A stretch of 64,000 nucleotides of DNA from positions 62,001 to 126,000 of the forward strand of contig JACZTO010000002.1 of assembly GCA_022573655.1 (NCBI GenBank), given 5' to 3'. Source of the stretch: Pseudomonadota bacterium (GTDB lineage Bacteria > Pseudomonadota > Gammaproteobacteria > Steroidobacterales > Woeseiaceae). Every line of letters starts with the position of its first letter. Position 1 is the first letter of the stretch. The notes beneath the pieces were generated by a model, which worked only from the letters and a program-made list of their open reading frames with translations, did not search any database and had not been told where the DNA came from. Below, one piece after another: positions 1-64,000 of this stretch. Made by a program: the position numbers and the translations under genes.

Positions 1-1187
1 TCCATCGCCGCGATCATATTGGGATCCGCATCTTCGCCAACGAGAATACTGAGGTCGTCCGGCGCCGTGCAGTCCACCGGCAAGCCGTCGAAATAATCGC
101 CCTCATCATTCGCGTTTACAGTTTGAAATGACGTGGGCCGCAATATCTTGTCGCAGAACGTGAGGCCGATCTGGCCAACCGGCTTGCCGAACGTCCGGTC
201 ACCAACAATAGAAACGTCCACATGCGGCATCATGCTGTTGGTCACAAGTTCGCTCGCTGACGCCGTCCCCTGAGTCGCCACAATGACAAGTTGCGAAAGG
301 TTAATCGAATTTCCAAGCCGTTCGAAAAATTCCGTGCTGTTGTTCACGGCAGCACGATCGGCATTGAATTCAGTCTTCGAGAAAATGAGGTTTTCTGCCA
401 CGAACCCGCCCAGGTAATCGCCCAGCAGCTCAGCCGTACGTACCAGGCCGCCGCCGTTATAGCGCAGGTCGATAATGACTTCGCTGACATTCGCGACAGC
501 GAAAGCCGAAAACACAGCGTCAAACACCGGGTCGGCGGTGCTGATGAACGTGGCAAATTCCATATAGCCAACATTTCGACCGTCGCCGGCGTCGATAATG
601 CGCCATTGCGGTACTGGGGCAATCGTGACGATGGCCTGGGTGATCGTACGAAAGTAAGGTGGGTTGTTGTCGAGATCAAGCATCTCGAACGTGACGGTTG
701 GATTGTTGAGAACGGCACCAACACCCTCATTCGCCTGAATTTCGGCAATACTCCGCCCGTCGAGACTGAGAATTCGGTGCCCTCGAAGAAGCCCTGCGTC
801 AAATGCCGGGCTGATAGTGAATACGCGTGTCAGGCGCAGGTCATCCGCAGCCAGAAACCGGCTACTGAAGCCGAATCCTTCGTATTTTCCCTCGCCAAAA
901 AACTGCGCATCCGCTTCTGCAGAATTGATGAAGCTGAAGTGATCCAACGGTTGAAAAGAGCTCAGGTAAGCCAGAAAGTCTTCCGCAGATGCGTAGTCAT
1001 CGATATTGACTGATTCGGGCAACAAATCGTTCCACAAGTACCACGCATACATGTTGTCCAGGACAAATTGCTTTTGACCAGCAACGTCGCATGCGTCGGT
1101 GCCCGTTTGCGGCGGCCCCGAGTCGCCGTCGCTACTGCTACAGGCAGCCAGACCGATAACAACAAAAATGCTCAGTAGTCCGCGCAT
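1..1187 (-). CDS. S41 family peptidase (C-terminal processing protease-like) lipoprotein, C-terminus truncated by window edge
   Basis: Minus-strand frame from ATG at 1187 reads MRGLLSIFVVIGLAACSSSDGDSG... (lipobox) ...VVIVATQGTASASELVTNSMMP... (S41 catalytic Ser region) and stays open to base 1; absent from ORF track because it runs off the edge. Confidence 0.85.
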   Translation of the reverse strand, partial: MRGLLSIFVVIGLAACSSSDGDSGPPQTGTDACDVAGQKQFVLDNMYAWYLWNDLLPESVNIDDYASAEDFLAYLSSFQPLDHFSFINSAEADAQFFGEGKYEGFGFSSRFLAADDLRLTRVFTISPAFDAGLLRGHRILSLDGRSIAEIQANEGVGAVLNNPTVTFEMLDLDNNPPYFRTITQAIVTIAPVPQWRIIDAGDGRNVGYMEFATFISTADPVFDAVFSAFAVANVSEVIIDLRYNGGGLVRTAELLGDYLGGFVAENLIFSKTEFNADRAAVNNSTEFFERLGNSINLSQLVIVATQGTASASELVTNSMMPHVDVSIVGDRTFGKPVGQIGLTFCDKILRPTSFQTVNANDEGDYFDGLPVDCTAPDDLSILVGEDADPNMIAAM

Positions 1188-1197
1188 GATATCTGCT

Positions 1198-1686
1198 TTA
1201 TAAATCAACGCTGAAAACCTCCAGTGGGTGACTCGCCGCATCAAATTGCTGCCAATGCGAAAGCATGGTGATACCCGTCACGGGATGCACCAGGTCGGGT
1301 GCCAGTTCGGCCAGAGGCCGCAACACAAAACTGTATTCCAGTATGTCGCATCGTGGCACCCGCACGGCCCCATCATCCATGACCAGATCATTGTAAAGCA
1401 ATATATCGATATCCAGAGAACGCGCCTCCCACTTACTGCCTCGGTTCTCGCGGCCTGCGAGATTATGTATAAGCTCTATCTCCTCGCAGATAGTGTGCAT
1501 GGACTTTTCTGAGCGAAGCTGGACGACGACATTCAGAAAGTCATCGCCGTCGAAGCCGTACGCCGTACTCTTGTAAACGGCAGAGACCTGCAGATCGCCA
1601 TAACGACGTCGCAATTCCGACACGCCGATTCGCAGATTTTCTTCAGGCGATATATTGCTACCAAGCCCGAGATAAATGTTGGCCAT
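1198..1686 (-). CDS. folK: 2-amino-4-hydroxy-6-hydroxymethyldihydropteridine diphosphokinase
   Basis: MANIYLGLGSNISPEENL...SVYKSTAYGFDGDDFLN...RENRGSKWEARSLDIDILLY; adjacent to folB. Confidence 0.93.
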   Translation of the reverse strand: MANIYLGLGSNISPEENLRIGVSELRRRYGDLQVSAVYKSTAYGFDGDDFLNVVVQLRSEKSMHTICEEIELIHNLAGRENRGSKWEARSLDIDILLYNDLVMDDGAVRVPRCDILEYSFVLRPLAELAPDLVHPVTGITMLSHWQQFDAASHPLEVFSVDL

Positions 1687-1707
1687 GCTGATTACGAGGA
1701 CACGAAC

Positions 1708-2067
1708 CTACTTGGGCCGTTCGCCCCGCTCTATGACGACGCCCACATCCCGTGAGCCACGAATGGCACCCGGTTTATTGACGCGGACTTGCACCCACGC
1801 CACATCAAACTCGTCTCGAATAATCGCCGCGATATTCTCCGCCAGCGTCTCAACGAGCTTAAAACTCGAGTCTGATACGAATTCCTGAACTCGCTTGGCG
1901 ACGGACTTGTAGTTGAGCGTGTCCGCAACATCATCGGTCGCTGCCGCTTTCGCGATGTCGGCACTCATTTCCAAATCGACAACAACAGTCTGCCGAATCC
2001 GCCGCTCCCATTCCCATAGTCCAATGACGGTGACTATTTTGAGTTCGCTGAGAAAAATCTTGTCCAT
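1708..2067 (-). CDS. folB: dihydroneopterin aldolase
   Basis: MDKIFLSELKIVTVIGLWEWERRIRQTVVVDLEM...; internal ATG at 2067 preferred over the ORF-track start at 2145, which overlaps tsaD. Confidence 0.9.
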   Translation of the reverse strand: MDKIFLSELKIVTVIGLWEWERRIRQTVVVDLEMSADIAKAAATDDVADTLNYKSVAKRVQEFVSDSSFKLVETLAENIAAIIRDEFDVAWVQVRVNKPGAIRGSRDVGVVIERGERPK

Positions 2068-2083
2068 GTCCTTCGTCGTCCCT

Positions 2084-3097
2084 TCAAGCCGCTGACGGCA
2101 CGTCAAGCGTATCCAACGACCATCGTGCATGGGCCCTGATCTCACCTGCGTCGCCAGCTTCCGCTAGTCGCTGCGCTCCAGCGACGGCGATCATCGCGCC
2201 ATTGTCCGTACAAAACTCGAGTCGAGGGTAATAAACCTTGCCATCAAATCGCGCGGCGAGTTCTGTGCGCAGCAATTGGTTCGCACCGACGCCCCCGGCG
2301 ACGACTATGCGTTCAAGCTTCTGCTCCTGCGCGGCTCGAATCGCCTTGCCAACCAGAGTGTCCACGGCAGCGCGTTGAAACGACGCGGCGAGGTCCGCAC
2401 GGCGGGATTCAATATCTCCAGCCGCCTCGACTTTCTTTACCTCAAGCATGACGGCGGTCTTCAGACCGCTAAAACTGAAATCCAGACCCGGCTTGTTCAG
2501 CATTGGGCGCGGAAACGCATACGCCTGATCGTCGCCAGTCTCGGCCAGGGCAGCCAAAGCAGGCCCGCCGGGATAGCCAAGACCCAAAAGCTTGGCCGTC
2601 TTGTCGAACGCTTCGCCGACCGCGTCATCCAGCGTTGTGCCGAGCAAGTTGTAGTCACCGAGGGCTGCAACGGCGATGAGCATCGTATGACCGCCAGACA
2701 CCAGGAGCGCGAGAAAAGGATATTCGGGCGGCTCATCCTCGAGCATCGGGGCCAGCAGATGACCCTCCATGTGGTGAATCGGGATGACCGGGCAGTTCCA
2801 GGCCAGCCCCAAGCCATTTGCCATGCCGCTTCCGACCATGAGGGCGCCAACAAGTCCCGGCCCGGCCGTATACGCTATCGCGTCGGGTTTCTGCAGCCCG
2901 GTGTCATTCAGTATCTGCTGAATAAGGGGCAGGAGCATGCGAATATGGTCCCTGGAGGCGATTTCCGGTACCACACCGCCATAGACCGCATGCAGGTCGA
3001 CCTGGCTGTGCAAACGATGCGCAATAAGGCCCCGATCAGTGCAATACAGCGCCACACCGGTCTCGTCACAGCTGGTTTCGATGCCGAGAATGATCAT
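2084..3097 (-). CDS. tsaD: tRNA N6-adenosine threonylcarbamoyltransferase TsaD
   Basis: [18 protein letters not shown]...[12 protein letters not shown]...SGGHTML; divergent from rpsU as in many gammaproteobacteria. Confidence 0.96.
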
Positions 3098-3212
3098 AGG
3101 CGGCGGATCATACACCGATCCCTTTGCAAACCGTCAAATGCGGCGTTATCATACGCGGCTCGGTCCCGGCCATGTGCCGGGTTTATTTATGTCTGGACGG
3201 AATACCTGAACA

Positions 3213-3428
3213 ATGCCAAGCGTTCGCGTAAAAGAGAACGAGTATTTTGACGCTGCCCTGCGGCGCTTCAAGCGTGCCTGTGAAAAGGCTGGAATCCTGA
3301 CCGAGCTTCGTCGTCGCGAGTACTACGAGAAGCCGACGCAGGAACGCAAGCGCAAGAAAGCCGCGGCCGTCAAGCGACATCTGAAGCGCCTGTCGCGCGA
3401 AGATGCCAAGCGCAAGCGTCTTTACTAA
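3213..3428 (+). CDS. rpsU: 30S ribosomal protein S21
   Basis: [27 protein letters not shown]...; 71 aa. Confidence 0.96.
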
Positions 3429-3461
3429 GTCGAGCCCGATCCTCTTCACGGGGTTGCCCCG

Positions 3462-3911
3462 ATGTCCCTCAAAGACCAAATCGTAGAAGACATGAAGACC
3501 GCCATGAAGGCTGGTGATAAGGACCGGCTGAAAGTGGTGCGCCTCATCCTCGCTGCTATCAAGCAAATTGAAGTCGACACACGCCAGGAACTCGATAACA
3601 CGGCGATCCTCGCTGTACTCAGCAAGATGGTCAAACAGCGTCATGATTCGATCGAACAGTTCGACAAAGGCGAGCGCAAAGACCTCTCTGCGATCGAGCA
3701 AGCCGAAATCGTCGTTATCGAAGGCTATCTTCCGGAGCAGCTCTCCGCCGATGAAATCGCCACAATGGTGAACGATGTCATAGCAGCAACCAATGCCAAG
3801 AGCATCCGCGACATGGGCAAAGTAATGGGGCAGATCAAAGCCAAGGCTGCCGGTCGTGCTGACATGGGCGCCGTCAGTGCTACCGTGAAAGAGCGCTTGA
3901 ACGCACTATAA
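3462..3911 (+). CDS. yqeY: GatB/YqeY domain-containing protein
   Basis: MSLKDQIVEDMKTAMKAGDKDRLKVVRLILAAIKQIEVD...; located between rpsU and dnaG. Confidence 0.9.
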   Translation: MSLKDQIVEDMKTAMKAGDKDRLKVVRLILAAIKQIEVDTRQELDNTAILAVLSKMVKQRHDSIEQFDKGERKDLSAIEQAEIVVIEGYLPEQLSADEIATMVNDVIAATNAKSIRDMGKVMGQIKAKAAGRADMGAVSATVKERLNAL

Positions 3912-3963
3912 TCTAGACTGTAAACTTTTAGACCCGGCACCGACCGTTCAGCGTTTACAAATT

Positions 3964-5709
3964 ATGGCCGGATTAATACCTCAGGATTTTATCGACGATC
4001 TGATCGCAAGAGCAGACATCGTTGAAGTTGTTGGCCGACGCGTGCCACTCAAGAAGGCTGGTCGCGAATTCAAAGCCTGCTGCCCTTTTCACGGCGAGAA
4101 AACACCGTCTTTCACAGTCAGTCCGGGCAAAGGTTTCTACCACTGTTTTGGCTGTGGCGCGCATGGCACTGCGATCGGCTTCCTGATGGAATTCGATCAC
4201 ATGAGCTTCGTTGAAGCGATTGAATCCCTTGCAAGCTCGATGGGCGTTGAGGTTCCACGCAACGAAAGCGACCAGCCGGCGCGCCACTACGACGAACTTT
4301 TTTCGTTGATGGACAGCGTCGCACGACACTGGCAGTCATGCCTCAAAGACGCACCTGCTGCGGTCGAATACGTGAAGAATCGTGGCATTGATGGACCAAC
4401 GGCGAAGCGCTTCGGTATCGGCTACGCCCCGGAAGGCTGGAGCAATGTGCTTGATAAGTTTGGAAAATCTGATGAGGCGATCGAAAAACTGCTGGCCACC
4501 GGCCTGATTATTCGTAAGGACAATGGCAAGCACTACGATCGCTTCCGCGACCGAATCATGTTCCCGATCCGTGATGCTCGTGGCCGAACCATTGGTTTCG
4601 GTGGTCGAGTCACGGGCGATGACGAGCCAAAATATCTGAATTCGCCAGAAACAGTCTTGTTTCATAAAGGCCGCGAACTGTACGGTCTTTATGAGGCACG
4701 CCAGGCTCTGCGCAACATCGAGCGGCTGGTCGTAGTTGAAGGCTACATGGACGCGGTAGCGCTGGCCCGCCACGGCATTGATTTTTCGGTGGCAACGCTG
4801 GGAACGGCGACGACAAGCGAGCATCTGAACCGCCTGTTTCGTCTTACCGAAAATGTATATTTTGCATTTGATGGCGACCGGGCGGGCAAGAAGGCTGCCT
4901 GGCGTGCGTTGGAAAACGCACTGCCCCAGGTCCGCGAAGGTCGTCAGATTCGATTCGTGTTCCTGCCCGATGGCCACGACCCGGATTCATACGTCAACGA
5001 GCATGGGGCCGACACCTTTATAAAAATCATGGACGAAGGGCTGGCATTGTCCGAATTCCTGATTGAAGAGTTGACCAGTCAGGTCGATATGAAAACTGTA
5101 GACGGGCGTGCGCGGCTGGCAGAACTGGCTGCACCGCTCATCAACACGATTCCGGCCGGCATATACAGGGAATTGCTGGTCGAAAGCCTGGCCGAAGCGG
5201 TAGGCCTGACAGCGGCGAAGCTCGACGGTTTGCTGAAAGATGGAAGTTCGGCCGGCGAAACGGGCCGCAAGCGCAGGCCGTCGGCAGTGCGAATACGGCA
5301 GCAGACCTTGGTGGCAGGCAGCCCCTCAGTCGTGCGCCGGGCGATAACACTCGTCCTTAACCACCCGGAGGCCGGGCAGGACTTGGATGTGGGGAAGCTT
5401 GGTGACCTAAAGCGACCTGGAGTGGATTTATTGGCAGCACTCATTGAGATCGTACAGGCCGAACCCAATATAACGACGGCAGGACTGCTGGAGCGCTGGC
5501 GGCACGACGACCAAGGCCGGCATCTGGGAAAGCTCGCCGCAATGGATGTGCCCAGTGACGAGGATTTTGACCCGGCCGCAGAGCTCGCCGATTGCCTCAC
5601 GCAGCTGGCCACGGCCGGTCGCAAGGACAGAATTTCGTTTTTGATTGAAAAACAACGAGTTAACAGCCTTACGGATGACGAATTATCCGAGTTACGGCAG
5701 CTGAATTAA
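3964..5709 (+). CDS. dnaG: DNA primase
   Basis: CHC2 zinc-finger CCPFHGEKTPSFTVSPGKGFYHCFGC and Toprim VVEGYMDAVAL. Confidence 0.96.
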   Translation: MAGLIPQDFIDDLIARADIVEVVGRRVPLKKAGREFKACCPFHGEKTPSFTVSPGKGFYHCFGCGAHGTAIGFLMEFDHMSFVEAIESLASSMGVEVPRNESDQPARHYDELFSLMDSVARHWQSCLKDAPAAVEYVKNRGIDGPTAKRFGIGYAPEGWSNVLDKFGKSDEAIEKLLATGLIIRKDNGKHYDRFRDRIMFPIRDARGRTIGFGGRVTGDDEPKYLNSPETVLFHKGRELYGLYEARQALRNIERLVVVEGYMDAVALARHGIDFSVATLGTATTSEHLNRLFRLTENVYFAFDGDRAGKKAAWRALENALPQVREGRQIRFVFLPDGHDPDSYVNEHGADTFIKIMDEGLALSEFLIEELTSQVDMKTVDGRARLAELAAPLINTIPAGIYRELLVESLAEAVGLTAAKLDGLLKDGSSAGETGRKRRPSAVRIRQQTLVAGSPSVVRRAITLVLNHPEAGQDLDVGKLGDLKRPGVDLLAALIEIVQAEPNITTAGLLERWRHDDQGRHLGKLAAMDVPSDEDFDPAAELADCLTQLATAGRKDRISFLIEKQRVNSLTDDELSELRQLN

Positions 5710-5797
5710 CCGCTAACCCAATGAAAGAGTTATAGATTGTGCACTATCAAAAGAGTAATATTAATCGTTTGTATCTTTTACATGTAGGGATTTTGTC

Positions 5798-7612
5798 TTG
5801 ATAGAAAAACGCGCAGTGGTTGGCGGGAGCAGACCGACTCAACAACTCAAAGAATTAATTGCCCGCGGCAAGGAACAAGGCTACCTGACCTATGCAGAGG
5901 TCAATGATCACTTGCCGAACGACATCGTCGACCCGGATCAAATTGAAGACATCGTTAACATGATTAACGACATGGGCATCGCAGTGCACGAAAAGGCACC
6001 GGATGCTGAGTCGTTGATTCTGACTGATGCCACTGCGACGGATGATGACGGAGCCGAAGAAGCGGAAGCCGCACTCGCGAGTGTCGACGCCGAATTCGGC
6101 CGCACGACCGACCCGGTCCGTATGTACATGCGCGAAATGGGCACAGTCGAACTCCTGACGCGTCAGGGCGAAATCGAAATCGCCAAGCGCATCGAGGATG
6201 GTCTCAATCAAGTCAAATACCACATGGTCCACTTCCCGCCCACAGATGAAGCGCTGCTGGAAGTTGCGGATCGTGTACTCGGGGGCGAAACACGTATGCA
6301 AGATTTCGTGGTCGGCTTTATCGATCCGAACGCGCCCGATGAAATCAAACCGCCTGCGCCGAAGACTGACGACGATGATGACGAAGTCATCGACACTGGC
6401 CCGGATCCGGACGAAGTAAAAGCTCGCGTCAGAGTGATTCGTCGTCACTTCAAGCGCGGCATGAAGTACCTGGATCGGAATGGCTTCAAGGACAAGAAAA
6501 CAATTAAGGCACTGGGCGAAATGGCCGACCAGATCATGGAACTCAAGCTCGCGCCGAAATTGTTTGACGCCCTGGTTCGTAATCTGCGCGACGTCGTCTC
6601 GATCATTCGCAACCAGGAACGCCTGGTCATGCAGATCTGTGTTCGCGACGCCGGAATGCCGCGCAAGGATTTTCTATCAAGCTTTCCGAAAAGCGAAACC
6701 GACCTGAACTGGATCGAGAAGCATATACGCGCCAAGCGCAAGCACTCATCCATTCTTGCCAAACTCAGAGGCGATATTTTGCGAGCACAACGCAAGCTTA
6801 TTGCTGTCGAGGTGGCAACGCGTCTGAGTATTGCTCAAATTAAAGAAATCAATCGCCAGATGTCGATCGGTGAAGCGAAGGCGCGGCGCGCGAAAAAGGA
6901 AATGGTTGAAGCAAACTTGCGTCTTGTCATTTCAATCGCGAAGAAATACACGAATCGGGGCCTGCAGTTCCTGGATCTCATTCAGGAGGGCAACATCGGC
7001 CTGATGAAAGCGGTCGACAAGTTCGAGTATCGCCGCGGTTACAAGTTCTCGACGTATGCGACCTGGTGGATTCGCCAGGCCATCACGCGCTCGATTGCCG
7101 ATCAGGCACGCACCATCCGCATTCCGGTGCACATGATCGAGACGATCAACAAATTGAATCGCATCTCGCGCCAGATGTTGCAGGAGATGGGTCGCGAACC
7201 ACTGCCCGATGAACTCGCCGAGCGTATGGAAATGCCCGAGGACAAAGTTCGCAAGGTTCTCAAGATCGCGAAAGAGCCTATCTCCATGGAAACGCCGATC
7301 GGCGATGACGAAGACTCACACCTGGGTGATTTCATCGAAGATCAGACGGTGCACTCGCCTGTTGACTCGGCAACGACTTCCGGATTGAAAGAAACCACAC
7401 ACTCAGTGCTCGCCGGACTCACACCGCGCGAGGCAAAGGTCCTGCGCATGCGTTTCGGCATTGACATGAATACTGACCACACACTGGAAGAGGTCGGCAA
7501 GCAATTCGACGTCACACGTGAACGTATTCGTCAAATAGAGGCGAAAGCTCTGCGTAAGCTGCGCCACCCGACTCGCTCGGACCAGTTGCGGAGCTTCTTG
7601 CTGGAAGACTAG
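5798..7612 (+). CDS. rpoD: RNA polymerase sigma factor RpoD (sigma-70)
   Basis: [57 protein letters not shown] start. Confidence 0.97.
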
Positions 7613-7635
7613 GTTTCAAATCTTAGCCAGGAAAG

Positions 7636-7658
7636 GCCGGGCAGTGCCCGGCTTTCTT
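7636..7658 (+). terminator. rho-independent terminator after rpoD
   Basis: GCCGGGC-AGT-GCCCGGC stem followed by TTTCTT. Confidence 0.75.
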
Positions 7659-7761
7659 GTGTTCGTGTCCGTATTCCTGCACACCATTGAGCAGTACTTT
7701 CGCTGCCTGTTTTCTCGTCGCTACTTCGCTGGTTTTTCTGCTAGAATGCCGCACCTTACGT

Positions 7762-8072
7762 GGGCCTGTAGCTCAGTTGGTTAGAGCAGGGGACTCATCA
7801 CAAATGGTGCGTTTGTGCCGAAAGGCACAAAATGAACGGGATGAATTCAGGGAAACCTTAGCAGTTCGGCTGATGGCAATCCTGAGCCAAGCCGCGAGTA
7901 CACTCGCGGAAGGTGCAGAGACTACCTGAGGACTTCAGTGTCCTTGATTACAGGCTAGAGCGTCCCGCCCCTAACAATTCGGTTGAGGGTGATGAGATAG
8001 TCCGCTCCATTCAGAAACGGATGGGTAAAGTGAATCCCTTGGTCCCAGGTTCGAGTCCTGGCGGGCCCACCA
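7762..8072 (+). tRNA. tRNA-Ile(CAU) (k2C/TilS-type; may be auto-annotated as tRNA-Met), interrupted by a group I intron; exons 7762-7798 and 8033-8072, CCA encoded
   Basis: Joined exons GGGCCTGTAGCTCAGTTGGTTAGAGCAGGGGACTCAT|AATCCCTTGGTCCCAGGTTCGAGTCCTGGCGGGCCCACCA fold as a 77-nt tRNA; acceptor stem GGGCCUG/CGGGCCC, anticodon stem GGGGA/UCCCU, loop CUCAUAA. Confidence 0.93.
7799..8032 (+). ncRNA. group I (IC3-like) self-splicing intron in tRNA-Ile(CAU)
   Basis: Follows exon ...CAU and ends in G (omega-G); P2 hairpin TTTGTGCC-GAAA-GGCACAAA (7812-7831); P element AATTCAGGGAAACC; Q element GGCAATCCTGAGCCAA; R/P7 GGTGCAGAGACTA; S/P7' GAGATAGTCC; P3 CGGGA/TCCCG; P8 CCCCTAAC/GTTGAGGG; IGS GTG at 7807-7809. 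Confidence 0.93.
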
Positions 8073-8083
8073 CTTTTCTGACA

Positions 8084-8111
8084 TTGACTTTCGCCCCGTT
8101 GGGGCAGTCAA
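8084..8111. other. inverted repeat / stem-loop downstream of the tRNA
   Basis: TTGACT-TTC-GCCCC-GTT-GGGGC-AGTCAA two-part stem followed by TAAAAAAA. Confidence 0.5.
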
Positions 8112-8221
8112 TAAAAAAACCTCGATGACGGCGATCCTGTGGCGGTTGGTGGCTAGTTCCAAGATCCGATTCTGGCGGTTTTGCATGGGGACTTAGATCC
8201 TGAACTAAATGCCGAGGACGA

Positions 8222-9163
8222 CTAAATGATTCGTTCGGGGCCGGGCAACCAGGCACCCCAATAATTGTGCTTCTCACGTAACTCGGATTTAGCGTCAGCA
8301 TCCCTGCGCTCGATTAACATCAGCTGATTACCCGGCCGCAGCTGGCCAAGTACGTGCAAATCCAGTCGTGCAACCTTCGCAACGCGTGGATATCCACCCG
8401 TCGTCCCGGCATCGACCGCGAGCACGAATAGCTCACCGTCTTCGGGGCATTGAATCGTCCCGGGAAATACCGGCGCACTGGGCATGCGCCCGTCCGAGCG
8501 AATGTCGAACTTCTCTCCTTCCAATCTAAGGCCCATACGGTCGCTGCGATTGCCAATCGTGAATCTGGCTGCAAAAAGCTGATCTGCCTCCTGGAGCAAA
8601 TCCGTTTCCGACGCACGCCCGACCCTGATCGTCCACGAGTCCGTCATGGGAGGTTGAAACTTCGCAGGGGTCTGCAACATTTCGACAGTATGGTCCGCCT
8701 CGGCAAGATCGAGATGGTCGCCCTTCTGCAAGGCCCGGCCCTCGAACCCGGCAAATCCGGCCGGCAGGTAGGTCGATTGCGAGCCGAATACTTCGTCCGC
8801 CTGCAGGCCACCTGCGAACGCGACGTAACTTCGAACACCCTTTTCTGCGGGTCCAACGTGTACCTCATCGCCGGGCGCCAGCCGCAGAGTCGCATACAGT
8901 TGTGCGATTTCGCCATTCACTGTGCAACTGGCCGTCGCGCCCGTAATGGCTATTTGCATCATCACTTCAGCGCGAAAACTCATTCCTGCCAGCAGGACTT
9001 CAAGCGCAGGCGCCAACAGATCGTTGCCAACAAGCCTGTTCGCCAGCGCCATCGACAACGGGTCCGCCGCCCCGCTCGCAGGCACGCCGAGATGACGCAT
9101 GCCGATTCGTGGCGTCGCCTGAATCGTGGTCTGCAAGCCCGGATTCAGTACTTGAATCGTCAC
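8222..9163 (-). CDS. pxpC: 5-oxoprolinase subunit C / biotin-dependent carboxyltransferase family protein
   Basis: MTIQVLNPGLQTTIQATPRIGMRHLGVPASGAADPLSMALANRLVGN...; in pxpA-pxpB-pxpC order. Confidence 0.92.
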   Translation of the reverse strand: MTIQVLNPGLQTTIQATPRIGMRHLGVPASGAADPLSMALANRLVGNDLLAPALEVLLAGMSFRAEVMMQIAITGATASCTVNGEIAQLYATLRLAPGDEVHVGPAEKGVRSYVAFAGGLQADEVFGSQSTYLPAGFAGFEGRALQKGDHLDLAEADHTVEMLQTPAKFQPPMTDSWTIRVGRASETDLLQEADQLFAARFTIGNRSDRMGLRLEGEKFDIRSDGRMPSAPVFPGTIQCPEDGELFVLAVDAGTTGGYPRVAKVARLDLHVLGQLRPGNQLMLIERRDADAKSELREKHNYWGAWLPGPERII

Positions 9164-9786
9164 ATCGCCGCCACTGGGACGAATACGACTTTCGAACCAG
9201 GGACGAGCACAAACGGATCATCTGCAGCTGCGTCGAAGAGGATAAAGGACGTCCGGCCGATCAGCGGCCAGCCTCCCGGCCCCTGCAACGCATACAGCCC
9301 GGTCATGCCGCCCGCGATGCCGACAGATCCCGCAGGCACACATACCCGCGGTTCTTGCCGGCGCGACACATTGAGTTGTTTATCCAACCCGCCGATATAG
9401 GCAAACCCGGGCGTAAAACCAGCCAGGTCCACCTGGTATTCGCGCCCCGAATGCAGCGCGATGAATTCCTCTTGCGTCATTTCGAGCTGCTCGCAGACAC
9501 TCTCAAGATCCGGCCCTTCCTCGCCGCCATAACACACCGGAATTTCCACGACAGGTTGCGATGATGTGCGCAAATTACCCGGCTGCGCAATAACTTCGGC
9601 GATTCGTTTTTCCATCTCATTCCGGTCTTGGCTTGCGATATCGAATTGCACGACAACAGAGTCAAGTCCGGCCACCACTTCAAGATACGCCTGAGATTCT
9701 CGCAGTCGTAGCGCAAAGTCCTGCGCCTCGCGGGGGTTCGCAACGGATATGCTGATCAGATCATCGCCTGCAGACTGCACGAACAT
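9160..9786 (-). CDS. pxpB: 5-oxoprolinase subunit PxpB
   Basis: MFVQSAGDDLISISVANPREAQDF...VCYGGEEGPDLESVCEQLEMTQEEFIALHSGREYQVDLAGFTPGFAYIGGLD; ORF-track start at 10191 overlaps pxpA, ATG at 9786 preferred. Confidence 0.92.
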   Translation of the reverse strand: MFVQSAGDDLISISVANPREAQDFALRLRESQAYLEVVAGLDSVVVQFDIASQDRNEMEKRIAEVIAQPGNLRTSSQPVVEIPVCYGGEEGPDLESVCEQLEMTQEEFIALHSGREYQVDLAGFTPGFAYIGGLDKQLNVSRRQEPRVCVPAGSVGIAGGMTGLYALQGPGGWPLIGRTSFILFDAAADDPFVLVPGSKVVFVPVAAM

Positions 9787-10510
9787 GCACTCCTCGTTGT
9801 TCCAATGCCTCTCGGACCGCTCGAGCGGCATCCACCGCACCGGCTGTGTCGCTGTGAATACATAAAGTCTCGGCCGCCACGTTGATGATCGCACCGCTGT
9901 GCGTCTGAACTTCTTGACGCAACGCCAGCGAGACGGCTTGTGCCGCAATTGTCTCGATGCTGTCATGGACGGCACCCGCCTCAGACCTCGGCACGAGCTG
10001 TCCATTGTCCAGATACGCGCGATCAACGAACGCTTCGGCAACGAAGCGCAGCGCTTGTCGGGCCGCTGCTTTCTCAAGCTCGCTGCCTGGCGCTCCCACG
10101 AACGCCGCACCTGGCACCGCTTCTTTGCTCGCTTCGACCAAGGTATCCGCGAGCGCGCTGTTGCTGACCGCATCGTTGTACAACGCACCATGCGGTTTCA
10201 CATGCGTAATCGTCACGCCCTCCTGCGCGCCAATTTCACGCAGGGCGGAAATCTGTTCAACAAGCGACGACAACAACTCTGGTCCGTCGAGAAAACGACT
10301 CTTACGACCGAATCCTTCCCGGTCCGGATAAGATGGGTGGGCACCGACGGCCACATCGTTCGCGATGGCGGCAACGATTGTCGCGCGCATACTCGACTCA
10401 TCGCCCGCATGCCCTCCGCAAGCGATGTTGCAGCTACTGACTATCGTCAGTAATTCGGCGTCGCAGGGATCGCCCTCACCGAGATCCGCGTTCATATCGA
10501 TTGACGTCAT
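9761..10510 (-). CDS. pxpA: 5-oxoprolinase subunit PxpA (LamB/YcsF family)
   Basis: MTSIDMNADLGEGDPCDAELLTIVSSCNIACGGHAGD... Confidence 0.94.
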   Translation of the reverse strand: MTSIDMNADLGEGDPCDAELLTIVSSCNIACGGHAGDESSMRATIVAAIANDVAVGAHPSYPDREGFGRKSRFLDGPELLSSLVEQISALREIGAQEGVTITHVKPHGALYNDAVSNSALADTLVEASKEAVPGAAFVGAPGSELEKAAARQALRFVAEAFVDRAYLDNGQLVPRSEAGAVHDSIETIAAQAVSLALRQEVQTHSGAIINVAAETLCIHSDTAGAVDAARAVREALEQRGVHVRAVCRR

Positions 10511-10552
10511 GGGATACACTGGATAACACGATATAGCTCGCCGGGGAAGATA

Positions 10553-11287
10553 ATGAGCGTAGCCCTAGTTACTGGTGCCAGTTCGGGTATTGGCGCAGCC
10601 ATCGCCATCAGCTTTGCCGATGCGGGCTGGGAAGTCATGGCTGCCGGCCGCGATGAAGGTCGCCTGGAAGAGGTCGCGGACGTGTCGGACAGCCTGGCCA
10701 TCTGGTCAGGCGAGCTCAGGGAGTCTGAGGAATGCGACGAACTCGTCGCCGACACGATCGATGAATTCGGCCGTCTTGATTGTCTTGTGAATTGCGCCGG
10801 CATTCTGCTGCGCGGCGACGCCGTCGAAACCAGCGACGATGACTGGCGCGATACCATGGCGATCAATCTCGACGTGCCATTCTACCTGAGCCGCGCGGCG
10901 CTTCCACACTTGCAAGAGAGTCAGGGCAGTATCGTTAATTTGTCATCAAACTGGGGTCTGCAGGCCGGTCAACGAGCGGTCGCGTATTGCACCAGCAAGG
11001 GGGCCCTCAACATGCTTACCAGGGCGATGGCCAGGGACACAGCCCCTGACGGAGTGCGCGTTAATGCCGTCTGCCCGGGCGGCGTCGATACACCTATGCT
11101 CGCCGCGGCCGCAGCGGATGCAGACAATGACGTCGATGAGTTACTGCAGCAGATTGCAGACCATAGCCCTAACGGACGCATCGCGACGCCGGAAGAAATC
11201 GCCGCACTTGTGCTATTTCTCGCCAGCGATGCGGCTAGCCACATCACCGGAACCACCGTTCCGATCGACGGCGGCCTTTCGGCCTAG
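10553..11287 (+). CDS. SDR family oxidoreductase
   Basis: VTGASSGIGAAIA, NCAGIL, YCTSKGALNMLTRAMARD, PGGVDTPM. Confidence 0.93.
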   Translation: MSVALVTGASSGIGAAIAISFADAGWEVMAAGRDEGRLEEVADVSDSLAIWSGELRESEECDELVADTIDEFGRLDCLVNCAGILLRGDAVETSDDDWRDTMAINLDVPFYLSRAALPHLQESQGSIVNLSSNWGLQAGQRAVAYCTSKGALNMLTRAMARDTAPDGVRVNAVCPGGVDTPMLAAAAADADNDVDELLQQIADHSPNGRIATPEEIAALVLFLASDAASHITGTTVPIDGGLSA

Positions 11288-12600
11288 ACGCCCGAAAAAT
11301 CGACGTCGGCGAACACCAGCGACGGCGACAGCGTTGACGAATACGGGTAAACGTCGTTGCCCACCATCTCCAGGCGACTGAACAAATCACGTAAATTGCC
11401 CGTGACATTCATTTCGCTGACCGGCCGGCCAATCTGACCGTTCTCAATCATGTGGCCACGCAACCCGAGTGAGAAATCACCCGTCGTGTTGTCCGCATTG
11501 CCGCCCAGCCACGACGTCACGTAAACACCCTCGCCGACAGCGCCAAGCAACTCTTCCAGCGACTGGTCACCCGTGCCAATACGTCTGTTCGACGATGAGC
11601 CCGTGGTTGGCGTCATGTTCGCTTTGCGGCCGTAATAGGTGTCGACGTATATATTGCTGATCACACCTTCTTCAATGATTGGTATCACCCTGGCCGAAAT
11701 TCCTTCGCCATCATAGAGGCGGGAATTCAGTCCGCGCTGAATGAGCGGATCGTCGACGATGTTTAGTTTGTCACTGAATGCCTTTTCCCCGATCAGCGGC
11801 GCCCAGTACGACTGACCTTGCTGCACCCGACGTGCGCTCGCTGGTCGCAGCAGTCGGCCAATCAGGGAAGCGGCGCTACGTGCGTCAACAACCATTGTTG
11901 TCTTGAGCGTCGGCCCTTTCTCGGAATCGAGTCGCGCCAGAGCTCGTTCCAATGCTGTGCGAGCGACCACATCAGCAGGTGGCAAAGTCTCAACATGAGC
12001 ACCACCGGCAAAAAATCCGTCCGACGCCCTGCGATCGCCCTTGTCCTTCAACGTAATCTTCGAGCCGTACCAGCAATACGTTGACTCGCTGCTGCCCACG
12101 AAGCCATTACTGCTGGCCGATGCGGACCGGCTCGTGCCATCGTAAACGCCGGTCGTGGCAGAAATAACGCGCTCATGGCTTGTCGCCACTGCGTCCATTT
12201 CGCGACACCATGCCATGCGTTGCTCACGACTCAATTCACCAACATGCGTATCCACCAGGTCGAGATCATCGCTGGGCCTGTTTTTGAACAATTCTTGCGG
12301 AGTTATCTGGCGAAACTCGTCTGGTTCCAACGCCCGCGTGATAGCAACTGCCTCAGCCACAAAACCTGCGAGGCGATCCATGTTCAGGTCCGTCGTCTGG
12401 TGTGTTGAATAACGACCATTGGAGAAGACCTTGATATTGAGCCCGCGCGCGGTCGTATCTTTCACTTTTTCCAGCGCACCATCGCGAAATTCGAATTCGA
12501 CGTCGCGACTATTGCTCACCGTGGCCCAAACGTCACTGGCACCGGCCCCCTTGGCGAGATCCACGACCTGCTGCGCCAAACTTTTCAAATTAGCCAACAT
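11284..12600 (-). CDS. pmbA: TldD/PmbA family metallopeptidase regulatory partner (PmbA/TldE-like)
   Basis: VSNSRDVEFEFRDGALEKVKDTTARGLNIKVF...; overlaps the tldD-like gene. Confidence 0.87.
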   Translation of the reverse strand: MLANLKSLAQQVVDLAKGAGASDVWATVSNSRDVEFEFRDGALEKVKDTTARGLNIKVFSNGRYSTHQTTDLNMDRLAGFVAEAVAITRALEPDEFRQITPQELFKNRPSDDLDLVDTHVGELSREQRMAWCREMDAVATSHERVISATTGVYDGTSRSASASSNGFVGSSESTYCWYGSKITLKDKGDRRASDGFFAGGAHVETLPPADVVARTALERALARLDSEKGPTLKTTMVVDARSAASLIGRLLRPASARRVQQGQSYWAPLIGEKAFSDKLNIVDDPLIQRGLNSRLYDGEGISARVIPIIEEGVISNIYVDTYYGRKANMTPTTGSSSNRRIGTGDQSLEELLGAVGEGVYVTSWLGGNADNTTGDFSLGLRGHMIENGQIGRPVSEMNVTGNLRDLFSRLEMVGNDVYPYSSTLSPSLVFADVDFSGV

Positions 12601-14131
12601 TTTCGCCTCCCACGGTCATCTTGGAGACAAGCACAGTTGGAATACCCTGCGAGACAGGCACCCTCTGGCCGTTTTTGCCACACGTCCAGCCACCGGTATC
12701 AAGGCGGGCATCATTCGCGACCATCGTGATCCGCTTGAGCGATTCAGGTCCGTTGCCGATAATATTCACGTCCTTGATCGGTGCCGTGACCTTACCCTTC
12801 TCTACCAGCCAGCCGTTCTTCACGTAGAACGTGTAGTCGCCTGCGCCAATTTGCACCTGCCCATTGGTATAGGTCTCACAAATGATTCCATGGTCGACTG
12901 CCGCGATGATCTCGTCTTTCGTATGCGGTCCGTCCTCCATGAATGTGCAGGTCATGCGTGGCATCGGTGCGAAACGGTAGGACTCGCGTCGCCCTGACCC
13001 TGTCGGTTGCAAATCGTATTGCCGTGCGCTGATCTGATCGTGCAGGTAAGACCTCAGGATACCGTTCTCAACCATGACGGTTCGCCCTGCCTTGTTGCCC
13101 TCGTCGTCGTAATTCAGCGCCCCTCGCTCGCGCGGGATATTCGCCTGGTCCACTATGGTGACAAAAGACTCGGCAACCTTCTTGCCCATCATGTCGGAAT
13201 AGATGCTCGTGCCCTTGCGATTGAAGTCGGCCTCCATGCCATGACCGATGGCCTCGTGCAATAAGATGCCGCTAGCACCGGCCGCCAGGATGACTGGCAT
13301 TTCGCCCGCCGGCGGCCGCGTTGCCTCGAATTGAATCAGAGTACGATCAACAGCTTCGTCGACCATCTTGCTGAGCCGCTCCTCGGTGTACCAGGAGAAC
13401 TCCTCACGTGCTGCGATGTTGGAATACCCGGTCTGGGTCTCGTCACCCTTTTTCGCTGTCACGACTACGGTCAGACGTGTCATGGGGCGCTGGTCCAATA
13501 CCAACTTGCCATCGAGGGTCGCGATCATGATGCGATCGTCACCATCGGACCAATAAACCGCGACTTTCTCGATCGCTGGATCCCTGACCTTCGCCTTCGC
13601 CTCTACCATTTTCAGGATCGGCAGCTTCTGGTCGATACCGACATCGGCCCACGGCACTGTCGTCGTATACAAGTCGCCGCTGGAGGACGGATTGAATGAC
13701 TGTGGCCCAACCACCCGGCTGCGCGACGCAATTGCCGAAGCGGTGCGCGCAGCGGCAAGCATCGACGGCAAGGTCAGATCCTCGGTAAACGCATAGCCTG
13801 TTTGCTCGCCAATGACCACGCGCAGGCCGACACCTTGCTGAATGCCGGAATTAGCGCTGCTGACGATGCCGTCTTCAAGCGTCAGCCTGTTGCTGCGCGA
13901 GTGCTGGAAGTACACATCTGCCGCATCAGCGCCCCTGGCAGTCAGTTCAGACATGACGCGCGCTACCGTCGCCTGATCGACACCAAACCATTCCATGAAC
14001 GGATTTTGCGGTGCTTGGCGGGCAATGGCCCTCGCGCTTTGTACGCCGCAACCGGCCAGAAATCCCGGCATCGTAACGACGGCGCTGCCCGCCGCGACCG
14101 TGCTGAGGAAGTCTCTACGTTTGATGGTCAT
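12590..14131 (-). CDS. tldD: TldD/PmbA family metallopeptidase with Tat signal and lipobox
   Basis: MTIKRRDFLSTVAAGSAVVTMPGFLAGCG N-terminus; metal-binding HEAIGHGMEADF. Confidence 0.88.
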   Translation of the reverse strand: MTIKRRDFLSTVAAGSAVVTMPGFLAGCGVQSARAIARQAPQNPFMEWFGVDQATVARVMSELTARGADAADVYFQHSRSNRLTLEDGIVSSANSGIQQGVGLRVVIGEQTGYAFTEDLTLPSMLAAARTASAIASRSRVVGPQSFNPSSSGDLYTTTVPWADVGIDQKLPILKMVEAKAKVRDPAIEKVAVYWSDGDDRIMIATLDGKLVLDQRPMTRLTVVVTAKKGDETQTGYSNIAAREEFSWYTEERLSKMVDEAVDRTLIQFEATRPPAGEMPVILAAGASGILLHEAIGHGMEADFNRKGTSIYSDMMGKKVAESFVTIVDQANIPRERGALNYDDEGNKAGRTVMVENGILRSYLHDQISARQYDLQPTGSGRRESYRFAPMPRMTCTFMEDGPHTKDEIIAAVDHGIICETYTNGQVQIGAGDYTFYVKNGWLVEKGKVTAPIKDVNIIGNGPESLKRITMVANDARLDTGGWTCGKNGQRVPVSQGIPTVLVSKMTVGGENVG

Positions 14132-14188
14132 GATAATCCCCTGGAAAAGATGTCAGTTAGATGCGCCAGCACCAACGTTCGTTGCGTT

Positions 14189-14776
14189 TTAACGACGAGA
14201 GAACGCGAGTCCAATGCCTGCTGCTGCAAGAAAAATACCCGTGATGCGATTTCGCCACAGAGCGTTGCGCCTGAGCAGCTGCCTGGCCGAGTTCGCGAAC
14301 AGCGCCCAAAGCACATCACCCACGAACAGGACGCCAACAAAAACCGTTGCAACCAGTGCAAATTGTGCTGTCGATCCATCACCGACGAACTGCGGCACGA
14401 AAGCCGCATTGAACAGTAGTATCTTGGGGTTGAGCACGGCGAGCAAGCAGCCACGACAGAACATCGCCGGTGCCGCCTCTACTTCCTGGCTTTCGGCTAC
14501 TGGCTCGCGCCACATGCGAATCCCGAGCCAGACAAGATAGACAACGCCTGCCCACCGGATCCAGACCAGCGTATCTGCCGCAAATTCAACGACCGCCGCC
14601 AGCCCAATAACCACCAGGGCGAGCTGGGCAGCGACACCTGCCGTCGTGCCCACCACCGTCATCACCCCCATGCGTATGCCGTAGCGCAGGCTGTTGGCAA
14701 CAATGAGTGCGACATTCGGCCCCGGAATCATCACGAGGACCGCTGTTGCCAATACCAGTACGCCCAGACTGTTCAT
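14189..14776 (-). CDS. LysE/RhtB family amino-acid exporter
   Basis: MNSLGVLVLATAVLVMIPGPNVALIVANSLRYGIRMGVMTVVGTTAG... Confidence 0.9.
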   Translation of the reverse strand: MNSLGVLVLATAVLVMIPGPNVALIVANSLRYGIRMGVMTVVGTTAGVAAQLALVVIGLAAVVEFAADTLVWIRWAGVVYLVWLGIRMWREPVAESQEVEAAPAMFCRGCLLAVLNPKILLFNAAFVPQFVGDGSTAQFALVATVFVGVLFVGDVLWALFANSARQLLRRNALWRNRITGIFLAAAGIGLAFSRR

Positions 14777-14779
14777 GGC

Positions 14780-15406
14780 CTAACGCACACGACCACGAGC
14801 CCAGTGGCGAATCAGCATGAAGCCGAAGAGCATGCCACCGAGATGCGCAAAGTTCGCGATGCCGTTCCTGACACCGCTCAAACCGATAGTCAATTCGAAC
14901 AAGCCCAGCATGATGACGAAATACTTCGCCTTCATCGGAATCGGGGGGAAAATCAGCATGAGTGTTCTGTTCGGGAAATGCATGCCGTAGGCAAGCAGAA
15001 TTCCGAACACACCGCCTGACGCGCCCAAGGTCGGAACACCACCGCCCTGATACACACCGACCAATAACTGCACTATGCCCGCGCCTATTACACAGGTCAT
15101 GTAATACGTAAGGAATCGTTGCGGCCCCATCAGGCGCTCGAGATCGCGCCCGAACATCCACAGCATCAGCATATTGAAGATGATATGCATCAACGTCGTT
15201 TGGCTGTGCATGAAACCGTAGGTCACAATTTGCCAGGGCATGAAATAGGCGGACTGGACAGGCCATAACGCGAACCACTTCAGCATCACGCTCGGGGCGA
15301 ACTGTTGTAAAGCGAATACCAGTCCGTTGATGATTAGTAAAGCGAAGATGATATTGGGAATTGCGTCCGGCCGGGTTGGTCGCAGGCGATGGATGTTCGG
15401 GTTCAT
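14780..15406 (-). CDS. rhomboid family intramembrane serine protease
   Basis: HIIFNMLMLWMFG, GASGGVFGILLAYG (catalytic Ser), FAHLGGMLFG. Confidence 0.92.
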   Translation of the reverse strand: MNPNIHRLRPTRPDAIPNIIFALLIINGLVFALQQFAPSVMLKWFALWPVQSAYFMPWQIVTYGFMHSQTTLMHIIFNMLMLWMFGRDLERLMGPQRFLTYYMTCVIGAGIVQLLVGVYQGGGVPTLGASGGVFGILLAYGMHFPNRTLMLIFPPIPMKAKYFVIMLGLFELTIGLSGVRNGIANFAHLGGMLFGFMLIRHWARGRVR

Positions 15407-15463
15407 TCGTAAATTGTCCGTCCGTTGAAAATGGTCATTGTAACCCTGGCGTGAGACTCGTCG

Positions 15464-16882
15464 TTACCACTCGCCACCACCGCCGCCGCCACCACCACCA
15501 CCGGAAAAACCACCGCCACCACCACCGGAAGATGATTCAGGCGCGACAACTGACGAACCGAGTGCAGAATTTAATCCACTGGCAATTTTGCTCGTCGTTT
15601 CAGAAAGCCGGTGACTATTCCACGTACCGTAGTACCAGGCCGGACGGTAGCCGTCACCGCCCGGATTTCGAATTGACGCCAGCACGGCCGCGAAACGCTC
15701 GGACCATTGTTGATCCACGCCCAACGCCAGTGCGAACGGCAGCAACTCCTCGAACAGCTGTGGTGTTTTCTCAGGCGGGTTTCTCAGGTTGAGCTCGTCC
15801 TTCTCCGCGATCTCTAAATAGTCTTTGAAGCCCAACATCTCATCGAGCAGTTTGCGCCCTCGCATCGTCGGCCGTTTCATGATAATTGCAAAGAAAACCA
15901 TCGTTAGAAACATCGCGATGATCGTGGCAATCACCAGAAACGACGGGCCGGCACCAGAATTCAGTGCAATAAAGGTCGACATCACTACAATCATGATCGC
16001 CGGAATATTGAGTCCACCATTCGTAATGAAATATTTCTTCTTGTAGTCGTCCTGAAGAGAGGTCTTGTGTGCGCTCAACGCCGCACCCAAAACCGCATGA
16101 TTCTTATTTTCAAGAATTATGTCGTCGCCATCTTTAAAAATGCCCGCTAGTAATTCCTGTTCGCCGGGCGCCAGCTCAGGACGGCGTTCTTTCGCGTCCA
16201 GTATCGTCAAAGAGTGAGTGCCGTCGTTATTATTAATGCGCAGATAGCCCTTTACCGCAAGATTCACAACCGCTGCCGTCATGACCTTTTGGTCATAGTA
16301 CATCTGCCGAATGTAACGCAGTGACGCTGGAGAAAATCCAGCGGGTGGCTGGTATCGAGTAACGATTACGCCTTCTTCCGGATCCTTCCCGTGCTTGCGC
16401 CAGATCGGAATGTAATAGGAAAAAAGTAAGACGAGTCCGACAACTGCGGCCAGCAAGTTACGGTTGTCCGATAAGACCCAGCCAATGCGCTGTGACCTGG
16501 TCGGTTCATCAACAAATCCTTTCGGCCAACCAACGACTATGGTCAGTCCATTTGCCGCGGATAGAGGGTCATTGGCGCTGAAATGCACGCTGCCTGCTTC
16601 ATCCATACGGCGAGTGTAGTCCTGCCGTTTCGACCCCGGTGGCCCGGTGTAGCCTTCGACAAGAATTGCGCCGCGCGGGACGTCAAAAGCCAGCGTCACC
16701 GTCGCGGTTGCTTTATCGATCGGAAACGCCCAATCGAATCCTGTCACATTCCAGTACAACTCATCATGTTCGTCAAAGAATCCGAGCATTTTGTTTGCAC
16801 GGTAACGAAACGTGTAGGTGTGTTCACCATGCTCAATGAATCGGTCTGACCGTCCAAAATAGGTACGCAGATGTCTGCTCAT
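15464..16882 (-). CDS. DUF2207 family predicted membrane protein, C-terminal part; likely frameshift-split from 16879-17166
   Basis: Begins inside the DUF2207 domain ([44 protein letters not shown]...); TM segments and Gly-rich C-terminus. Confidence 0.8.
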
Positions 16883-17166
16883 GCGTTGTGTGTGTGGAAC
16901 GCTTCCGGCCGGTCATTGCGCGTTACAGCAATCACGTCAATGGCGATTTCATAGGTATTGCCAATCTTGTCCTGATACTCCACAGGAAAGTCACGATAGA
17001 TTCCACGTCGAATTTGGTGACCTTCAGCCCGCACCTTGATTGTCTCCGTGACTTCTATCATGCCGTCTGTCATCACACGGACATCGCTGTGAAAGCTCAG
17101 GATTCGTTCGTCGGAATATGCGGCTGCCGGTAACGCCAGGATCAGCAACGCAATGACTTTCTTCAT
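16879..17166 (-). CDS. DUF2207 N-terminal fragment with signal peptide
   Basis: [73 protein letters not shown]... terminates within the domain; 4-bp ATGA overlap with the downstream ORF. Confidence 0.75.
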
Positions 17167-17723
17167 TCGATGGTTCCCAATTGAACGAGCGGTACATTGC
17201 CCGCGTCATCTGATGACTTCTGGAAAAATTCTTTTGGCTCGAACCTAAACTGACCCGCGATGATATTGCTGGGCACGGATTCGGTCATCGTGTTGTAGTT
17301 CCGAACGGAGCCGTTGTAGTAACGCCGTGCGAATTGCAAATAGTTTTCTGTTTCGACGAGTTCTTCCTGCAGCTTCATGAAATTCTCGTTGGCTTTCAAA
17401 TCCGGATAATCTTCGGCAAGCGCAATGATGCGATCGATACCCGCGCTGAGTTTCTGCTCCACTTTTCCTTTTGCTCGCACATCAGCCACTCGCATAGCTT
17501 CGGCGCGCAGCTCGGTAACCGCCTCAAGGGTGGCACGTTCGTATTTGGCGTATTGATCGACTGCCGTTACCAGCCGCGGGATCAGGTCGTGGCGTCGTTG
17601 TAGCTGGACATCGATGTCGCTCCAACCGTTCGCTACGCGATTGCGACTGCGGATCAGGCGATTGTAGATGACGACGCCTGCGGCGGCGATGAGCACAATT
17701 GCAGCAACGATGAAATTGATCAT
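17163..17723 (-). CDS. LemA family protein
   Basis: VIYNRLIRSRNRVANGWSDIDVQLQRRHDLIPRLVTAVDQYAKYERATLEAVTELRA; neighbour of DUF2207 gene. Confidence 0.93.
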   Translation of the reverse strand: MINFIVAAIVLIAAAGVVIYNRLIRSRNRVANGWSDIDVQLQRRHDLIPRLVTAVDQYAKYERATLEAVTELRAEAMRVADVRAKGKVEQKLSAGIDRIIALAEDYPDLKANENFMKLQEELVETENYLQFARRYYNGSVRNYNTMTESVPSNIIAGQFRFEPKEFFQKSSDDAGNVPLVQLGTIE

Positions 17724-17789
17724 GGAAATGCCAATTTTGAGTCGATAATGGTCTGATGGCCGGCATGATACCGCCGTTCTCGGCAGTTA

Positions 17790-17853
17790 GGGGGACAGTG
17801 ACCCTAACTAAGGAGGCACGAACTTTCACTGGTAGTTAGGGTCACTGTCCCCC
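17790..17853. repeat. REP/BIME-like element: perfect 21-bp inverted repeat around a 22-bp spacer
   Basis: GGGGGACAGTGACCCTAACTA (17790-17810) is the exact reverse complement of TAGTTAGGGTCACTGTCCCCC (17833-17853); each arm region also contains GTTAGGG...CCCTAAC-type symmetry. Confidence 0.85.
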
Positions 17854-18990
17854 CTAGTACCAGAAAGAAAAGAAGATCTGCAGGATATCGGCATCAAGTT
17901 TATAAAGCGGCTCGGAGCCTAGCGGAGCCAGCGCTGTCAGATCAGAAAAATCATCGTAGTCGATGTGCAGCATATCGAGCGAAGCCGTCACCGTACCCTT
18001 CTTGATGAAGCCCCAGCTCCCGTTCTCGCCGATAAATGTGTAGGCAGCTTTGACCTTGAAGGTGTAGCTCGTCAAGGGACTTAGCTCTTTGTCGCGGCCA
18101 CGGAAGTTAGTGAATTCCGATCCCGGGAACAAGTCGCTGTAAAAATGTGCTCCCGTCTGATCGTGGATACGAAACTTACCGGTAAATGTCCATTTCCGCC
18201 ACGGGTGTATGTAGGCCAGCGAGGCGGTGTGGCCCTTGATATCCCAGGTATCGGTATAGTAACGATACTCGCCTTCTATCGCGGCCCGGTACGGCAGAAA
18301 ATAACGCGCGCGAAGACCAAGCGCATTGCTGGTACGCGTATTCGGGTACAACTCCAGCTCGTAACTGTAGCCAATCGCACTACCCGCATCGAAATAGCGA
18401 ACGGAACGATAGGGATTGTTCATGAACCCTTCGTCGGTGATCGTTTCAAAGTTAAGAGTTGCGATCAGATTCCTGGTGAAAATCTGCGTCAGGCCTATCC
18501 CGTAGGTCTGCCGATCGAGGTCGCGACTAAACGTCGGATCGTCGGACTTTCGGACGAGATCGTCACCAAGCCCGTAGCTCAACGTCAACGTCGTCATATC
18601 GCCAAACATGTCCTGGCTAACGGAAAAGCTGACGGTTCTTGCATCGTAGTCGGACTCTTCGCTACTGGAATAACCGATGCGCATTGTCGTATTGCCACGC
18701 AAGTAATCCATTCCCAGTGACCACTGCTTGCGCTCTTCTGTATACGGGCTTGCCTGCGTGATGACGTCGATGGATGCCGAGCTGACCATATCAACATAAT
18801 AGTTACCGACGAAGGACAGGCTCTTGCCCGCTTTCTTGCGCACCAGTATCGAAGGGCCATCAATTTTGACGCCGCCACCGTCATACAAGTGATACAAGAT
18901 GTCGGCGCGATCGTCAGGTAACACGCCCGCAAGAGCGCTGCCAAACATTGTCAGCAGAACTGCACACTGAGAAAAACGTCGCAACATCAT
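17854..18990 (-). CDS. DUF3570 domain-containing outer-membrane barrel protein
   Basis: Signal peptide, alternating amphipathic strands, C-terminal aromatic ILQIFFSFWY; next to a DUF4266 protein. Confidence 0.8.
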   Translation of the reverse strand: MMLRRFSQCAVLLTMFGSALAGVLPDDRADILYHLYDGGGVKIDGPSILVRKKAGKSLSFVGNYYVDMVSSASIDVITQASPYTEERKQWSLGMDYLRGNTTMRIGYSSSEESDYDARTVSFSVSQDMFGDMTTLTLSYGLGDDLVRKSDDPTFSRDLDRQTYGIGLTQIFTRNLIATLNFETITDEGFMNNPYRSVRYFDAGSAIGYSYELELYPNTRTSNALGLRARYFLPYRAAIEGEYRYYTDTWDIKGHTASLAYIHPWRKWTFTGKFRIHDQTGAHFYSDLFPGSEFTNFRGRDKELSPLTSYTFKVKAAYTFIGENGSWGFIKKGTVTASLDMLHIDYDDFSDLTALAPLGSEPLYKLDADILQIFFSFWY

Positions 18991-19020
18991 TACCAGACCA
19001 TTACCAACATCGAATCATCT

Positions 19021-19278
19021 TTAATTGCAGCCGCAGCCGCCACCAACCGCTCCCTCGCCGCCACGAGCCCCTTCGCGTGACTCAAAGACGTGCTGCATAT
19101 AGGAGGTAGACACAGGGTCGCCATCGAGCGCCATAATCGGGTCCGCAAGCCTGTCGCGTTCGTAAGGCTTCACCCAGGGCTCAATGCCGCTGCAACCGGA
19201 CAGGCCGGCCAGCAACAACAGCGGCAGCACGATGCGTCCTATTGCCAAAAAATTCATCTTTTGTCTCCTCTTTGCCAT
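19021..19278 (-). CDS. DUF4266 domain-containing small lipoprotein
   Basis: LAGLSGCSGIEPWVKPYERDRLADPIMALDGDPVSTSYMQHVFESREGARGGEGAVGGGCGCN. Confidence 0.85.
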   Translation of the reverse strand: MAKRRQKMNFLAIGRIVLPLLLLAGLSGCSGIEPWVKPYERDRLADPIMALDGDPVSTSYMQHVFESREGARGGEGAVGGGCGCN

Positions 19279-19281
19279 TCT

Positions 19282-19962
19282 TTAGAAGAACACTGTGAGT
19301 CCAAGATGGAATTCAAGATTGTGAACCGTCTTCTCTTCACCAAGCAGATCGATATCATACAAGTGATCGCGGAAGTCGATATGCAGGGCAATCGAGTCAT
19401 TCAGCAGAAACCGATACCCTGCGCCCACATTCACGGTGAATCGATCGTCTCCGGCAAAGCGCGTCGAGCCCAGCCCGGCGACCAGGTACAGGTTCGTGTT
19501 ATAGGCACGCCCTTCTCCGATGAACACTTCGCCCGGCAGAATGTTGTAGCCGAGATTCAGATTGTAATAGGTGTATTGACGTTCACTGTCGGTAATAAGT
19601 CGGGCGCCTCCGGAAAGCACTTCAAAACTGGTCAGCCCAGCCTCGGTCTGACCCACCGTGCCTTCGACAAAGAACCCCTCGGTAATGTGATAGGCGATAC
19701 GTGCGCCATAAACAACGTTCGTGCCGAAATCCTCGATACTCATAATGCCAACGAACACGCCGACTTCGAAGTCTTCGCGATCAATCGCAGGCTCCTTGAT
19801 TTCACGGCGCGCTACTTCCGGATCTATAACCTGCCCGGGTCCCTCGGCAGAAGGCGGCGGTGCCACCTCGCTGCCCATGCCGAACAAATTCTTTGTCGCC
19901 GCACAACCTGGCAGGCTGGTTATGGCAACAATCAGAAAAAGAACGCGAAACCGACTTTCCAT
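19282..19962 (-). CDS. outer-membrane beta-barrel lipoprotein
   Basis: Lipobox (SLPGCAATKN); barrel-like strands ending HNLEFHLGLTVFF. Confidence 0.75.
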   Translation of the reverse strand: MESRFRVLFLIVAITSLPGCAATKNLFGMGSEVAPPPSAEGPGQVIDPEVARREIKEPAIDREDFEVGVFVGIMSIEDFGTNVVYGARIAYHITEGFFVEGTVGQTEAGLTSFEVLSGGARLITDSERQYTYYNLNLGYNILPGEVFIGEGRAYNTNLYLVAGLGSTRFAGDDRFTVNVGAGYRFLLNDSIALHIDFRDHLYDIDLLGEEKTVHNLEFHLGLTVFF

Positions 19963-20726
19963 TCCTCTATTTCCTCATTCTCATCGCGGCTCGTAAAAAC
20001 CACGTAGCTCTTGAATTCAGCACGCAACAAAAAGCGTCGCGCCACATACGCCCGGATGCCAACGCCTACATGACCTATCTCGTCTGTTCGATCCTGACTT
20101 ACGACTATCGTTGATTTCGGTTTGGTGTGAATGACGCCGGCGCCCAGTGTGAAAAACGGCGACACTCGCCACTCCGGCCAGATTTCATGAACGACATTAA
20201 CACTGCCCATCCATCCGTTCGAGAAGTTGCCCAAAATCTGCGAGCCCCACAGTTCCACCGATACATTGGGGTTGAGCGAATATCCGCCATACACCGATAT
20301 GATGTTAGCGCCATCAAAATCGCCAGTGAGCAACCCGACCTCCCACCTGGCATTCGTGAATTCCTCCACACCAGGTTTGGCGAAACTAAGCCGATCGCCG
20401 TCAGGTTGAAACGTCAACTCCATCTGCGCGCGGTCGACCCAGCCTTCCTTGCCATCGGCCGCCCGGACCAGGTACCACTGCGTGCGTTGCATGACGATAT
20501 CTATCTCCTCGCCACGATCAACCACATTGAATATCGGGTAGCCGCGCCCCGGCCCCGTGCGCATTTCGAGGTACGGATCGGCAACGATTACAGAGCGCAA
20601 ATCGTCTGCAGCCTGCGCCGTCATGGTCGGAATAATCTGCAGCAAGACAGCGAGCAGACATCCGAGCAGGACGGTTCTAATTAGCCGGAGCGTCGAAGGG
20701 ATTGTTGTAATACTGAGCTCCGACAT
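19932..20726 (-). CDS. SH3-domain plus outer-membrane beta-barrel protein
   Basis: MSELSITTIPSTLRLIRTVLLG...AADDLRSVIVADPYLEMRTGPGRGYPIFNVVDRGEEIDIV (SH3-like), barrel C-terminus EEWKVGFAFFF; internal ATG at 20726 preferred. Confidence 0.75.
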   Translation of the reverse strand: MSELSITTIPSTLRLIRTVLLGCLLAVLLQIIPTMTAQAADDLRSVIVADPYLEMRTGPGRGYPIFNVVDRGEEIDIVMQRTQWYLVRAADGKEGWVDRAQMELTFQPDGDRLSFAKPGVEEFTNARWEVGLLTGDFDGANIISVYGGYSLNPNVSVELWGSQILGNFSNGWMGSVNVVHEIWPEWRVSPFFTLGAGVIHTKPKSTIVVSQDRTDEIGHVGVGIRAYVARRFLLRAEFKSYVVFTSRDENEEIEEWKVGFAFFF

Positions 20727-23349
20727 CCAACCATTCCGCGATAAGACGTCGCTCTGCTTGGGATAAGATATTGAAGTGTAGATCCAGAGGATCGTCGAAT
20801 CGGTCAAAGAAATTGCTCGATGCTCTTGCGCCCGCAATACTCGCCGGAGATGCAACTTGAACAACCGGAGTTACGTCAACCAGCGCATTATTCAGTACAA
20901 CCTGAAGGTTATCAGCAACTAACAGTTCGCGATAGGCATGAAAGTGATCCGCCTCATCCGGTGAGGCCCCGTCCTGCAACTCCAGTTGACCCGCAGGCAC
21001 CCGAACTGCACCCATATTCACAGGGTCAATCGGTGTGTGGCAGTTCAGACAATTGTCATTGAGCTGCACACCAAAGCCGTCGAGAACCGGATCACCGGCG
21101 TCGTCAAATACGAGACGTGGCTGGCTCCACAGTGGATGAATGATGGACTCATAGTTGATCACGCTGCGGCAACTCCACCGCCAGTCCTGCTGGCAAGCAA
21201 GTGTCGTCGGCGCGGTTGTTGTCAAATCGGTATACAGGTAGTCGATATCCGCATTGTTGGCTGCGATGGCAGGATCGGCCGTCCATATGTCACGATAAAT
21301 GACGTTCATGGACGGCTCGAGGGATGAACAACCATCATTAGCGCAGGTGATGCGAGCACGCACTTCAGCCATGGTTTCGCCTAGCTCGCCAACAGTCCAC
21401 TGCGAGTCCGTGTTCGGAAACGGGAGACCAACTGTAGCTGCGGGCGCACCCGCATAAGCTGTGTCGAACGCGTCACGGCGGCCATGCGATACGCCGCTGT
21501 TGGCATCGTGACAACCATTACAGGTGAGCTCTTGGCCGGCGGCTAGCGAAATCCAGTTCTGGTGGCGTTGCGTAATTCTTCGCCCGTTCTCATCCAGCAC
21601 ACTAACCATGAGCGCAGCATTCGCGGGCACTCTTGTCATTACCGAGCCATCGGGCTCGATCATCGCGTAGCCTACGATCTCCTTCATTCCTTGCAGCGTA
21701 CTAATACCGAATGCCGTGTTGTCGATATCGCGAAGATCCGGGTCGGGAATCGACACCGCTTTTTCGATGCGCAGGAAACGTGCAGGCCTGTCCGTTGCGA
21801 GCGTTTGCACAGGATCTGCCATTGCTGCAATATCAATACCGGGAAGAATAGCGCCATCAAAGTCATAGACATTGCGAATATTGAGTATTGCTTCACCCGC
21901 ATCAGCAAGCGTTATATCCAGTAAATAGTCATTGCTGCCATCAATGATGACTGGCGGTATCGGTCGCGGGTCGGCTACAACGACTTCAGTAAACATGAAG
22001 CCTTCCTCGCCCGTAACTATCGGTAATTGCGTGTCGTTTCTTGGGTCGTATATCCACACACCGTAAAGCGGAGGCGCGACAATAAAGTCGCCCTCAATGG
22101 GCGTCACTACATTGTTCGGATCGATGATGAGAACGTTCGCGAGTCGCTCTTCGGTGCACGGCACAATGGCCTCGTCAACTGTGGCCGGGTCGCCATCGTC
22201 TGCGAGAATTTCGATCAAACGACACTGGCTCCAGCTAACAATCAGGCGGGTAGTTCCATCCTGAATCGGGTACGCCGAAAAATAGCGGCCACCTGGTGAT
22301 GGTTCACCCGGTACGGTCGTTACATTGTTAATCGTTGCATCTTCCTGCGCCGGACCAGTCAACACGCCGATATTCGCGGCGATTGGCTGCGTATTCTCCA
22401 GGTACTGAGGTGTGTCAATAAGCACCAGCTCACCACCACCTTCGGTATCCGTAAACGGTCGCGCAATTACCATGATGCGCCCGTCTTCCACCTGGCGCGG
22501 CTGCATAAACTGGATAGTCTCGCCGCTTGCCCCGGTATCGTGGCTTTGTTGCCCGTAAAGCAACTCGAGGTTCGAACCGTCCGGATTCATTCTGTAAAGA
22601 TTGACACTGTTATTCACAGCGTTGTGATCCCAGCGGCTGAATACGATTTGGCCATTCGCCAATACAGACGGATCGAGATCGTGACTCTGGTTTACCGATA
22701 CCTGTTCAATGCCCGAACCATCGTCGTTCATAATATGCAGATTGAACGCGAATTCGTTCCGGTCCTCATCAATGGCGGGAAAAGCGCCTTTGCCTTCGTC
22801 GAGCAACAAAGCTTGCGATCGTGATTGTCGCGTCGAAGAAAAAATGATGCGGCCGTCGGGCAGATACTTCGGCATGATGTCGTGGCCAATCTCTGCCGAA
22901 AGAATCGTTGGGATGACCCGAATCAACTCATCCGTTTCAAATGTGTATTGCCAGATATTCCAGGTTGGCAGGTCTTCTTCTGCAAGCATCGGATCAAACG
23001 GCACGCGCATGGCAAACAAGAGTCGGCTACCGTCGTAGTCGATTTCAACATCACGAATTGCAGCAAGGCCCTGCGACACACTTTCTGTAATATTGGTTGC
23101 AGCCGCGCCGGGCGCTGCCCGGTCGCGAAAAAAGAGGTCTGCGCCAAAGTCGAAGCTTATCTGCTCGCGCAAATCCTGCTGCTGAAATACGCCATTGGCA
23201 TCGGTCGGAATCGGCGCCCTTATGTACGCAATGGGAAAATCCACAACGACGGGATCGGGATCCTGACCTGTTCCGATACTCACGCCATCGCCGCTGCTGC
23301 AAGCAACAAATGCTGAGCACATTATCGACAACGCGATCATCCTGGACAT
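20677..23349 (-). CDS. PD40/TolB-like beta-propeller lipoprotein with two CxxCH motifs (HzsA-related type)
   Basis: Lipobox SAFVACSSGDG; repeated propeller strands (PDGRIIFSSTR, NGQIVFSRWDHNAVNNSVNLYRMNPDGSNLELL); CNGCH and CLNCH. Confidence 0.7.
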   Translation of the reverse strand: MSRMIALSIMCSAFVACSSGDGVSIGTGQDPDPVVVDFPIAYIRAPIPTDANGVFQQQDLREQISFDFGADLFFRDRAAPGAAATNITESVSQGLAAIRDVEIDYDGSRLLFAMRVPFDPMLAEEDLPTWNIWQYTFETDELIRVIPTILSAEIGHDIMPKYLPDGRIIFSSTRQSRSQALLLDEGKGAFPAIDEDRNEFAFNLHIMNDDGSGIEQVSVNQSHDLDPSVLANGQIVFSRWDHNAVNNSVNLYRMNPDGSNLELLYGQQSHDTGASGETIQFMQPRQVEDGRIMVIARPFTDTEGGGELVLIDTPQYLENTQPIAANIGVLTGPAQEDATINNVTTVPGEPSPGGRYFSAYPIQDGTTRLIVSWSQCRLIEILADDGDPATVDEAIVPCTEERLANVLIIDPNNVVTPIEGDFIVAPPLYGVWIYDPRNDTQLPIVTGEEGFMFTEVVVADPRPIPPVIIDGSNDYLLDITLADAGEAILNIRNVYDFDGAILPGIDIAAMADPVQTLATDRPARFLRIEKAVSIPDPDLRDIDNTAFGISTLQGMKEIVGYAMIEPDGSVMTRVPANAALMVSVLDENGRRITQRHQNWISLAAGQELTCNGCHDANSGVSHGRRDAFDTAYAGAPAATVGLPFPNTDSQWTVGELGETMAEVRARITCANDGCSSLEPSMNVIYRDIWTADPAIAANNADIDYLYTDLTTTAPTTLACQQDWRWSCRSVINYESIIHPLWSQPRLVFDDAGDPVLDGFGVQLNDNCLNCHTPIDPVNMGAVRVPAGQLELQDGASPDEADHFHAYRELLVADNLQVVLNNALVDVTPVVQVASPASIAGARASSNFFDRFDDPLDLHFNILSQAERRLIAEWLDVGAQYYNNPFDAPAN

Positions 23350-23386
23350 AGCTACACCTCGGTCATCCTTACAGCGTACGACGCAC

Positions 23387-23404
23387 AACGGTAGTTTTAC
23401 CGTT
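23387..23404. promoter_or_regulatory. perfect 7-bp inverted repeat, candidate operator or 5'UTR hairpin of the leftward operon
   Basis: AACGGTA-GTTT-TACCGTT ~40 bp upstream of the 23349 start; reverse-strand TATACT -10-like box at 23418-23423. Confidence 0.4.
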
Positions 23405-23691
23405 AACGCGATCACAAAGTATAAGAGAGGCAACAGACAGCATGTAATATCTCAAGAGTACAACAGCGGAAACGCGCTAGGTGCGGTGTCATCGCGCGTC
23501 ACGTCTGTCTGCGTTCGGCGACAGCCCTGTCACCCTTCACAATCAGTAGTTTATCGCACGTGGTTATGTTTTCTGTGTGCAACTGCCGACAATCGCTTGT
23601 CATATCATCACTGCGCCCGACTCCTGTGCCCTTAGTTCAAGTAGTTGATTAAATTGATGTTTATACTAAAAGTGTGCGACACATCTCAGAC

Positions 23692-23707
23692 TGGCACAAC
23701 ATTTGCA
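23692..23707 (+). promoter_or_regulatory. sigma-54 (RpoN) -24/-12 promoter
   Basis: TGGCAC-AACAT-TTGCA matches the -24/-12 consensus with correct spacing, 136 bp upstream of the 23843 ORF. Confidence 0.75.
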
Positions 23708-23842
23708 ATCATAGAAGATGATCGGTATTTATTGAGGACTGTGAATGCATTCACGGTGATTCAATTGGCAGTTTGGCAGAATTTCGTTGCCAGGCTTCGT
23801 AAAAATAACGAATCATGAGCAGAAACGAAATGAATACTAAGG

Positions 23843-25033
23843 ATGTTGACTAATCGCATGACAAGCCGTTTCCGATATTTATTTCACGTAGCATGCGTCG
23901 CGCTGTTGAGCACAGTGTTCCTGACGCCGGCAAACGCTGGATATCGCGAGCAAGCCAAGCAACTGCATGATCGTCTCGCGGGAGTCCCACCGAGCGAGAG
24001 CGTGTTGCAGCAAATGGAAGATGCGATCAATCCTGCTCTGCCCGGCAATGCCAATACAGCCGCCGACATCGCCATGAATAACGTCAACTTCTACAACGTC
24101 ACGTTGAAGAATTTTGCTGCGCCATGGACGAATCGTGACCGCTCCGTATTCGTACCGCTTAATGACTACATCGCTACGGTCATTGGAATGATCCGCGATG
24201 ATGAACCGTTCAATGAACTGCTTTCCAGAGACATAACGTATGTCGGACGTGCCGGAGTTGTTTCCGCCGCACCATCAGCGAATAACAATGATCACTACGA
24301 GCAGCTTGAGACAGACAACATCAACCTGCGTGATGAACTCGAATTCGCTCCGCAGTCTTCCATCAATGGCCTGCCATCAGCCGCAACAGCGGGCATTATC
24401 ACGTCGCGAGCAGCGTCAGAGGCTTTCTTCATCGCCGGCACGAATCGCGCGATGTTCCGTTTCACGTTGCTCAACCATCTCTGCAACGATATGGAGCAAG
24501 TGCACGATCCCAGTCTGCCGCCCGACCGTATTCGTCAGGACGTCAGTCGCAGCCCTGGCGGCGATAGCCGGCTGTTCCTGAATAGCTGCATAGGTTGCCA
24601 TACCGGCATGGACCCGATGACGCAGGCATTCGCGTATTACGACTTCGACGAGGCTAGCGGCGCATTGCAATACACGGCCGGCTCGGTGCAGCCAAAATAT
24701 TTCAATAACGATCTGAATTTCCCGCAGGGCTTCAGGACGCCAGACGATAGCTGGGATAACTATTGGCGCAGGGGCCAGAACTCGTACCTTGGTTTCGATC
24801 CATTGCGCAGCGGCAGTGGTCAAGGTGCCAAGTCGCTCGGCGAAGAATTGGGCAACAGCTACGCCTTCGCTGCGTGCCAGGTCAAGAAAGTATTTCGTAC
24901 GATTTGCCTGCGCAGCCCTGAGGACGATTCCGATCGAACCAGGGTCGATCAAATCATTACTACGTTCCGCGGAACCGGCTACAGAATGAAGCAGGTTTTT
25001 GCAGATACCGCCACTTACTGCATGGGACCGTAG
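23843..25033 (+). CDS. exported protein with one c-type heme motif (CIGCH)
   Basis: Signal peptide LFHVACVALLSTVFLTPANA; LFLNSCIGCHTGMDPMTQAFAYYDFDE. Confidence 0.7.
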   Translation: MLTNRMTSRFRYLFHVACVALLSTVFLTPANAGYREQAKQLHDRLAGVPPSESVLQQMEDAINPALPGNANTAADIAMNNVNFYNVTLKNFAAPWTNRDRSVFVPLNDYIATVIGMIRDDEPFNELLSRDITYVGRAGVVSAAPSANNNDHYEQLETDNINLRDELEFAPQSSINGLPSAATAGIITSRAASEAFFIAGTNRAMFRFTLLNHLCNDMEQVHDPSLPPDRIRQDVSRSPGGDSRLFLNSCIGCHTGMDPMTQAFAYYDFDEASGALQYTAGSVQPKYFNNDLNFPQGFRTPDDSWDNYWRRGQNSYLGFDPLRSGSGQGAKSLGEELGNSYAFAACQVKKVFRTICLRSPEDDSDRTRVDQIITTFRGTGYRMKQVFADTATYCMGP

Positions 25034-25039
25034 GGAGAG

Positions 25040-27607
25040 ATGATCATGACCAGGTCGATGGGATTGGCGTTGCTGGTGAGCCTGGCAGTCACGGCTTGTG
25101 GCGGCGGCGCACCGACGACGAATAATCCGCTGTCTCAGGATCCAGGCAACGGCGGTGGCACGACGTACTCCGGCCCGGTAGCCCGGGATTCTGACGTGCT
25201 CAAGTTCCAGCAGGAATTCTGGGCTAAGGCCAGGACTACGGATCGCTGTGGAAACTGCCACAACGAAACCGTTGGACAGGTACCGATGTTCGTCCGCAAC
25301 GACGACGTCAATATGGCGTACGACGCGGCGCTAACCGTAGTCGACCGCGTTCAGCCCGAATCTTCCGAAATTGTCATGAAGGTAAGCGCGCCGCCACTTG
25401 GGCATAACTGCTGGGTAGCGGATCCGGGCGTTTGCGGCACGATACTGCAAACCTGGATCGAAAATTGGGTCGGGCAGGCAGTCGGTAGCGGCCGCGAGAT
25501 CGTGCTGACAGCGCCGCCATCGGCAGACCCGGCAGACAGCAAGAATTTCCCGCTCGATACGACGTCGTTTGGGCAACTGCTGCATACGCCCATTTTGGTC
25601 GCATATTGTGCCAATTGTCATAGCTCGGAATCCCCGAACGCACAGCAGCCGTATTTTGCCGACCCGGATGTCGACGTCGCCTACGCCGCGGCGAAATCGA
25701 AGATCAACCTCGACACAGCGGCGGACTCACGTTTCGTCATCAAGGTCAGCCCGGCACCCATCGGGGAATCACACAACTGCTGGGACGGCGGCAACTGCAC
25801 GACCTCCGCGGCCGAAATGCTCGCGGCAATCACGGCTTTCGCGAACGGTATCACTGCAACGACCGTAGACCCGGATCTTGTCACCAGCCAGGCGTTACGC
25901 CTCGTTGACGGAACGCTGGCCTCTGGCGGAAATCGGTATGAAGATGCGCAGATCGCTTTGTGGGAGTTCAAGACGGGCTCCGGCCTCATCGCGTACGACA
26001 CCAGCGGCGTCGATCCCGCCATCGACCTGGACTTTTACGGCGATGTGACCTGGTACGGTGGCTGGGGAATTACCATCGGTACCGACGCGGCACAAGGTCC
26101 TGGTAAAGCACAGGGTTCCACCACAACCAGTAAAAAGTTACACGACGTTATACAAGAGTCGGGTGAATTCTCAATTGAAGCCTGGGTGATTCCTGCCAAC
26201 GTGACGCAGGAAATGTCGCGCATTGTCACCTACTCGGCAGGCGCCATGACTCGCAACTTTACGTTGCAACAAACGCTTTATGACTACAACTTCTTTCTGC
26301 GCACGGATGCGGTGGACGCAAACGACATGCCGCTTACCACGCTGAACGGTGAGCCGGCGCTATCAACTCCCGCCATGGACGAAGTATTGCAGGCAACTTT
26401 GCAGCACGTTGTAGCAACCTATGACCCGATCAACGGCCGCAGCATTTACGTCAACGGGGCGTTGGTCACGAATACCGACCCGATTCCAGGTGGCACGCTG
26501 ATCGACTGGCAGGACACATTCGCCCTGGTACTCGGCAATGAAGCGTCGGGCGATGGCGTTTGGGAGGGTACATTCCGTCTCGCCGCCATTCACCGTCGCG
26601 CATTGAGCCAGGAACAAATCGTGCAGAATTTCGACGCGGGTGTCGGCGAAAAATTCTACATGCTGTTTGATATTTCGGCGCGCATTGGCGCGCCGGAAGA
26701 TTCGTCTTTCATTTTGTTCGAGGCGCAGCAATTCGATACGTTCGCGTATCTCTTCGACAAGCCGAGTTTCATCACTCTGGATGGATCAGCGCCGGTAGGG
26801 ATTCCTATAAAGGGATTGCATCTTGGCATGAACGGCCAGGAAGCCGCTGTAGGACAAAGCTACGCAAATCTGGACGGCACACTAGACGCGGCGCCGCTTC
26901 TGGAACTGGGCCAGCCGCTCTCCGACCTTGGTGCGGTCATACCGCTTGAGAAAGGACCGCAAAACGACCAGTTCTTCCTGACTTTCGATGAGATCGCAAG
27001 CTTTATTTACGACCGGCCGGAGGCTCCAATGCTCGTGATTACGCCGACTGATCTGGACCCCGCATCGCACGTCGGTGTGCGCACATTCGACGAGATCAAC
27101 GCGACGTATGCCGCTATTACCGGTGTCGATCCGAACACGCCCGCTGTCGACATGACGTTCCAGGAGCTCCGACAGTCGTTGCCTGCCGTCGAAGACGTGA
27201 ACACATTGCTATCTTCGCACCAGATCGCCATTGCACAACTCGCCATTCAATACTGCGACGCGGCGATCGGCACGAATGCGAGCCCGAACCCGGATGCGCT
27301 GAATTACTGGCCGGATTTCGAATTTGGTGACCCACCCGCTACGGCGTTCAGTGTCACCAATCGTAGTGACTTCGTTGATCCGTTAATCGCGCGAGCCATT
27401 GGCCAAACGCCAGGTGGCCCACAACTCTTGACGCAACCGAGTTATGCGCTCGTTTATGATGAACTGGCGCAATTTCAGACGGGACCGGGCATCGACCGCC
27501 CCGACAACCTCATCGATCGACTCCTCGCCGGCCCCAGTGATACACGAGCTATCGCCAAGGGCGTCTGTGCAGCCGTGCTTGGCAGCGCGGCCACGTTGAT
27601 TCAGTAA
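25040..27607 (+). CDS. LamG-domain lipoprotein with two CxxCH modules
   Basis: Lipobox (AVTACGGG); CGNCH and CANCH, each followed by an HNCW motif; LamG-like region (FSIEAWVIPANV...HVVATYDPINGRSIYVNGALV). Confidence 0.75.
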   Translation: MIMTRSMGLALLVSLAVTACGGGAPTTNNPLSQDPGNGGGTTYSGPVARDSDVLKFQQEFWAKARTTDRCGNCHNETVGQVPMFVRNDDVNMAYDAALTVVDRVQPESSEIVMKVSAPPLGHNCWVADPGVCGTILQTWIENWVGQAVGSGREIVLTAPPSADPADSKNFPLDTTSFGQLLHTPILVAYCANCHSSESPNAQQPYFADPDVDVAYAAAKSKINLDTAADSRFVIKVSPAPIGESHNCWDGGNCTTSAAEMLAAITAFANGITATTVDPDLVTSQALRLVDGTLASGGNRYEDAQIALWEFKTGSGLIAYDTSGVDPAIDLDFYGDVTWYGGWGITIGTDAAQGPGKAQGSTTTSKKLHDVIQESGEFSIEAWVIPANVTQEMSRIVTYSAGAMTRNFTLQQTLYDYNFFLRTDAVDANDMPLTTLNGEPALSTPAMDEVLQATLQHVVATYDPINGRSIYVNGALVTNTDPIPGGTLIDWQDTFALVLGNEASGDGVWEGTFRLAAIHRRALSQEQIVQNFDAGVGEKFYMLFDISARIGAPEDSSFILFEAQQFDTFAYLFDKPSFITLDGSAPVGIPIKGLHLGMNGQEAAVGQSYANLDGTLDAAPLLELGQPLSDLGAVIPLEKGPQNDQFFLTFDEIASFIYDRPEAPMLVITPTDLDPASHVGVRTFDEINATYAAITGVDPNTPAVDMTFQELRQSLPAVEDVNTLLSSHQIAIAQLAIQYCDAAIGTNASPNPDALNYWPDFEFGDPPATAFSVTNRSDFVDPLIARAIGQTPGGPQLLTQPSYALVYDELAQFQTGPGIDRPDNLIDRLLAGPSDTRAIAKGVCAAVLGSAATLIQ

Positions 27608-27632
27608 CGACGGGACCAGGGATATTCTCAAT

Positions 27633-29261
27633 ATGAGCAAGAAACGAAATGTGCGGTCCTGGGATATGCCGCAACTTCATGGAGACCATCCGCGTCCCGT
27701 CACGCGACGTCAGTTTGTCGCCCAGGGATTCATGACTGGTGCTGCGTATACCGTTGGCGGTGGCGTGCTGAGCCTGTTCTCGAACCCGCGCGAAGCGCTG
27801 GCAGCCCTGTCGACGGATCTCGATAACCTGCTGCTGAATCCGTGTCGAATCGCGACAGATGGCGCCGGCAAAATTCCGTTTATTTGTTTCGATCTGGCAG
27901 GCGGAGCGAACATCGCCGGTTCAAACGTTCTTGTCGGTCAGGGTGGTGGTCAAAATGACTTCCTGAGCACCGCAGGTTATCGAAAAATGGGCTTGCCGGG
28001 CGACATGGTGCCGGGGCTGAACGACCCAATTACGGGCCAGCCCTACGCCAACTTCGATCTGGGGCTTGGCTTTCATCTCGACAGCGCTTTTCGTCGCGGC
28101 ATAATGGCAAGTCTGACAGCGGGCCGCGAAGCCAATATTAACGGTGCGATCATTCCGGCGCGCTCTGACAACGATACCGGCAACAACCCGCACAATCCGA
28201 TGTACGGCATTGCACAAGCGGGCGCCGACGGCTCGATCCTCACACTTGCCGGTTCCGAGAACACGGATTCCGGCGGCAACTCGATGTTGCCCGCAGCGCT
28301 GTACAATCCCGAGCTGCGCCCGACCAAGGTTGACCGTCCAAGCGACGTCGTAAACCTGGTCAATACCGGTGACCTGGTTGGCATTCTCTCCAAGGATGAC
28401 GCAACCGCTGTCATGGAAACGATATACAGGCTTAGCGACCGCAAGATGGATAACGTCAACACGCAAATCTCGCGTGATGCGGTTATCAAGGAAATGGTTC
28501 GTTGCGGCTACCTGAAAGCTGCTGATATCGCGGATCGCTTCGGTGGCCTGCCGATCGATCCGGCACTGGATGCCGAGATCGTAGACCAGCCGGGTCAACC
28601 AGGCACGGGCATTTTCACGAATGCCGAATTCAACGCCGGTGATCGTGACGCGCGGGAGTTCCAGAAAACCGCTGCTGTAATGAAGCTGGTGATCAACGGC
28701 TTCGCGGGTGCCGGCTGTATCGAAATGGGCGGCTACGATTACCATGGCGGCCGCCGCGCTGAAGGCGAAGTAAAGGACGAGCGTGCCGGGCGCTGTATGG
28801 GCGCCTGCCTCGAGTACGCTGCTCGCAAAGGCGTACCGCTGATGATGTACGTATTCAGTGATGGTTCGGTATCGTCAAACGGAGCCATCGACAATACGCC
28901 CGAAGGCCGCGGCAAAGGCGAATGGGTGAGTGACAACTCTTCCACCGCCGGATCCTTTTTCCTTGTCTATAACCCAACTCGAAGACCGACGCTCATCGGT
29001 GCGAATGCGGCCGAACAGGCGCTGCATCAACAAATCGGAGCCATGAGTTCCGACGGCTCGGTGCAGCGTGCAGCAACGCCTGCTGCAAACAACGTCAACC
29101 TGCTCGTCAATACGGTGTTGCTGAACTACATGGCACTGCACGGTGAACAGGCCCAGTTCGGCGGTTTGTTTCCGAACCACGGCCTCGGCAATGCCACGTT
29201 ACAAGACCGCCTCACTGCATTCACGCCGATCGTGAGCAGCTTTATCACCAACCCCGTTTAG
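27633..29261 (+). CDS. Tat-exported DUF1501-like protein
   Basis: Twin-arginine VTRRQFVAQGFMTGAAYTVGGGVLSLF; DUF1501-like layout (ICFDLAGGANIAGSNVLVG..., GYDYHGG, MYVFSDGSVS); third gene of the + strand cluster. Confidence 0.65.
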   Translation: MSKKRNVRSWDMPQLHGDHPRPVTRRQFVAQGFMTGAAYTVGGGVLSLFSNPREALAALSTDLDNLLLNPCRIATDGAGKIPFICFDLAGGANIAGSNVLVGQGGGQNDFLSTAGYRKMGLPGDMVPGLNDPITGQPYANFDLGLGFHLDSAFRRGIMASLTAGREANINGAIIPARSDNDTGNNPHNPMYGIAQAGADGSILTLAGSENTDSGGNSMLPAALYNPELRPTKVDRPSDVVNLVNTGDLVGILSKDDATAVMETIYRLSDRKMDNVNTQISRDAVIKEMVRCGYLKAADIADRFGGLPIDPALDAEIVDQPGQPGTGIFTNAEFNAGDRDAREFQKTAAVMKLVINGFAGAGCIEMGGYDYHGGRRAEGEVKDERAGRCMGACLEYAARKGVPLMMYVFSDGSVSSNGAIDNTPEGRGKGEWVSDNSSTAGSFFLVYNPTRRPTLIGANAAEQALHQQIGAMSSDGSVQRAATPAANNVNLLVNTVLLNYMALHGEQAQFGGLFPNHGLGNATLQDRLTAFTPIVSSFITNPV

Positions 29262-29289
29262 TACTCAATCAACATGATAATTGAGTACT
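29260..29289. other. perfect 10-bp inverted repeat overlapping the stop codon of the preceding CDS
   Basis: AGTACTCAAT-CAACATGATA-ATTGAGTACT. Confidence 0.6.
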
Positions 29290-29330
29290 AGCCTGGCGAA
29301 CAATCCTGGGGGAGAGTGCATAATCCTCCC

Positions 29331-30698
29331 ATGACCAACCTCCATGCCCTGCTTGCCTGCCCACGCTGCGACAAGACGCCGCTGGAACAGAACGACGACA
29401 CTCTGCATTGCAAGGCCTGCAAGATAGACTTCCCAACGCTTGATGGCATGCCGTGGATGTTCGCCGAGCCAGACGCAACACTCGGCGAATGGCGTGGCCG
29501 CCTGCAGTACTCGTTGCAACAGCTCAGTCACGAAATCGCCGGCCTTGAATCCGAACTCGAGAGCGACGACCTGCATGCGCTCACCAGGCGTCGCGTCGAG
29601 CGATACAAAAAGGCCGTCGTCGCCCACAAGCGATCACTGCAAAAATTACTGCGTCCCATCGACGTGCAGTCTTTATACGGCAATTATGAAAGTTATCTTG
29701 CATTGCGCACGCGCTTGCCCGCAGACCAGGGTCTCAACACCTACTACACGAACATCCATCGGGACTGGGCCTGGGGTGACGAAGAAAACAAGGCTTCGCT
29801 AAAGCAAATCCGTTCAGTACTCCACGATCACGCAGACCTGGGCAATGTCCTGGTGCTCGGCTCAGGCGCCGGGCGCCTTGCTTTCGACATTCACAGGAAC
29901 ATGAACTGTACATTGACTGTAGCAATGGATTTCAATCCATTGCTCATGTTCGTAGCCAACACGATGGCCAGAGGCGAGCAGCTCAAGATGTACGAGTTTC
30001 CGATTGCTCCGCTCGCACTCGAAGACGATGCGGTCTTGCGCACCCTGTCAGCGCCCGACATTGCGGGCGAAGACTTTCACCTTGTGTTCGGTGATGCTTT
30101 GCGCCCGCCATTCCCGGATAAGTCTTTTGATACTGTCGTCACCCCCTGGCTGATTGACATCATTGCAGAGGACTTTCCCGTGCTCGCGGCACGCATCAAT
30201 GCGCTGTTGAAAAAAGATGGCCGCTGGGTGAATTTCGGTTCACTGGCATTTTCCACCACCAATCGTCAGGGTCGCTACAGTCCCGAAGAAGTCAAAGCAA
30301 TCGTCGCCGAGAACGGGTTCTCGAATCCATACGTATCTCAAGCGACCATACCGTACATGTGCTCACCGGCCAGCCGCCACGGGCGACAGGAAAAAGTGTT
30401 TTCGTATTCGGCATACAAAGAACGCGACGTACAAAAACCCGGACGCCATAAAGCCCTGCCCGACTGGCTGGTGACTGGCGAGGACCCTGTACCACTCTCG
30501 CCTTCGTTCCGCACCCAGGCCATGACCACGCAGGTTTATTCTTTCATTATGTCGCTGATCGACGGCAAACGTACGATCACGGATATGGCAGTGGTGCTGG
30601 AGAATCAGAAGCTAATGACGAAAGACGAAGCGGAGCCCGCAATACGTTCGTTCCTCACGAAAATGTATGACGACTCGCAAAAGCAACCAGGATATTAG
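29331..30698 (+). CDS. class I SAM-dependent methyltransferase with N-terminal Trm112-like zinc ribbon
   Basis: LLACPRCDKTPLEQNDDTLHCKACKIDFPTLDGMPWMF; VLVLGSGAGRLAFDIHRNMNCTLTVAMDFNPLLMFVANTM. Confidence 0.8.
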   Translation: MTNLHALLACPRCDKTPLEQNDDTLHCKACKIDFPTLDGMPWMFAEPDATLGEWRGRLQYSLQQLSHEIAGLESELESDDLHALTRRRVERYKKAVVAHKRSLQKLLRPIDVQSLYGNYESYLALRTRLPADQGLNTYYTNIHRDWAWGDEENKASLKQIRSVLHDHADLGNVLVLGSGAGRLAFDIHRNMNCTLTVAMDFNPLLMFVANTMARGEQLKMYEFPIAPLALEDDAVLRTLSAPDIAGEDFHLVFGDALRPPFPDKSFDTVVTPWLIDIIAEDFPVLAARINALLKKDGRWVNFGSLAFSTTNRQGRYSPEEVKAIVAENGFSNPYVSQATIPYMCSPASRHGRQEKVFSYSAYKERDVQKPGRHKALPDWLVTGEDPVPLSPSFRTQAMTTQVYSFIMSLIDGKRTITDMAVVLENQKLMTKDEAEPAIRSFLTKMYDDSQKQPGY

Positions 30699-31594
30699 GC
30701 AAAAAGACCGCGAATAAAGTTACCTATCTTATTGATAGCTCTCCCGCTCTCCGGCATCTTGCCCACAAACATCTGGAACACATGCCACATCTCGGGCCAT
30801 ATCTCGAGATCGACCTCACCGCCGGCCGCGGCTATTTTTTCCGCAAATCGTTCTGAGTCGCTCAACAATATTTCGTCGTCGCCAACTTGAATATACAGTG
30901 GCGGCAAGCCGCCAACGTCAGCAAAAATTGGCGATACGAGCGGATCACGGCGTTGCGCCGGCTCACAATAGTAATCGGCGATCAGCGAAATATCCTGCGC
31001 ATGAAACCAGGGATCTTGCTGAGCTCGACTTTGCATCGATTCGCCACTGGCGGTTGCGTCGAGAAATGGAGACAACAAGATAGCAGCCGCCGGTAACGGG
31101 TCACCGGCGTCGCGCAATGAAAGTAACGTCGCCACGGCCAGGCCGCCGCCCGCCGAATCACCGGCAATTACCATGTCTTCAGCTTTGGTGCCGCGCGCCA
31201 GTAGAGTGCGATAAATGCCAACCGCATCTTCGATAGCGGCCGGGTACTTGCTTTCAGGTGACAGGCGGTACTCCGGCAGCAAAGCCTGTATGTGTCCTGC
31301 ACGTGCAATGTGACTGACCATCTGCCGATGCATGTCGCAGCCGCCGACTACATAGCCACCACCATGGAGATAAAGCAGTAACTTACCTTCCATACGCTCT
31401 TGCGGCGTCAGCCACTCGGCGTACAGACCATTGATCTCGTCGCGTACCTTGTCTACGCCAAACGCCGTCAGCATCAAGCCACCGAGATAATCCCACAGGC
31501 GACGAACCTTGCGCACATCAACTTTCGCAACGTCGACACGTTGCATGTAGGCGCCGCTGATTGAGCGAACGATATTTGCGCGTATGCTACTCAT
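30695..31594 (-). CDS. alpha/beta hydrolase (hormone-sensitive-lipase-like)
   Basis: LYLHGGGYVVGG oxyanion motif and GDSAGGGLA nucleophile motif. Confidence 0.9.
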   Translation of the reverse strand: MSSIRANIVRSISGAYMQRVDVAKVDVRKVRRLWDYLGGLMLTAFGVDKVRDEINGLYAEWLTPQERMEGKLLLYLHGGGYVVGGCDMHRQMVSHIARAGHIQALLPEYRLSPESKYPAAIEDAVGIYRTLLARGTKAEDMVIAGDSAGGGLAVATLLSLRDAGDPLPAAAILLSPFLDATASGESMQSRAQQDPWFHAQDISLIADYYCEPAQRRDPLVSPIFADVGGLPPLYIQVGDDEILLSDSERFAEKIAAAGGEVDLEIWPEMWHVFQMFVGKMPESGRAINKIGNFIRGLFA

Positions 31595-31619
31595 CTTTGT
31601 AGATGAGAGTACACGACTG

Positions 31620-32555
31620 ATGAATGCGCCGCGGACACCTGTACTCCGTACACCTGTGCTCCGTACACCTGTGCACCGTACGTCCGACTCCCGTTTTGAA
31701 AATCTGCCGGGTTATGACTTCGTGGCAAACTATGCAGACATCGACGGTTTGCGGATGCACTTCGTTGACGAGGGACCCCGCGACGGCGACGTGGTGTTAT
31801 TGCTGCATGGCGAGCCGAGTTGGTCATACCTCTATCGGCACATGATCCCGCTTCTTGCGGATGCGGGACTGCGCGTCATTGCGCCAGATCTGATCGGCTT
31901 TGGAAAATCCGATAAACCAGCAGACAAGAGTGACTACACCTATGCCGGTCACGTCGCCTGGATGACACAATTCATCGCAACGCTCGATCTCAATGGGATC
32001 ACTCTTTTCTGCCAGGACTGGGGTTCGTTGATTGGCCTGCGCGTGGCAGCGGAAAATCAACATCGTTTCGCGCGCGTCGCACTGGCGAATGGCGGAATGC
32101 CCACCGGCGATCAGGAAATGCCCGGGATTTTCAAGGCCTGGCAGATTTTCGCGCGCTTCAGCCCGTGGTTCCCAATCGGCAAAATCGTTCAGCAAGGAAC
32201 GATAACGGAATTGCCGGCTGACACCGTGGCCGCCTACGATGCGCCGTTTCCCGGATCGAAATACAAAACCGCTGCGCGTGTCTTTCCGGCGCTGGTACCG
32301 ACGAAGCCTGACGATCCTGCGAGCGACGCCAATCGCGCGGCATGGCAGGTCTTCAGCCGTTGGGAAAAGCCGTTTCTAACAATGTTCAGTAACCGCGACC
32401 CGATTACTCGTGGCGGAGAAAAGCTGTGGCAATCGAAAGTACCCGGTGCGCAGAACCGCGAACACGTAACGATCAGCAATGCAGGTCACTTCCTGCAGGA
32501 GGACAAAGGACCGGAGCTGGCACAGAAACTGATCAGGTTCATCCAAGAACCGTAG
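31620..32555 (+). CDS. haloalkane dehalogenase-type alpha/beta hydrolase
   Basis: LLHGEPSWSYLYRHMIP; Asp nucleophile motif LFCQDWGSLIGL; catalytic His region ISNAGHFLQED. Confidence 0.85.
   Translation: MNAPRTPVLRTPVLRTPVHRTSDSRFENLPGYDFVANYADIDGLRMHFVDEGPRDGDVVLLLHGEPSWSYLYRHMIPLLADAGLRVIAPDLIGFGKSDKPADKSDYTYAGHVAWMTQFIATLDLNGITLFCQDWGSLIGLRVAAENQHRFARVALANGGMPTGDQEMPGIFKAWQIFARFSPWFPIGKIVQQGTITELPADTVAAYDAPFPGSKYKTAARVFPALVPTKPDDPASDANRAAWQVFSRWEKPFLTMFSNRDPITRGGEKLWQSKVPGAQNREHVTISNAGHFLQEDKGPELAQKLIRFIQEP
31635..31679 (+). repeat. 3 x 15-bp in-frame tandem repeat
   Basis: ACACCTGTACTCCGT / ACACCTGTGCTCCGT / ACACCTGTGCACCGT encoding TPVLR-TPVLR-TPVHR. Confidence 0.9.
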
Positions 32556-32572
32556 GAGCACCCACATGGGCA

Positions 32573-32896
32573 TTAACGCTCCAGGTACTTCAACTTGTCC
32601 TTAACCTCACGCCATTCGGCTTCGTCTTCTGGGGCGTCGATCATTTCGGTGATGACCGGCCAGTCCGGAGACAAATCGGCGTTGAGTTGCAGAAAATGTT
32701 CCTGCCCGGCCGGCAACTCATCTTCGGAAAAAATGGCCTCCACCGGGCATTCGGGTTCGCAAAGCGTGCAATCGATGCATTCGTCAGGATCGATCACCAG
32801 AAAGTTCGGCCCTTCGTGGAAACAATCCACGGGACAAACCTCGACGCAGTCTGTCAATTTACACTTGATACAGGCTTCGGTGACGACGAATGTCAT
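32573..32896 (-). CDS. fdxA: 7Fe ferredoxin FdxA
   Basis: [55 protein letters not shown]. Confidence 0.95.
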
Positions 32897-32966
32897 GTTG
32901 GTACCTCAATTTCCGGAGCGCGTACGCTATGTGAAGTCGCCGCGCTAATCAAGACGCGACTGGCGC

Positions 32967-33806
32967 TTAAGCTGTAGAGCGCCAGTTCCCGGCAATACAT
33001 TCAGCCTTGCCATCATCCTCAAGCTTCAAAAGGTGCGCAAGCAATGACCTTTCCGCCCAGCCATAAAGGTTCTTGTCGATATCCTTGTATACGTGTGGCA
33101 CAAGCCTATCGGTCGAGATATCCGGATTTTCGCCTAACGCCGCAACGACCTTCTCTTCACGCTCCAGTCGATGGTTGATAATCCAGTCGATGCTCCTCTC
33201 TGCATCCCGAATGATTTCGCCGTGGCCGGGCAGCAACGCTGAACAATTCAGGTTCTTGAGTTTTTCAAGCGACTGCAAATAATGTGTCATATTACCATCG
33301 GGTGGATCGATGACGACAGTCGAACCATCAATCACGTGGTCGCCGGTGCAAATCCAGTCCAGCTCGAGCAGGCGATAGCACAGATGGTTTGAGGCATGAC
33401 CCGGAGTGCTGATGGCCTCAATCTCAATCCCATCGATTAATATCCTGTCGCCGTCGTCGAGGACTCTATGCGGCACAAACGTCGCATCCTGGTGTTCGCC
33501 CTTCGGCGCAGGCCGTCCCAGAAGCTCTGCGCCCGTCGCTCTGGCCAGTTCAACCGCACCCGGTGAGTGATCGGGGTGCGTGTGCGTTACCAGCACCTGG
33601 CGAATAGGCGCCGCCGCAATCTTCTCGATGGCACGCAGATGACTCTCGATCAGTGGTCCAGGATCAAGCACCGCAATCTCTTCTCGACCGAATAAATAGG
33701 TATTGGTGCCGGGCCCCGTCATCATTGACGGATTCGGGGCAAGCAGACGGCGCACTCCAGGCGCCAGTTGGCTGAAGGTTGGCATCTTTGGCCCAAATGC
33801 ACTCAT
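32967..33806 (-). CDS. MBL-fold metallo-hydrolase
   Basis: VLVTHTHPDHSPGA, STPGHASNHLCYRL, CTGDHVI. Confidence 0.92.
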   Translation of the reverse strand: MSAFGPKMPTFSQLAPGVRRLLAPNPSMMTGPGTNTYLFGREEIAVLDPGPLIESHLRAIEKIAAAPIRQVLVTHTHPDHSPGAVELARATGAELLGRPAPKGEHQDATFVPHRVLDDGDRILIDGIEIEAISTPGHASNHLCYRLLELDWICTGDHVIDGSTVVIDPPDGNMTHYLQSLEKLKNLNCSALLPGHGEIIRDAERSIDWIINHRLEREEKVVAALGENPDISTDRLVPHVYKDIDKNLYGWAERSLLAHLLKLEDDGKAECIAGNWRSTA

Positions 33807-34603
33807 AATTCTTCACCCGGATAATCCTTGTCTCCGGGAAGGACGATTTCCTGCTTGCCGTTTCTTGTAATGGTGACCGGCACCATGCTGGTTATGCCCC
33901 CCTCCACGCATGATCGTGCCCAGTCCAACAGCGCGTCCAGCGTCTTGTAGGGGGCTACGCTCTCGAGCGTCTTGACCGTCGGAAAAATCAGTTTGACGTC
34001 ACCGTTTCTGCCCGCGGCGAGAAAGTCATTTGCCGATGCCCAGCGGGACGCAGTGAGTTCGCCACCACAGTGTGCAGCAACTTGTCCTGGCGGCAGTGTC
34101 GCCATAAAAAAACGCGTCGAATAGCGCTTTGTGCTCACATCAGGCGTGACCCAGTGACCGATGTAATGCAGCGAGCCGCAGTCGATCTGCAACTCGTTAC
34201 GATGTACGAAATCAGACCAGTTGTCGCTGGCATCGTTCAGCCCTGCCCGAACCGTTGACAGGTTTTCGTCCAGGCCGGCAGTGTCGGCAAGCAATACACC
34301 GGATTCCTCGAAAAGCTCGCGAACGGCGGCGCTGTAATAATCCAGCCCATTACCCTGCATGCCCAGCCTTGAGTCAGCGTCCTTGGCGCTCAACCCGGTG
34401 CAGAATGGATGTACATCGGCATCATCAGGATCGACCACACCCCCTGGGAATGTGTACGCCGTACCAAAAGACAAATCTTCGTGCCGCCGCACCATAAAAA
34501 TTTCGGGTACACCCGCAGTTTCCCTGGCGAGAACAACCGTCGATGACGGGCGGGCTGCCGAGACTTCAACCAACGACTGCATTCTCGGCGTCGCCAGTCT
34601 CAA
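33803..34603 (-). CDS. NUDIX hydrolase family protein
   Basis: YTFPGGVVDPDD...AAVRELFEESGVLLAD. Confidence 0.9.
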   Translation of the reverse strand: MRLATPRMQSLVEVSAARPSSTVVLARETAGVPEIFMVRRHEDLSFGTAYTFPGGVVDPDDADVHPFCTGLSAKDADSRLGMQGNGLDYYSAAVRELFEESGVLLADTAGLDENLSTVRAGLNDASDNWSDFVHRNELQIDCGSLHYIGHWVTPDVSTKRYSTRFFMATLPPGQVAAHCGGELTASRWASANDFLAAGRNGDVKLIFPTVKTLESVAPYKTLDALLDWARSCVEGGITSMVPVTITRNGKQEIVLPGDKDYPGEEL

Positions 34604-35117
34604 TGTACGCCTTCATTCGTGCAAGCGCTTCACCAAGGACATAGTCAACGGACACAGAGATGGCATCGAGCCCGCCGGCTCGGTAGCCGCCGACAGCGTA
34701 GGTAAACTTGACCTTGGTGCCACCTTCGGAATCTTCAAATTCCCAAGTCATGTTGCCGCTCACCCCCATCAGGCCCAACGGTCCGAGTCCTCCGGTAAGC
34801 CGCAATACGACAGTGGGGTTGATCATCGTTACAGTCAGGTGAACAACGCCGGCATTGTCACCGAAATCCTCGCAAAAACAACCCTGCGGTTTGGCACTGA
34901 TTCGAAGGCGGCTCGCATCCCCGGAAACAGTGTGGTCGGAATTCCACCACGCACCGATCTCATGGATTGCCGCGTGCCAGACTTCCTCGCGCGCGGCATT
35001 GATCGTAACCTCATTGACGGTGGTGAACCCCATATGCTCGGCATTCACTACTTCGGCGGAAGTAGCAACAGACCATAGAATAGTCGTCAGCAAGAATGCG
35101 CGAATCGGATTTTTCAT
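34566..35117 (-). CDS. SRPBCC family protein (exported)
   Basis: MKNPIRAFLLTTILWSVATSAEV signal; INAAREEVWHAAIHEIGAWWN...; ATG at 35117 preferred. Confidence 0.75.
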   Translation of the reverse strand: MKNPIRAFLLTTILWSVATSAEVVNAEHMGFTTVNEVTINAAREEVWHAAIHEIGAWWNSDHTVSGDASRLRISAKPQGCFCEDFGDNAGVVHLTVTMINPTVVLRLTGGLGPLGLMGVSGNMTWEFEDSEGGTKVKFTYAVGGYRAGGLDAISVSVDYVLGEALARMKAYIETGDAENAVVG

Positions 35118-35299
35118 ATGCGCTCCCGTTGAGATAGCGGAGTACACCGCCAAGCTTGCTAGCTTACCGCAATCAGATTTATTTCCAATTAGACATTGAA
35201 TAGCCCGGACAAAGTGCATAGATAGGTTTGACACAATGGTAACTGACCACGTCTGAGCCCTTGCTCGAGCCACAGGAACTCAAGTAACTCATTGATTTT

Positions 35300-36178
35300 A
35301 TGACTGAAGATCTACGCGTAGTGTTCGAGAGTCGCAACCGGCAAAGCTGTTCGGTGCGCGCGCTTGTGCTCGCAGCAAAGGAAATTCCGCATCAACTGAT
35401 CAACGATGACAGTTCCTGCGTGTTGGTTGTGCCAGCCCAACACTCGGCACGTGCGATGCAGGAATTGCTGCTGTATGACGACGAAAATCCTCCCATACGG
35501 CCACCGCCAATAAAACGGATTGAGCACCAGAATGCGCTCCCGGGCATTATTGCCTACGTCGCGATCGTCTGTATTGTCACCGGTATGGCCGGGTATTCGT
35601 TCTTCGGCAGCAACTGGTTTTCTGCGGGACGTATTGACGGCGAGCTTATACGCAATGGCGAGTTTTGGCGCTTGTTCACTGCCTTGACCTTGCACGCCAG
35701 CGCCAAACATCTGCTTGGCAATATTGCGTTTGGAGTTCTGTTTGGGCTGTTCGCCGGACGACTGCTTGGCTCGGGAATCGCCTGGCTCGCGATTGTCCTC
35801 GCCGCGGCTGCTGGCAACGCCGCTAATGTCTTGTTGCTTGAATCCACACACCGATCCATCGGCGCATCAACAGCCGTATTCGCAGCGCTAGGGCTGGTTG
35901 CCGGCTATGTCTGGCAGGGCAAATTGATGGCACAGGATCGCTGGTCCTATCGATACGGGCCCATCGTCGGCGGATTGGCATTGTTAATGTTCACCGGTAC
36001 TGGTGGACCTAACACCGACATAGGCGCGCATCTGCTCGGCTTTGTTATGGGCTTCGCTACGGGCATGTTGCTGATTAAATTCGGCCCTGTACCCAAAGAC
36101 CGGCGCTCGCAGATTTTAGCAGGCGGTGCCGCGGCGACGCTGATACTGGCCAGTTGGCCAATAGCGCTTCTGGTCTGA
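35300..36178 (+). CDS. rhomboid family intramembrane protease
   Basis: LFTALTLHASAKHLLGNIAFGVLFG; SIGASTAVFAALGLVAGY; IGAHLLGFVMG. Confidence 0.87.
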   Translation: MTEDLRVVFESRNRQSCSVRALVLAAKEIPHQLINDDSSCVLVVPAQHSARAMQELLLYDDENPPIRPPPIKRIEHQNALPGIIAYVAIVCIVTGMAGYSFFGSNWFSAGRIDGELIRNGEFWRLFTALTLHASAKHLLGNIAFGVLFGLFAGRLLGSGIAWLAIVLAAAAGNAANVLLLESTHRSIGASTAVFAALGLVAGYVWQGKLMAQDRWSYRYGPIVGGLALLMFTGTGGPNTDIGAHLLGFVMGFATGMLLIKFGPVPKDRRSQILAGGAAATLILASWPIALLV

Positions 36179-36239
36179 TATTGGCACGCAATGATGTAAT
36201 ATTTCGTTTGCGCATCACACTGAATCTCAGCAGCCCAAT

Positions 36240-37358
36240 ATGAAGAAGATTCTGCTGTTCCCGGCAGTCATATTTATTCTCGTAATCATCGTGCTTTGGG
36301 TACGGCATGGCGGTGGAGACCCGTACCCGGACCTGTCGACGGTGCCACGCCTGAACACCGAGGCGATCGAGGAAGTACTCTCGTATCCAGAGCCCATTGG
36401 CAATGTTGCAGTCAACGCGGATGGCCGACTCTTTTTCACTGTGCATCCGGAATCCAGACCGCAGGGCAATAAATTATTGGAGTACGTAGACGGCGCAGCC
36501 GTACCTTACCCCTCCGGCCAACAGCAAACTGAGCTTTTCGATACTGTCCTTGGCATTGCAATCGATCGCTTCGACCGTCTCTGGACTATCGACCATGGCA
36601 ATCACGGCATGCGTCCAGCGAGAATCGTCGGGATAGACCTTAAGAGCGGCGAAGTCCTTCGATTGCAACATCTCGACAAGAAAATCGCGCCCTTAGGATC
36701 GTTCTTGCAGGACTTACAAGTGAGTGCGGACGGGCGCACTATCGTGATTGCCGATGCCAGTTTCTGGCGCAAGTCGCCTGCCATCATTGTCTATGACATC
36801 CAGACCGGAGACGCGCGTCGCGTACTCGAAAATCATGTGTCGGTTACTGCCGAGCACTTTATAATCCGAACTCGCGGTCATGATATGAAGTTCGTCGGTG
36901 GCATAGTTGTGCTGCGCGGCGGTATCGACGGCATTGCGCTGGGACCGGAGTGGCTTTACTACGGCGCGCTTAGCGGCTCAGGCCTGTATCGTGTAAGACT
37001 CAAAGACCTTCGCGATAAGGCACTACCGGAAGCGCAGCTTGCTAAACGTGTCGAGCGTTATAGTGACAAGCCGCTTAGCGATGGTCTCAGCACCGATGTC
37101 AATGGCAATATTTTCATTACGGATGTGGAGCACAGCTCAGTTTTTATTGTGGGGCCCGATCAGGAACTTGCGACGCTTGTTCACTCAAAATCGATACGCT
37201 GGCCTGACGCCTTATCCTTCGGACCTGATGGCTATCTTTACCTGGCGGACAGTGCGTTGCCAGACCTGATTCTTCAATCAGCCGAGCACATTAAGGCTAG
37301 TGGGCCGTATTATATTTTTCGTTTTCAGCCCGGCAGCGAAGGTGTTCCGGGACAATAA
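36240..37358 (+). CDS. yellow/MRJP (SMP-30-like) beta-propeller protein
   Basis: GNVAVNADGRLFFTVHPESRPQ, LGIAIDRFDRLWTIDHGNHG, GIALGPEWLYYGALSGSGLYRV. Confidence 0.8.
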   Translation: MKKILLFPAVIFILVIIVLWVRHGGGDPYPDLSTVPRLNTEAIEEVLSYPEPIGNVAVNADGRLFFTVHPESRPQGNKLLEYVDGAAVPYPSGQQQTELFDTVLGIAIDRFDRLWTIDHGNHGMRPARIVGIDLKSGEVLRLQHLDKKIAPLGSFLQDLQVSADGRTIVIADASFWRKSPAIIVYDIQTGDARRVLENHVSVTAEHFIIRTRGHDMKFVGGIVVLRGGIDGIALGPEWLYYGALSGSGLYRVRLKDLRDKALPEAQLAKRVERYSDKPLSDGLSTDVNGNIFITDVEHSSVFIVGPDQELATLVHSKSIRWPDALSFGPDGYLYLADSALPDLILQSAEHIKASGPYYIFRFQPGSEGVPGQ

Positions 37359-37372
37359 CAAGGATCCAGTCA

Positions 37373-38224
37373 ATGAACGACACAAACCTATCCGACCTAA
37401 GCCTCGAGTGGAGCAAGTTTCTGGAATTGCTGCAGGCGAAAGGCATCGACTTCGGCATCAACCTCGCTATCGCATTGGCGATATATTATATCGGCAAATT
37501 TTTCGTCGGACTGCTGGTGCGTGCGACAGGCAAGTTCATGCAAAAACAAGGTGTCGACAAGACGCTGGAAACCTTCATTTGCAATCTTGTTCGAACCTCT
37601 TTGATGATCGTCATCATCATCGCTGCTATTGGCGCCGTCGGCATCCAAACCACATCATTTATTGCCATATTCGGTGCCGCGGGTCTGGCCGTCGGCCTCG
37701 CGCTGCAAGGCTCATTGTCCAACTTCGCGTCCGGAGTCCTGATTGTCTTGTTTCGGCCGTATCGTGTTGGTGATTATATTGAAGCAGCAGGAATCGCCGG
37801 CTCCGTTGAAAAAGTTCAGATTATGACGACTGTACTCAAGACCGGTGACAACAAGCAAATCATCGTACCGAACAGCCAGATCATGAATAGCATCATCACA
37901 AACTACTCGGTCAACGACACACGTCGTATCGACATGGTCATCGGCGTGAGTTATGACGATGATCTCGACAAGGTTCGCGCGACATTAGAGGCTTTAATTG
38001 CGGACGAAGCAAGAATTCTACAGGACCCCGCTACTCTGATCGCAGTCGCCGAACTTGCTGATAGCAGCGTCAACTTTTTTGTCCGGCCCTGGGTCAAGTC
38101 CGGAGATTTCTCGAGTGTCAAGTATGATCTTACGGAGGCGATCAAGAAACGTTTCGACAAAGAAGGCATATCCTTCCCGTTCCCGCAACAAGACGTTCAC
38201 CTGTACAACGTCAATGCGGACTAA
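37373..38224 (+). CDS. small-conductance mechanosensitive channel (MscS family)
   Basis: GAAGLAVGLALQGSLSNFASGVLIVLFRPYRVGDYIEAAGIAGSVEKVQIMTTVLKTGDNKQIIVPN. Confidence 0.95.
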   Translation: MNDTNLSDLSLEWSKFLELLQAKGIDFGINLAIALAIYYIGKFFVGLLVRATGKFMQKQGVDKTLETFICNLVRTSLMIVIIIAAIGAVGIQTTSFIAIFGAAGLAVGLALQGSLSNFASGVLIVLFRPYRVGDYIEAAGIAGSVEKVQIMTTVLKTGDNKQIIVPNSQIMNSIITNYSVNDTRRIDMVIGVSYDDDLDKVRATLEALIADEARILQDPATLIAVAELADSSVNFFVRPWVKSGDFSSVKYDLTEAIKKRFDKEGISFPFPQQDVHLYNVNAD

Positions 38225-38235
38225 CAACCTGTAAC

Positions 38236-39156
38236 CTAATCAGCATTATCGGGCTCTATAAAGCACCACCTGAGTTTTGGCACGCGTGCTTTGAGCTTAC
38301 GTTCCAGATCGTTAATGCTGGCGACGGCTTCATCAATAGTCATATCCGAACGCATCTTTATTTTGGCGGCGAGCATTGTATCCGGGCCAAACTGCATTGT
38401 GATGGTGTTGAACACGAACTCGATACCTTCTTGTTCGGCGATAATTTCGGCAATAGCGTCCTGAATATCGGGCTCGGCTGAACGCCCGACTAACAAGGAG
38501 CCGATGCGCCACGCGATGAATACCGAAATGACTATCAGGACCGCGCCAATGCAGATTGATCCAAGTGCATCGTAGACAGGGTTGCCCGTTATTTCTGCGA
38601 GCGTCAGAAAGCCAAGCGCAAGTATCAACCCCAATTGAGCTCCGACGTCTTCACCCAGCACGACGACGAGTTCCGAATTTCGTGTGTGCTTGAGCCAATG
38701 TCGCAAAGAGCGTTCGCCGCGCAACTTACGAATTTCGCGCAGCGCCCCGAATAGCGACACACCTTCCAACACTATTGCCAGCAAGAGAACGACTATCGCT
38801 ATCCAGACCTGTGACAAGGGTTCAAGATTATTGAGTTTATGAACTCCCTCGTAAATGGAAAACAATCCACCCATGCTGAATAGCAGGATTGCGACAACAA
38901 AACTCCAGAAGTAGCTTAGTTTGCCATAACCCAGTGGGTGCTCTTCATCGGCGGGACGCAGCGACTGTTTTAGCCCCAGAAATAACAGCACCTGGTTGCC
39001 CGTATCCGCGTAGGAGTGAATAGCTTCTGCAAGCATGCTGCCCGAGCCGGTCAGCCATGCCGCCCAGGTCTTGGCGATGGCAATTCCGAAATTCGCCAGG
39101 AAAGCGTATAAAATCGCCCTCGCCGTCGAATCGTGCGCTGCGGTAGCCATAGGCAA
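38236..39156 (-). CDS. cation diffusion facilitator family transporter
   Basis: GSMLAEAIHSYADTGNQVLLFLGLKQSLRPADEEHPLGYGK. Confidence 0.92.
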   Translation of the reverse strand: MPMATAAHDSTARAILYAFLANFGIAIAKTWAAWLTGSGSMLAEAIHSYADTGNQVLLFLGLKQSLRPADEEHPLGYGKLSYFWSFVVAILLFSMGGLFSIYEGVHKLNNLEPLSQVWIAIVVLLLAIVLEGVSLFGALREIRKLRGERSLRHWLKHTRNSELVVVLGEDVGAQLGLILALGFLTLAEITGNPVYDALGSICIGAVLIVISVFIAWRIGSLLVGRSAEPDIQDAIAEIIAEQEGIEFVFNTITMQFGPDTMLAAKIKMRSDMTIDEAVASINDLERKLKARVPKLRWCFIEPDNAD

Positions 39157-39275
39157 GCCTTAATCCATGTAAACCAAATCCCGGCGAACGCGTTATTTAT
39201 GATGATGCCACGGTATGTGCATTAAGCGAAACTGTGTCATCTGTTGCATAATCGAATGACAGGCGGACCGGAACC

Positions 39276-39632
39276 ATGCGCGAACTTAATTTCTTCATGT
39301 TGCTAGTCATCCTCGCGGCCATCGCAGGCTGCGCGGCCCACCCTGACCCCATAGTCGACATGCAAGGGGTGAACCCGGACCGGCTCGCCAAGGACTGGGA
39401 TGAAGGCGAGGGCTATAGTGAATAACTTCAGATAACCAAAGGTGTAGCCAAGGGCACGGCTGTCGGGGCCGGCGTCGGTGCTATCGGCGGTGCGATTAAC
39501 GGTGATGTCAGCCGCTCGGCTGCCAATGGCGCTTTGATAGGCGCGACACGTTCCGGCCTCGATGCCGATCGTGACAAACAGATGGTGTTCAAACGCTGTC
39601 TTCGCGGCCGAGGCTACCGCGTCCTCAACTAA
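39276..39632 (+). pseudogene. glycine-zipper family lipoprotein with one in-frame TAA at 39423-39425
   Basis: MRELNFFMLLVILAAIAGCAAHPDPIVDMQGVNPDRLAKDWDEGEGYSE*LQITKGVAKGTAVGAGVGAIGGAINGDVSRSAANGALIGATRSGLDADRDKQMVFKRCLRGRGYRVLN; same frame on both sides of the stop. Confidence 0.75.
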
Positions 39633-39696
39633 GGGAATCTCTTGACCGTGCAGCCGGCCAGAGTTACTGTGTTTATATACAGTACTGGAGCAAAGT

Positions 39697-40761
39697 ATGG
39701 CGGTGCAAGCACACAAAGGCCGCGGCGCGGTGTCCGCGCCCGAAGGTCGATTCAGCACGCAGCAAATCGATTTCAGTGCGCAAGAAGCCAATGCCAGAGC
39801 CCAGAAAAAACCGGACACCGTTCTCAGGGCTATGTCGGTCAGCCGCATTATCAGCAGCAACGAATCGCCTGACGTTCCGTTTGATCGCTCGATAAACCCG
39901 TACCAGGGTTGCGAGCATGGCTGCATTTACTGCTACGCGAGGCCAAGTCACAGCTACCTAGGACTTTCGCCCGGCCTCGACTTCGAGACCCGTATTTTTT
40001 ACAAACCTGACGCTGCAAAACGCCTGTTAGAAGAGTGGCAAAAACCCAATTACGAATGCAGGCCAATTACGATAGGCGCGAATACGGACCCTTATCAACC
40101 AGCGGACAAGTCACTGCAGATCACGCGGCAACTCCTGGAAATGTTTGTCAAATTTCGCCACCCGGTCAACTTGATTACCAAGAGCAACCTCATTTGCAGG
40201 GATATCGATCTCTTGAGCGACCTGGCGAGCGATGGATTGTGTTCTGTCGCGATTAGCCTGCCGACCATGGACTCAAAGTTAAAGCGTATTATGGAGCCGC
40301 GCGTTCCGGCAGCCGCGCTGCGGCTAAAGGCAATCAGTGAGTTGCACGCTCAAGCCATACCCACTAGCGTGCTGGTCGCTCCAATAATTCCCATGATCAA
40401 TGATGGCGAAATCGAACAAATCCTTGAGTCAGTCGCACTTGCCGGCGCCAGGCAAGCTCATTACATATTCCTGCGCCTGCCGAACGAAGTAAAAGGTCTG
40501 TTCGACGAGTGGCTTGTCGCACATTTTCCAGACCGCAGAGCACATGTCATGAGCCTGATACGACAAGCAAGCGGTGGCCGGGATTATGATCATCGCTTTG
40601 GCATCAGGCAGACAGGTCGCGGCCCTTACGCCGCCATGCTGGCAGCACGGTTCAAGAAAGCCTGCCGTCAATTCGGGCTGGAATCGGAGTCGTATCAAGA
40701 CACACTGGATTGCAGCCGGTTTCTGCATCCGGGCAGGCAACAATTGCTGCTCGATCTCTGA
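39697..40761 (+). CDS. PA0069-family radical SAM protein
   Basis: INPYQGCEHGCIYCYARPSHSYLGLSPGLDFETRIFYK (CxxxCxxC). Confidence 0.93.
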   Translation: MAVQAHKGRGAVSAPEGRFSTQQIDFSAQEANARAQKKPDTVLRAMSVSRIISSNESPDVPFDRSINPYQGCEHGCIYCYARPSHSYLGLSPGLDFETRIFYKPDAAKRLLEEWQKPNYECRPITIGANTDPYQPADKSLQITRQLLEMFVKFRHPVNLITKSNLICRDIDLLSDLASDGLCSVAISLPTMDSKLKRIMEPRVPAAALRLKAISELHAQAIPTSVLVAPIIPMINDGEIEQILESVALAGARQAHYIFLRLPNEVKGLFDEWLVAHFPDRRAHVMSLIRQASGGRDYDHRFGIRQTGRGPYAAMLAARFKKACRQFGLESESYQDTLDCSRFLHPGRQQLLLDL

Positions 40762-40921
40762 TTGGGCGCACAGCCCAGCTACCGTAGACAAGCATCAGTC
40801 GGTATAGTGACTCTGGCGCCGACAGCCCTGTATTTGCGAACTATTCGGCATGATTCCGGTCACATTTTAACGCCGGGATTGAATGCGAAGATTGTCAGGC
40901 ACAAGGGTAACCAGCACAGGA

Positions 40922-42406
40922 ATGATCAACATTATCAAATACATTGCGCTGCTCTTGATTCTTTTCATGGCCCAGGTGTGCCTGGCGCAACAGGTCGAAA
41001 CCGATGACGCTGCTACGCTGCTGGATCAGGTTGTACCCGTCGCGGACGACGACGCCGATTACGTCGACCAGGAAATCAGCACCAACGACCAAGATAAGAT
41101 CGATGGAGAGGAGCGCCTGCTCTCAGAGTTCGCACGCTACCGTCGCCTGCTCAATGAGGGTTCGCTTGACGAAGCCGACATAGCAGCCAAACGCATTGTC
41201 GAAATGGCCATCAGTGTATATGGACCGCAATCGCGGGAAACAGCAAGCGCGTTGAACAACCTGGGCATCGTTCAGCACGGCAATGAACAGTACGATGCGG
41301 CGATCCAGAACTTTACTTCCTCTATCGAGATTCTTGAAATCATCGAGGACCGCCTGAACGGGTCTTTGATTAACCCTCTGAAGGGCCTTGGCGCCGCGCA
41401 GCTGGGAAATGGTCGCCCGGATCAGGCACTAAAAACATTTACTCGCGCGGCGCACATTACGCACGTAAATGAGGGGCCGCATAATCTCGATCAAGTTGAA
41501 ATTCTGGAATCTCTGGCCGAAACCCAAATACGTATGGGTGAAGTGAAAGAAGCTCGGAAAATACTCAATCGAATTCACGGGCTGCATGTAAGACATTTCG
41601 AAGAAGACCCGATGGGCCTTTTGCCGTCGTTACTGAATCGAGCGTCCTGGCAACACCGCGCGGGTTACTTCAGCGATGAACGAGTGTCGTACCGCCGCGC
41701 GATTCGAATCGTTGAGGCCAGTTCAGGAAAATACGATCCACTGTTAATTGAACCGCTGCGACGACTTGGAGAATCCTTCTACTATATCGATAAGTCAGTC
41801 ATCACTACTCAACAGCAACGCCTGGGATCAGGGGGCGAAATATATTTCAAGCGCGCAGTACGAATCGCCGATCGGACCGAGGACCTCGATTGGCGTGAAA
41901 TGGCAAAGACCAAACTCGCCCTGGCAGACTATTTCATGTATATCGATGCACATTCTCGCGCCCGCAAAATCTATCGGGACGTATGGGAACGTCTTTCTAC
42001 AGGCGAAGAGCAGCTGGCTGCGAGAAGCGCGCTGCTGGAACAAGTAGTGCCGTTGCGCACGAATGACCTGCCATCCTTCGCCGGCACGTATCCAGCCGAT
42101 AGTGCGGAAAAGGTTGAAATGCATGTCGGCAAAATCATGGTCGACTACTCCGTATCTGACCGCGGCCGTGTTCGGAAATTGCGAACCGAGGCCATACCTC
42201 CTGAATTCACTGACATGCAACGCATAGTACACAGGGAAATTCGACGCCGTACTTATCGGCCTAAAATGGTCGAGGCTGTGCCGGTTGACGTAGACGGGAT
42301 AGTATTTGAGCATAATTTTTCCTATATGCAGGCAGACTTGGACGCATTGCTCGCAAAGAAGGCTGCTACTAACGAGGACAAGGGCAAGAAAGACAGCCGT
42401 GATTGA
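40922..42406 (+). CDS. exported tetratricopeptide repeat protein
   Basis: Signal peptide MINIIKYIALLLILFMAQVCLA; TPR-like segments (ETASALNNLGIVQHGNEQYDAAIQNFTSSIEI). Confidence 0.75.
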   Translation: MINIIKYIALLLILFMAQVCLAQQVETDDAATLLDQVVPVADDDADYVDQEISTNDQDKIDGEERLLSEFARYRRLLNEGSLDEADIAAKRIVEMAISVYGPQSRETASALNNLGIVQHGNEQYDAAIQNFTSSIEILEIIEDRLNGSLINPLKGLGAAQLGNGRPDQALKTFTRAAHITHVNEGPHNLDQVEILESLAETQIRMGEVKEARKILNRIHGLHVRHFEEDPMGLLPSLLNRASWQHRAGYFSDERVSYRRAIRIVEASSGKYDPLLIEPLRRLGESFYYIDKSVITTQQQRLGSGGEIYFKRAVRIADRTEDLDWREMAKTKLALADYFMYIDAHSRARKIYRDVWERLSTGEEQLAARSALLEQVVPLRTNDLPSFAGTYPADSAEKVEMHVGKIMVDYSVSDRGRVRKLRTEAIPPEFTDMQRIVHREIRRRTYRPKMVEAVPVDVDGIVFEHNFSYMQADLDALLAKKAATNEDKGKKDSRD

Positions 42407-42438
42407 ACGCTTCGGACGTTTCCGGTCTCGAGAATTCG

Positions 42439-43266
42439 ATGTCAAAGTTTCTCAACCTGTTGTTACTGATGTTCTGCCTGACCCCCGGTGTCGCGTACGC
42501 CGGCTGTAAAGACGACTGGATTTGCGTCGACGAAATACACAAGGACGGTGACGTCGAACTGCGCGCACGCAACCTGCGAAACTTTCCCATTACCTACACA
42601 TTGAACGTTCGGACGCGGAATTTTGCCGTGGCGGGCCCAAAGACAGTTACGCGAACGCTGGGCCCTGGAGAATCGGCGCAGGTCATGTTGCTTGACCATC
42701 GTGCTGGCGGTGGCAAGGGTTTCTATCGATACAATTATGAGTGGACGGTCGGCAGAATCGACGCCAGGCACGACGATGAGCAGCTCTATGCACTGCCCTA
42801 TTCTGCAGGTCGTTCCTACCGAGTCCTGCAGGGTTATCGATCGCGATTCAGCCATGGAGGTCGCGAGGAATTTGCGGTCGACTTTGATATGCCGGAGGGA
42901 ACTCCGGTGCACGCGGCAAGGTCCGGCACGGTCGCTCGTGTCGTAGAACGTCACTCAAAGGGCTGCTGGAAGACGGGTTGTGGTGAATACGCCAACTACG
43001 TCGTCGTTTTACACGATGACGGTACCACCGGCGAGTACTATCATTTGCAGCATAATGGCGTGCTTGTGGACGCCGGAGACAGCGTAGTGCGCGGACAGCA
43101 AATCGGTTTGTCAGGCAACACGGGGCACACAACGATGGCGCACCTGCATTTCGCGGTGTATCGCGCCATTGACTGGGGACATACGCAGTCAATTGCAGTG
43201 CGCTTTCAAAGCGCTGACGGTATTATTGACCGACCGCGTCGCGGCGCTCGCTACCAGGCTCAGTAG
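42439..43266 (+). CDS. M23 family metallopeptidase
   Basis: [26 protein letters not shown]...[41 protein letters not shown]. Confidence 0.92.
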
Positions 43267-43279
43267 AGAAACTAAACAT

Positions 43280-43888
43280 ATGAATCACACAGCCATGCCA
43301 CGATTAGGCAACCATTTCGTAAACGGCAATCCCGTGCAGGGACCGTTTGAGCAGCACCTTGAACAGGCAGTATTTGCGATGGGTTGCTTTTGGGGCGCCG
43401 AACAACTTTTTTGGCAAACCGACGGTGTTTTTTCGACGGCTGCCGGGTATGCCGGTGGCGATGTTGCGGATCCTGACTATCACGCTGTGTGCGGCGGTGA
43501 AACCGGTCATGCCGAAGTCGTGCTTGTTATTTACGACCCGGCCGAGGTCAGCTACTCGCACTTGCTCAAACTTTTTTGGGAAAGCCATGACCCGACTCAG
43601 GGCATGCGTCAGGGTAACGACATAGGCAGCCAGTATCGCTCGGCGATCTTCGCTGTCGACGACGCCCAGTATGATGCGGCCTTGCACTCAATGGCTGCGT
43701 ATCAAACCGGCCTGACTGCGGCCGGGCGCGGTGAGATTACGACGCAGGTCGCGACGCTGGATACTTTCTACTACGCCGAGGAATACCACCAGCAATACCT
43801 CGCGAAAAATCCCGGTGGCTATTGCGGGTTGAGTGGTACAGGCGTGAGTTGCCCTGTCGGCCTCGACCTCGACAAGAAGACTGCGTAG
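43280..43888 (+). CDS. msrA: peptide-methionine (S)-S-oxide reductase MsrA
   Basis: [16 protein letters not shown]...GYAGG...[17 protein letters not shown]...[20 protein letters not shown]. Confidence 0.96.
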
Positions 43889-43918
43889 CATTGCTCGCTC
43901 GGATCGAGGGAGGCGCCG

Positions 43919-44524
43919 GTGGCTGCAAAGAAGAAAAAACAACCCAAACCACGTAAACCGAGCCGCCAACAGGCCGAGGACGCGGTTCGCACTTTATTGT
44001 TGTGGGCAGGTGAAGATACGCGTCGTGAGGGTCTGGTTGATACGCCAAAGAGAGTCGCGCTCGCCTACGAAGACTGGTTCAGCGGCTACAAGGTAAATCC
44101 CGTCGAATATCTTCAACGGACCTTTGAAGAGGTCGATGGTTACGACGAGATGATCGTCCTCCGAGATATCGAATTCGAATCACATTGCGAACACCATATG
44201 GCACCCATTATTGGCAGAGCGCACGTCGGCTATTTACCGAACCACAAGGTCGTTGGCATCAGCAAGCTCGCTCGAGTCGTTGAGGCATTTGCCCGTCGCT
44301 TTCAGGTCCAGGAGAAAATGACCGCGCAGATCGCGAACTGTGTTCAGGATGTACTGCAACCCAAAGGCGTCGGTATAGTGATTGAAGCAACACATCAATG
44401 TATGACGACACGTGGCATTCACAAATCCGCCGTGACCATGGTCACCAGCCAGATGCTCGGAACTTTTCGCAAGGACGCGCGAACTCGCGACGAATTCCTG
44501 CGCATGATCGAAGCAAGACGCTAA
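43919..44524 (+). CDS. folE: GTP cyclohydrolase I (GTG start)
   Basis: [59 protein letters not shown]. Confidence 0.96.
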
Positions 44525-44535
44525 GCAGTCGCAAC

Positions 44536-45618
44536 ATGAAAAAGACTTTCGCTGTCGCGACAATAATTTTCTCGGCCGCCGCGGCGTATTTTCTGCTCTG
44601 GCCCGTACCGGTAGACCCTGTCGCATGGCAGGCACCCACCGACCGCGGCTATATTGATCCGTATGCGATAAACGACCGCCTCAAGATCGCAACCGCTATC
44701 AACCTCGGCAATTACGAGGGCCCTGAAGACGCGACTATTGGTATTGACGGGCGCATCTACGCAACGACCGGCAACGGAAAAATAATCCGCATTCAGAATC
44801 GCGGTATACGCGTGTTTGCCAATCCGGGCGGCAGACCGTTGGGGATAGAAACGGACCACGACGGCTCTCTGGTTATAGCGAATGCAACGATCGGCATACA
44901 ACGCGTCTCACTCGACGGGGACGTGACAACGCTGCTCGATACGGTAGACGGCCAACCGCTGGTATTCGCGAATAATCTCGGTATCGGTCCGGACCGCACG
45001 ATTTATTTTAGTGAGTCCACCAGCAAGTTCGGCGCCGAGGAATTCGATGGGCCGCTAAGTGCTACTTTGCTCGACATCATGGAACATGGTGGGCACGGAC
45101 GTGTTTTTTCTCTAGACCCGTCATCTGGAGACGTGCAGACATTAATGCGTAATCTCAATTACGCCAACGGGGTCGCGGTCAGTAAGGATGGCAGTTTTCT
45201 GGTCGTTGCAGAGATGGGGCACTACCGGATACTCAAGCACTGGCTGACAGGCGAAAAAAAGGGAGTGACCGAAGTGCTGATCGACAACCTTCCTGGATTT
45301 CCGGACAACATCAAGAATGGCATCAATGGGCGATTCTGGGTTGGCTTCGCGGCGCCGCGGAATCAGCTGCTGGACAGCCTGGCCGAAAAACCGTTCCTGC
45401 GCAGGCTCGTACAACGCCTCCCGGTCGGCCTCCGACCCAACGCTGAACCTTTTTCCCATGTCATCGCATTCAATGGCGATGGCGACGTGCTGATGAATTT
45501 ACACGACCCGGACGTACGATTTGCGACGTTGACGGGAGTTCTCGAGACGCGCGACGCCTTATACCTGACCATGCTGTTCGGCAATCAACTCGCAAGAATC
45601 GACAAGCGCGACCTTTGA
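44536..45618 (+). CDS. strictosidine synthase / SMP-30-like beta-propeller protein
   Basis: MKKTFAVATIIFSAAAAYF...GPEDATIGIDGRIYATTGNGKIIRI...NGVAVSKDGSFLVVAEMGHYRILKHWLTG. Confidence 0.85.
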   Translation: MKKTFAVATIIFSAAAAYFLLWPVPVDPVAWQAPTDRGYIDPYAINDRLKIATAINLGNYEGPEDATIGIDGRIYATTGNGKIIRIQNRGIRVFANPGGRPLGIETDHDGSLVIANATIGIQRVSLDGDVTTLLDTVDGQPLVFANNLGIGPDRTIYFSESTSKFGAEEFDGPLSATLLDIMEHGGHGRVFSLDPSSGDVQTLMRNLNYANGVAVSKDGSFLVVAEMGHYRILKHWLTGEKKGVTEVLIDNLPGFPDNIKNGINGRFWVGFAAPRNQLLDSLAEKPFLRRLVQRLPVGLRPNAEPFSHVIAFNGDGDVLMNLHDPDVRFATLTGVLETRDALYLTMLFGNQLARIDKRDL

Positions 45619-45634
45619 GGAGATGACCCGGCGC

Positions 45635-45826
45635 ATGGATGGGTTTTTCTCAGAACTCAAACGACGTAACGTATTCCGGGTTGCCGGCATGTATGCCGTA
45701 GTCGGCTGGATACTTGCACAGATCGCGACAACGCTCGAAGAGTCGCTCGACCTCCCTGCCTGGTTAGTAAGAGATCGCAATCTTCCCCCGCGCTGCGCAA
45801 CTCTTCATCGGGATGTACACCGCTGA
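45635..45826 (+). pseudogene. N-terminal remnant of a TPR/TolB-like (adenylate-cyclase-associated) regulator
   Basis: MDGFFSELKRRNVFRVAGMYAVVGWILAQIATTLEESLDLPAWL resembles the N-terminus of the full-length gene at 55592-57790 (SELKRRNVFRVAAAYLVVGWLLTEVLTTILPTFGAPDWAV), then ends after an unrelated tail. Confidence 0.7.
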
Positions 45827-46036
45827 GGCTTCGAGAATTGCCAGGTGCTCGCGAAACCTTGCCTCGTCAGACTGACAACGCTGCGCCAGCTTTTCGGCCA
45901 TGTCGATGTCGGCCAGGCTGACTGCCCTGTAGTCGATCGGTAATGCCGATTCCGGTGCCGGCGCCTCGCCACAGGACGCCAGTGTTGCTGCCAACGCCAA
46001 ACCTGCAGATATCTCGCAGTAATTGCGGAAACTCAT
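45764..46036 (-). CDS. small hypothetical lipoprotein, possibly truncated
   Basis: Lipobox LAATLASCGEAPAPES; 90 aa; 3' end overlaps the remnant at 45635-45826. Confidence 0.45.
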   Translation of the reverse strand: MSFRNYCEISAGLALAATLASCGEAPAPESALPIDYRAVSLADIDMAEKLAQRCQSDEARFREHLAILEASAVYIPMKSCAARGKIAISY

Positions 46037-46112
46037 CGTTATTCCTTGTTCTTGATTTTTCGGTTCTAGATTCTCAGTGCGGCAGCATCGCTACTCTCAT
46101 TCTATTCGAGCC

Positions 46113-47798
46113 CTATTCGAGCCCTAGTTCTGCGATGCCTTGTTGAAAAGTGATGTCCACCGGAATACTGGCGTTCGTCAGTCGATCGAGATCCGCTTGC
46201 AGTTGCTCGGAGATAACGCCCTTCGTCTCGAGCAGTTCCCTCGCGCCGTCGTAATCACCGTCGCCCTGCAGCGTTAGCAGCAGTCGTGATAAATCGGTCA
46301 TTGCCGAAGCCATGCGCTCGAAATCGACGCGATACTTTCCCGTCTCTGCGTCGCGCTCGAAGGCGCCGCTGTCCAGGAAGAAATTGAAGCGCACCATGTT
46401 TGCCTTGCCGTGTGCGCTGGCCGCGCCAAAGCGAATGGAGCGGAATACGCTGGTCATGAACGTCACGTAGTAGTCGTGCAGATCGACATCGCCCAATTCG
46501 CCCGCTTTGTGCAGCTCCGTAATCATGTACAGGCCCAGAATATCGGCCTTGCCCTCTTCCATGCTTGACGCGGTTTCCAGCAATACCTCACGCACGGTGC
46601 CACGACCGTCTATGGTGTTCTTGATACCCAGGCCGTGCGCGACTTCATGGAACATTGTGTTCGCAAAAAACGCGTCGAAGGTAATGTGGCCGCGCTGCGA
46701 TTCATCTATGAGTTCGTCGGCGATCGGCTCAAGAATCTTGTCGAACTTGGCGCGCATTGCATTCTTGAGCTGTAACCTGCGCGTGCCGCGCGTGAGCTGC
46801 ACTTCCTCGTCGTTGGGCAGGTTGATGGCAATCGTCTTGGAGCCCGCGTTGCTGTGGCCCGCGTAGTAGACAACGTCATAAGCGTTCAGATCCGAGTCGG
46901 TACCGGGTGTCTCCCATTTATATTCGTCGGAAACGGGTAAGCCCTTTTGCAATTGTGGCAAAAAATCGGCAAATCGACTCAGCCGGTCACTCCACTCGTG
47001 ATCCTTGATGAGAACGTAAGCCTCGTAGGCCGCCCGGTAGCCGAATAAACGATCTTCATAGGTTTCAATCGGACCAATCACAATGTCTATGTCGTTGTCA
47101 CGCACGTCCATCCAGTACATGTCACTGACCTGAAACTCATCGCTGATCAACGCGGCAGCGCGCAGTTTCAGGTAATTCGCGAAATCGGTACTTTCAGCAT
47201 GCTTTGCTGCGCTGCGCAGCAGCAAAGCCGCTTTTTTGAGCTCCTCGGCATAGGCAACGTGGTAGGGAATCAGCCGCAGGCTGCCGTCGGCGTTGCGCCG
47301 GATCAGGGAATACAGTCCAACCTTGCCCGGCAAGTAGGCCTGCTCAAACTCTTCTTTGCTCATGTCCGCCGGGTAAATATTCGCACCGAGCGGTTTGGCG
47401 CCTACGCCCTCGATAAAAGGCTTGTCGTCGTCGAGCCTGTCCCAGGGACCGTAATTCAGCTCAGCAAAGCGCCTGGTATCAACGTCGGCAATGGAGTCCA
47501 GCCATGCTTCATGATCTTCGCCGTAGGCTTGCTTCCAATACAGGTCATCCATGATCTGAGACGCGTCAATCAAGATCTTGATCATTTCGCGCTGCTTGTC
47601 GCTGAGCTCTCCAAGGTCCGCGGTCAACTGGAAGTCGGCGTAAATCTCGGGCCGCGGTGCAACGGTTGTCAATGGCGCAACAATTGCGACCGGGGGCGCT
47701 TCGCCGCCACAGGATGCAAGTATGGCGGATACGAAAAGAGCGCCCATTGGGCGCCAGAATGTCCTGAAAATCACGGCTTTACCTTGAGGCAATTTCAA
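46113..47798 (-). CDS. dipeptidyl-peptidase III (M49)-like zinc peptidase lipoprotein
   Basis: FHEVAHGLGIKNTIDGRGTVREVLLETASSMEEGKADILGLYM (HExxH and EExxxD); lipobox ILASCGGE. Confidence 0.85.
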   Translation of the reverse strand: MKLPQGKAVIFRTFWRPMGALFVSAILASCGGEAPPVAIVAPLTTVAPRPEIYADFQLTADLGELSDKQREMIKILIDASQIMDDLYWKQAYGEDHEAWLDSIADVDTRRFAELNYGPWDRLDDDKPFIEGVGAKPLGANIYPADMSKEEFEQAYLPGKVGLYSLIRRNADGSLRLIPYHVAYAEELKKAALLLRSAAKHAESTDFANYLKLRAAALISDEFQVSDMYWMDVRDNDIDIVIGPIETYEDRLFGYRAAYEAYVLIKDHEWSDRLSRFADFLPQLQKGLPVSDEYKWETPGTDSDLNAYDVVYYAGHSNAGSKTIAINLPNDEEVQLTRGTRRLQLKNAMRAKFDKILEPIADELIDESQRGHITFDAFFANTMFHEVAHGLGIKNTIDGRGTVREVLLETASSMEEGKADILGLYMITELHKAGELGDVDLHDYYVTFMTSVFRSIRFGAASAHGKANMVRFNFFLDSGAFERDAETGKYRVDFERMASAMTDLSRLLLTLQGDGDYDGARELLETKGVISEQLQADLDRLTNASIPVDITFQQGIAELGLE

Positions 47799-48043
47799 TC
47801 GACTATTATTGCACAGTGGGCCGTGCCTGGATCGGTGGCCATCAACTGCAGCCGGCCCGGTTGATCATTCGCATTTATTCCAGCAGCGCCCTGCATTGCC
47901 TGCCTAACAGCCGCAGCCGTGGTGCCGGCAGTTCGACGACGCCAATCGGCAGTTCATTGCTGGATGCTGTCATGCATTGTCCCCAAGGATTGTCATCTGT
48001 GGAATAATCCTGCCCGGAAGGAACGCATACGGGAAGAATTTAG

Positions 48044-49057
48044 GTGCAAAAACTAGTTTACGGAGTCGGTGCCCTGGTTGCGCTGCTTATTATGATTGGC
48101 TTCGCCCTGCCGAGCAGCAATCGGGTGGAAGTCAGCATTGAAATCGACGCCTATCCGGCGACGGTATTTGCGCTCGTCAATGACTTCCGGCGCTTTTCGC
48201 TTTGGTCGCCATGGTCGGATACCGATCCGAACGCCCGCATCATCTATTCCGGCGCCAATCGCGGCGTGGGAGCGAGCATGACCTGGGACGGTGCCATTAT
48301 CGGTAGCGGCACGCAGATCATTGTTGAAAGCCGACCTTATGAGCACGTGCAAATTGTCATGAGTCGCGGTGAGCCTGCCGAGTCGCAATCCTGGTTCAAC
48401 CTGGTTCCTGGCACAGGCACCACGATTGTGACGTGGGGATTCGAGACTGATTATGGTTTGAATATTGTCGCTCGCTACTTCTCGCCGATGCTCGGCAGCA
48501 TCGTTGCGCGCGACTACCACAACGGCCTGGCGCAGCTAAAACGGCTGGCGGAGAGCCTGCCCGCGGCCGATTTCAGCGATTTGGAGATCGAGCATATCTT
48601 TGTCGAGGCCACAGATATTGCCTTTCTGACGGCCAAATCGAGGCCGGAGCCCGCTGCAATTTCCGCGGCCATGGCCAAAGCATATTTCCAGATTCTGAAC
48701 TTCATCGACAAACATGATCTCGAAGAAGCGGGCGCACCGTTATCCATCACTCGCGACTTCAACGGCTCGCAACTCGTGTTCGATGCGGCGATTCCGGTGC
48801 GCGGGGCCAATGTGGACACGCCGCGCGACGGCGTCGGAGTAAGGCTGGGTTCTACCTACGCGGGATCTGTGCTCCGGGTCAGGCACGTAGGATCCTACCG
48901 GCGACTGACCGCAACGCATCAGAAAATATCAGCCTACCTGATGGCGCTGGGAATCGAGCGCAATGGCGCCGTGTGGGAATCTTACGTGAGCGACCCGCGT
49001 CAGGTGGCGGAGGATGACCTGCTGACCTACGTTTACTACCCGATTAAACCGATTTGA
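48044..49057 (+). CDS. SRPBCC family protein with GyrI-like C-terminal domain (GTG start)
   Basis: VEVSIEIDAYPATVFALVNDFRRFSLWSPWSDTDPNARIIYSGANRGVGASMTW...; C-terminal RVRHVGSYRRLTATHQKISAYLMALG. Confidence 0.8.
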   Translation: MQKLVYGVGALVALLIMIGFALPSSNRVEVSIEIDAYPATVFALVNDFRRFSLWSPWSDTDPNARIIYSGANRGVGASMTWDGAIIGSGTQIIVESRPYEHVQIVMSRGEPAESQSWFNLVPGTGTTIVTWGFETDYGLNIVARYFSPMLGSIVARDYHNGLAQLKRLAESLPAADFSDLEIEHIFVEATDIAFLTAKSRPEPAAISAAMAKAYFQILNFIDKHDLEEAGAPLSITRDFNGSQLVFDAAIPVRGANVDTPRDGVGVRLGSTYAGSVLRVRHVGSYRRLTATHQKISAYLMALGIERNGAVWESYVSDPRQVAEDDLLTYVYYPIKPI

Positions 49058-49421
49058 CGAGAAATGGCGGTACCCTGGATTCCTGACCATCCATCAGCGG
49101 CAGGCTTACCTGGGTGTCGTCCCGCAGCCGGGACAGTTCGCCGTAAAGGGTCACCATGGCCGCTGCGCAGTCGCTGGCTTCGACAAGCGACATTTTTCTG
49201 ACCGTTGCACAAGTAGAGCCTTCGCCGTTCGCCGGTATTACATAGCGCATTTTCAGCCTGAGATCAGAGAAAGACTGCTGTGCCGCAGGCGGTATTTCAT
49301 CTTCACTAATATTGGCGAGGTTGTCCTCGAAGGCCTTGATTAGCCTTTGTTTTATATGACCATGCCCAGCCAGCACTGTGAGTGCGGCGTGAAAGCGATC
49401 GACGTGGTTCGTCATTGTCAC
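49044..49421 (-). CDS. hypothetical protein
   Basis: 125-aa ORF, 3' end overlaps the 48044-49057 gene; no recognised family. Confidence 0.5.
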   Translation of the reverse strand: MTMTNHVDRFHAALTVLAGHGHIKQRLIKAFEDNLANISEDEIPPAAQQSFSDLRLKMRYVIPANGEGSTCATVRKMSLVEASDCAAAMVTLYGELSRLRDDTQVSLPLMDGQESRVPPFLVKSV

Positions 49422-49617
49422 TCCAGCGTTTCGTTATTATCTTGCCGCCATAGTTTCGCGGCTATTGTTACGCTTTTCTTGTTGGAGTTGGGTCCTTCCT
49501 GTGGTCCGGCCCCCTGCAGAGCCGCAGTTCCCTCTACTACTCCGTACCTTTCAGAATCTTGCGTCGTAAATTTATAACAGAGATTGCAGAGCTCGCGCAA
49601 GTCCAATTATTCGCCGG

Positions 49618-50667
49618 CTACCGGTTGCCGACCTGATCGCGCAATGCTTTTTCACTTTCGACCAGGTGATAGAGGGCCTTGGTATAGCGGTCGGCTTCGC
49701 TACCCGACATGTGCGACCACTCGGGCAGCCGGTAGCCCTGCATTTCCTCGTGATCCTGCCAGTGGATGCCGAGAGCCCCGGTTCGCTCGATGATGACATC
49801 CCACGTTTCAGCGCGCGGGTTATACATGGGCTCGCTGATCGCATAATGCCCTTCTGATGGGCTGCGTACGAAAACCACCTCAATGCCCCGTTGCTGCAGA
49901 GCATTGGCCGCTGCAACCAGGCGTTCAATCTGTTTGTTGCGATTCTCGAGACCTCCCGTCAGCTCTTCTTCGCTACGCTCTTCAATGGGGACGAAGCCCT
50001 CTGCCCATATGGCCTTCGCGATCTGGGCATAGGCCTCATCAGTTGCGACTTTTTCGTACATGCGCGCGTTACGATCTCGTGAATAGATCGCCAGGCGGCG
50101 AACGTCCCGCTCCACGAACACACCATCCCGTTCTGGCCACGGCTGCCGCTTGATGACGGTAAACAGGCTGTAGTCACTCTGATAGAAGGCCAGCCAGGGC
50201 TCCACGAGCATCGAAATCTGTTGCCCCAGCCATTGCGTCGGCGTCTCTTCTCGGAAGCGCTCAAACGCCTCTCCACGGTACTCGTAGCCGCTGAACGCCA
50301 GGCCAGGCGATATACCGACGATCAGGGTGCCGGTGAAGTCCAGATCGTCGACCAGATCCTCCATACGCGTAGTAGGACTCGTACCTTCAAGCGCCAGCTG
50401 AATCGGCCGCTCGCCGGACTCCTTCTCCCAAACATCAAGTTGCATGTCGAAGAAAATACGCGATGAGCCCGCAATGACGGTCTTGTCGCCTTCACCGTCA
50501 TTGATACGCCGTCGCTCAATTGCCCACAGGCCTTCACTGTTTCGATATCCGGGTACGGAACCATCGCTGCGCCAATAAGCTTCCCAGCCACTCATCAAGA
50601 TTATGGCGGCAATCAAGCCAATCAATGCTGCGGGGCGCAGACTAGAACTGGAAGTAGATGAAGGCAT
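49618..50667 (-). CDS. hypothetical membrane-anchored protein (SGNH/AlgX-like placement) linked to MBOAT
   Basis: N-terminal TM LIGLIAAIILMSGWEAYW, VIAGSSRIFFDMQL; start overlaps the MBOAT stop. Confidence 0.65.
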   Translation of the reverse strand: MPSSTSSSSLRPAALIGLIAAIILMSGWEAYWRSDGSVPGYRNSEGLWAIERRRINDGEGDKTVIAGSSRIFFDMQLDVWEKESGERPIQLALEGTSPTTRMEDLVDDLDFTGTLIVGISPGLAFSGYEYRGEAFERFREETPTQWLGQQISMLVEPWLAFYQSDYSLFTVIKRQPWPERDGVFVERDVRRLAIYSRDRNARMYEKVATDEAYAQIAKAIWAEGFVPIEERSEEELTGGLENRNKQIERLVAAANALQQRGIEVVFVRSPSEGHYAISEPMYNPRAETWDVIIERTGALGIHWQDHEEMQGYRLPEWSHMSGSEADRYTKALYHLVESEKALRDQVGNR

Positions 50668-52063
50668 CGCTCCCTCCCTGCGTGATAATGATTAGCGTAA
50701 TCAGGATTCCCCAGACGATGCCTGTGAGCCAAATGGGCATTCGATTAACCACCTCTTCGAGCTTACGCTCCCGCATGCGCCAATGGATCACAAGCATGAT
50801 GCCGATCGTGACGACTGTCTCGATCACGTGCACCGTCGGCAAGACTTTCTCGCCGTCGGTTACCCACGTCAACATGGTGACAATCATGCGCCACGCCTGC
50901 GGGAAGTCTGCCGCGCGAAAAAATACCCAGGTGATGTTGACAAGAAAGTAAGTCACAACAGCCAACAAAACCTGCATCGGGAGCTTGCGCCAGATAGCAC
51001 GGTCGCCTAGTCGGGCTGTTAGCCATCGCTCGGCCGCGAGATACAGTCCGTGCAACCCACCCCAGACAACGAACGTCCAACTGGCACCATGCCACAGTCC
51101 GCCAAGCAACATCGTCGTCATCAGGTTTGCGTAGGTGCGTAGATTGCCCTTGCGATTACCGCCCAACGGCACGTACAGGTAGTCGCGCAGCCACGACGAC
51201 AGCGAAATGTGCCAGCGCTTCCAGAAGTCTGAAAACCCAATTGCGGCATAGGGAAAACGAAAGTTATCCGGCAACCCGAAACCCAGCGTTAGCGCCACTC
51301 CGATTGCCGTGGTCGAGTAGCCGGCAAAATCAGAGAATATCTGGCCTGAAAACGCCAGCGTTCCCATCCAGGCGTCCAGCGGATGCAACATGTTCTGTGC
51401 GCCGAACACGGCATCTGCAACCGGCGCAAGCAATCCATCCGCAACCACGATCTTCTGAAACAGACCAATCGTAATCAGGCCCAGACCCCAGTAAAGCTGC
51501 TTGGGGGTTGCAACGCGCGGCGTCGCGAATTGCGGCAACAGGTGTGTTGGACGCACGATCGGTCCGGCGACGAGTTGCGGGAAAAATGTGACGAACAAGG
51601 CGAAATCGAGGAACGACTTCGATGGCTCGGCCCGGCGCAGGTAGACGTCGAGCGAGTAAGCCATGGTCTGAAAGGTATAAAACGAAATACCGACCGGCAA
51701 AACGATATGCCAGTCCGGTGGCTGATAATCGATGCCGGCCATCGCGACGAGTGAAACGAAATTCTCCAGCAGGAAGCCGCCGTATTTGAAATAACCGAGC
51801 AAGCCGAGATTGACGATGATGCTGATCGTTAACAACATCCTGCGGCGATTCTGTGCCTGCTCGACGAAGATTTTTTTCGCGACGTGCCAGTCGATGACCG
51901 TCGAGATCCACAGAAGAATCACGAACGGCGGGTTCCAGGCCGCGTAGAACAGATAGCTCGCAATCAGAAGGTTGGTTTTTTTGGTCTTCCAGGCCAGCGG
52001 TGCATTGTGCAATGCCAGGACCAGCACGAAAAACACGACAAACGTCAGTGAATTAAAAAGCAC
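50642..52063 (-). CDS. MBOAT family O-acyltransferase (AlgI-like)
   Basis: FPQLVAGPIVRPTHLLPQF, FWKRWHISLSSWLRDYLYVPLGGNRKG, LLGGLWHGASWTFVVWGGLHG. Confidence 0.95.
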   Translation of the reverse strand: MLFNSLTFVVFFVLVLALHNAPLAWKTKKTNLLIASYLFYAAWNPPFVILLWISTVIDWHVAKKIFVEQAQNRRRMLLTISIIVNLGLLGYFKYGGFLLENFVSLVAMAGIDYQPPDWHIVLPVGISFYTFQTMAYSLDVYLRRAEPSKSFLDFALFVTFFPQLVAGPIVRPTHLLPQFATPRVATPKQLYWGLGLITIGLFQKIVVADGLLAPVADAVFGAQNMLHPLDAWMGTLAFSGQIFSDFAGYSTTAIGVALTLGFGLPDNFRFPYAAIGFSDFWKRWHISLSSWLRDYLYVPLGGNRKGNLRTYANLMTTMLLGGLWHGASWTFVVWGGLHGLYLAAERWLTARLGDRAIWRKLPMQVLLAVVTYFLVNITWVFFRAADFPQAWRMIVTMLTWVTDGEKVLPTVHVIETVVTIGIMLVIHWRMRERKLEEVVNRMPIWLTGIVWGILITLIIITQGGSDAFIYFQF

Positions 52064-52096
52064 AGATTGTTATCCCCAATACCGCGGTTTTGGTTC

Positions 52097-55000
52097 TTAT
52101 AACGTAATTTCTATGGTCCAGTGCTCTTCGCCGAGATCTCGCTTTTCCGAAAACAGCGGCTTGTCCTGGCCAACGACCCAGCTCGTCGCCAGCGTCTCGG
52201 TCATGACGTAGTCACGGTGCGTCGCCAGCGCTTTCTCGACCGCTGCCGAACCCGAAACGCCCAACGTGATGCGATCCGACACCTCAAGACCTGCTTGCTT
52301 GCGGGCGTCTTGCACCGAACGCACGATCTCGCGCGCGAATCCTTCGTCGATCAGCTCGTCATTTAGCGTGGTATCGAGTTCGGCAAGAAAGCCCGAGTCT
52401 TCTGCACAGGCATAGCCCTCGGCCGATGATGTGTGTACAAGCACGTCATCCGGTGCGAGCGTCAACGCTGGTCCGTAACTCATGGATATGACTGTGGATT
52501 CTCCTCGCGCCACGTTTGCAGCAATCTCGGCGCCGGGCAAATCCTGCAAGCCCTTGCGAATCTCGGGTATTTGTTTGCCAAGTCCCCTCTTCCCCAGTAC
52601 CGGCAAATTCGGTTTGATCTCGTAGCTCACATGAGCATCGTCTCGTGCAATGAACTCAATGCCCTTGACGTTGAGTTCTTCCAGTATCTGGTCCTGGTGC
52701 GCAGCGAGCGCTTTGGCAGATGCGTCGTCAGGCGCCCGCATCCGAAGCAGAGCCAGAGGTTGCCGTACTCGTACGCCCGATTGCTCGCGCGCTTGTCGGG
52801 CAAGCCCGACGACCTTTTGTACAACGTTAATTTCAAACAACAGGGCATCGTTTTGCCAGGCCGCGTCGGCCTCGGGCCAGACCGTCAAATGCACGGATTC
52901 AGGTGCGTCGGCATCGACACCCCGCACCAGGTTTTGATACAGGTTCTCCGCGAGAAACGGCATGAACGGCGCCATGAGTCTGTGTGCTGTGTTCAGGCAC
53001 TCGTACAAGGTCAGGTAGGCGGCTTGCGTATCCTCGGGGTCGGTCGACTTCCAGAAGCGGCGACGATTGCGGCGCACGTACCAGTTGCTCAGCTGATCCA
53101 CGAACGACTCCAGCGCTTCACCGGCGCTCTTTGCGTCGAGGTTGTCGAGTGACTCCGTAACCGTCGTGACCGTCTTGTACAGCAATGCCAGCGCCCAGCG
53201 ATCGATTTCCGGGCGATCTTGCGGCGCAATATCGCGACGCAGATCGACATCGTCGAGCCGCGCATAGAGTACGAAGAAGCCGTAGGTGTTCCAGAACGTG
53301 TTGATAAATGAGCTGGCGACCTCGGCCACGATCTCGACGGAGATACGCTTGGGCACATCGGGTGCCAGGCGGGCCAGGAAATACCAGCGCAACGCATCGG
53401 CACCCACCGTGTCGAATACGTCGTAGGGGTCGATGATATTGCCAACTGATTTCGACATCTTCTTGCCGTTCTTGTCGACGATCAGGTTCAGGCAAATGCA
53501 GTTTTTGTACGCGACACTGTCGGATACCAGCGTCGCTATCGCGTGCAACGTATAAAACCAGCCGCGCGTCTGATCGATGGCCTCGCAGATGTAGTCGGCC
53601 GGGAAACTCTGCTCGAACTCTTCTTTATTTTCGAACGGGTAATGCCATTGCGCGTAGGACATGGCGCCCGAATCGAACCAGCAGTCGATGACCTCGGGCA
53701 CGCGTCGCCAGGTCTTGCCGTCTTTCTCGAACGTAATGTCGTCAATGGCCGGACGATGCAGGTCGAGCTCGCTGAGCTGGCTCCCGGTCAGCTCCTCAAG
53801 TTCGGCGACGGAGCCGATGCAATGGTATTCACCGTCGCCGTCCGTCCACACAGGCAGCGGTGTTCCCCAGAAGCGCTCACGTGAGAGCGCCCAGTCCACG
53901 TTGTTCTCCAGCCATTTCCCAAAACGCCCGTCCCTGATGTGCTCGGGCACCCAGTTGATCGTCTGGTTCAGCTCGGTCATGCGCTCGCGAAATTTCGAGG
54001 TGCGGATGTACCAGGCATTCTTCGCGTAATAAAGAATAGGATCACCTGTGCGCCAGCCAAACGGGTAGTTGTGCTTGTAGCGCTCGGAGCGAAACATCAT
54101 GCCGCGATCCTTGAGGATGCGAATCAGCGGTTTGTCGGCGTCCTTGAAGAACAGTCCTTTCACAGGCTCCACTGCGTCGATGAAACGACCATCCAGACCG
54201 ACACCGTGCAGGACGGGCAGGTCGTTCGCCTGGCCCATTGCCAGATCGTCAACGCCGTACGCGGGAGCTGTGTGGACAATGCCCGTGCCGTCCTCGGTAC
54301 TGACAAAATCGGCGGCAAAGACCTGGAATGCGTTCGGCGCATCGACTTCGAGATAGTCGAAAAGCTGCTCGTAGCGCATGCCGACAAGCACAGCACCTTT
54401 AACGGTCTTCGCGACTGAGTGCTCAATGTCGCGGAATACCGCTTCGCGCAACGCCGCGGCGACGATCAGCGTCTGTCCGTCCGATTCGCAGTAGCAATAG
54501 TCGATGTCTTCACCCACAGCGAGCGCGAGGTTCGACGGCAGCGTCCACGGTGTCGTCGTCCAGACGAGGAAGTAGGTAGCGTCTTCGCCCTGGACTTTAA
54601 AACGCACGGTGATCGAGGGATCCTCGACTTCCTTGTAGCCGAGCGCCAGTTCGTGAGATGACAGAGTGGCGCCGATGCGCGGATCGTAGGGTACAACCTT
54701 GTAACCGCGGTAGATCAGGCCCTTGTCCCAGATTTTCCGCAACAGGTTCCAGACGGATTCGATGTAGCTGTTGTCGAGCGTGTAGTAGGCCTCATCAAGA
54801 TTAACCCAGAAGCCCATGCGCTCCGTCATCTTCTCCCAGTCGCCGATGTAGCGCATGACAGAATCGCGGCAGCGCTTGGTAAATTCCGCAATGCCCACTT
54901 GCGCTTCGATCTCTTTCTTGTCGAAGATACCCAGCTCTTTTTCGACTTCGTGCTCAACCGGCAGGCCGTGAGTATCCCAGCCGGCTTTTCTGGGTGCGTG

Positions 55001-55234
55001 ATAGCCACGCATGGTTTTGTAGCGCGGAAATATATCTTTGAAACTGCGCGCCAATACGTGGTGAATGCCGGGCTTGCCATTGGCCGTGGGCGGTCCTTCA
55101 TTAAAACTGAACAGCGGACGACCCTCGGACTGCGCTAACGACTTCCTGAAAACATCGTGCTCGCGCCAGAACTCCAGCACCTCGGTCTCGAGGGCTGGCC
55201 CGTCGTAACGGCCCTGAACTTCCTTAAATGGCAA
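52097..55234 (-). CDS. ileS: isoleucine--tRNA ligase, type-2-like
   Basis: PTANGKPGIHHVLARSFKDIFPRYKTMRGYHAPRKAGWDTHGLPVEHEVEKELGI; DKNGKKMSKSVGN; TTG start at 55234 preceded by GGAGG. Confidence 0.95.
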   Translation of the reverse strand: MPFKEVQGRYDGPALETEVLEFWREHDVFRKSLAQSEGRPLFSFNEGPPTANGKPGIHHVLARSFKDIFPRYKTMRGYHAPRKAGWDTHGLPVEHEVEKELGIFDKKEIEAQVGIAEFTKRCRDSVMRYIGDWEKMTERMGFWVNLDEAYYTLDNSYIESVWNLLRKIWDKGLIYRGYKVVPYDPRIGATLSSHELALGYKEVEDPSITVRFKVQGEDATYFLVWTTTPWTLPSNLALAVGEDIDYCYCESDGQTLIVAAALREAVFRDIEHSVAKTVKGAVLVGMRYEQLFDYLEVDAPNAFQVFAADFVSTEDGTGIVHTAPAYGVDDLAMGQANDLPVLHGVGLDGRFIDAVEPVKGLFFKDADKPLIRILKDRGMMFRSERYKHNYPFGWRTGDPILYYAKNAWYIRTSKFRERMTELNQTINWVPEHIRDGRFGKWLENNVDWALSRERFWGTPLPVWTDGDGEYHCIGSVAELEELTGSQLSELDLHRPAIDDITFEKDGKTWRRVPEVIDCWFDSGAMSYAQWHYPFENKEEFEQSFPADYICEAIDQTRGWFYTLHAIATLVSDSVAYKNCICLNLIVDKNGKKMSKSVGNIIDPYDVFDTVGADALRWYFLARLAPDVPKRISVEIVAEVASSFINTFWNTYGFFVLYARLDDVDLRRDIAPQDRPEIDRWALALLYKTVTTVTESLDNLDAKSAGEALESFVDQLSNWYVRRNRRRFWKSTDPEDTQAAYLTLYECLNTAHRLMAPFMPFLAENLYQNLVRGVDADAPESVHLTVWPEADAAWQNDALLFEINVVQKVVGLARQAREQSGVRVRQPLALLRMRAPDDASAKALAAHQDQILEELNVKGIEFIARDDAHVSYEIKPNLPVLGKRGLGKQIPEIRKGLQDLPGAEIAANVARGESTVISMSYGPALTLAPDDVLVHTSSAEGYACAEDSGFLAELDTTLNDELIDEGFAREIVRSVQDARKQAGLEVSDRITLGVSGSAAVEKALATHRDYVMTETLATSWVVGQDKPLFSEKRDLGEEHWTIEITL

Positions 55235-55246
55235 AACTCGACCTCC

Positions 55247-55535
55247 AATAACAAAACGCCCCGGGCGCATTAGCTGCACCCGGGGCGAGAATTCTTCGCG
55301 GTACCACCCGGTTTCACGGCCTCACCTTAAAGATGATTCCGCCTCGTGGACCGTTACCTGTGACAACGTATCCGTCGCTCGTCTCGTGAGCCAGTCGGCC
55401 TGCCCTACTTATCGCGAATGTTCGGGTAGCGACTCCGGGGTGATATTCGGCAGTTTCGGGCCCGGAGCTCTCACCGTCCTCCGGTCGCTGGTGCCTGAAC
55501 GAGCTGCCTGTTTGTCCCCTTCAGCGTCTTGCGGG
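55247..55535 (-). promoter_or_regulatory. T-box riboswitch leader of ileS (specifier AUC)
   Basis: Minus strand: ...CCGAATATCACCCCGGAGTCGC... (specifier ATC at 55442-55444 in conserved NNN-ACC-x-YGGAGTYGC context) ...GTGAAACCGGGTGGTACCGCGAAGAATTCTCGCCCCGGG...; T-box at 55297-55314. Confidence 0.92.
55250..55287 (-). terminator. intrinsic terminator of the ileS T-box
   Basis: Minus strand CGCCCCGGGTGC-AGCTAAT-GCGCCCGGGGCG (12-bp stem) then TTTTGTT; overlaps the antiterminator 3' strand. Confidence 0.88.
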
Positions 55536-55591
55536 GAAAGTAGCGCCCAAATGCGAAAAACACAAGAGAAGAAATTCAGATCGCCGGCATG

Positions 55592-57790
55592 TCAGCCAAG
55601 ATCAGCCAGGAAGCCTTTCATCCGATCCCGAAGTGCCGCTTCCTCGTCTTGCCAGTTCTGCATCGCCGCCTGGATGCGAGGATCCTCGACAAACTTCGTG
55701 AATTGAGCTTGCGCAAAGTCTTCCCTCCAACCCGGGTTCAGTGTCACCGCCTGAGTAAACAGCTCCGATAACGCCACTTCTGCAGCCCTTTCGACGTCCC
55801 CGCGCATTGCCGCCACGTCAACTTCAGTCCGCGGGTCGTCAAGCGGGTCAATGCCGAATCCTTTCGCGATCGCGAGCAGCGTCTCCATACGGCGAAACAA
55901 TTCATCGCGCGGTAACGTTGTATACCAAGCGTCGAAAGCCATGAGTTGGGCCGTTCTGAATTTGGCCGGCGTCGACGTCGCGTCTATATCGAATATTCCG
56001 GGCGCTTGCTGTTCCAGGTAAGCGCTTGTCTCTTGTACGTTCCCGCGACTGGCCGCGGCCCGCATCAAGTACTGGACAGCACCGGCATACGCGAATTGCC
56101 TGTCATCTACTCCATCTTCGATGGCTCGTCTGGCGGCCGCATCAGTGGCTTCTTCATCACCGATGTTCAAGGCTCTCAGTAACTCGATCCGATAGGCAAT
56201 TTCACTGGTCGGCGCGATCGCAAGAACCCGATTGCGAAAATCGTCGGCTTCTTCTATGAGACCGAACTCATACAGGAAAGCAGCAACAAGGCCTGGAATC
56301 TCGTGGTCCCTTGGATCGACTACCATAGCCTCGAGCATCTGCCGCAAATACCCGACCCCATCGCCCGTTCGTAAGGCGGCGCGAGCCAACCGCAGGTAGG
56401 CGTTTGGCTGCAGCGGCTCGATATCAAGCGATTTCTGCAAAGCGCTCCGCGCTTCATCAAGTTGTTCAAGATCGAGATACAGCGATCCGACTTCGTAATG
56501 TATGCGTGCGTTGTAAGGGTCACGCTGTAGCGCGTCGAGTTGCAACTCCAAAGCCCTGTCCAACCGTTGCACACCGTTTAACAACCGCGTCAACAGCACC
56601 AGCGCCTGGTATTCACCGGGATTGTCTGCGACAAGCTCCTCCAGTTGGACAACAGCGTCGTGAATGGCGTCCGCGTTTCCCTCTTGCAAGTCCAGGGCTA
56701 CTCGCGCAAATACCCGAATCGCTTGGGCACCAGCATCGTCGGAACTGATCGCGAGGACCTGGTCGGTCATCGCGAGAGCCGATCTCAGCGCCTCATCCCG
56801 ATCCATCAGGCCGGTTTCCCTCTGATGTAAATAGTTGCTGGCAAGCTCTGTCTTTGCATCCAGAAAGTCCGGATCGATTATCAATGCGCCCTTCAACAAC
56901 TGCTCTGCCGCCTGCAGCCCGCCAAATGAAAAGGTTGCGCGTTCCTTGAGCGCTTGCAGATAGAGATCGTAAGCGTCCGGATTTTCTGTCCCCACGCCAG
57001 CAACCTTGTTGCCACCCTTAGCGCCAAAAAACGACACGGACAACGCGCCTCCGACTTTCTCGGCAATCTCATCCTGGATGGCAAAAATATCATCGTTGGT
57101 TCGATCATAAATTTCCGACCAAACATGAAATCCGTCCTCAGCCCGAATTAGCTGAGCCGTGATGCGCACCCGGTTTCCTACTTGTTGAACGCTGCCCTCC
57201 AAGACATGGGCTACCTGGAGCGCCTTGGCGATTTCCCGAACATTGATGTTCTTGCCTTTGAACGCGAAACTCGACGTGCGCGCAGCAACCTTCAGGCCGG
57301 GAATCTGGGCCAGCATATGTAACAAGGATTCGGTCAGGCCGTCGGAAAAATATTCGTTGTCCTCGTCCTTCGACATATTGACGAACGGCAATACAGCAAT
57401 GGATTCATTGCTGACGACAGTCTCGTCGGTTGTTGTGCCGTCTTGTAACTCACGTGCGCTGAAGAATGCGACAAAAATGATGGCCAGCACGACGCCCGAA
57501 ATCGTAATGTAATCGAGCTTTCTGATAGAGCCGCGACCGGTAGCGGATTCGCGGTCAACGTCCTCTTCTTTCTTGATCCCTTCTGGCGTCAGTTCATAAA
57601 CCCACGACAGGATGACTGTTGGTATAAATCCGAAGACGAAAATCAGTATAACTGCTGTTACTGCCCAATCAGGCGCCCCGAAGGTCGGCAGTATCGTAGT
57701 AAGCACCTCCGTGAGCAGCCAGCCGACAACGAGGTAGGCGGCAGCAACACGAAATACGTTACGACGCTTGAGTTCACTGACCAGAGTCAT
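55592..57790 (-). CDS. TPR / TolB-like regulatory protein (CyaB/FlgO-type domain) with N-terminal TMs
   Basis: MTLVSELKRRNVFRVAAAYLVVGWLLTEV...ESIAVLPFVNMSKDEDNEYFSDGLTESLLHMLAQIPGLKVAARTSSFAFKGK...; TPR C-terminal half. Confidence 0.85.
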   Translation of the reverse strand: MTLVSELKRRNVFRVAAAYLVVGWLLTEVLTTILPTFGAPDWAVTAVILIFVFGFIPTVILSWVYELTPEGIKKEEDVDRESATGRGSIRKLDYITISGVVLAIIFVAFFSARELQDGTTTDETVVSNESIAVLPFVNMSKDEDNEYFSDGLTESLLHMLAQIPGLKVAARTSSFAFKGKNINVREIAKALQVAHVLEGSVQQVGNRVRITAQLIRAEDGFHVWSEIYDRTNDDIFAIQDEIAEKVGGALSVSFFGAKGGNKVAGVGTENPDAYDLYLQALKERATFSFGGLQAAEQLLKGALIIDPDFLDAKTELASNYLHQRETGLMDRDEALRSALAMTDQVLAISSDDAGAQAIRVFARVALDLQEGNADAIHDAVVQLEELVADNPGEYQALVLLTRLLNGVQRLDRALELQLDALQRDPYNARIHYEVGSLYLDLEQLDEARSALQKSLDIEPLQPNAYLRLARAALRTGDGVGYLRQMLEAMVVDPRDHEIPGLVAAFLYEFGLIEEADDFRNRVLAIAPTSEIAYRIELLRALNIGDEEATDAAARRAIEDGVDDRQFAYAGAVQYLMRAAASRGNVQETSAYLEQQAPGIFDIDATSTPAKFRTAQLMAFDAWYTTLPRDELFRRMETLLAIAKGFGIDPLDDPRTEVDVAAMRGDVERAAEVALSELFTQAVTLNPGWREDFAQAQFTKFVEDPRIQAAMQNWQDEEAALRDRMKGFLADLG

Positions 57791-57922
57791 TCGGGGTCTA
57801 CAATAATGTTGAGAATTACCTAGACTACACCAAAGCAGATACCTGCTTTCGCGTAGGATTCATCTACTATGATGCGACGCGTACAATAATCGTTTGATCT
57901 TCAACGGACCCGGGTAACAGCA

Positions 57923-59218
57923 ATGAAAAGAACATGGGTTGTGGCAGGCCTGATGTGCCTGTCTTTTGCTGTACAGGCTGAGACTTTCCTCATCGAGAAT
58001 GTGCGGATATTCAACGGGGTCGACGCGAACCTGACGCCCGGACACGTGCTCGTGAACGACGGGATCATCGCGAGAATCTCCCAGGACCCGATCGACGCAC
58101 CGGATGGCGCGACGATCATTGATGGTGGCAATCGTGTGCTGTCGCCGGGATTCATTGATCTGCACGTGCATCTGACGGGACATGCCCCAGCCAACCAGAC
58201 CTATTCCCACGCCACCGTCGCTGGCGCCATCGCCGCCGACGTTGCGCGACATTTTCTCGACAGCGGCTTCACCACCATTCGTGACGCAGGCGGCACGCAT
58301 CCGGACCTGGCGCGGGCCTTTGAACTGGGCACGTTATACGGACCCAGGGTTTTTCCGTCTGGTGCCATATTGTCGCAAACCGCGGGCCATGGTGACTGGC
58401 GTCACCAGGACCAGCCGCATCCAACACTCGAGGGTGGCAGTCCTTATCTCTTCTCCGGCCAGGTCGTCATTGTCGATGGCGTCGACCAGCACCTGATGGC
58501 CACGCGCGAAAACCTTCGCAATGGAGCAACCCAGATCAAGATCATGGGTGGCGGCGGGGTCATGTCTCAGTACGACCCGATTTACTCGTTGCAGCCAACG
58601 CCTTCTGAGATTCGTGCCGTAGTGCAGGCCGCTAGCGACTGGGGCACTTACGTGCTGGCGCATGCCTACACGAGCGAGGCCATCCGCCGCCTCGTCGACA
58701 ATGGTGTGCGCTGCATCGAACACGGCCTGCTGATTGACGATGCGACTGCAAAATACGTCAAGGAACATGACGTCGTCATCAGCACGCAACTGGTTGTCTA
58801 TCGGGCGCTCAAAGATCTGCCGGGAATCACGCAAACCAATCTCGACAAACTCGACGTGGTCCTGAAGGGCCAGGAAAACCTGATCGCCCTGATCAAGAAG
58901 TACAAAATCACGACTGGGTTTGCGACCGACCTGATCAGCGGCATGTACCCGTTGCTGACGCGTGAATTCACGGAGCGCGCAATGTACTGGACGCCGGCAG
59001 AAGTACTCATGCAAGCCACCTCGGAGAGCGCCAAGGTCATTCGCATGGCCGGGCGGCTGAACCGATTCGGCAACTTCGGCGAAATTCGCGAAGGCTGGGT
59101 CGCCGACCTGCTGTTGATCAATGGCGAACCGCTAGAGGATATTTCTGTACTCAGGGACCCGGACAAGAACCTCGCCTTGATTATGCAGGGCGGCAAGATC
59201 ATCAAGAATCGCCTGTAG
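57923..59218 (+). CDS. amidohydrolase family protein (metal-dependent, imidazolonepropionase-like)
   Basis: GNRVLSPGFIDLHVHLTGH; HAYTSEAIRRLVDNGVRCIEHG; TGFATDLI. Confidence 0.9.
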   Translation: MKRTWVVAGLMCLSFAVQAETFLIENVRIFNGVDANLTPGHVLVNDGIIARISQDPIDAPDGATIIDGGNRVLSPGFIDLHVHLTGHAPANQTYSHATVAGAIAADVARHFLDSGFTTIRDAGGTHPDLARAFELGTLYGPRVFPSGAILSQTAGHGDWRHQDQPHPTLEGGSPYLFSGQVVIVDGVDQHLMATRENLRNGATQIKIMGGGGVMSQYDPIYSLQPTPSEIRAVVQAASDWGTYVLAHAYTSEAIRRLVDNGVRCIEHGLLIDDATAKYVKEHDVVISTQLVVYRALKDLPGITQTNLDKLDVVLKGQENLIALIKKYKITTGFATDLISGMYPLLTREFTERAMYWTPAEVLMQATSESAKVIRMAGRLNRFGNFGEIREGWVADLLLINGEPLEDISVLRDPDKNLALIMQGGKIIKNRL

Positions 59219-59230
59219 AGTGAAGGCGGG

Positions 59231-59557
59231 CTAGTTGCCCTCGGATTTGCTGGCGCAGTCAATGCACAGTAACGCCGTCGGATCGAACTCCAGTCGCTTG
59301 GGATTGATGGGTTCGTCGCACTGCGTACAAAGCCCGTACTCGTCGTCATCAATTCGCGTGAGCGCCGCAGTGATTCGTAACAGCATTGCTTCGCGGCGAC
59401 GCCCGGATGCCTGGGCCATCGCCTGAGCCTGCATCGCGTCCATGCGTGATAGTCGCCCGACGGAGGACTGGTCGAGTTCAACGACCGCCGCGGACTCATC
59501 GCTCGTCGCCGCCACAGATTCCAGTTCTGCACGCAGTTTCAGCAATCTTTCACGCAT
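59231..59557 (-). CDS. TraR/DksA family zinc-finger protein
   Basis: YGLCTQCDEPINPKRLEFDPTALLCIDCA. Confidence 0.93.
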   Translation of the reverse strand: MRERLLKLRAELESVAATSDESAAVVELDQSSVGRLSRMDAMQAQAMAQASGRRREAMLLRITAALTRIDDDEYGLCTQCDEPINPKRLEFDPTALLCIDCASKSEGN

Positions 59558-59584
59558 ACGCGCTGGCCGCCGTCGTAGTCAATC

Positions 59585-60937
59585 TCATTTAAAATCCTTG
59601 TCTGAGAAAATTCTCTGCGTGCCCGGATCGACCAGTCGGTCAGCCAATCCTCGAACCGTCTCAACCAGCCTGGCGCGTGTCGTGCGCATGTCCTCAAGCC
59701 CGGTTCGCAGTCGTGTCAGGCGCAGTATCGATACAATGGACATGAACAGGCTGGCCTCCGCCTCCATGAGTCGCACTGAAGTGAAGAAACTGAATGTCAG
59801 ACCCACGACGGCAGCGATAGCCCACCACAGCCCGAAATATCCGCCGATAATGGCCGCAATTACGAGGTACAGGATCGGCAGTATCGAAATAGTCGCAAGT
59901 ACTTTGATCGTCGCGATGTCGTCCATTTCATAGCTGAATTTTTCGCCGAAAACGGCGGCGGCCCAGCCAACCGGCAGATGCAACAAGGCACCCGGAATCG
60001 CGATGGGCAGCAACACAAGCATCATCAACGCACGGGCCAGCAGACGACGAAACGCTTTGCCCGGCGCAATCGGTTTTCGGAGTTGGTAGTCCTTGAGCCC
60101 GAGCATATCCAGCCGTGACTGGTAGTCCTCGACATCATCGCGAAACTGACGCATTTCCGGATCGTTAGCGGCTTTCAGATAGCCGTCGACAAAGCGCCGA
60201 TTGAGTTCGACGTAAACTCCTGGCGAAAGTTCGGTGTGGGCAGGCTTGTACAGACGTCGCGCCGCCTGGGCAAATCGCAGGGTTCGCCAGTCTGGCGCAT
60301 TGAGCGTGACAACCCTCAAGGCTTGAGCCAGCTGGCTCGTCAGCTTTCTGACGGTCTCCTGATTGTCATGCGCATATTCCCTGGCCCAAGCGTCGCCAAT
60401 AACGATGCCCTGTCCAAACTCGAGCAACACCTGGCTTCTGAAGCGATGCCGGTGAATGTAGTTCAGCCCACAGGGAATAATCGTGACTTTCACTTTGCCC
60501 CTGGCTGCGACCGATAAAGCGATACGTGCCGTCCCGGTTTTCAGTTTCGTCAGTTGAGACTCTGTGTGGCTCACTCCTTCCGGGAACACACCCATGCAGT
60601 TGCCGGACTCGATGACCTCAAAGAGTTTCTGAAACGCGGTCTCATTGTCGACCTCGCCATCGTATTCTTCCCGTCGGTATATTGGCACGGCACCGGTTGC
60701 GTCCAGAATCGGGCCGAGTATTCGGTACTGCCAAAGCTTGGCGTTCGCCATGAAGTGTATCGGCCAGCGCCCGCACCTGGCCGTTAACAGCCAGCCGTCC
60801 ATCAGGGCATTCGGATGATTACCCGCAAAAATAACCGGCCCTTCCGCAGGCACGTTTTCAATACCCACGACGTCGATGCGGCGAAAGAAGGTATTTGTGA
60901 TTACGTGTATCAGCGAGATGACTAAACGCTGGATCAT
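59585..60937 (-). CDS. lysophospholipid (1-acyl-glycerol-3-phosphate) acyltransferase family protein
   Basis: GPVIFAGNHPNALMDGWLL (NHxxxxD), GVFPEGVSHTE. Confidence 0.9.
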   Translation of the reverse strand: MIQRLVISLIHVITNTFFRRIDVVGIENVPAEGPVIFAGNHPNALMDGWLLTARCGRWPIHFMANAKLWQYRILGPILDATGAVPIYRREEYDGEVDNETAFQKLFEVIESGNCMGVFPEGVSHTESQLTKLKTGTARIALSVAARGKVKVTIIPCGLNYIHRHRFRSQVLLEFGQGIVIGDAWAREYAHDNQETVRKLTSQLAQALRVVTLNAPDWRTLRFAQAARRLYKPAHTELSPGVYVELNRRFVDGYLKAANDPEMRQFRDDVEDYQSRLDMLGLKDYQLRKPIAPGKAFRRLLARALMMLVLLPIAIPGALLHLPVGWAAAVFGEKFSYEMDDIATIKVLATISILPILYLVIAAIIGGYFGLWWAIAAVVGLTFSFFTSVRLMEAEASLFMSIVSILRLTRLRTGLEDMRTTRARLVETVRGLADRLVDPGTQRIFSDKDFK

Positions 60938-60989
60938 CGCCGTGCTCCGCTTCTTTGTCGGCTAAGCTCACTTTGCGATCCAGAGCACT

Positions 60990-61949
60990 TTGATGTCAAA
61001 TCAGGGGATGTTTCCTGAAGCCCATTTTGTCGACAGCAATGGTATTCGCCTCGCCGTATACGAGCAGGGCCAGGGCCCCGCCGTGATTCTGCTGCATGGT
61101 TTCCCCGAACTCGCGTTTTCATGGCGCCATCAGCTGCCGGCGTTGGCTGACGCCGGATTTCGAGCTATTGCGCCGGACCAGCGTGGCTATGGCCTGAGCG
61201 ATGTTCCGCCGCATGTGTCAGATTACCGCGCCAGCGAACTGATCGCGGATGTGCGCGGTTTGCTGGACTCGCTGCACCTCGACAGCGCTGTATTCGTCGG
61301 TCACGACTGGGGTGCGCTACTGCTCTGGCAGATGGCCATGCTGGCACCCGAGACCATCGAAAAGCTGGTCATTCTGAATATCCCCCATTTCCCGCGTTCG
61401 AGTGATGATCCCATCGAGATTATGCGCAACCGATTCGGCAATGATTTCTACATCGTCAATTTTCAGGACTCGGATGAAGCCGACGATGCTTTCGCGAACG
61501 ACCCGGCACACTTTTTCGACGTCATGATGAGAAAGAATCAGATATCAAGAAAGCAGTTCGAACAGCTGCCGGCGAATATGAAAGTACTCAGCCTCTTAAA
61601 GACCGTGGCCCGCGAAGTATCCAGTGGAGACCCGTTGCTCAGCGACGAAGAGCGCGACTACTATGCGGACGCATTCGCCCGCAGTGGCTTTACCGGGCCG
61701 ATCAACTGGTATCGCAATTGGACGCATAACTGGAAAGCGCTTGAGGGTATTGACCAGAAGATCGATATCCCGACGCTCTTTATTGGTGCGGCGGATGACA
61801 TTCTCATTACACCCGACCAGATCGAGGCCATGAAGCCACTTGTTACGAATCTCACCGTCCACATACTTGAAGACTGCGGCCATTGGAGCCAACAGGAGCA
61901 ACCGGAAGCCGTCAACCGCGTGATGCTGGACTGGCTGAGGTCCAATTGA
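60990..61949 (+). CDS. alpha/beta hydrolase (epoxide hydrolase-like)
   Basis: ILLHGFPELAFSWRHQLPALADAGFRAIAPDQRGYGLSDVP; VFVGHDWGALLLWQ. Confidence 0.9.
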   Translation: MMSNQGMFPEAHFVDSNGIRLAVYEQGQGPAVILLHGFPELAFSWRHQLPALADAGFRAIAPDQRGYGLSDVPPHVSDYRASELIADVRGLLDSLHLDSAVFVGHDWGALLLWQMAMLAPETIEKLVILNIPHFPRSSDDPIEIMRNRFGNDFYIVNFQDSDEADDAFANDPAHFFDVMMRKNQISRKQFEQLPANMKVLSLLKTVAREVSSGDPLLSDEERDYYADAFARSGFTGPINWYRNWTHNWKALEGIDQKIDIPTLFIGAADDILITPDQIEAMKPLVTNLTVHILEDCGHWSQQEQPEAVNRVMLDWLRSN

Positions 61950-62348
61950 CCGGCAAATGAAGCGAAAAAGCGACTATCGTCGCCGAAAAATGGCTTAAAT
62001 CGAATTACTTGGCCAACGAATAAGGATATTTTGTGCGAGATCGGAAGTATTTACAATAGTTTATTCTTGTGTTTTTAGGCGATATTTACAGATTTTAACG
62101 TTATTTCGAATGTTTTTACCGGATTTTAGTTAGCTTTTTTGACGATTTTCCCACGATGCCTCGAATCGCGACAGGTCGCCTCAAAAACCCATTCATGGAT
62201 TCTTGAAGATAGCCGATTTTTAAAGATATTAGAGAGTTTTACGGCCTTTTTTTGCCAAGAAATCATGTTGAGGCATAATCGCCTCGGTTGTGCAATATTG
62301 CTGGTCTGAAGTTGGTCTTATCATGAAAGCCACACGTGGAGACTATTT

Positions 62349-63308
62349 GTGCTAATCAAGAAACCCGCTGACATCCCACCGTCGGAGATCACTAGCGAAA
62401 CAAACTTCCTTAACCGCAGGGATTTTCTCCGCAGCGGAGCACTTGCTGGAGGCGCGCTGGTCACAACGACGGCGGCGGGCGCCCTTGTCCCTGATCAAAG
62501 GGGTGCGCAGCTCCCTGGAGTCACTCCGGGACCGTTCAGCACCAGCGAAACGCAGACCAGCTATGAAGACATCACCACGTACAATAACTACTACGAGTTC
62601 GGTACCAATAAAGCGGACCCGTTCGCGAATGCGCAGGACTTTAAGCCTCGCCCCTGGACGATTTCGGTCGAAGGTCACGCAGACAAGACCGGAACATTCG
62701 ATTTTGAGGATTTCATTAAACCGTTTGATCTTGAGGAACGTATCTACCGTATGCGTTGTGTTGAAGCCTGGTCGATGGTCATCCCCTGGGTGGGGATTCC
62801 GCTTGCCGACGTCGTCAAGTATTTTGCTCCTACTTCGAAGGCCCGATTCGTTGCGTTTGAGACACTGAACGATCCCGAGCAGATGCCCGGCGTGAGACGT
62901 CCTAACCTGGACTGGCCTTACCGCGAGGGGCTCACGATTGCCGAGGCAACGAATCCGCTGCCACTGCTTGCCGTGGGTATCTACGGCCGCGCGATACCGA
63001 ATCAAAACGGCGCGCCAATCCGGCTCGTCGTCCCCTGGAAGTACGGCTTCAAAGGCATTAAGGGCATAGTGAAAATAAGCTTCACGTCAACGCGGCCTCA
63101 GACCAGCTGGAACATGGCTGCACCTCGTGAGTACGGCTTCTACGCAAACGTAAATCCGCAGGTTGATCATCCACGCTGGAGTCAGGCACGCGAACGGCGC
63201 ATCGGTTCCGGCCTGTTTGCAGGCAAACAAGAGACGCTGATGTTCAATGGTTATGGCGAGCACGTAGCGCATTTGTACAAGGACCTGAATCTGCGCCGCA
63301 ACTTTTGA
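62349..63308 (+). CDS. msrP: protein-methionine-sulfoxide reductase catalytic subunit MsrP (GTG start)
   Basis: Tat motif NRRDFLRSGALAGG; MRCVEAWSMVIPWVGIPLADVVKYF; followed by msrQ. Confidence 0.95.
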   Translation: MLIKKPADIPPSEITSETNFLNRRDFLRSGALAGGALVTTTAAGALVPDQRGAQLPGVTPGPFSTSETQTSYEDITTYNNYYEFGTNKADPFANAQDFKPRPWTISVEGHADKTGTFDFEDFIKPFDLEERIYRMRCVEAWSMVIPWVGIPLADVVKYFAPTSKARFVAFETLNDPEQMPGVRRPNLDWPYREGLTIAEATNPLPLLAVGIYGRAIPNQNGAPIRLVVPWKYGFKGIKGIVKISFTSTRPQTSWNMAAPREYGFYANVNPQVDHPRWSQARERRIGSGLFAGKQETLMFNGYGEHVAHLYKDLNLRRNF

Positions 63309-63955
63309 TCGCCTCATTGGATACGCTCATCCAAGTGCGTCGCATCTGGAAACCCATTGTGTTTCTGTTGTGCCTGGTGCCGGCAACACTCGTTGTGACG
63401 GACGGCTTCGAAATCACAGGACGCCTGGGCGCTAACCCGATCGAGGAAATCCAGGACCGCTTCGGCATATGGGCGTTGCGCTTCATCATGATCACGCTGG
63501 CCATCACACCATTGCGTCGCATAACACAGTGGAACTGGTTAGGACGATTCCGTCGCATGCTCGGATTGTTCACGTTTTTCTATGCGCTCATGCATTTTCT
63601 TACGTGGTTCATTCTCGATTCTGAAATGCTGATCTCGGCCATTCTGGAAGACCTGACCGAGCGACCGTTCATCATGATCGGCTTTGCGGCACTGGTATTG
63701 CTAACGGCCCTCGCAGTGACATCAACGGATAAAATGCGCCGGCGCCTGGGCCGCCGCTGGCAAAGGCTGCATTATGCCGCGTACGTCATCGCATTCCTTG
63801 GTGTCTCGCACTACTGGTGGCAAGTGAAGAAGGATGTTACTGAGCCACTCAATTACGCCGCCATACTGGCAGTGCTGCTCGGTGCCAGGCTTTTTTGGCG
63901 CTGGACCCGGAAGAGAAAAACAGCGAAAGACTTTTCTGCTCCCAAGCAATCATGA
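63305..63955 (+). CDS. msrQ: protein-methionine-sulfoxide reductase heme-binding subunit MsrQ (TTG start overlapping msrP stop)
   Basis: TGRLGANPIEEIQDRFGIWALRFIMITLAITPLRRI; multi-TM; coupled to msrP. Confidence 0.95.
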   Translation: MIASLDTLIQVRRIWKPIVFLLCLVPATLVVTDGFEITGRLGANPIEEIQDRFGIWALRFIMITLAITPLRRITQWNWLGRFRRMLGLFTFFYALMHFLTWFILDSEMLISAILEDLTERPFIMIGFAALVLLTALAVTSTDKMRRRLGRRWQRLHYAAYVIAFLGVSHYWWQVKKDVTEPLNYAAILAVLLGARLFWRWTRKRKTAKDFSAPKQS

Positions 63956-64000
63956 TGATGGGCGCGCTCAGTTACCCTGCATCGTGTGTCAAGCCCAACC

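Follow-up and report, generated by a model that had tools for sequence, protein, structure and literature searches.

Known T-box leaders and the Woeseiaceae locus

The class I T-boxes found upstream of ileS in Firmicutes and Chloroflexota combine a Stem I bearing an isoleucine specifier, an antiterminator with a UGGU bulge and an overlapping terminator, all located just upstream of the synthetase gene. The ileS T-boxes of Actinobacteria belong to class II; they are isoleucine-specific and also lie upstream of ileS (PMC7583486), have a truncated Stem I (PMC7778990) and act on translation. In addition, leuA T-boxes have been described in Geobacter and Pelobacter, two Deltaproteobacteria (PMC2494555), and a hisS leader resembling Firmicute T-boxes was noted in isolated Gammaproteobacteria in 2010, with transfer of the attenuator raised as a possibility (PMC2965389). 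A recent survey described T-boxes as restricted to Bacillota and reported that ~10% of the riboswitches in Pseudomonadota use terminators, naming a fast RNA polymerase as a possible reason for this small share (PMC12452182).

Here we describe an ileS leader on the minus strand of the window, the whole stretch of 64,000 nucleotides that was analysed, from a gammaproteobacterium of the family Woeseiaceae. A preliminary description had proposed an isoleucine-specific T-box controlling ileS in a gammaproteobacterium, and the sequence comparisons reported here support that proposal. The leader possesses all of the class I features listed above; it differs from the Firmicutes and Chloroflexota leaders in the phylum of its host, in its stabler terminator and in the scores of the T-boxes, most of which lie under the Rfam cut-off. 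It resembles the actinobacterial leaders in its specificity and its position upstream of ileS, whereas its Stem I is of full length, a terminator and a U-tract are present and the GGAGG is free. The Geobacter and Pelobacter leaders are comparable in that they come from bacteria then called Proteobacteria, although they belong to another class, which is now a separate phylum in GTDB, precede a biosynthetic gene rather than a synthetase gene and were described with no gene swap. The hisS case is single and unproven, whereas the Woeseiaceae ileS element is family-wide and has the full anatomy. The papers searched contained no earlier description of a gammaproteobacterial family in which a T-box upstream of an aminoacyl-tRNA synthetase gene has become fixed. 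To judge from its sequence, the mechanism would be canonical, and its host and history would be new.

Distribution of the T-box

The T-box was detected in 62 of the 73 sampled genomes of the host genus and in 27 of 34 genomes from 11 other Woeseiaceae genera, giving a family total of 89 of 107 genomes (~83%) in 12 genera, with one T-box per genome. Other families of the order yielded a T-box in 1 of 289 genomes. Among 369 genomes sampled from the class, two carried a T-box, both members of the host's own genus, and none was found in the rest of this sample outside that genus. In the phylum sample, the host genome was accompanied only by a 26-bit match in G955, which we treated as a chance match rather than a genuine T-box. 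The preliminary description had called an aminoacyl-tRNA synthetase T-box unexpected in a gammaproteobacterial genome, and the class sample, otherwise without one, agrees. The alternative that it had allowed for, a host outside Proteobacteria in which such T-boxes are routine, does not apply, the host being a member of Woeseiaceae within Gammaproteobacteria. The T-box together with ileS2, the gene encoding a type 2 isoleucyl-tRNA synthetase, is a family-wide trait that extends beyond a single genome.

T-boxes also occur at a few other gammaproteobacterial loci of the same ileS2 clade (L026, L027 and L032). At L032, from Arenicellales, a T-box, a glutathione-S-transferase-like ORF (read by eye) and ileS2 follow one another from ~2130-3000, which suggests a T-box-controlled two-gene operon. 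IleS2-type matches were obtained in 14 of the 368 other class genomes, and the T-box motif was absent upstream of the four such loci inspected.

Structure of the ileS2 leader

The covariance search with the Rfam T-box model (RF00230), which the preliminary description had recommended, returned a match over the full length of the model (1-219) at 55533-55278 of the minus strand, with 75.2 bits and E=1.4e-16. This was the sole T-box match in the host genome (2.27 Mb, 80% complete). The Rfam gathering score for this model is 93, and a default Rfam scan therefore passes over the T-box in the window. The T-boxes of relatives score up to 113-116 bits, the cut-off is passed in 16 of 90 genomes and the majority of these T-boxes score under it; that so many do so suggests that other T-boxes have been overlooked.

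In the alignment to the model, Stem I, with its specifier loop and distal loop, occupies 55432-55527. The specifier ATC lies in the 3' context of Stem I in which it had first been noticed, at 55444-55442 within GAATATCACCCCGGAGTC; as AUC it encodes isoleucine and pairs with the anticodon GAU. The T-box sequence AACCGGGTGGTACCGCG, likewise reported before, is present on the minus strand of the leader, and with the UGGN bulge in the antiterminator it reads GGGUGGUACCGCG. The antiterminator (55311-55280, -10.4 kcal/mol) is laid out as CCGGG-UGGUACC-GCGA...UCGC-CCCGG, with the bulge UGGUACC at 55306-55300, and the UGGU of this bulge is complementary to the 3' ACCA of tRNA. An intrinsic terminator hairpin of -29.6 kcal/mol is formed by the arms CGCCCCGGGUGCA...UGCGCCCGGGGCG (55287-55257), followed by the U-tract UUUUGUU (55256-55250); the GC-rich hairpin and the TTTTGTT behind it had been recognized earlier, except that the stem contains 13 pairs rather than 12. 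The U-tract is interrupted in the window and poor in some relatives. The segment CGCCCCGG is common to the 5' strand of the terminator and the 3' strand of the antiterminator, and because both hairpins need it, they are mutually exclusive. The Shine-Dalgarno sequence GGAGG (55246-55242) and the TTG start (55234) lie on the minus strand as previously read, and because GGAGG falls in neither hairpin, control should act at transcription. The terminator-type attenuation architecture that had been proposed is borne out by this exclusive pairing and by covariation in the terminator. Taken alone, the minimum free energy fold of the entire leader was not informative (z=-1.2 relative to shuffles).

A strong terminator ahead of ileS would also fit a ribosome-mediated attenuator, in which an Ile-codon-rich leader peptide balances the terminator and antiterminator, as is typical of gammaproteobacterial genes for branched-chain amino acids. 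However, a search of the leader for such a peptide found no ORF with more than one Ile codon, and it is T-box features that are conserved. We consider an attenuator of this kind highly improbable and retain the T-box reading.

The leader is preceded by a putative promoter at 55565-55537 of the minus strand, composed of a -35 element TTGTGT (55565-55560), a 17-nt spacer and a -10 element TACTTT (55542-55537). It had been proposed only as a possibility, and its conservation now speaks for it, the pattern TTGT-N-TANTTT being found at fixed spacing in 21 of 24 family leaders vs. 0.7% in shuffles. The pattern ends 3-4 nt ahead of the start of the T-box model. At two loci, L005 (G027) and L007 (G019), a palindrome-like stretch (GGGGTCTGACCCC and GGGGTATCGCCCC, respectively) takes the place of the -35 region, and a TAGTGT-like -10 element is retained beside it upstream of Stem I.

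Conservation and covariation of the leader

The specifier reads AUC in every one of 22 aligned leaders, whereas all four nucleotides (A, C, G, T) occur at the position preceding it; the T-box sequence is invariant in the family leaders as well. Across Stem I and the antiterminator, 97.2% of the cells are paired in these 22 leaders and 11 pairs show changes on both sides, 10 of them in Stem I alone, while the antiterminator pairs are intact in 100% of the cells. None of 500 shuffles reached the values of Stem I and the antiterminator, and every slid control was far lower. Terminators were found at the same place in most family leaders; in the alignment of 22 relatives, 94.1% of the terminator cells are paired and 5 pairs show changes on both sides. 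From the full-length RF00230 match and these alignment statistics, we take the T-box not to be a product of chance.

The ileS2 gene and its enzyme

The gene downstream of the leader, at 55234-52097 of the minus strand, encodes a type 2 isoleucyl-tRNA synthetase of 1045 amino acids (TIGR00392, 940.8 bits). The best PDB matches of this protein are 8c8u-8c9d, with 919-934 bits, which appear to be the IleRS2 set of PMC10485003; IleRS1 structures score ~350-375 bits. In its translation, residues 56-59 (55069-55058) read GIHH where class I enzymes have the HIGH motif, and GIHH is also present in every family member in which the motif region was read. The window enzyme therefore combines an IleRS2-type sequence with GXHH replacing HXGH, like the IleRS2 with G/AXHH for which mupirocin hyper-resistance was found in the tested enzymes (PMC10485003). 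By analogy, it would be expected to be hyper-resistant to mupirocin, with a Ki in the mM range.

The ileS2 gene is the only isoleucyl-tRNA synthetase gene found in the host genome. Throughout the genomes of the genus, only ileS2 was detected, with no match in the IleS1 score range, and 21 of 23 relatives from other families of the order had matches in that range. The native ileS1 was probably displaced by a horizontally acquired ileS2.

An ORF for an MBOAT/DltB-like acyltransferase (52063-50642, minus strand) starts 34 nt past ileS2 and may be co-transcribed with it. A conserved ileS2-MBOAT operon under joint control was considered and rejected, this neighbour being common to only a few relatives.

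Origin of ileS2 and its T-box

The nearest relatives outside the gammaproteobacterial clade are Chloroflexota IleS2 proteins, with ~50% identity. In the phylogenetic tree, the gammaproteobacterial IleS2 proteins formed one clade (SH-aLRT 100) that joined with Chloroflexota (96) and adjoined Ktedonobacter and a Chloroflexaceae sequence (97). Chloroflexota as a single clade was not rejected (AU p=0.45), a result under which strict nesting of the family IleS2 inside Chloroflexota is not shown; because the paraphyly of Chloroflexota is not significant, the donor phylum rests on sisterhood. Most Chloroflexota ileS2 relatives possess a T-box 65-220 nt upstream of the gene, with a terminator and the same overall layout. 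IleRS1 is the general proteobacterial type, and ileS2 has already been inferred to have moved horizontally on repeated occasions, with alphaproteobacteria among the recipients (PMC4861432). T-boxes are not mentioned in that paper or in PMC10485003. The tree, the T-boxes of the Chloroflexota relatives and the rule of ileS1 in the class together make transfer of the gene plus its T-box the simplest reading: on the evidence of these sequences, the two most likely moved together into a gammaproteobacterial ancestor, and the direction of transfer would have been from a Chloroflexota-like donor.

T-boxes are modular, and the T-box could have been gained separately from ileS2 or have originated independently, as none is present at L028, L029, L072 and L197, gammaproteobacterial loci whose ileS2 is of the same or a wider type. 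This scenario seems improbable to us, given the shared position and layout of the Chloroflexota T-boxes, and where members of the same clade have no T-box, we prefer to interpret this as loss. The surprising host is largely explained by joint gene transfer rather than by an independent origin of the T-box.

Changes in the leaders after the probable transfer

The terminators of most GC-rich members have energies of about -24 to -33 kcal/mol vs. -14 to -21 kcal/mol in Chloroflexota; because the AT-rich G670 has a value of -19 kcal/mol, the stronger terminators are at least partly an effect of G+C content. A palindrome of the type GGTGNCNGTNACC is located in the terminator loop of L113 (G002), L004/L112 (G015), L008/L124 (G018) and L110 (G028), and other inserts are present in the terminators of L026 and L033. 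G028 has a second copy of the palindrome upstream of the promoter. A further 280 kb of sequence from G028 and G015 contained no palindrome of this type, and it is therefore not simply abundant in these two genomes.

In several leaders the T-box has been lost or damaged. L119 (G008) and L125 (G013) have no T-box, and L129 (G032) has lost most of Stem I; in all three, promoter-like sequence and ileS2 are kept. At L110 (G028; ~1200-1500), the entire segment that would separate Stem I from the terminator, antiterminator included, is gone, and the promoter pattern is retained as in G008, G013 and G032. The junction in G028 lies at CCCCGGAG, which also occurs in Stem I and at the palindrome inserts of relatives, so that the segment was probably lost by deletion between direct repeats. 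These losses, together with the palindromic inserts in several terminators, would be expected if the T-box were a relic that hitch-hiked with ileS2 and no longer works as a switch in the gammaproteobacterial host. However, its retention in ~83% of the sampled family genomes over 12 genera, the compensatory changes that Stem I and the terminator show, the invariance of the specifier and T-box sequence, and the intactness of all parts in the window make such a relic quite improbable. We continue to regard the leader as probably a working switch. Whether it was re-tuned for the proteobacterial RNA polymerase, as the stronger terminator, the conserved local promoter and the repeated loop palindromes may indicate, is to us nearly an even question, leaning slightly towards doubt; on the same tentative reading, a complete switch would have crossed phyla attached to a hyper-resistant synthetase and come to control the sole copy of an essential gene in an abundant family.

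Proposed mechanism

The leader very probably represents a class I, transcriptional T-box that senses uncharged tRNA-Ile and was most likely co-transferred with ileS2, with loss of the native ileS1. Transcription would start near 55530, a few nucleotides ahead of Stem I. When charged tRNA-Ile is plentiful, the nascent leader would form the -29.6 kcal/mol terminator, and transcription would stop before ileS. Because the elements are those of a standard class I T-box, uncharged tRNA-Ile(GAU) is expected to shift the balance towards the antiterminator: its anticodon would pair with the AUC and its free 3' ACCA with the UGGU bulge. The antiterminator held by the tRNA would then occupy CGCCCCGG, block the terminator and allow ileS2 to be transcribed. 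The enzyme, the sole isoleucyl-tRNA synthetase detected in the genome, would thereby be induced by feedback. We infer binding of the tRNA, termination and antitermination at this leader from its elements.

Searches of the genomes examined with a pattern, the E. coli sequence and RF00005 did not find tRNA-Ile(GAU), the matches being tRNA-CAU, tRNA-Val and others. Its usual neighbour in the rRNA spacer, tRNA-Ala(UGC), was likewise missing among the genomes inspected, and the tRNAs of the rRNA operons are apparently absent or masked.

Elsewhere in the window, at 7762-8072 of the plus strand, a group I intron of 234 nt (RF00028, 76 bits) interrupts a tRNA with the anticodon CAU that is best read as tRNA-Ile2. 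Within the same family, a counterpart of this tRNA that has no intron (L159, G479) is 95% identical to it.

Implications

The order to which Woeseiaceae belong accounts for 1-22% of the 16S sequences of marine sediments (PMC7082342). The retention of a terminator-type T-box across this family provides a natural test of the idea that a fast polymerase limits the use of terminators in Pseudomonadota, and the leaders that have lost the T-box, most of Stem I or the antiterminator are ready-made natural comparisons. The locus is also a clear example in which a regulatory RNA would have crossed phyla with its gene, which probably replaced the native gene of the family.
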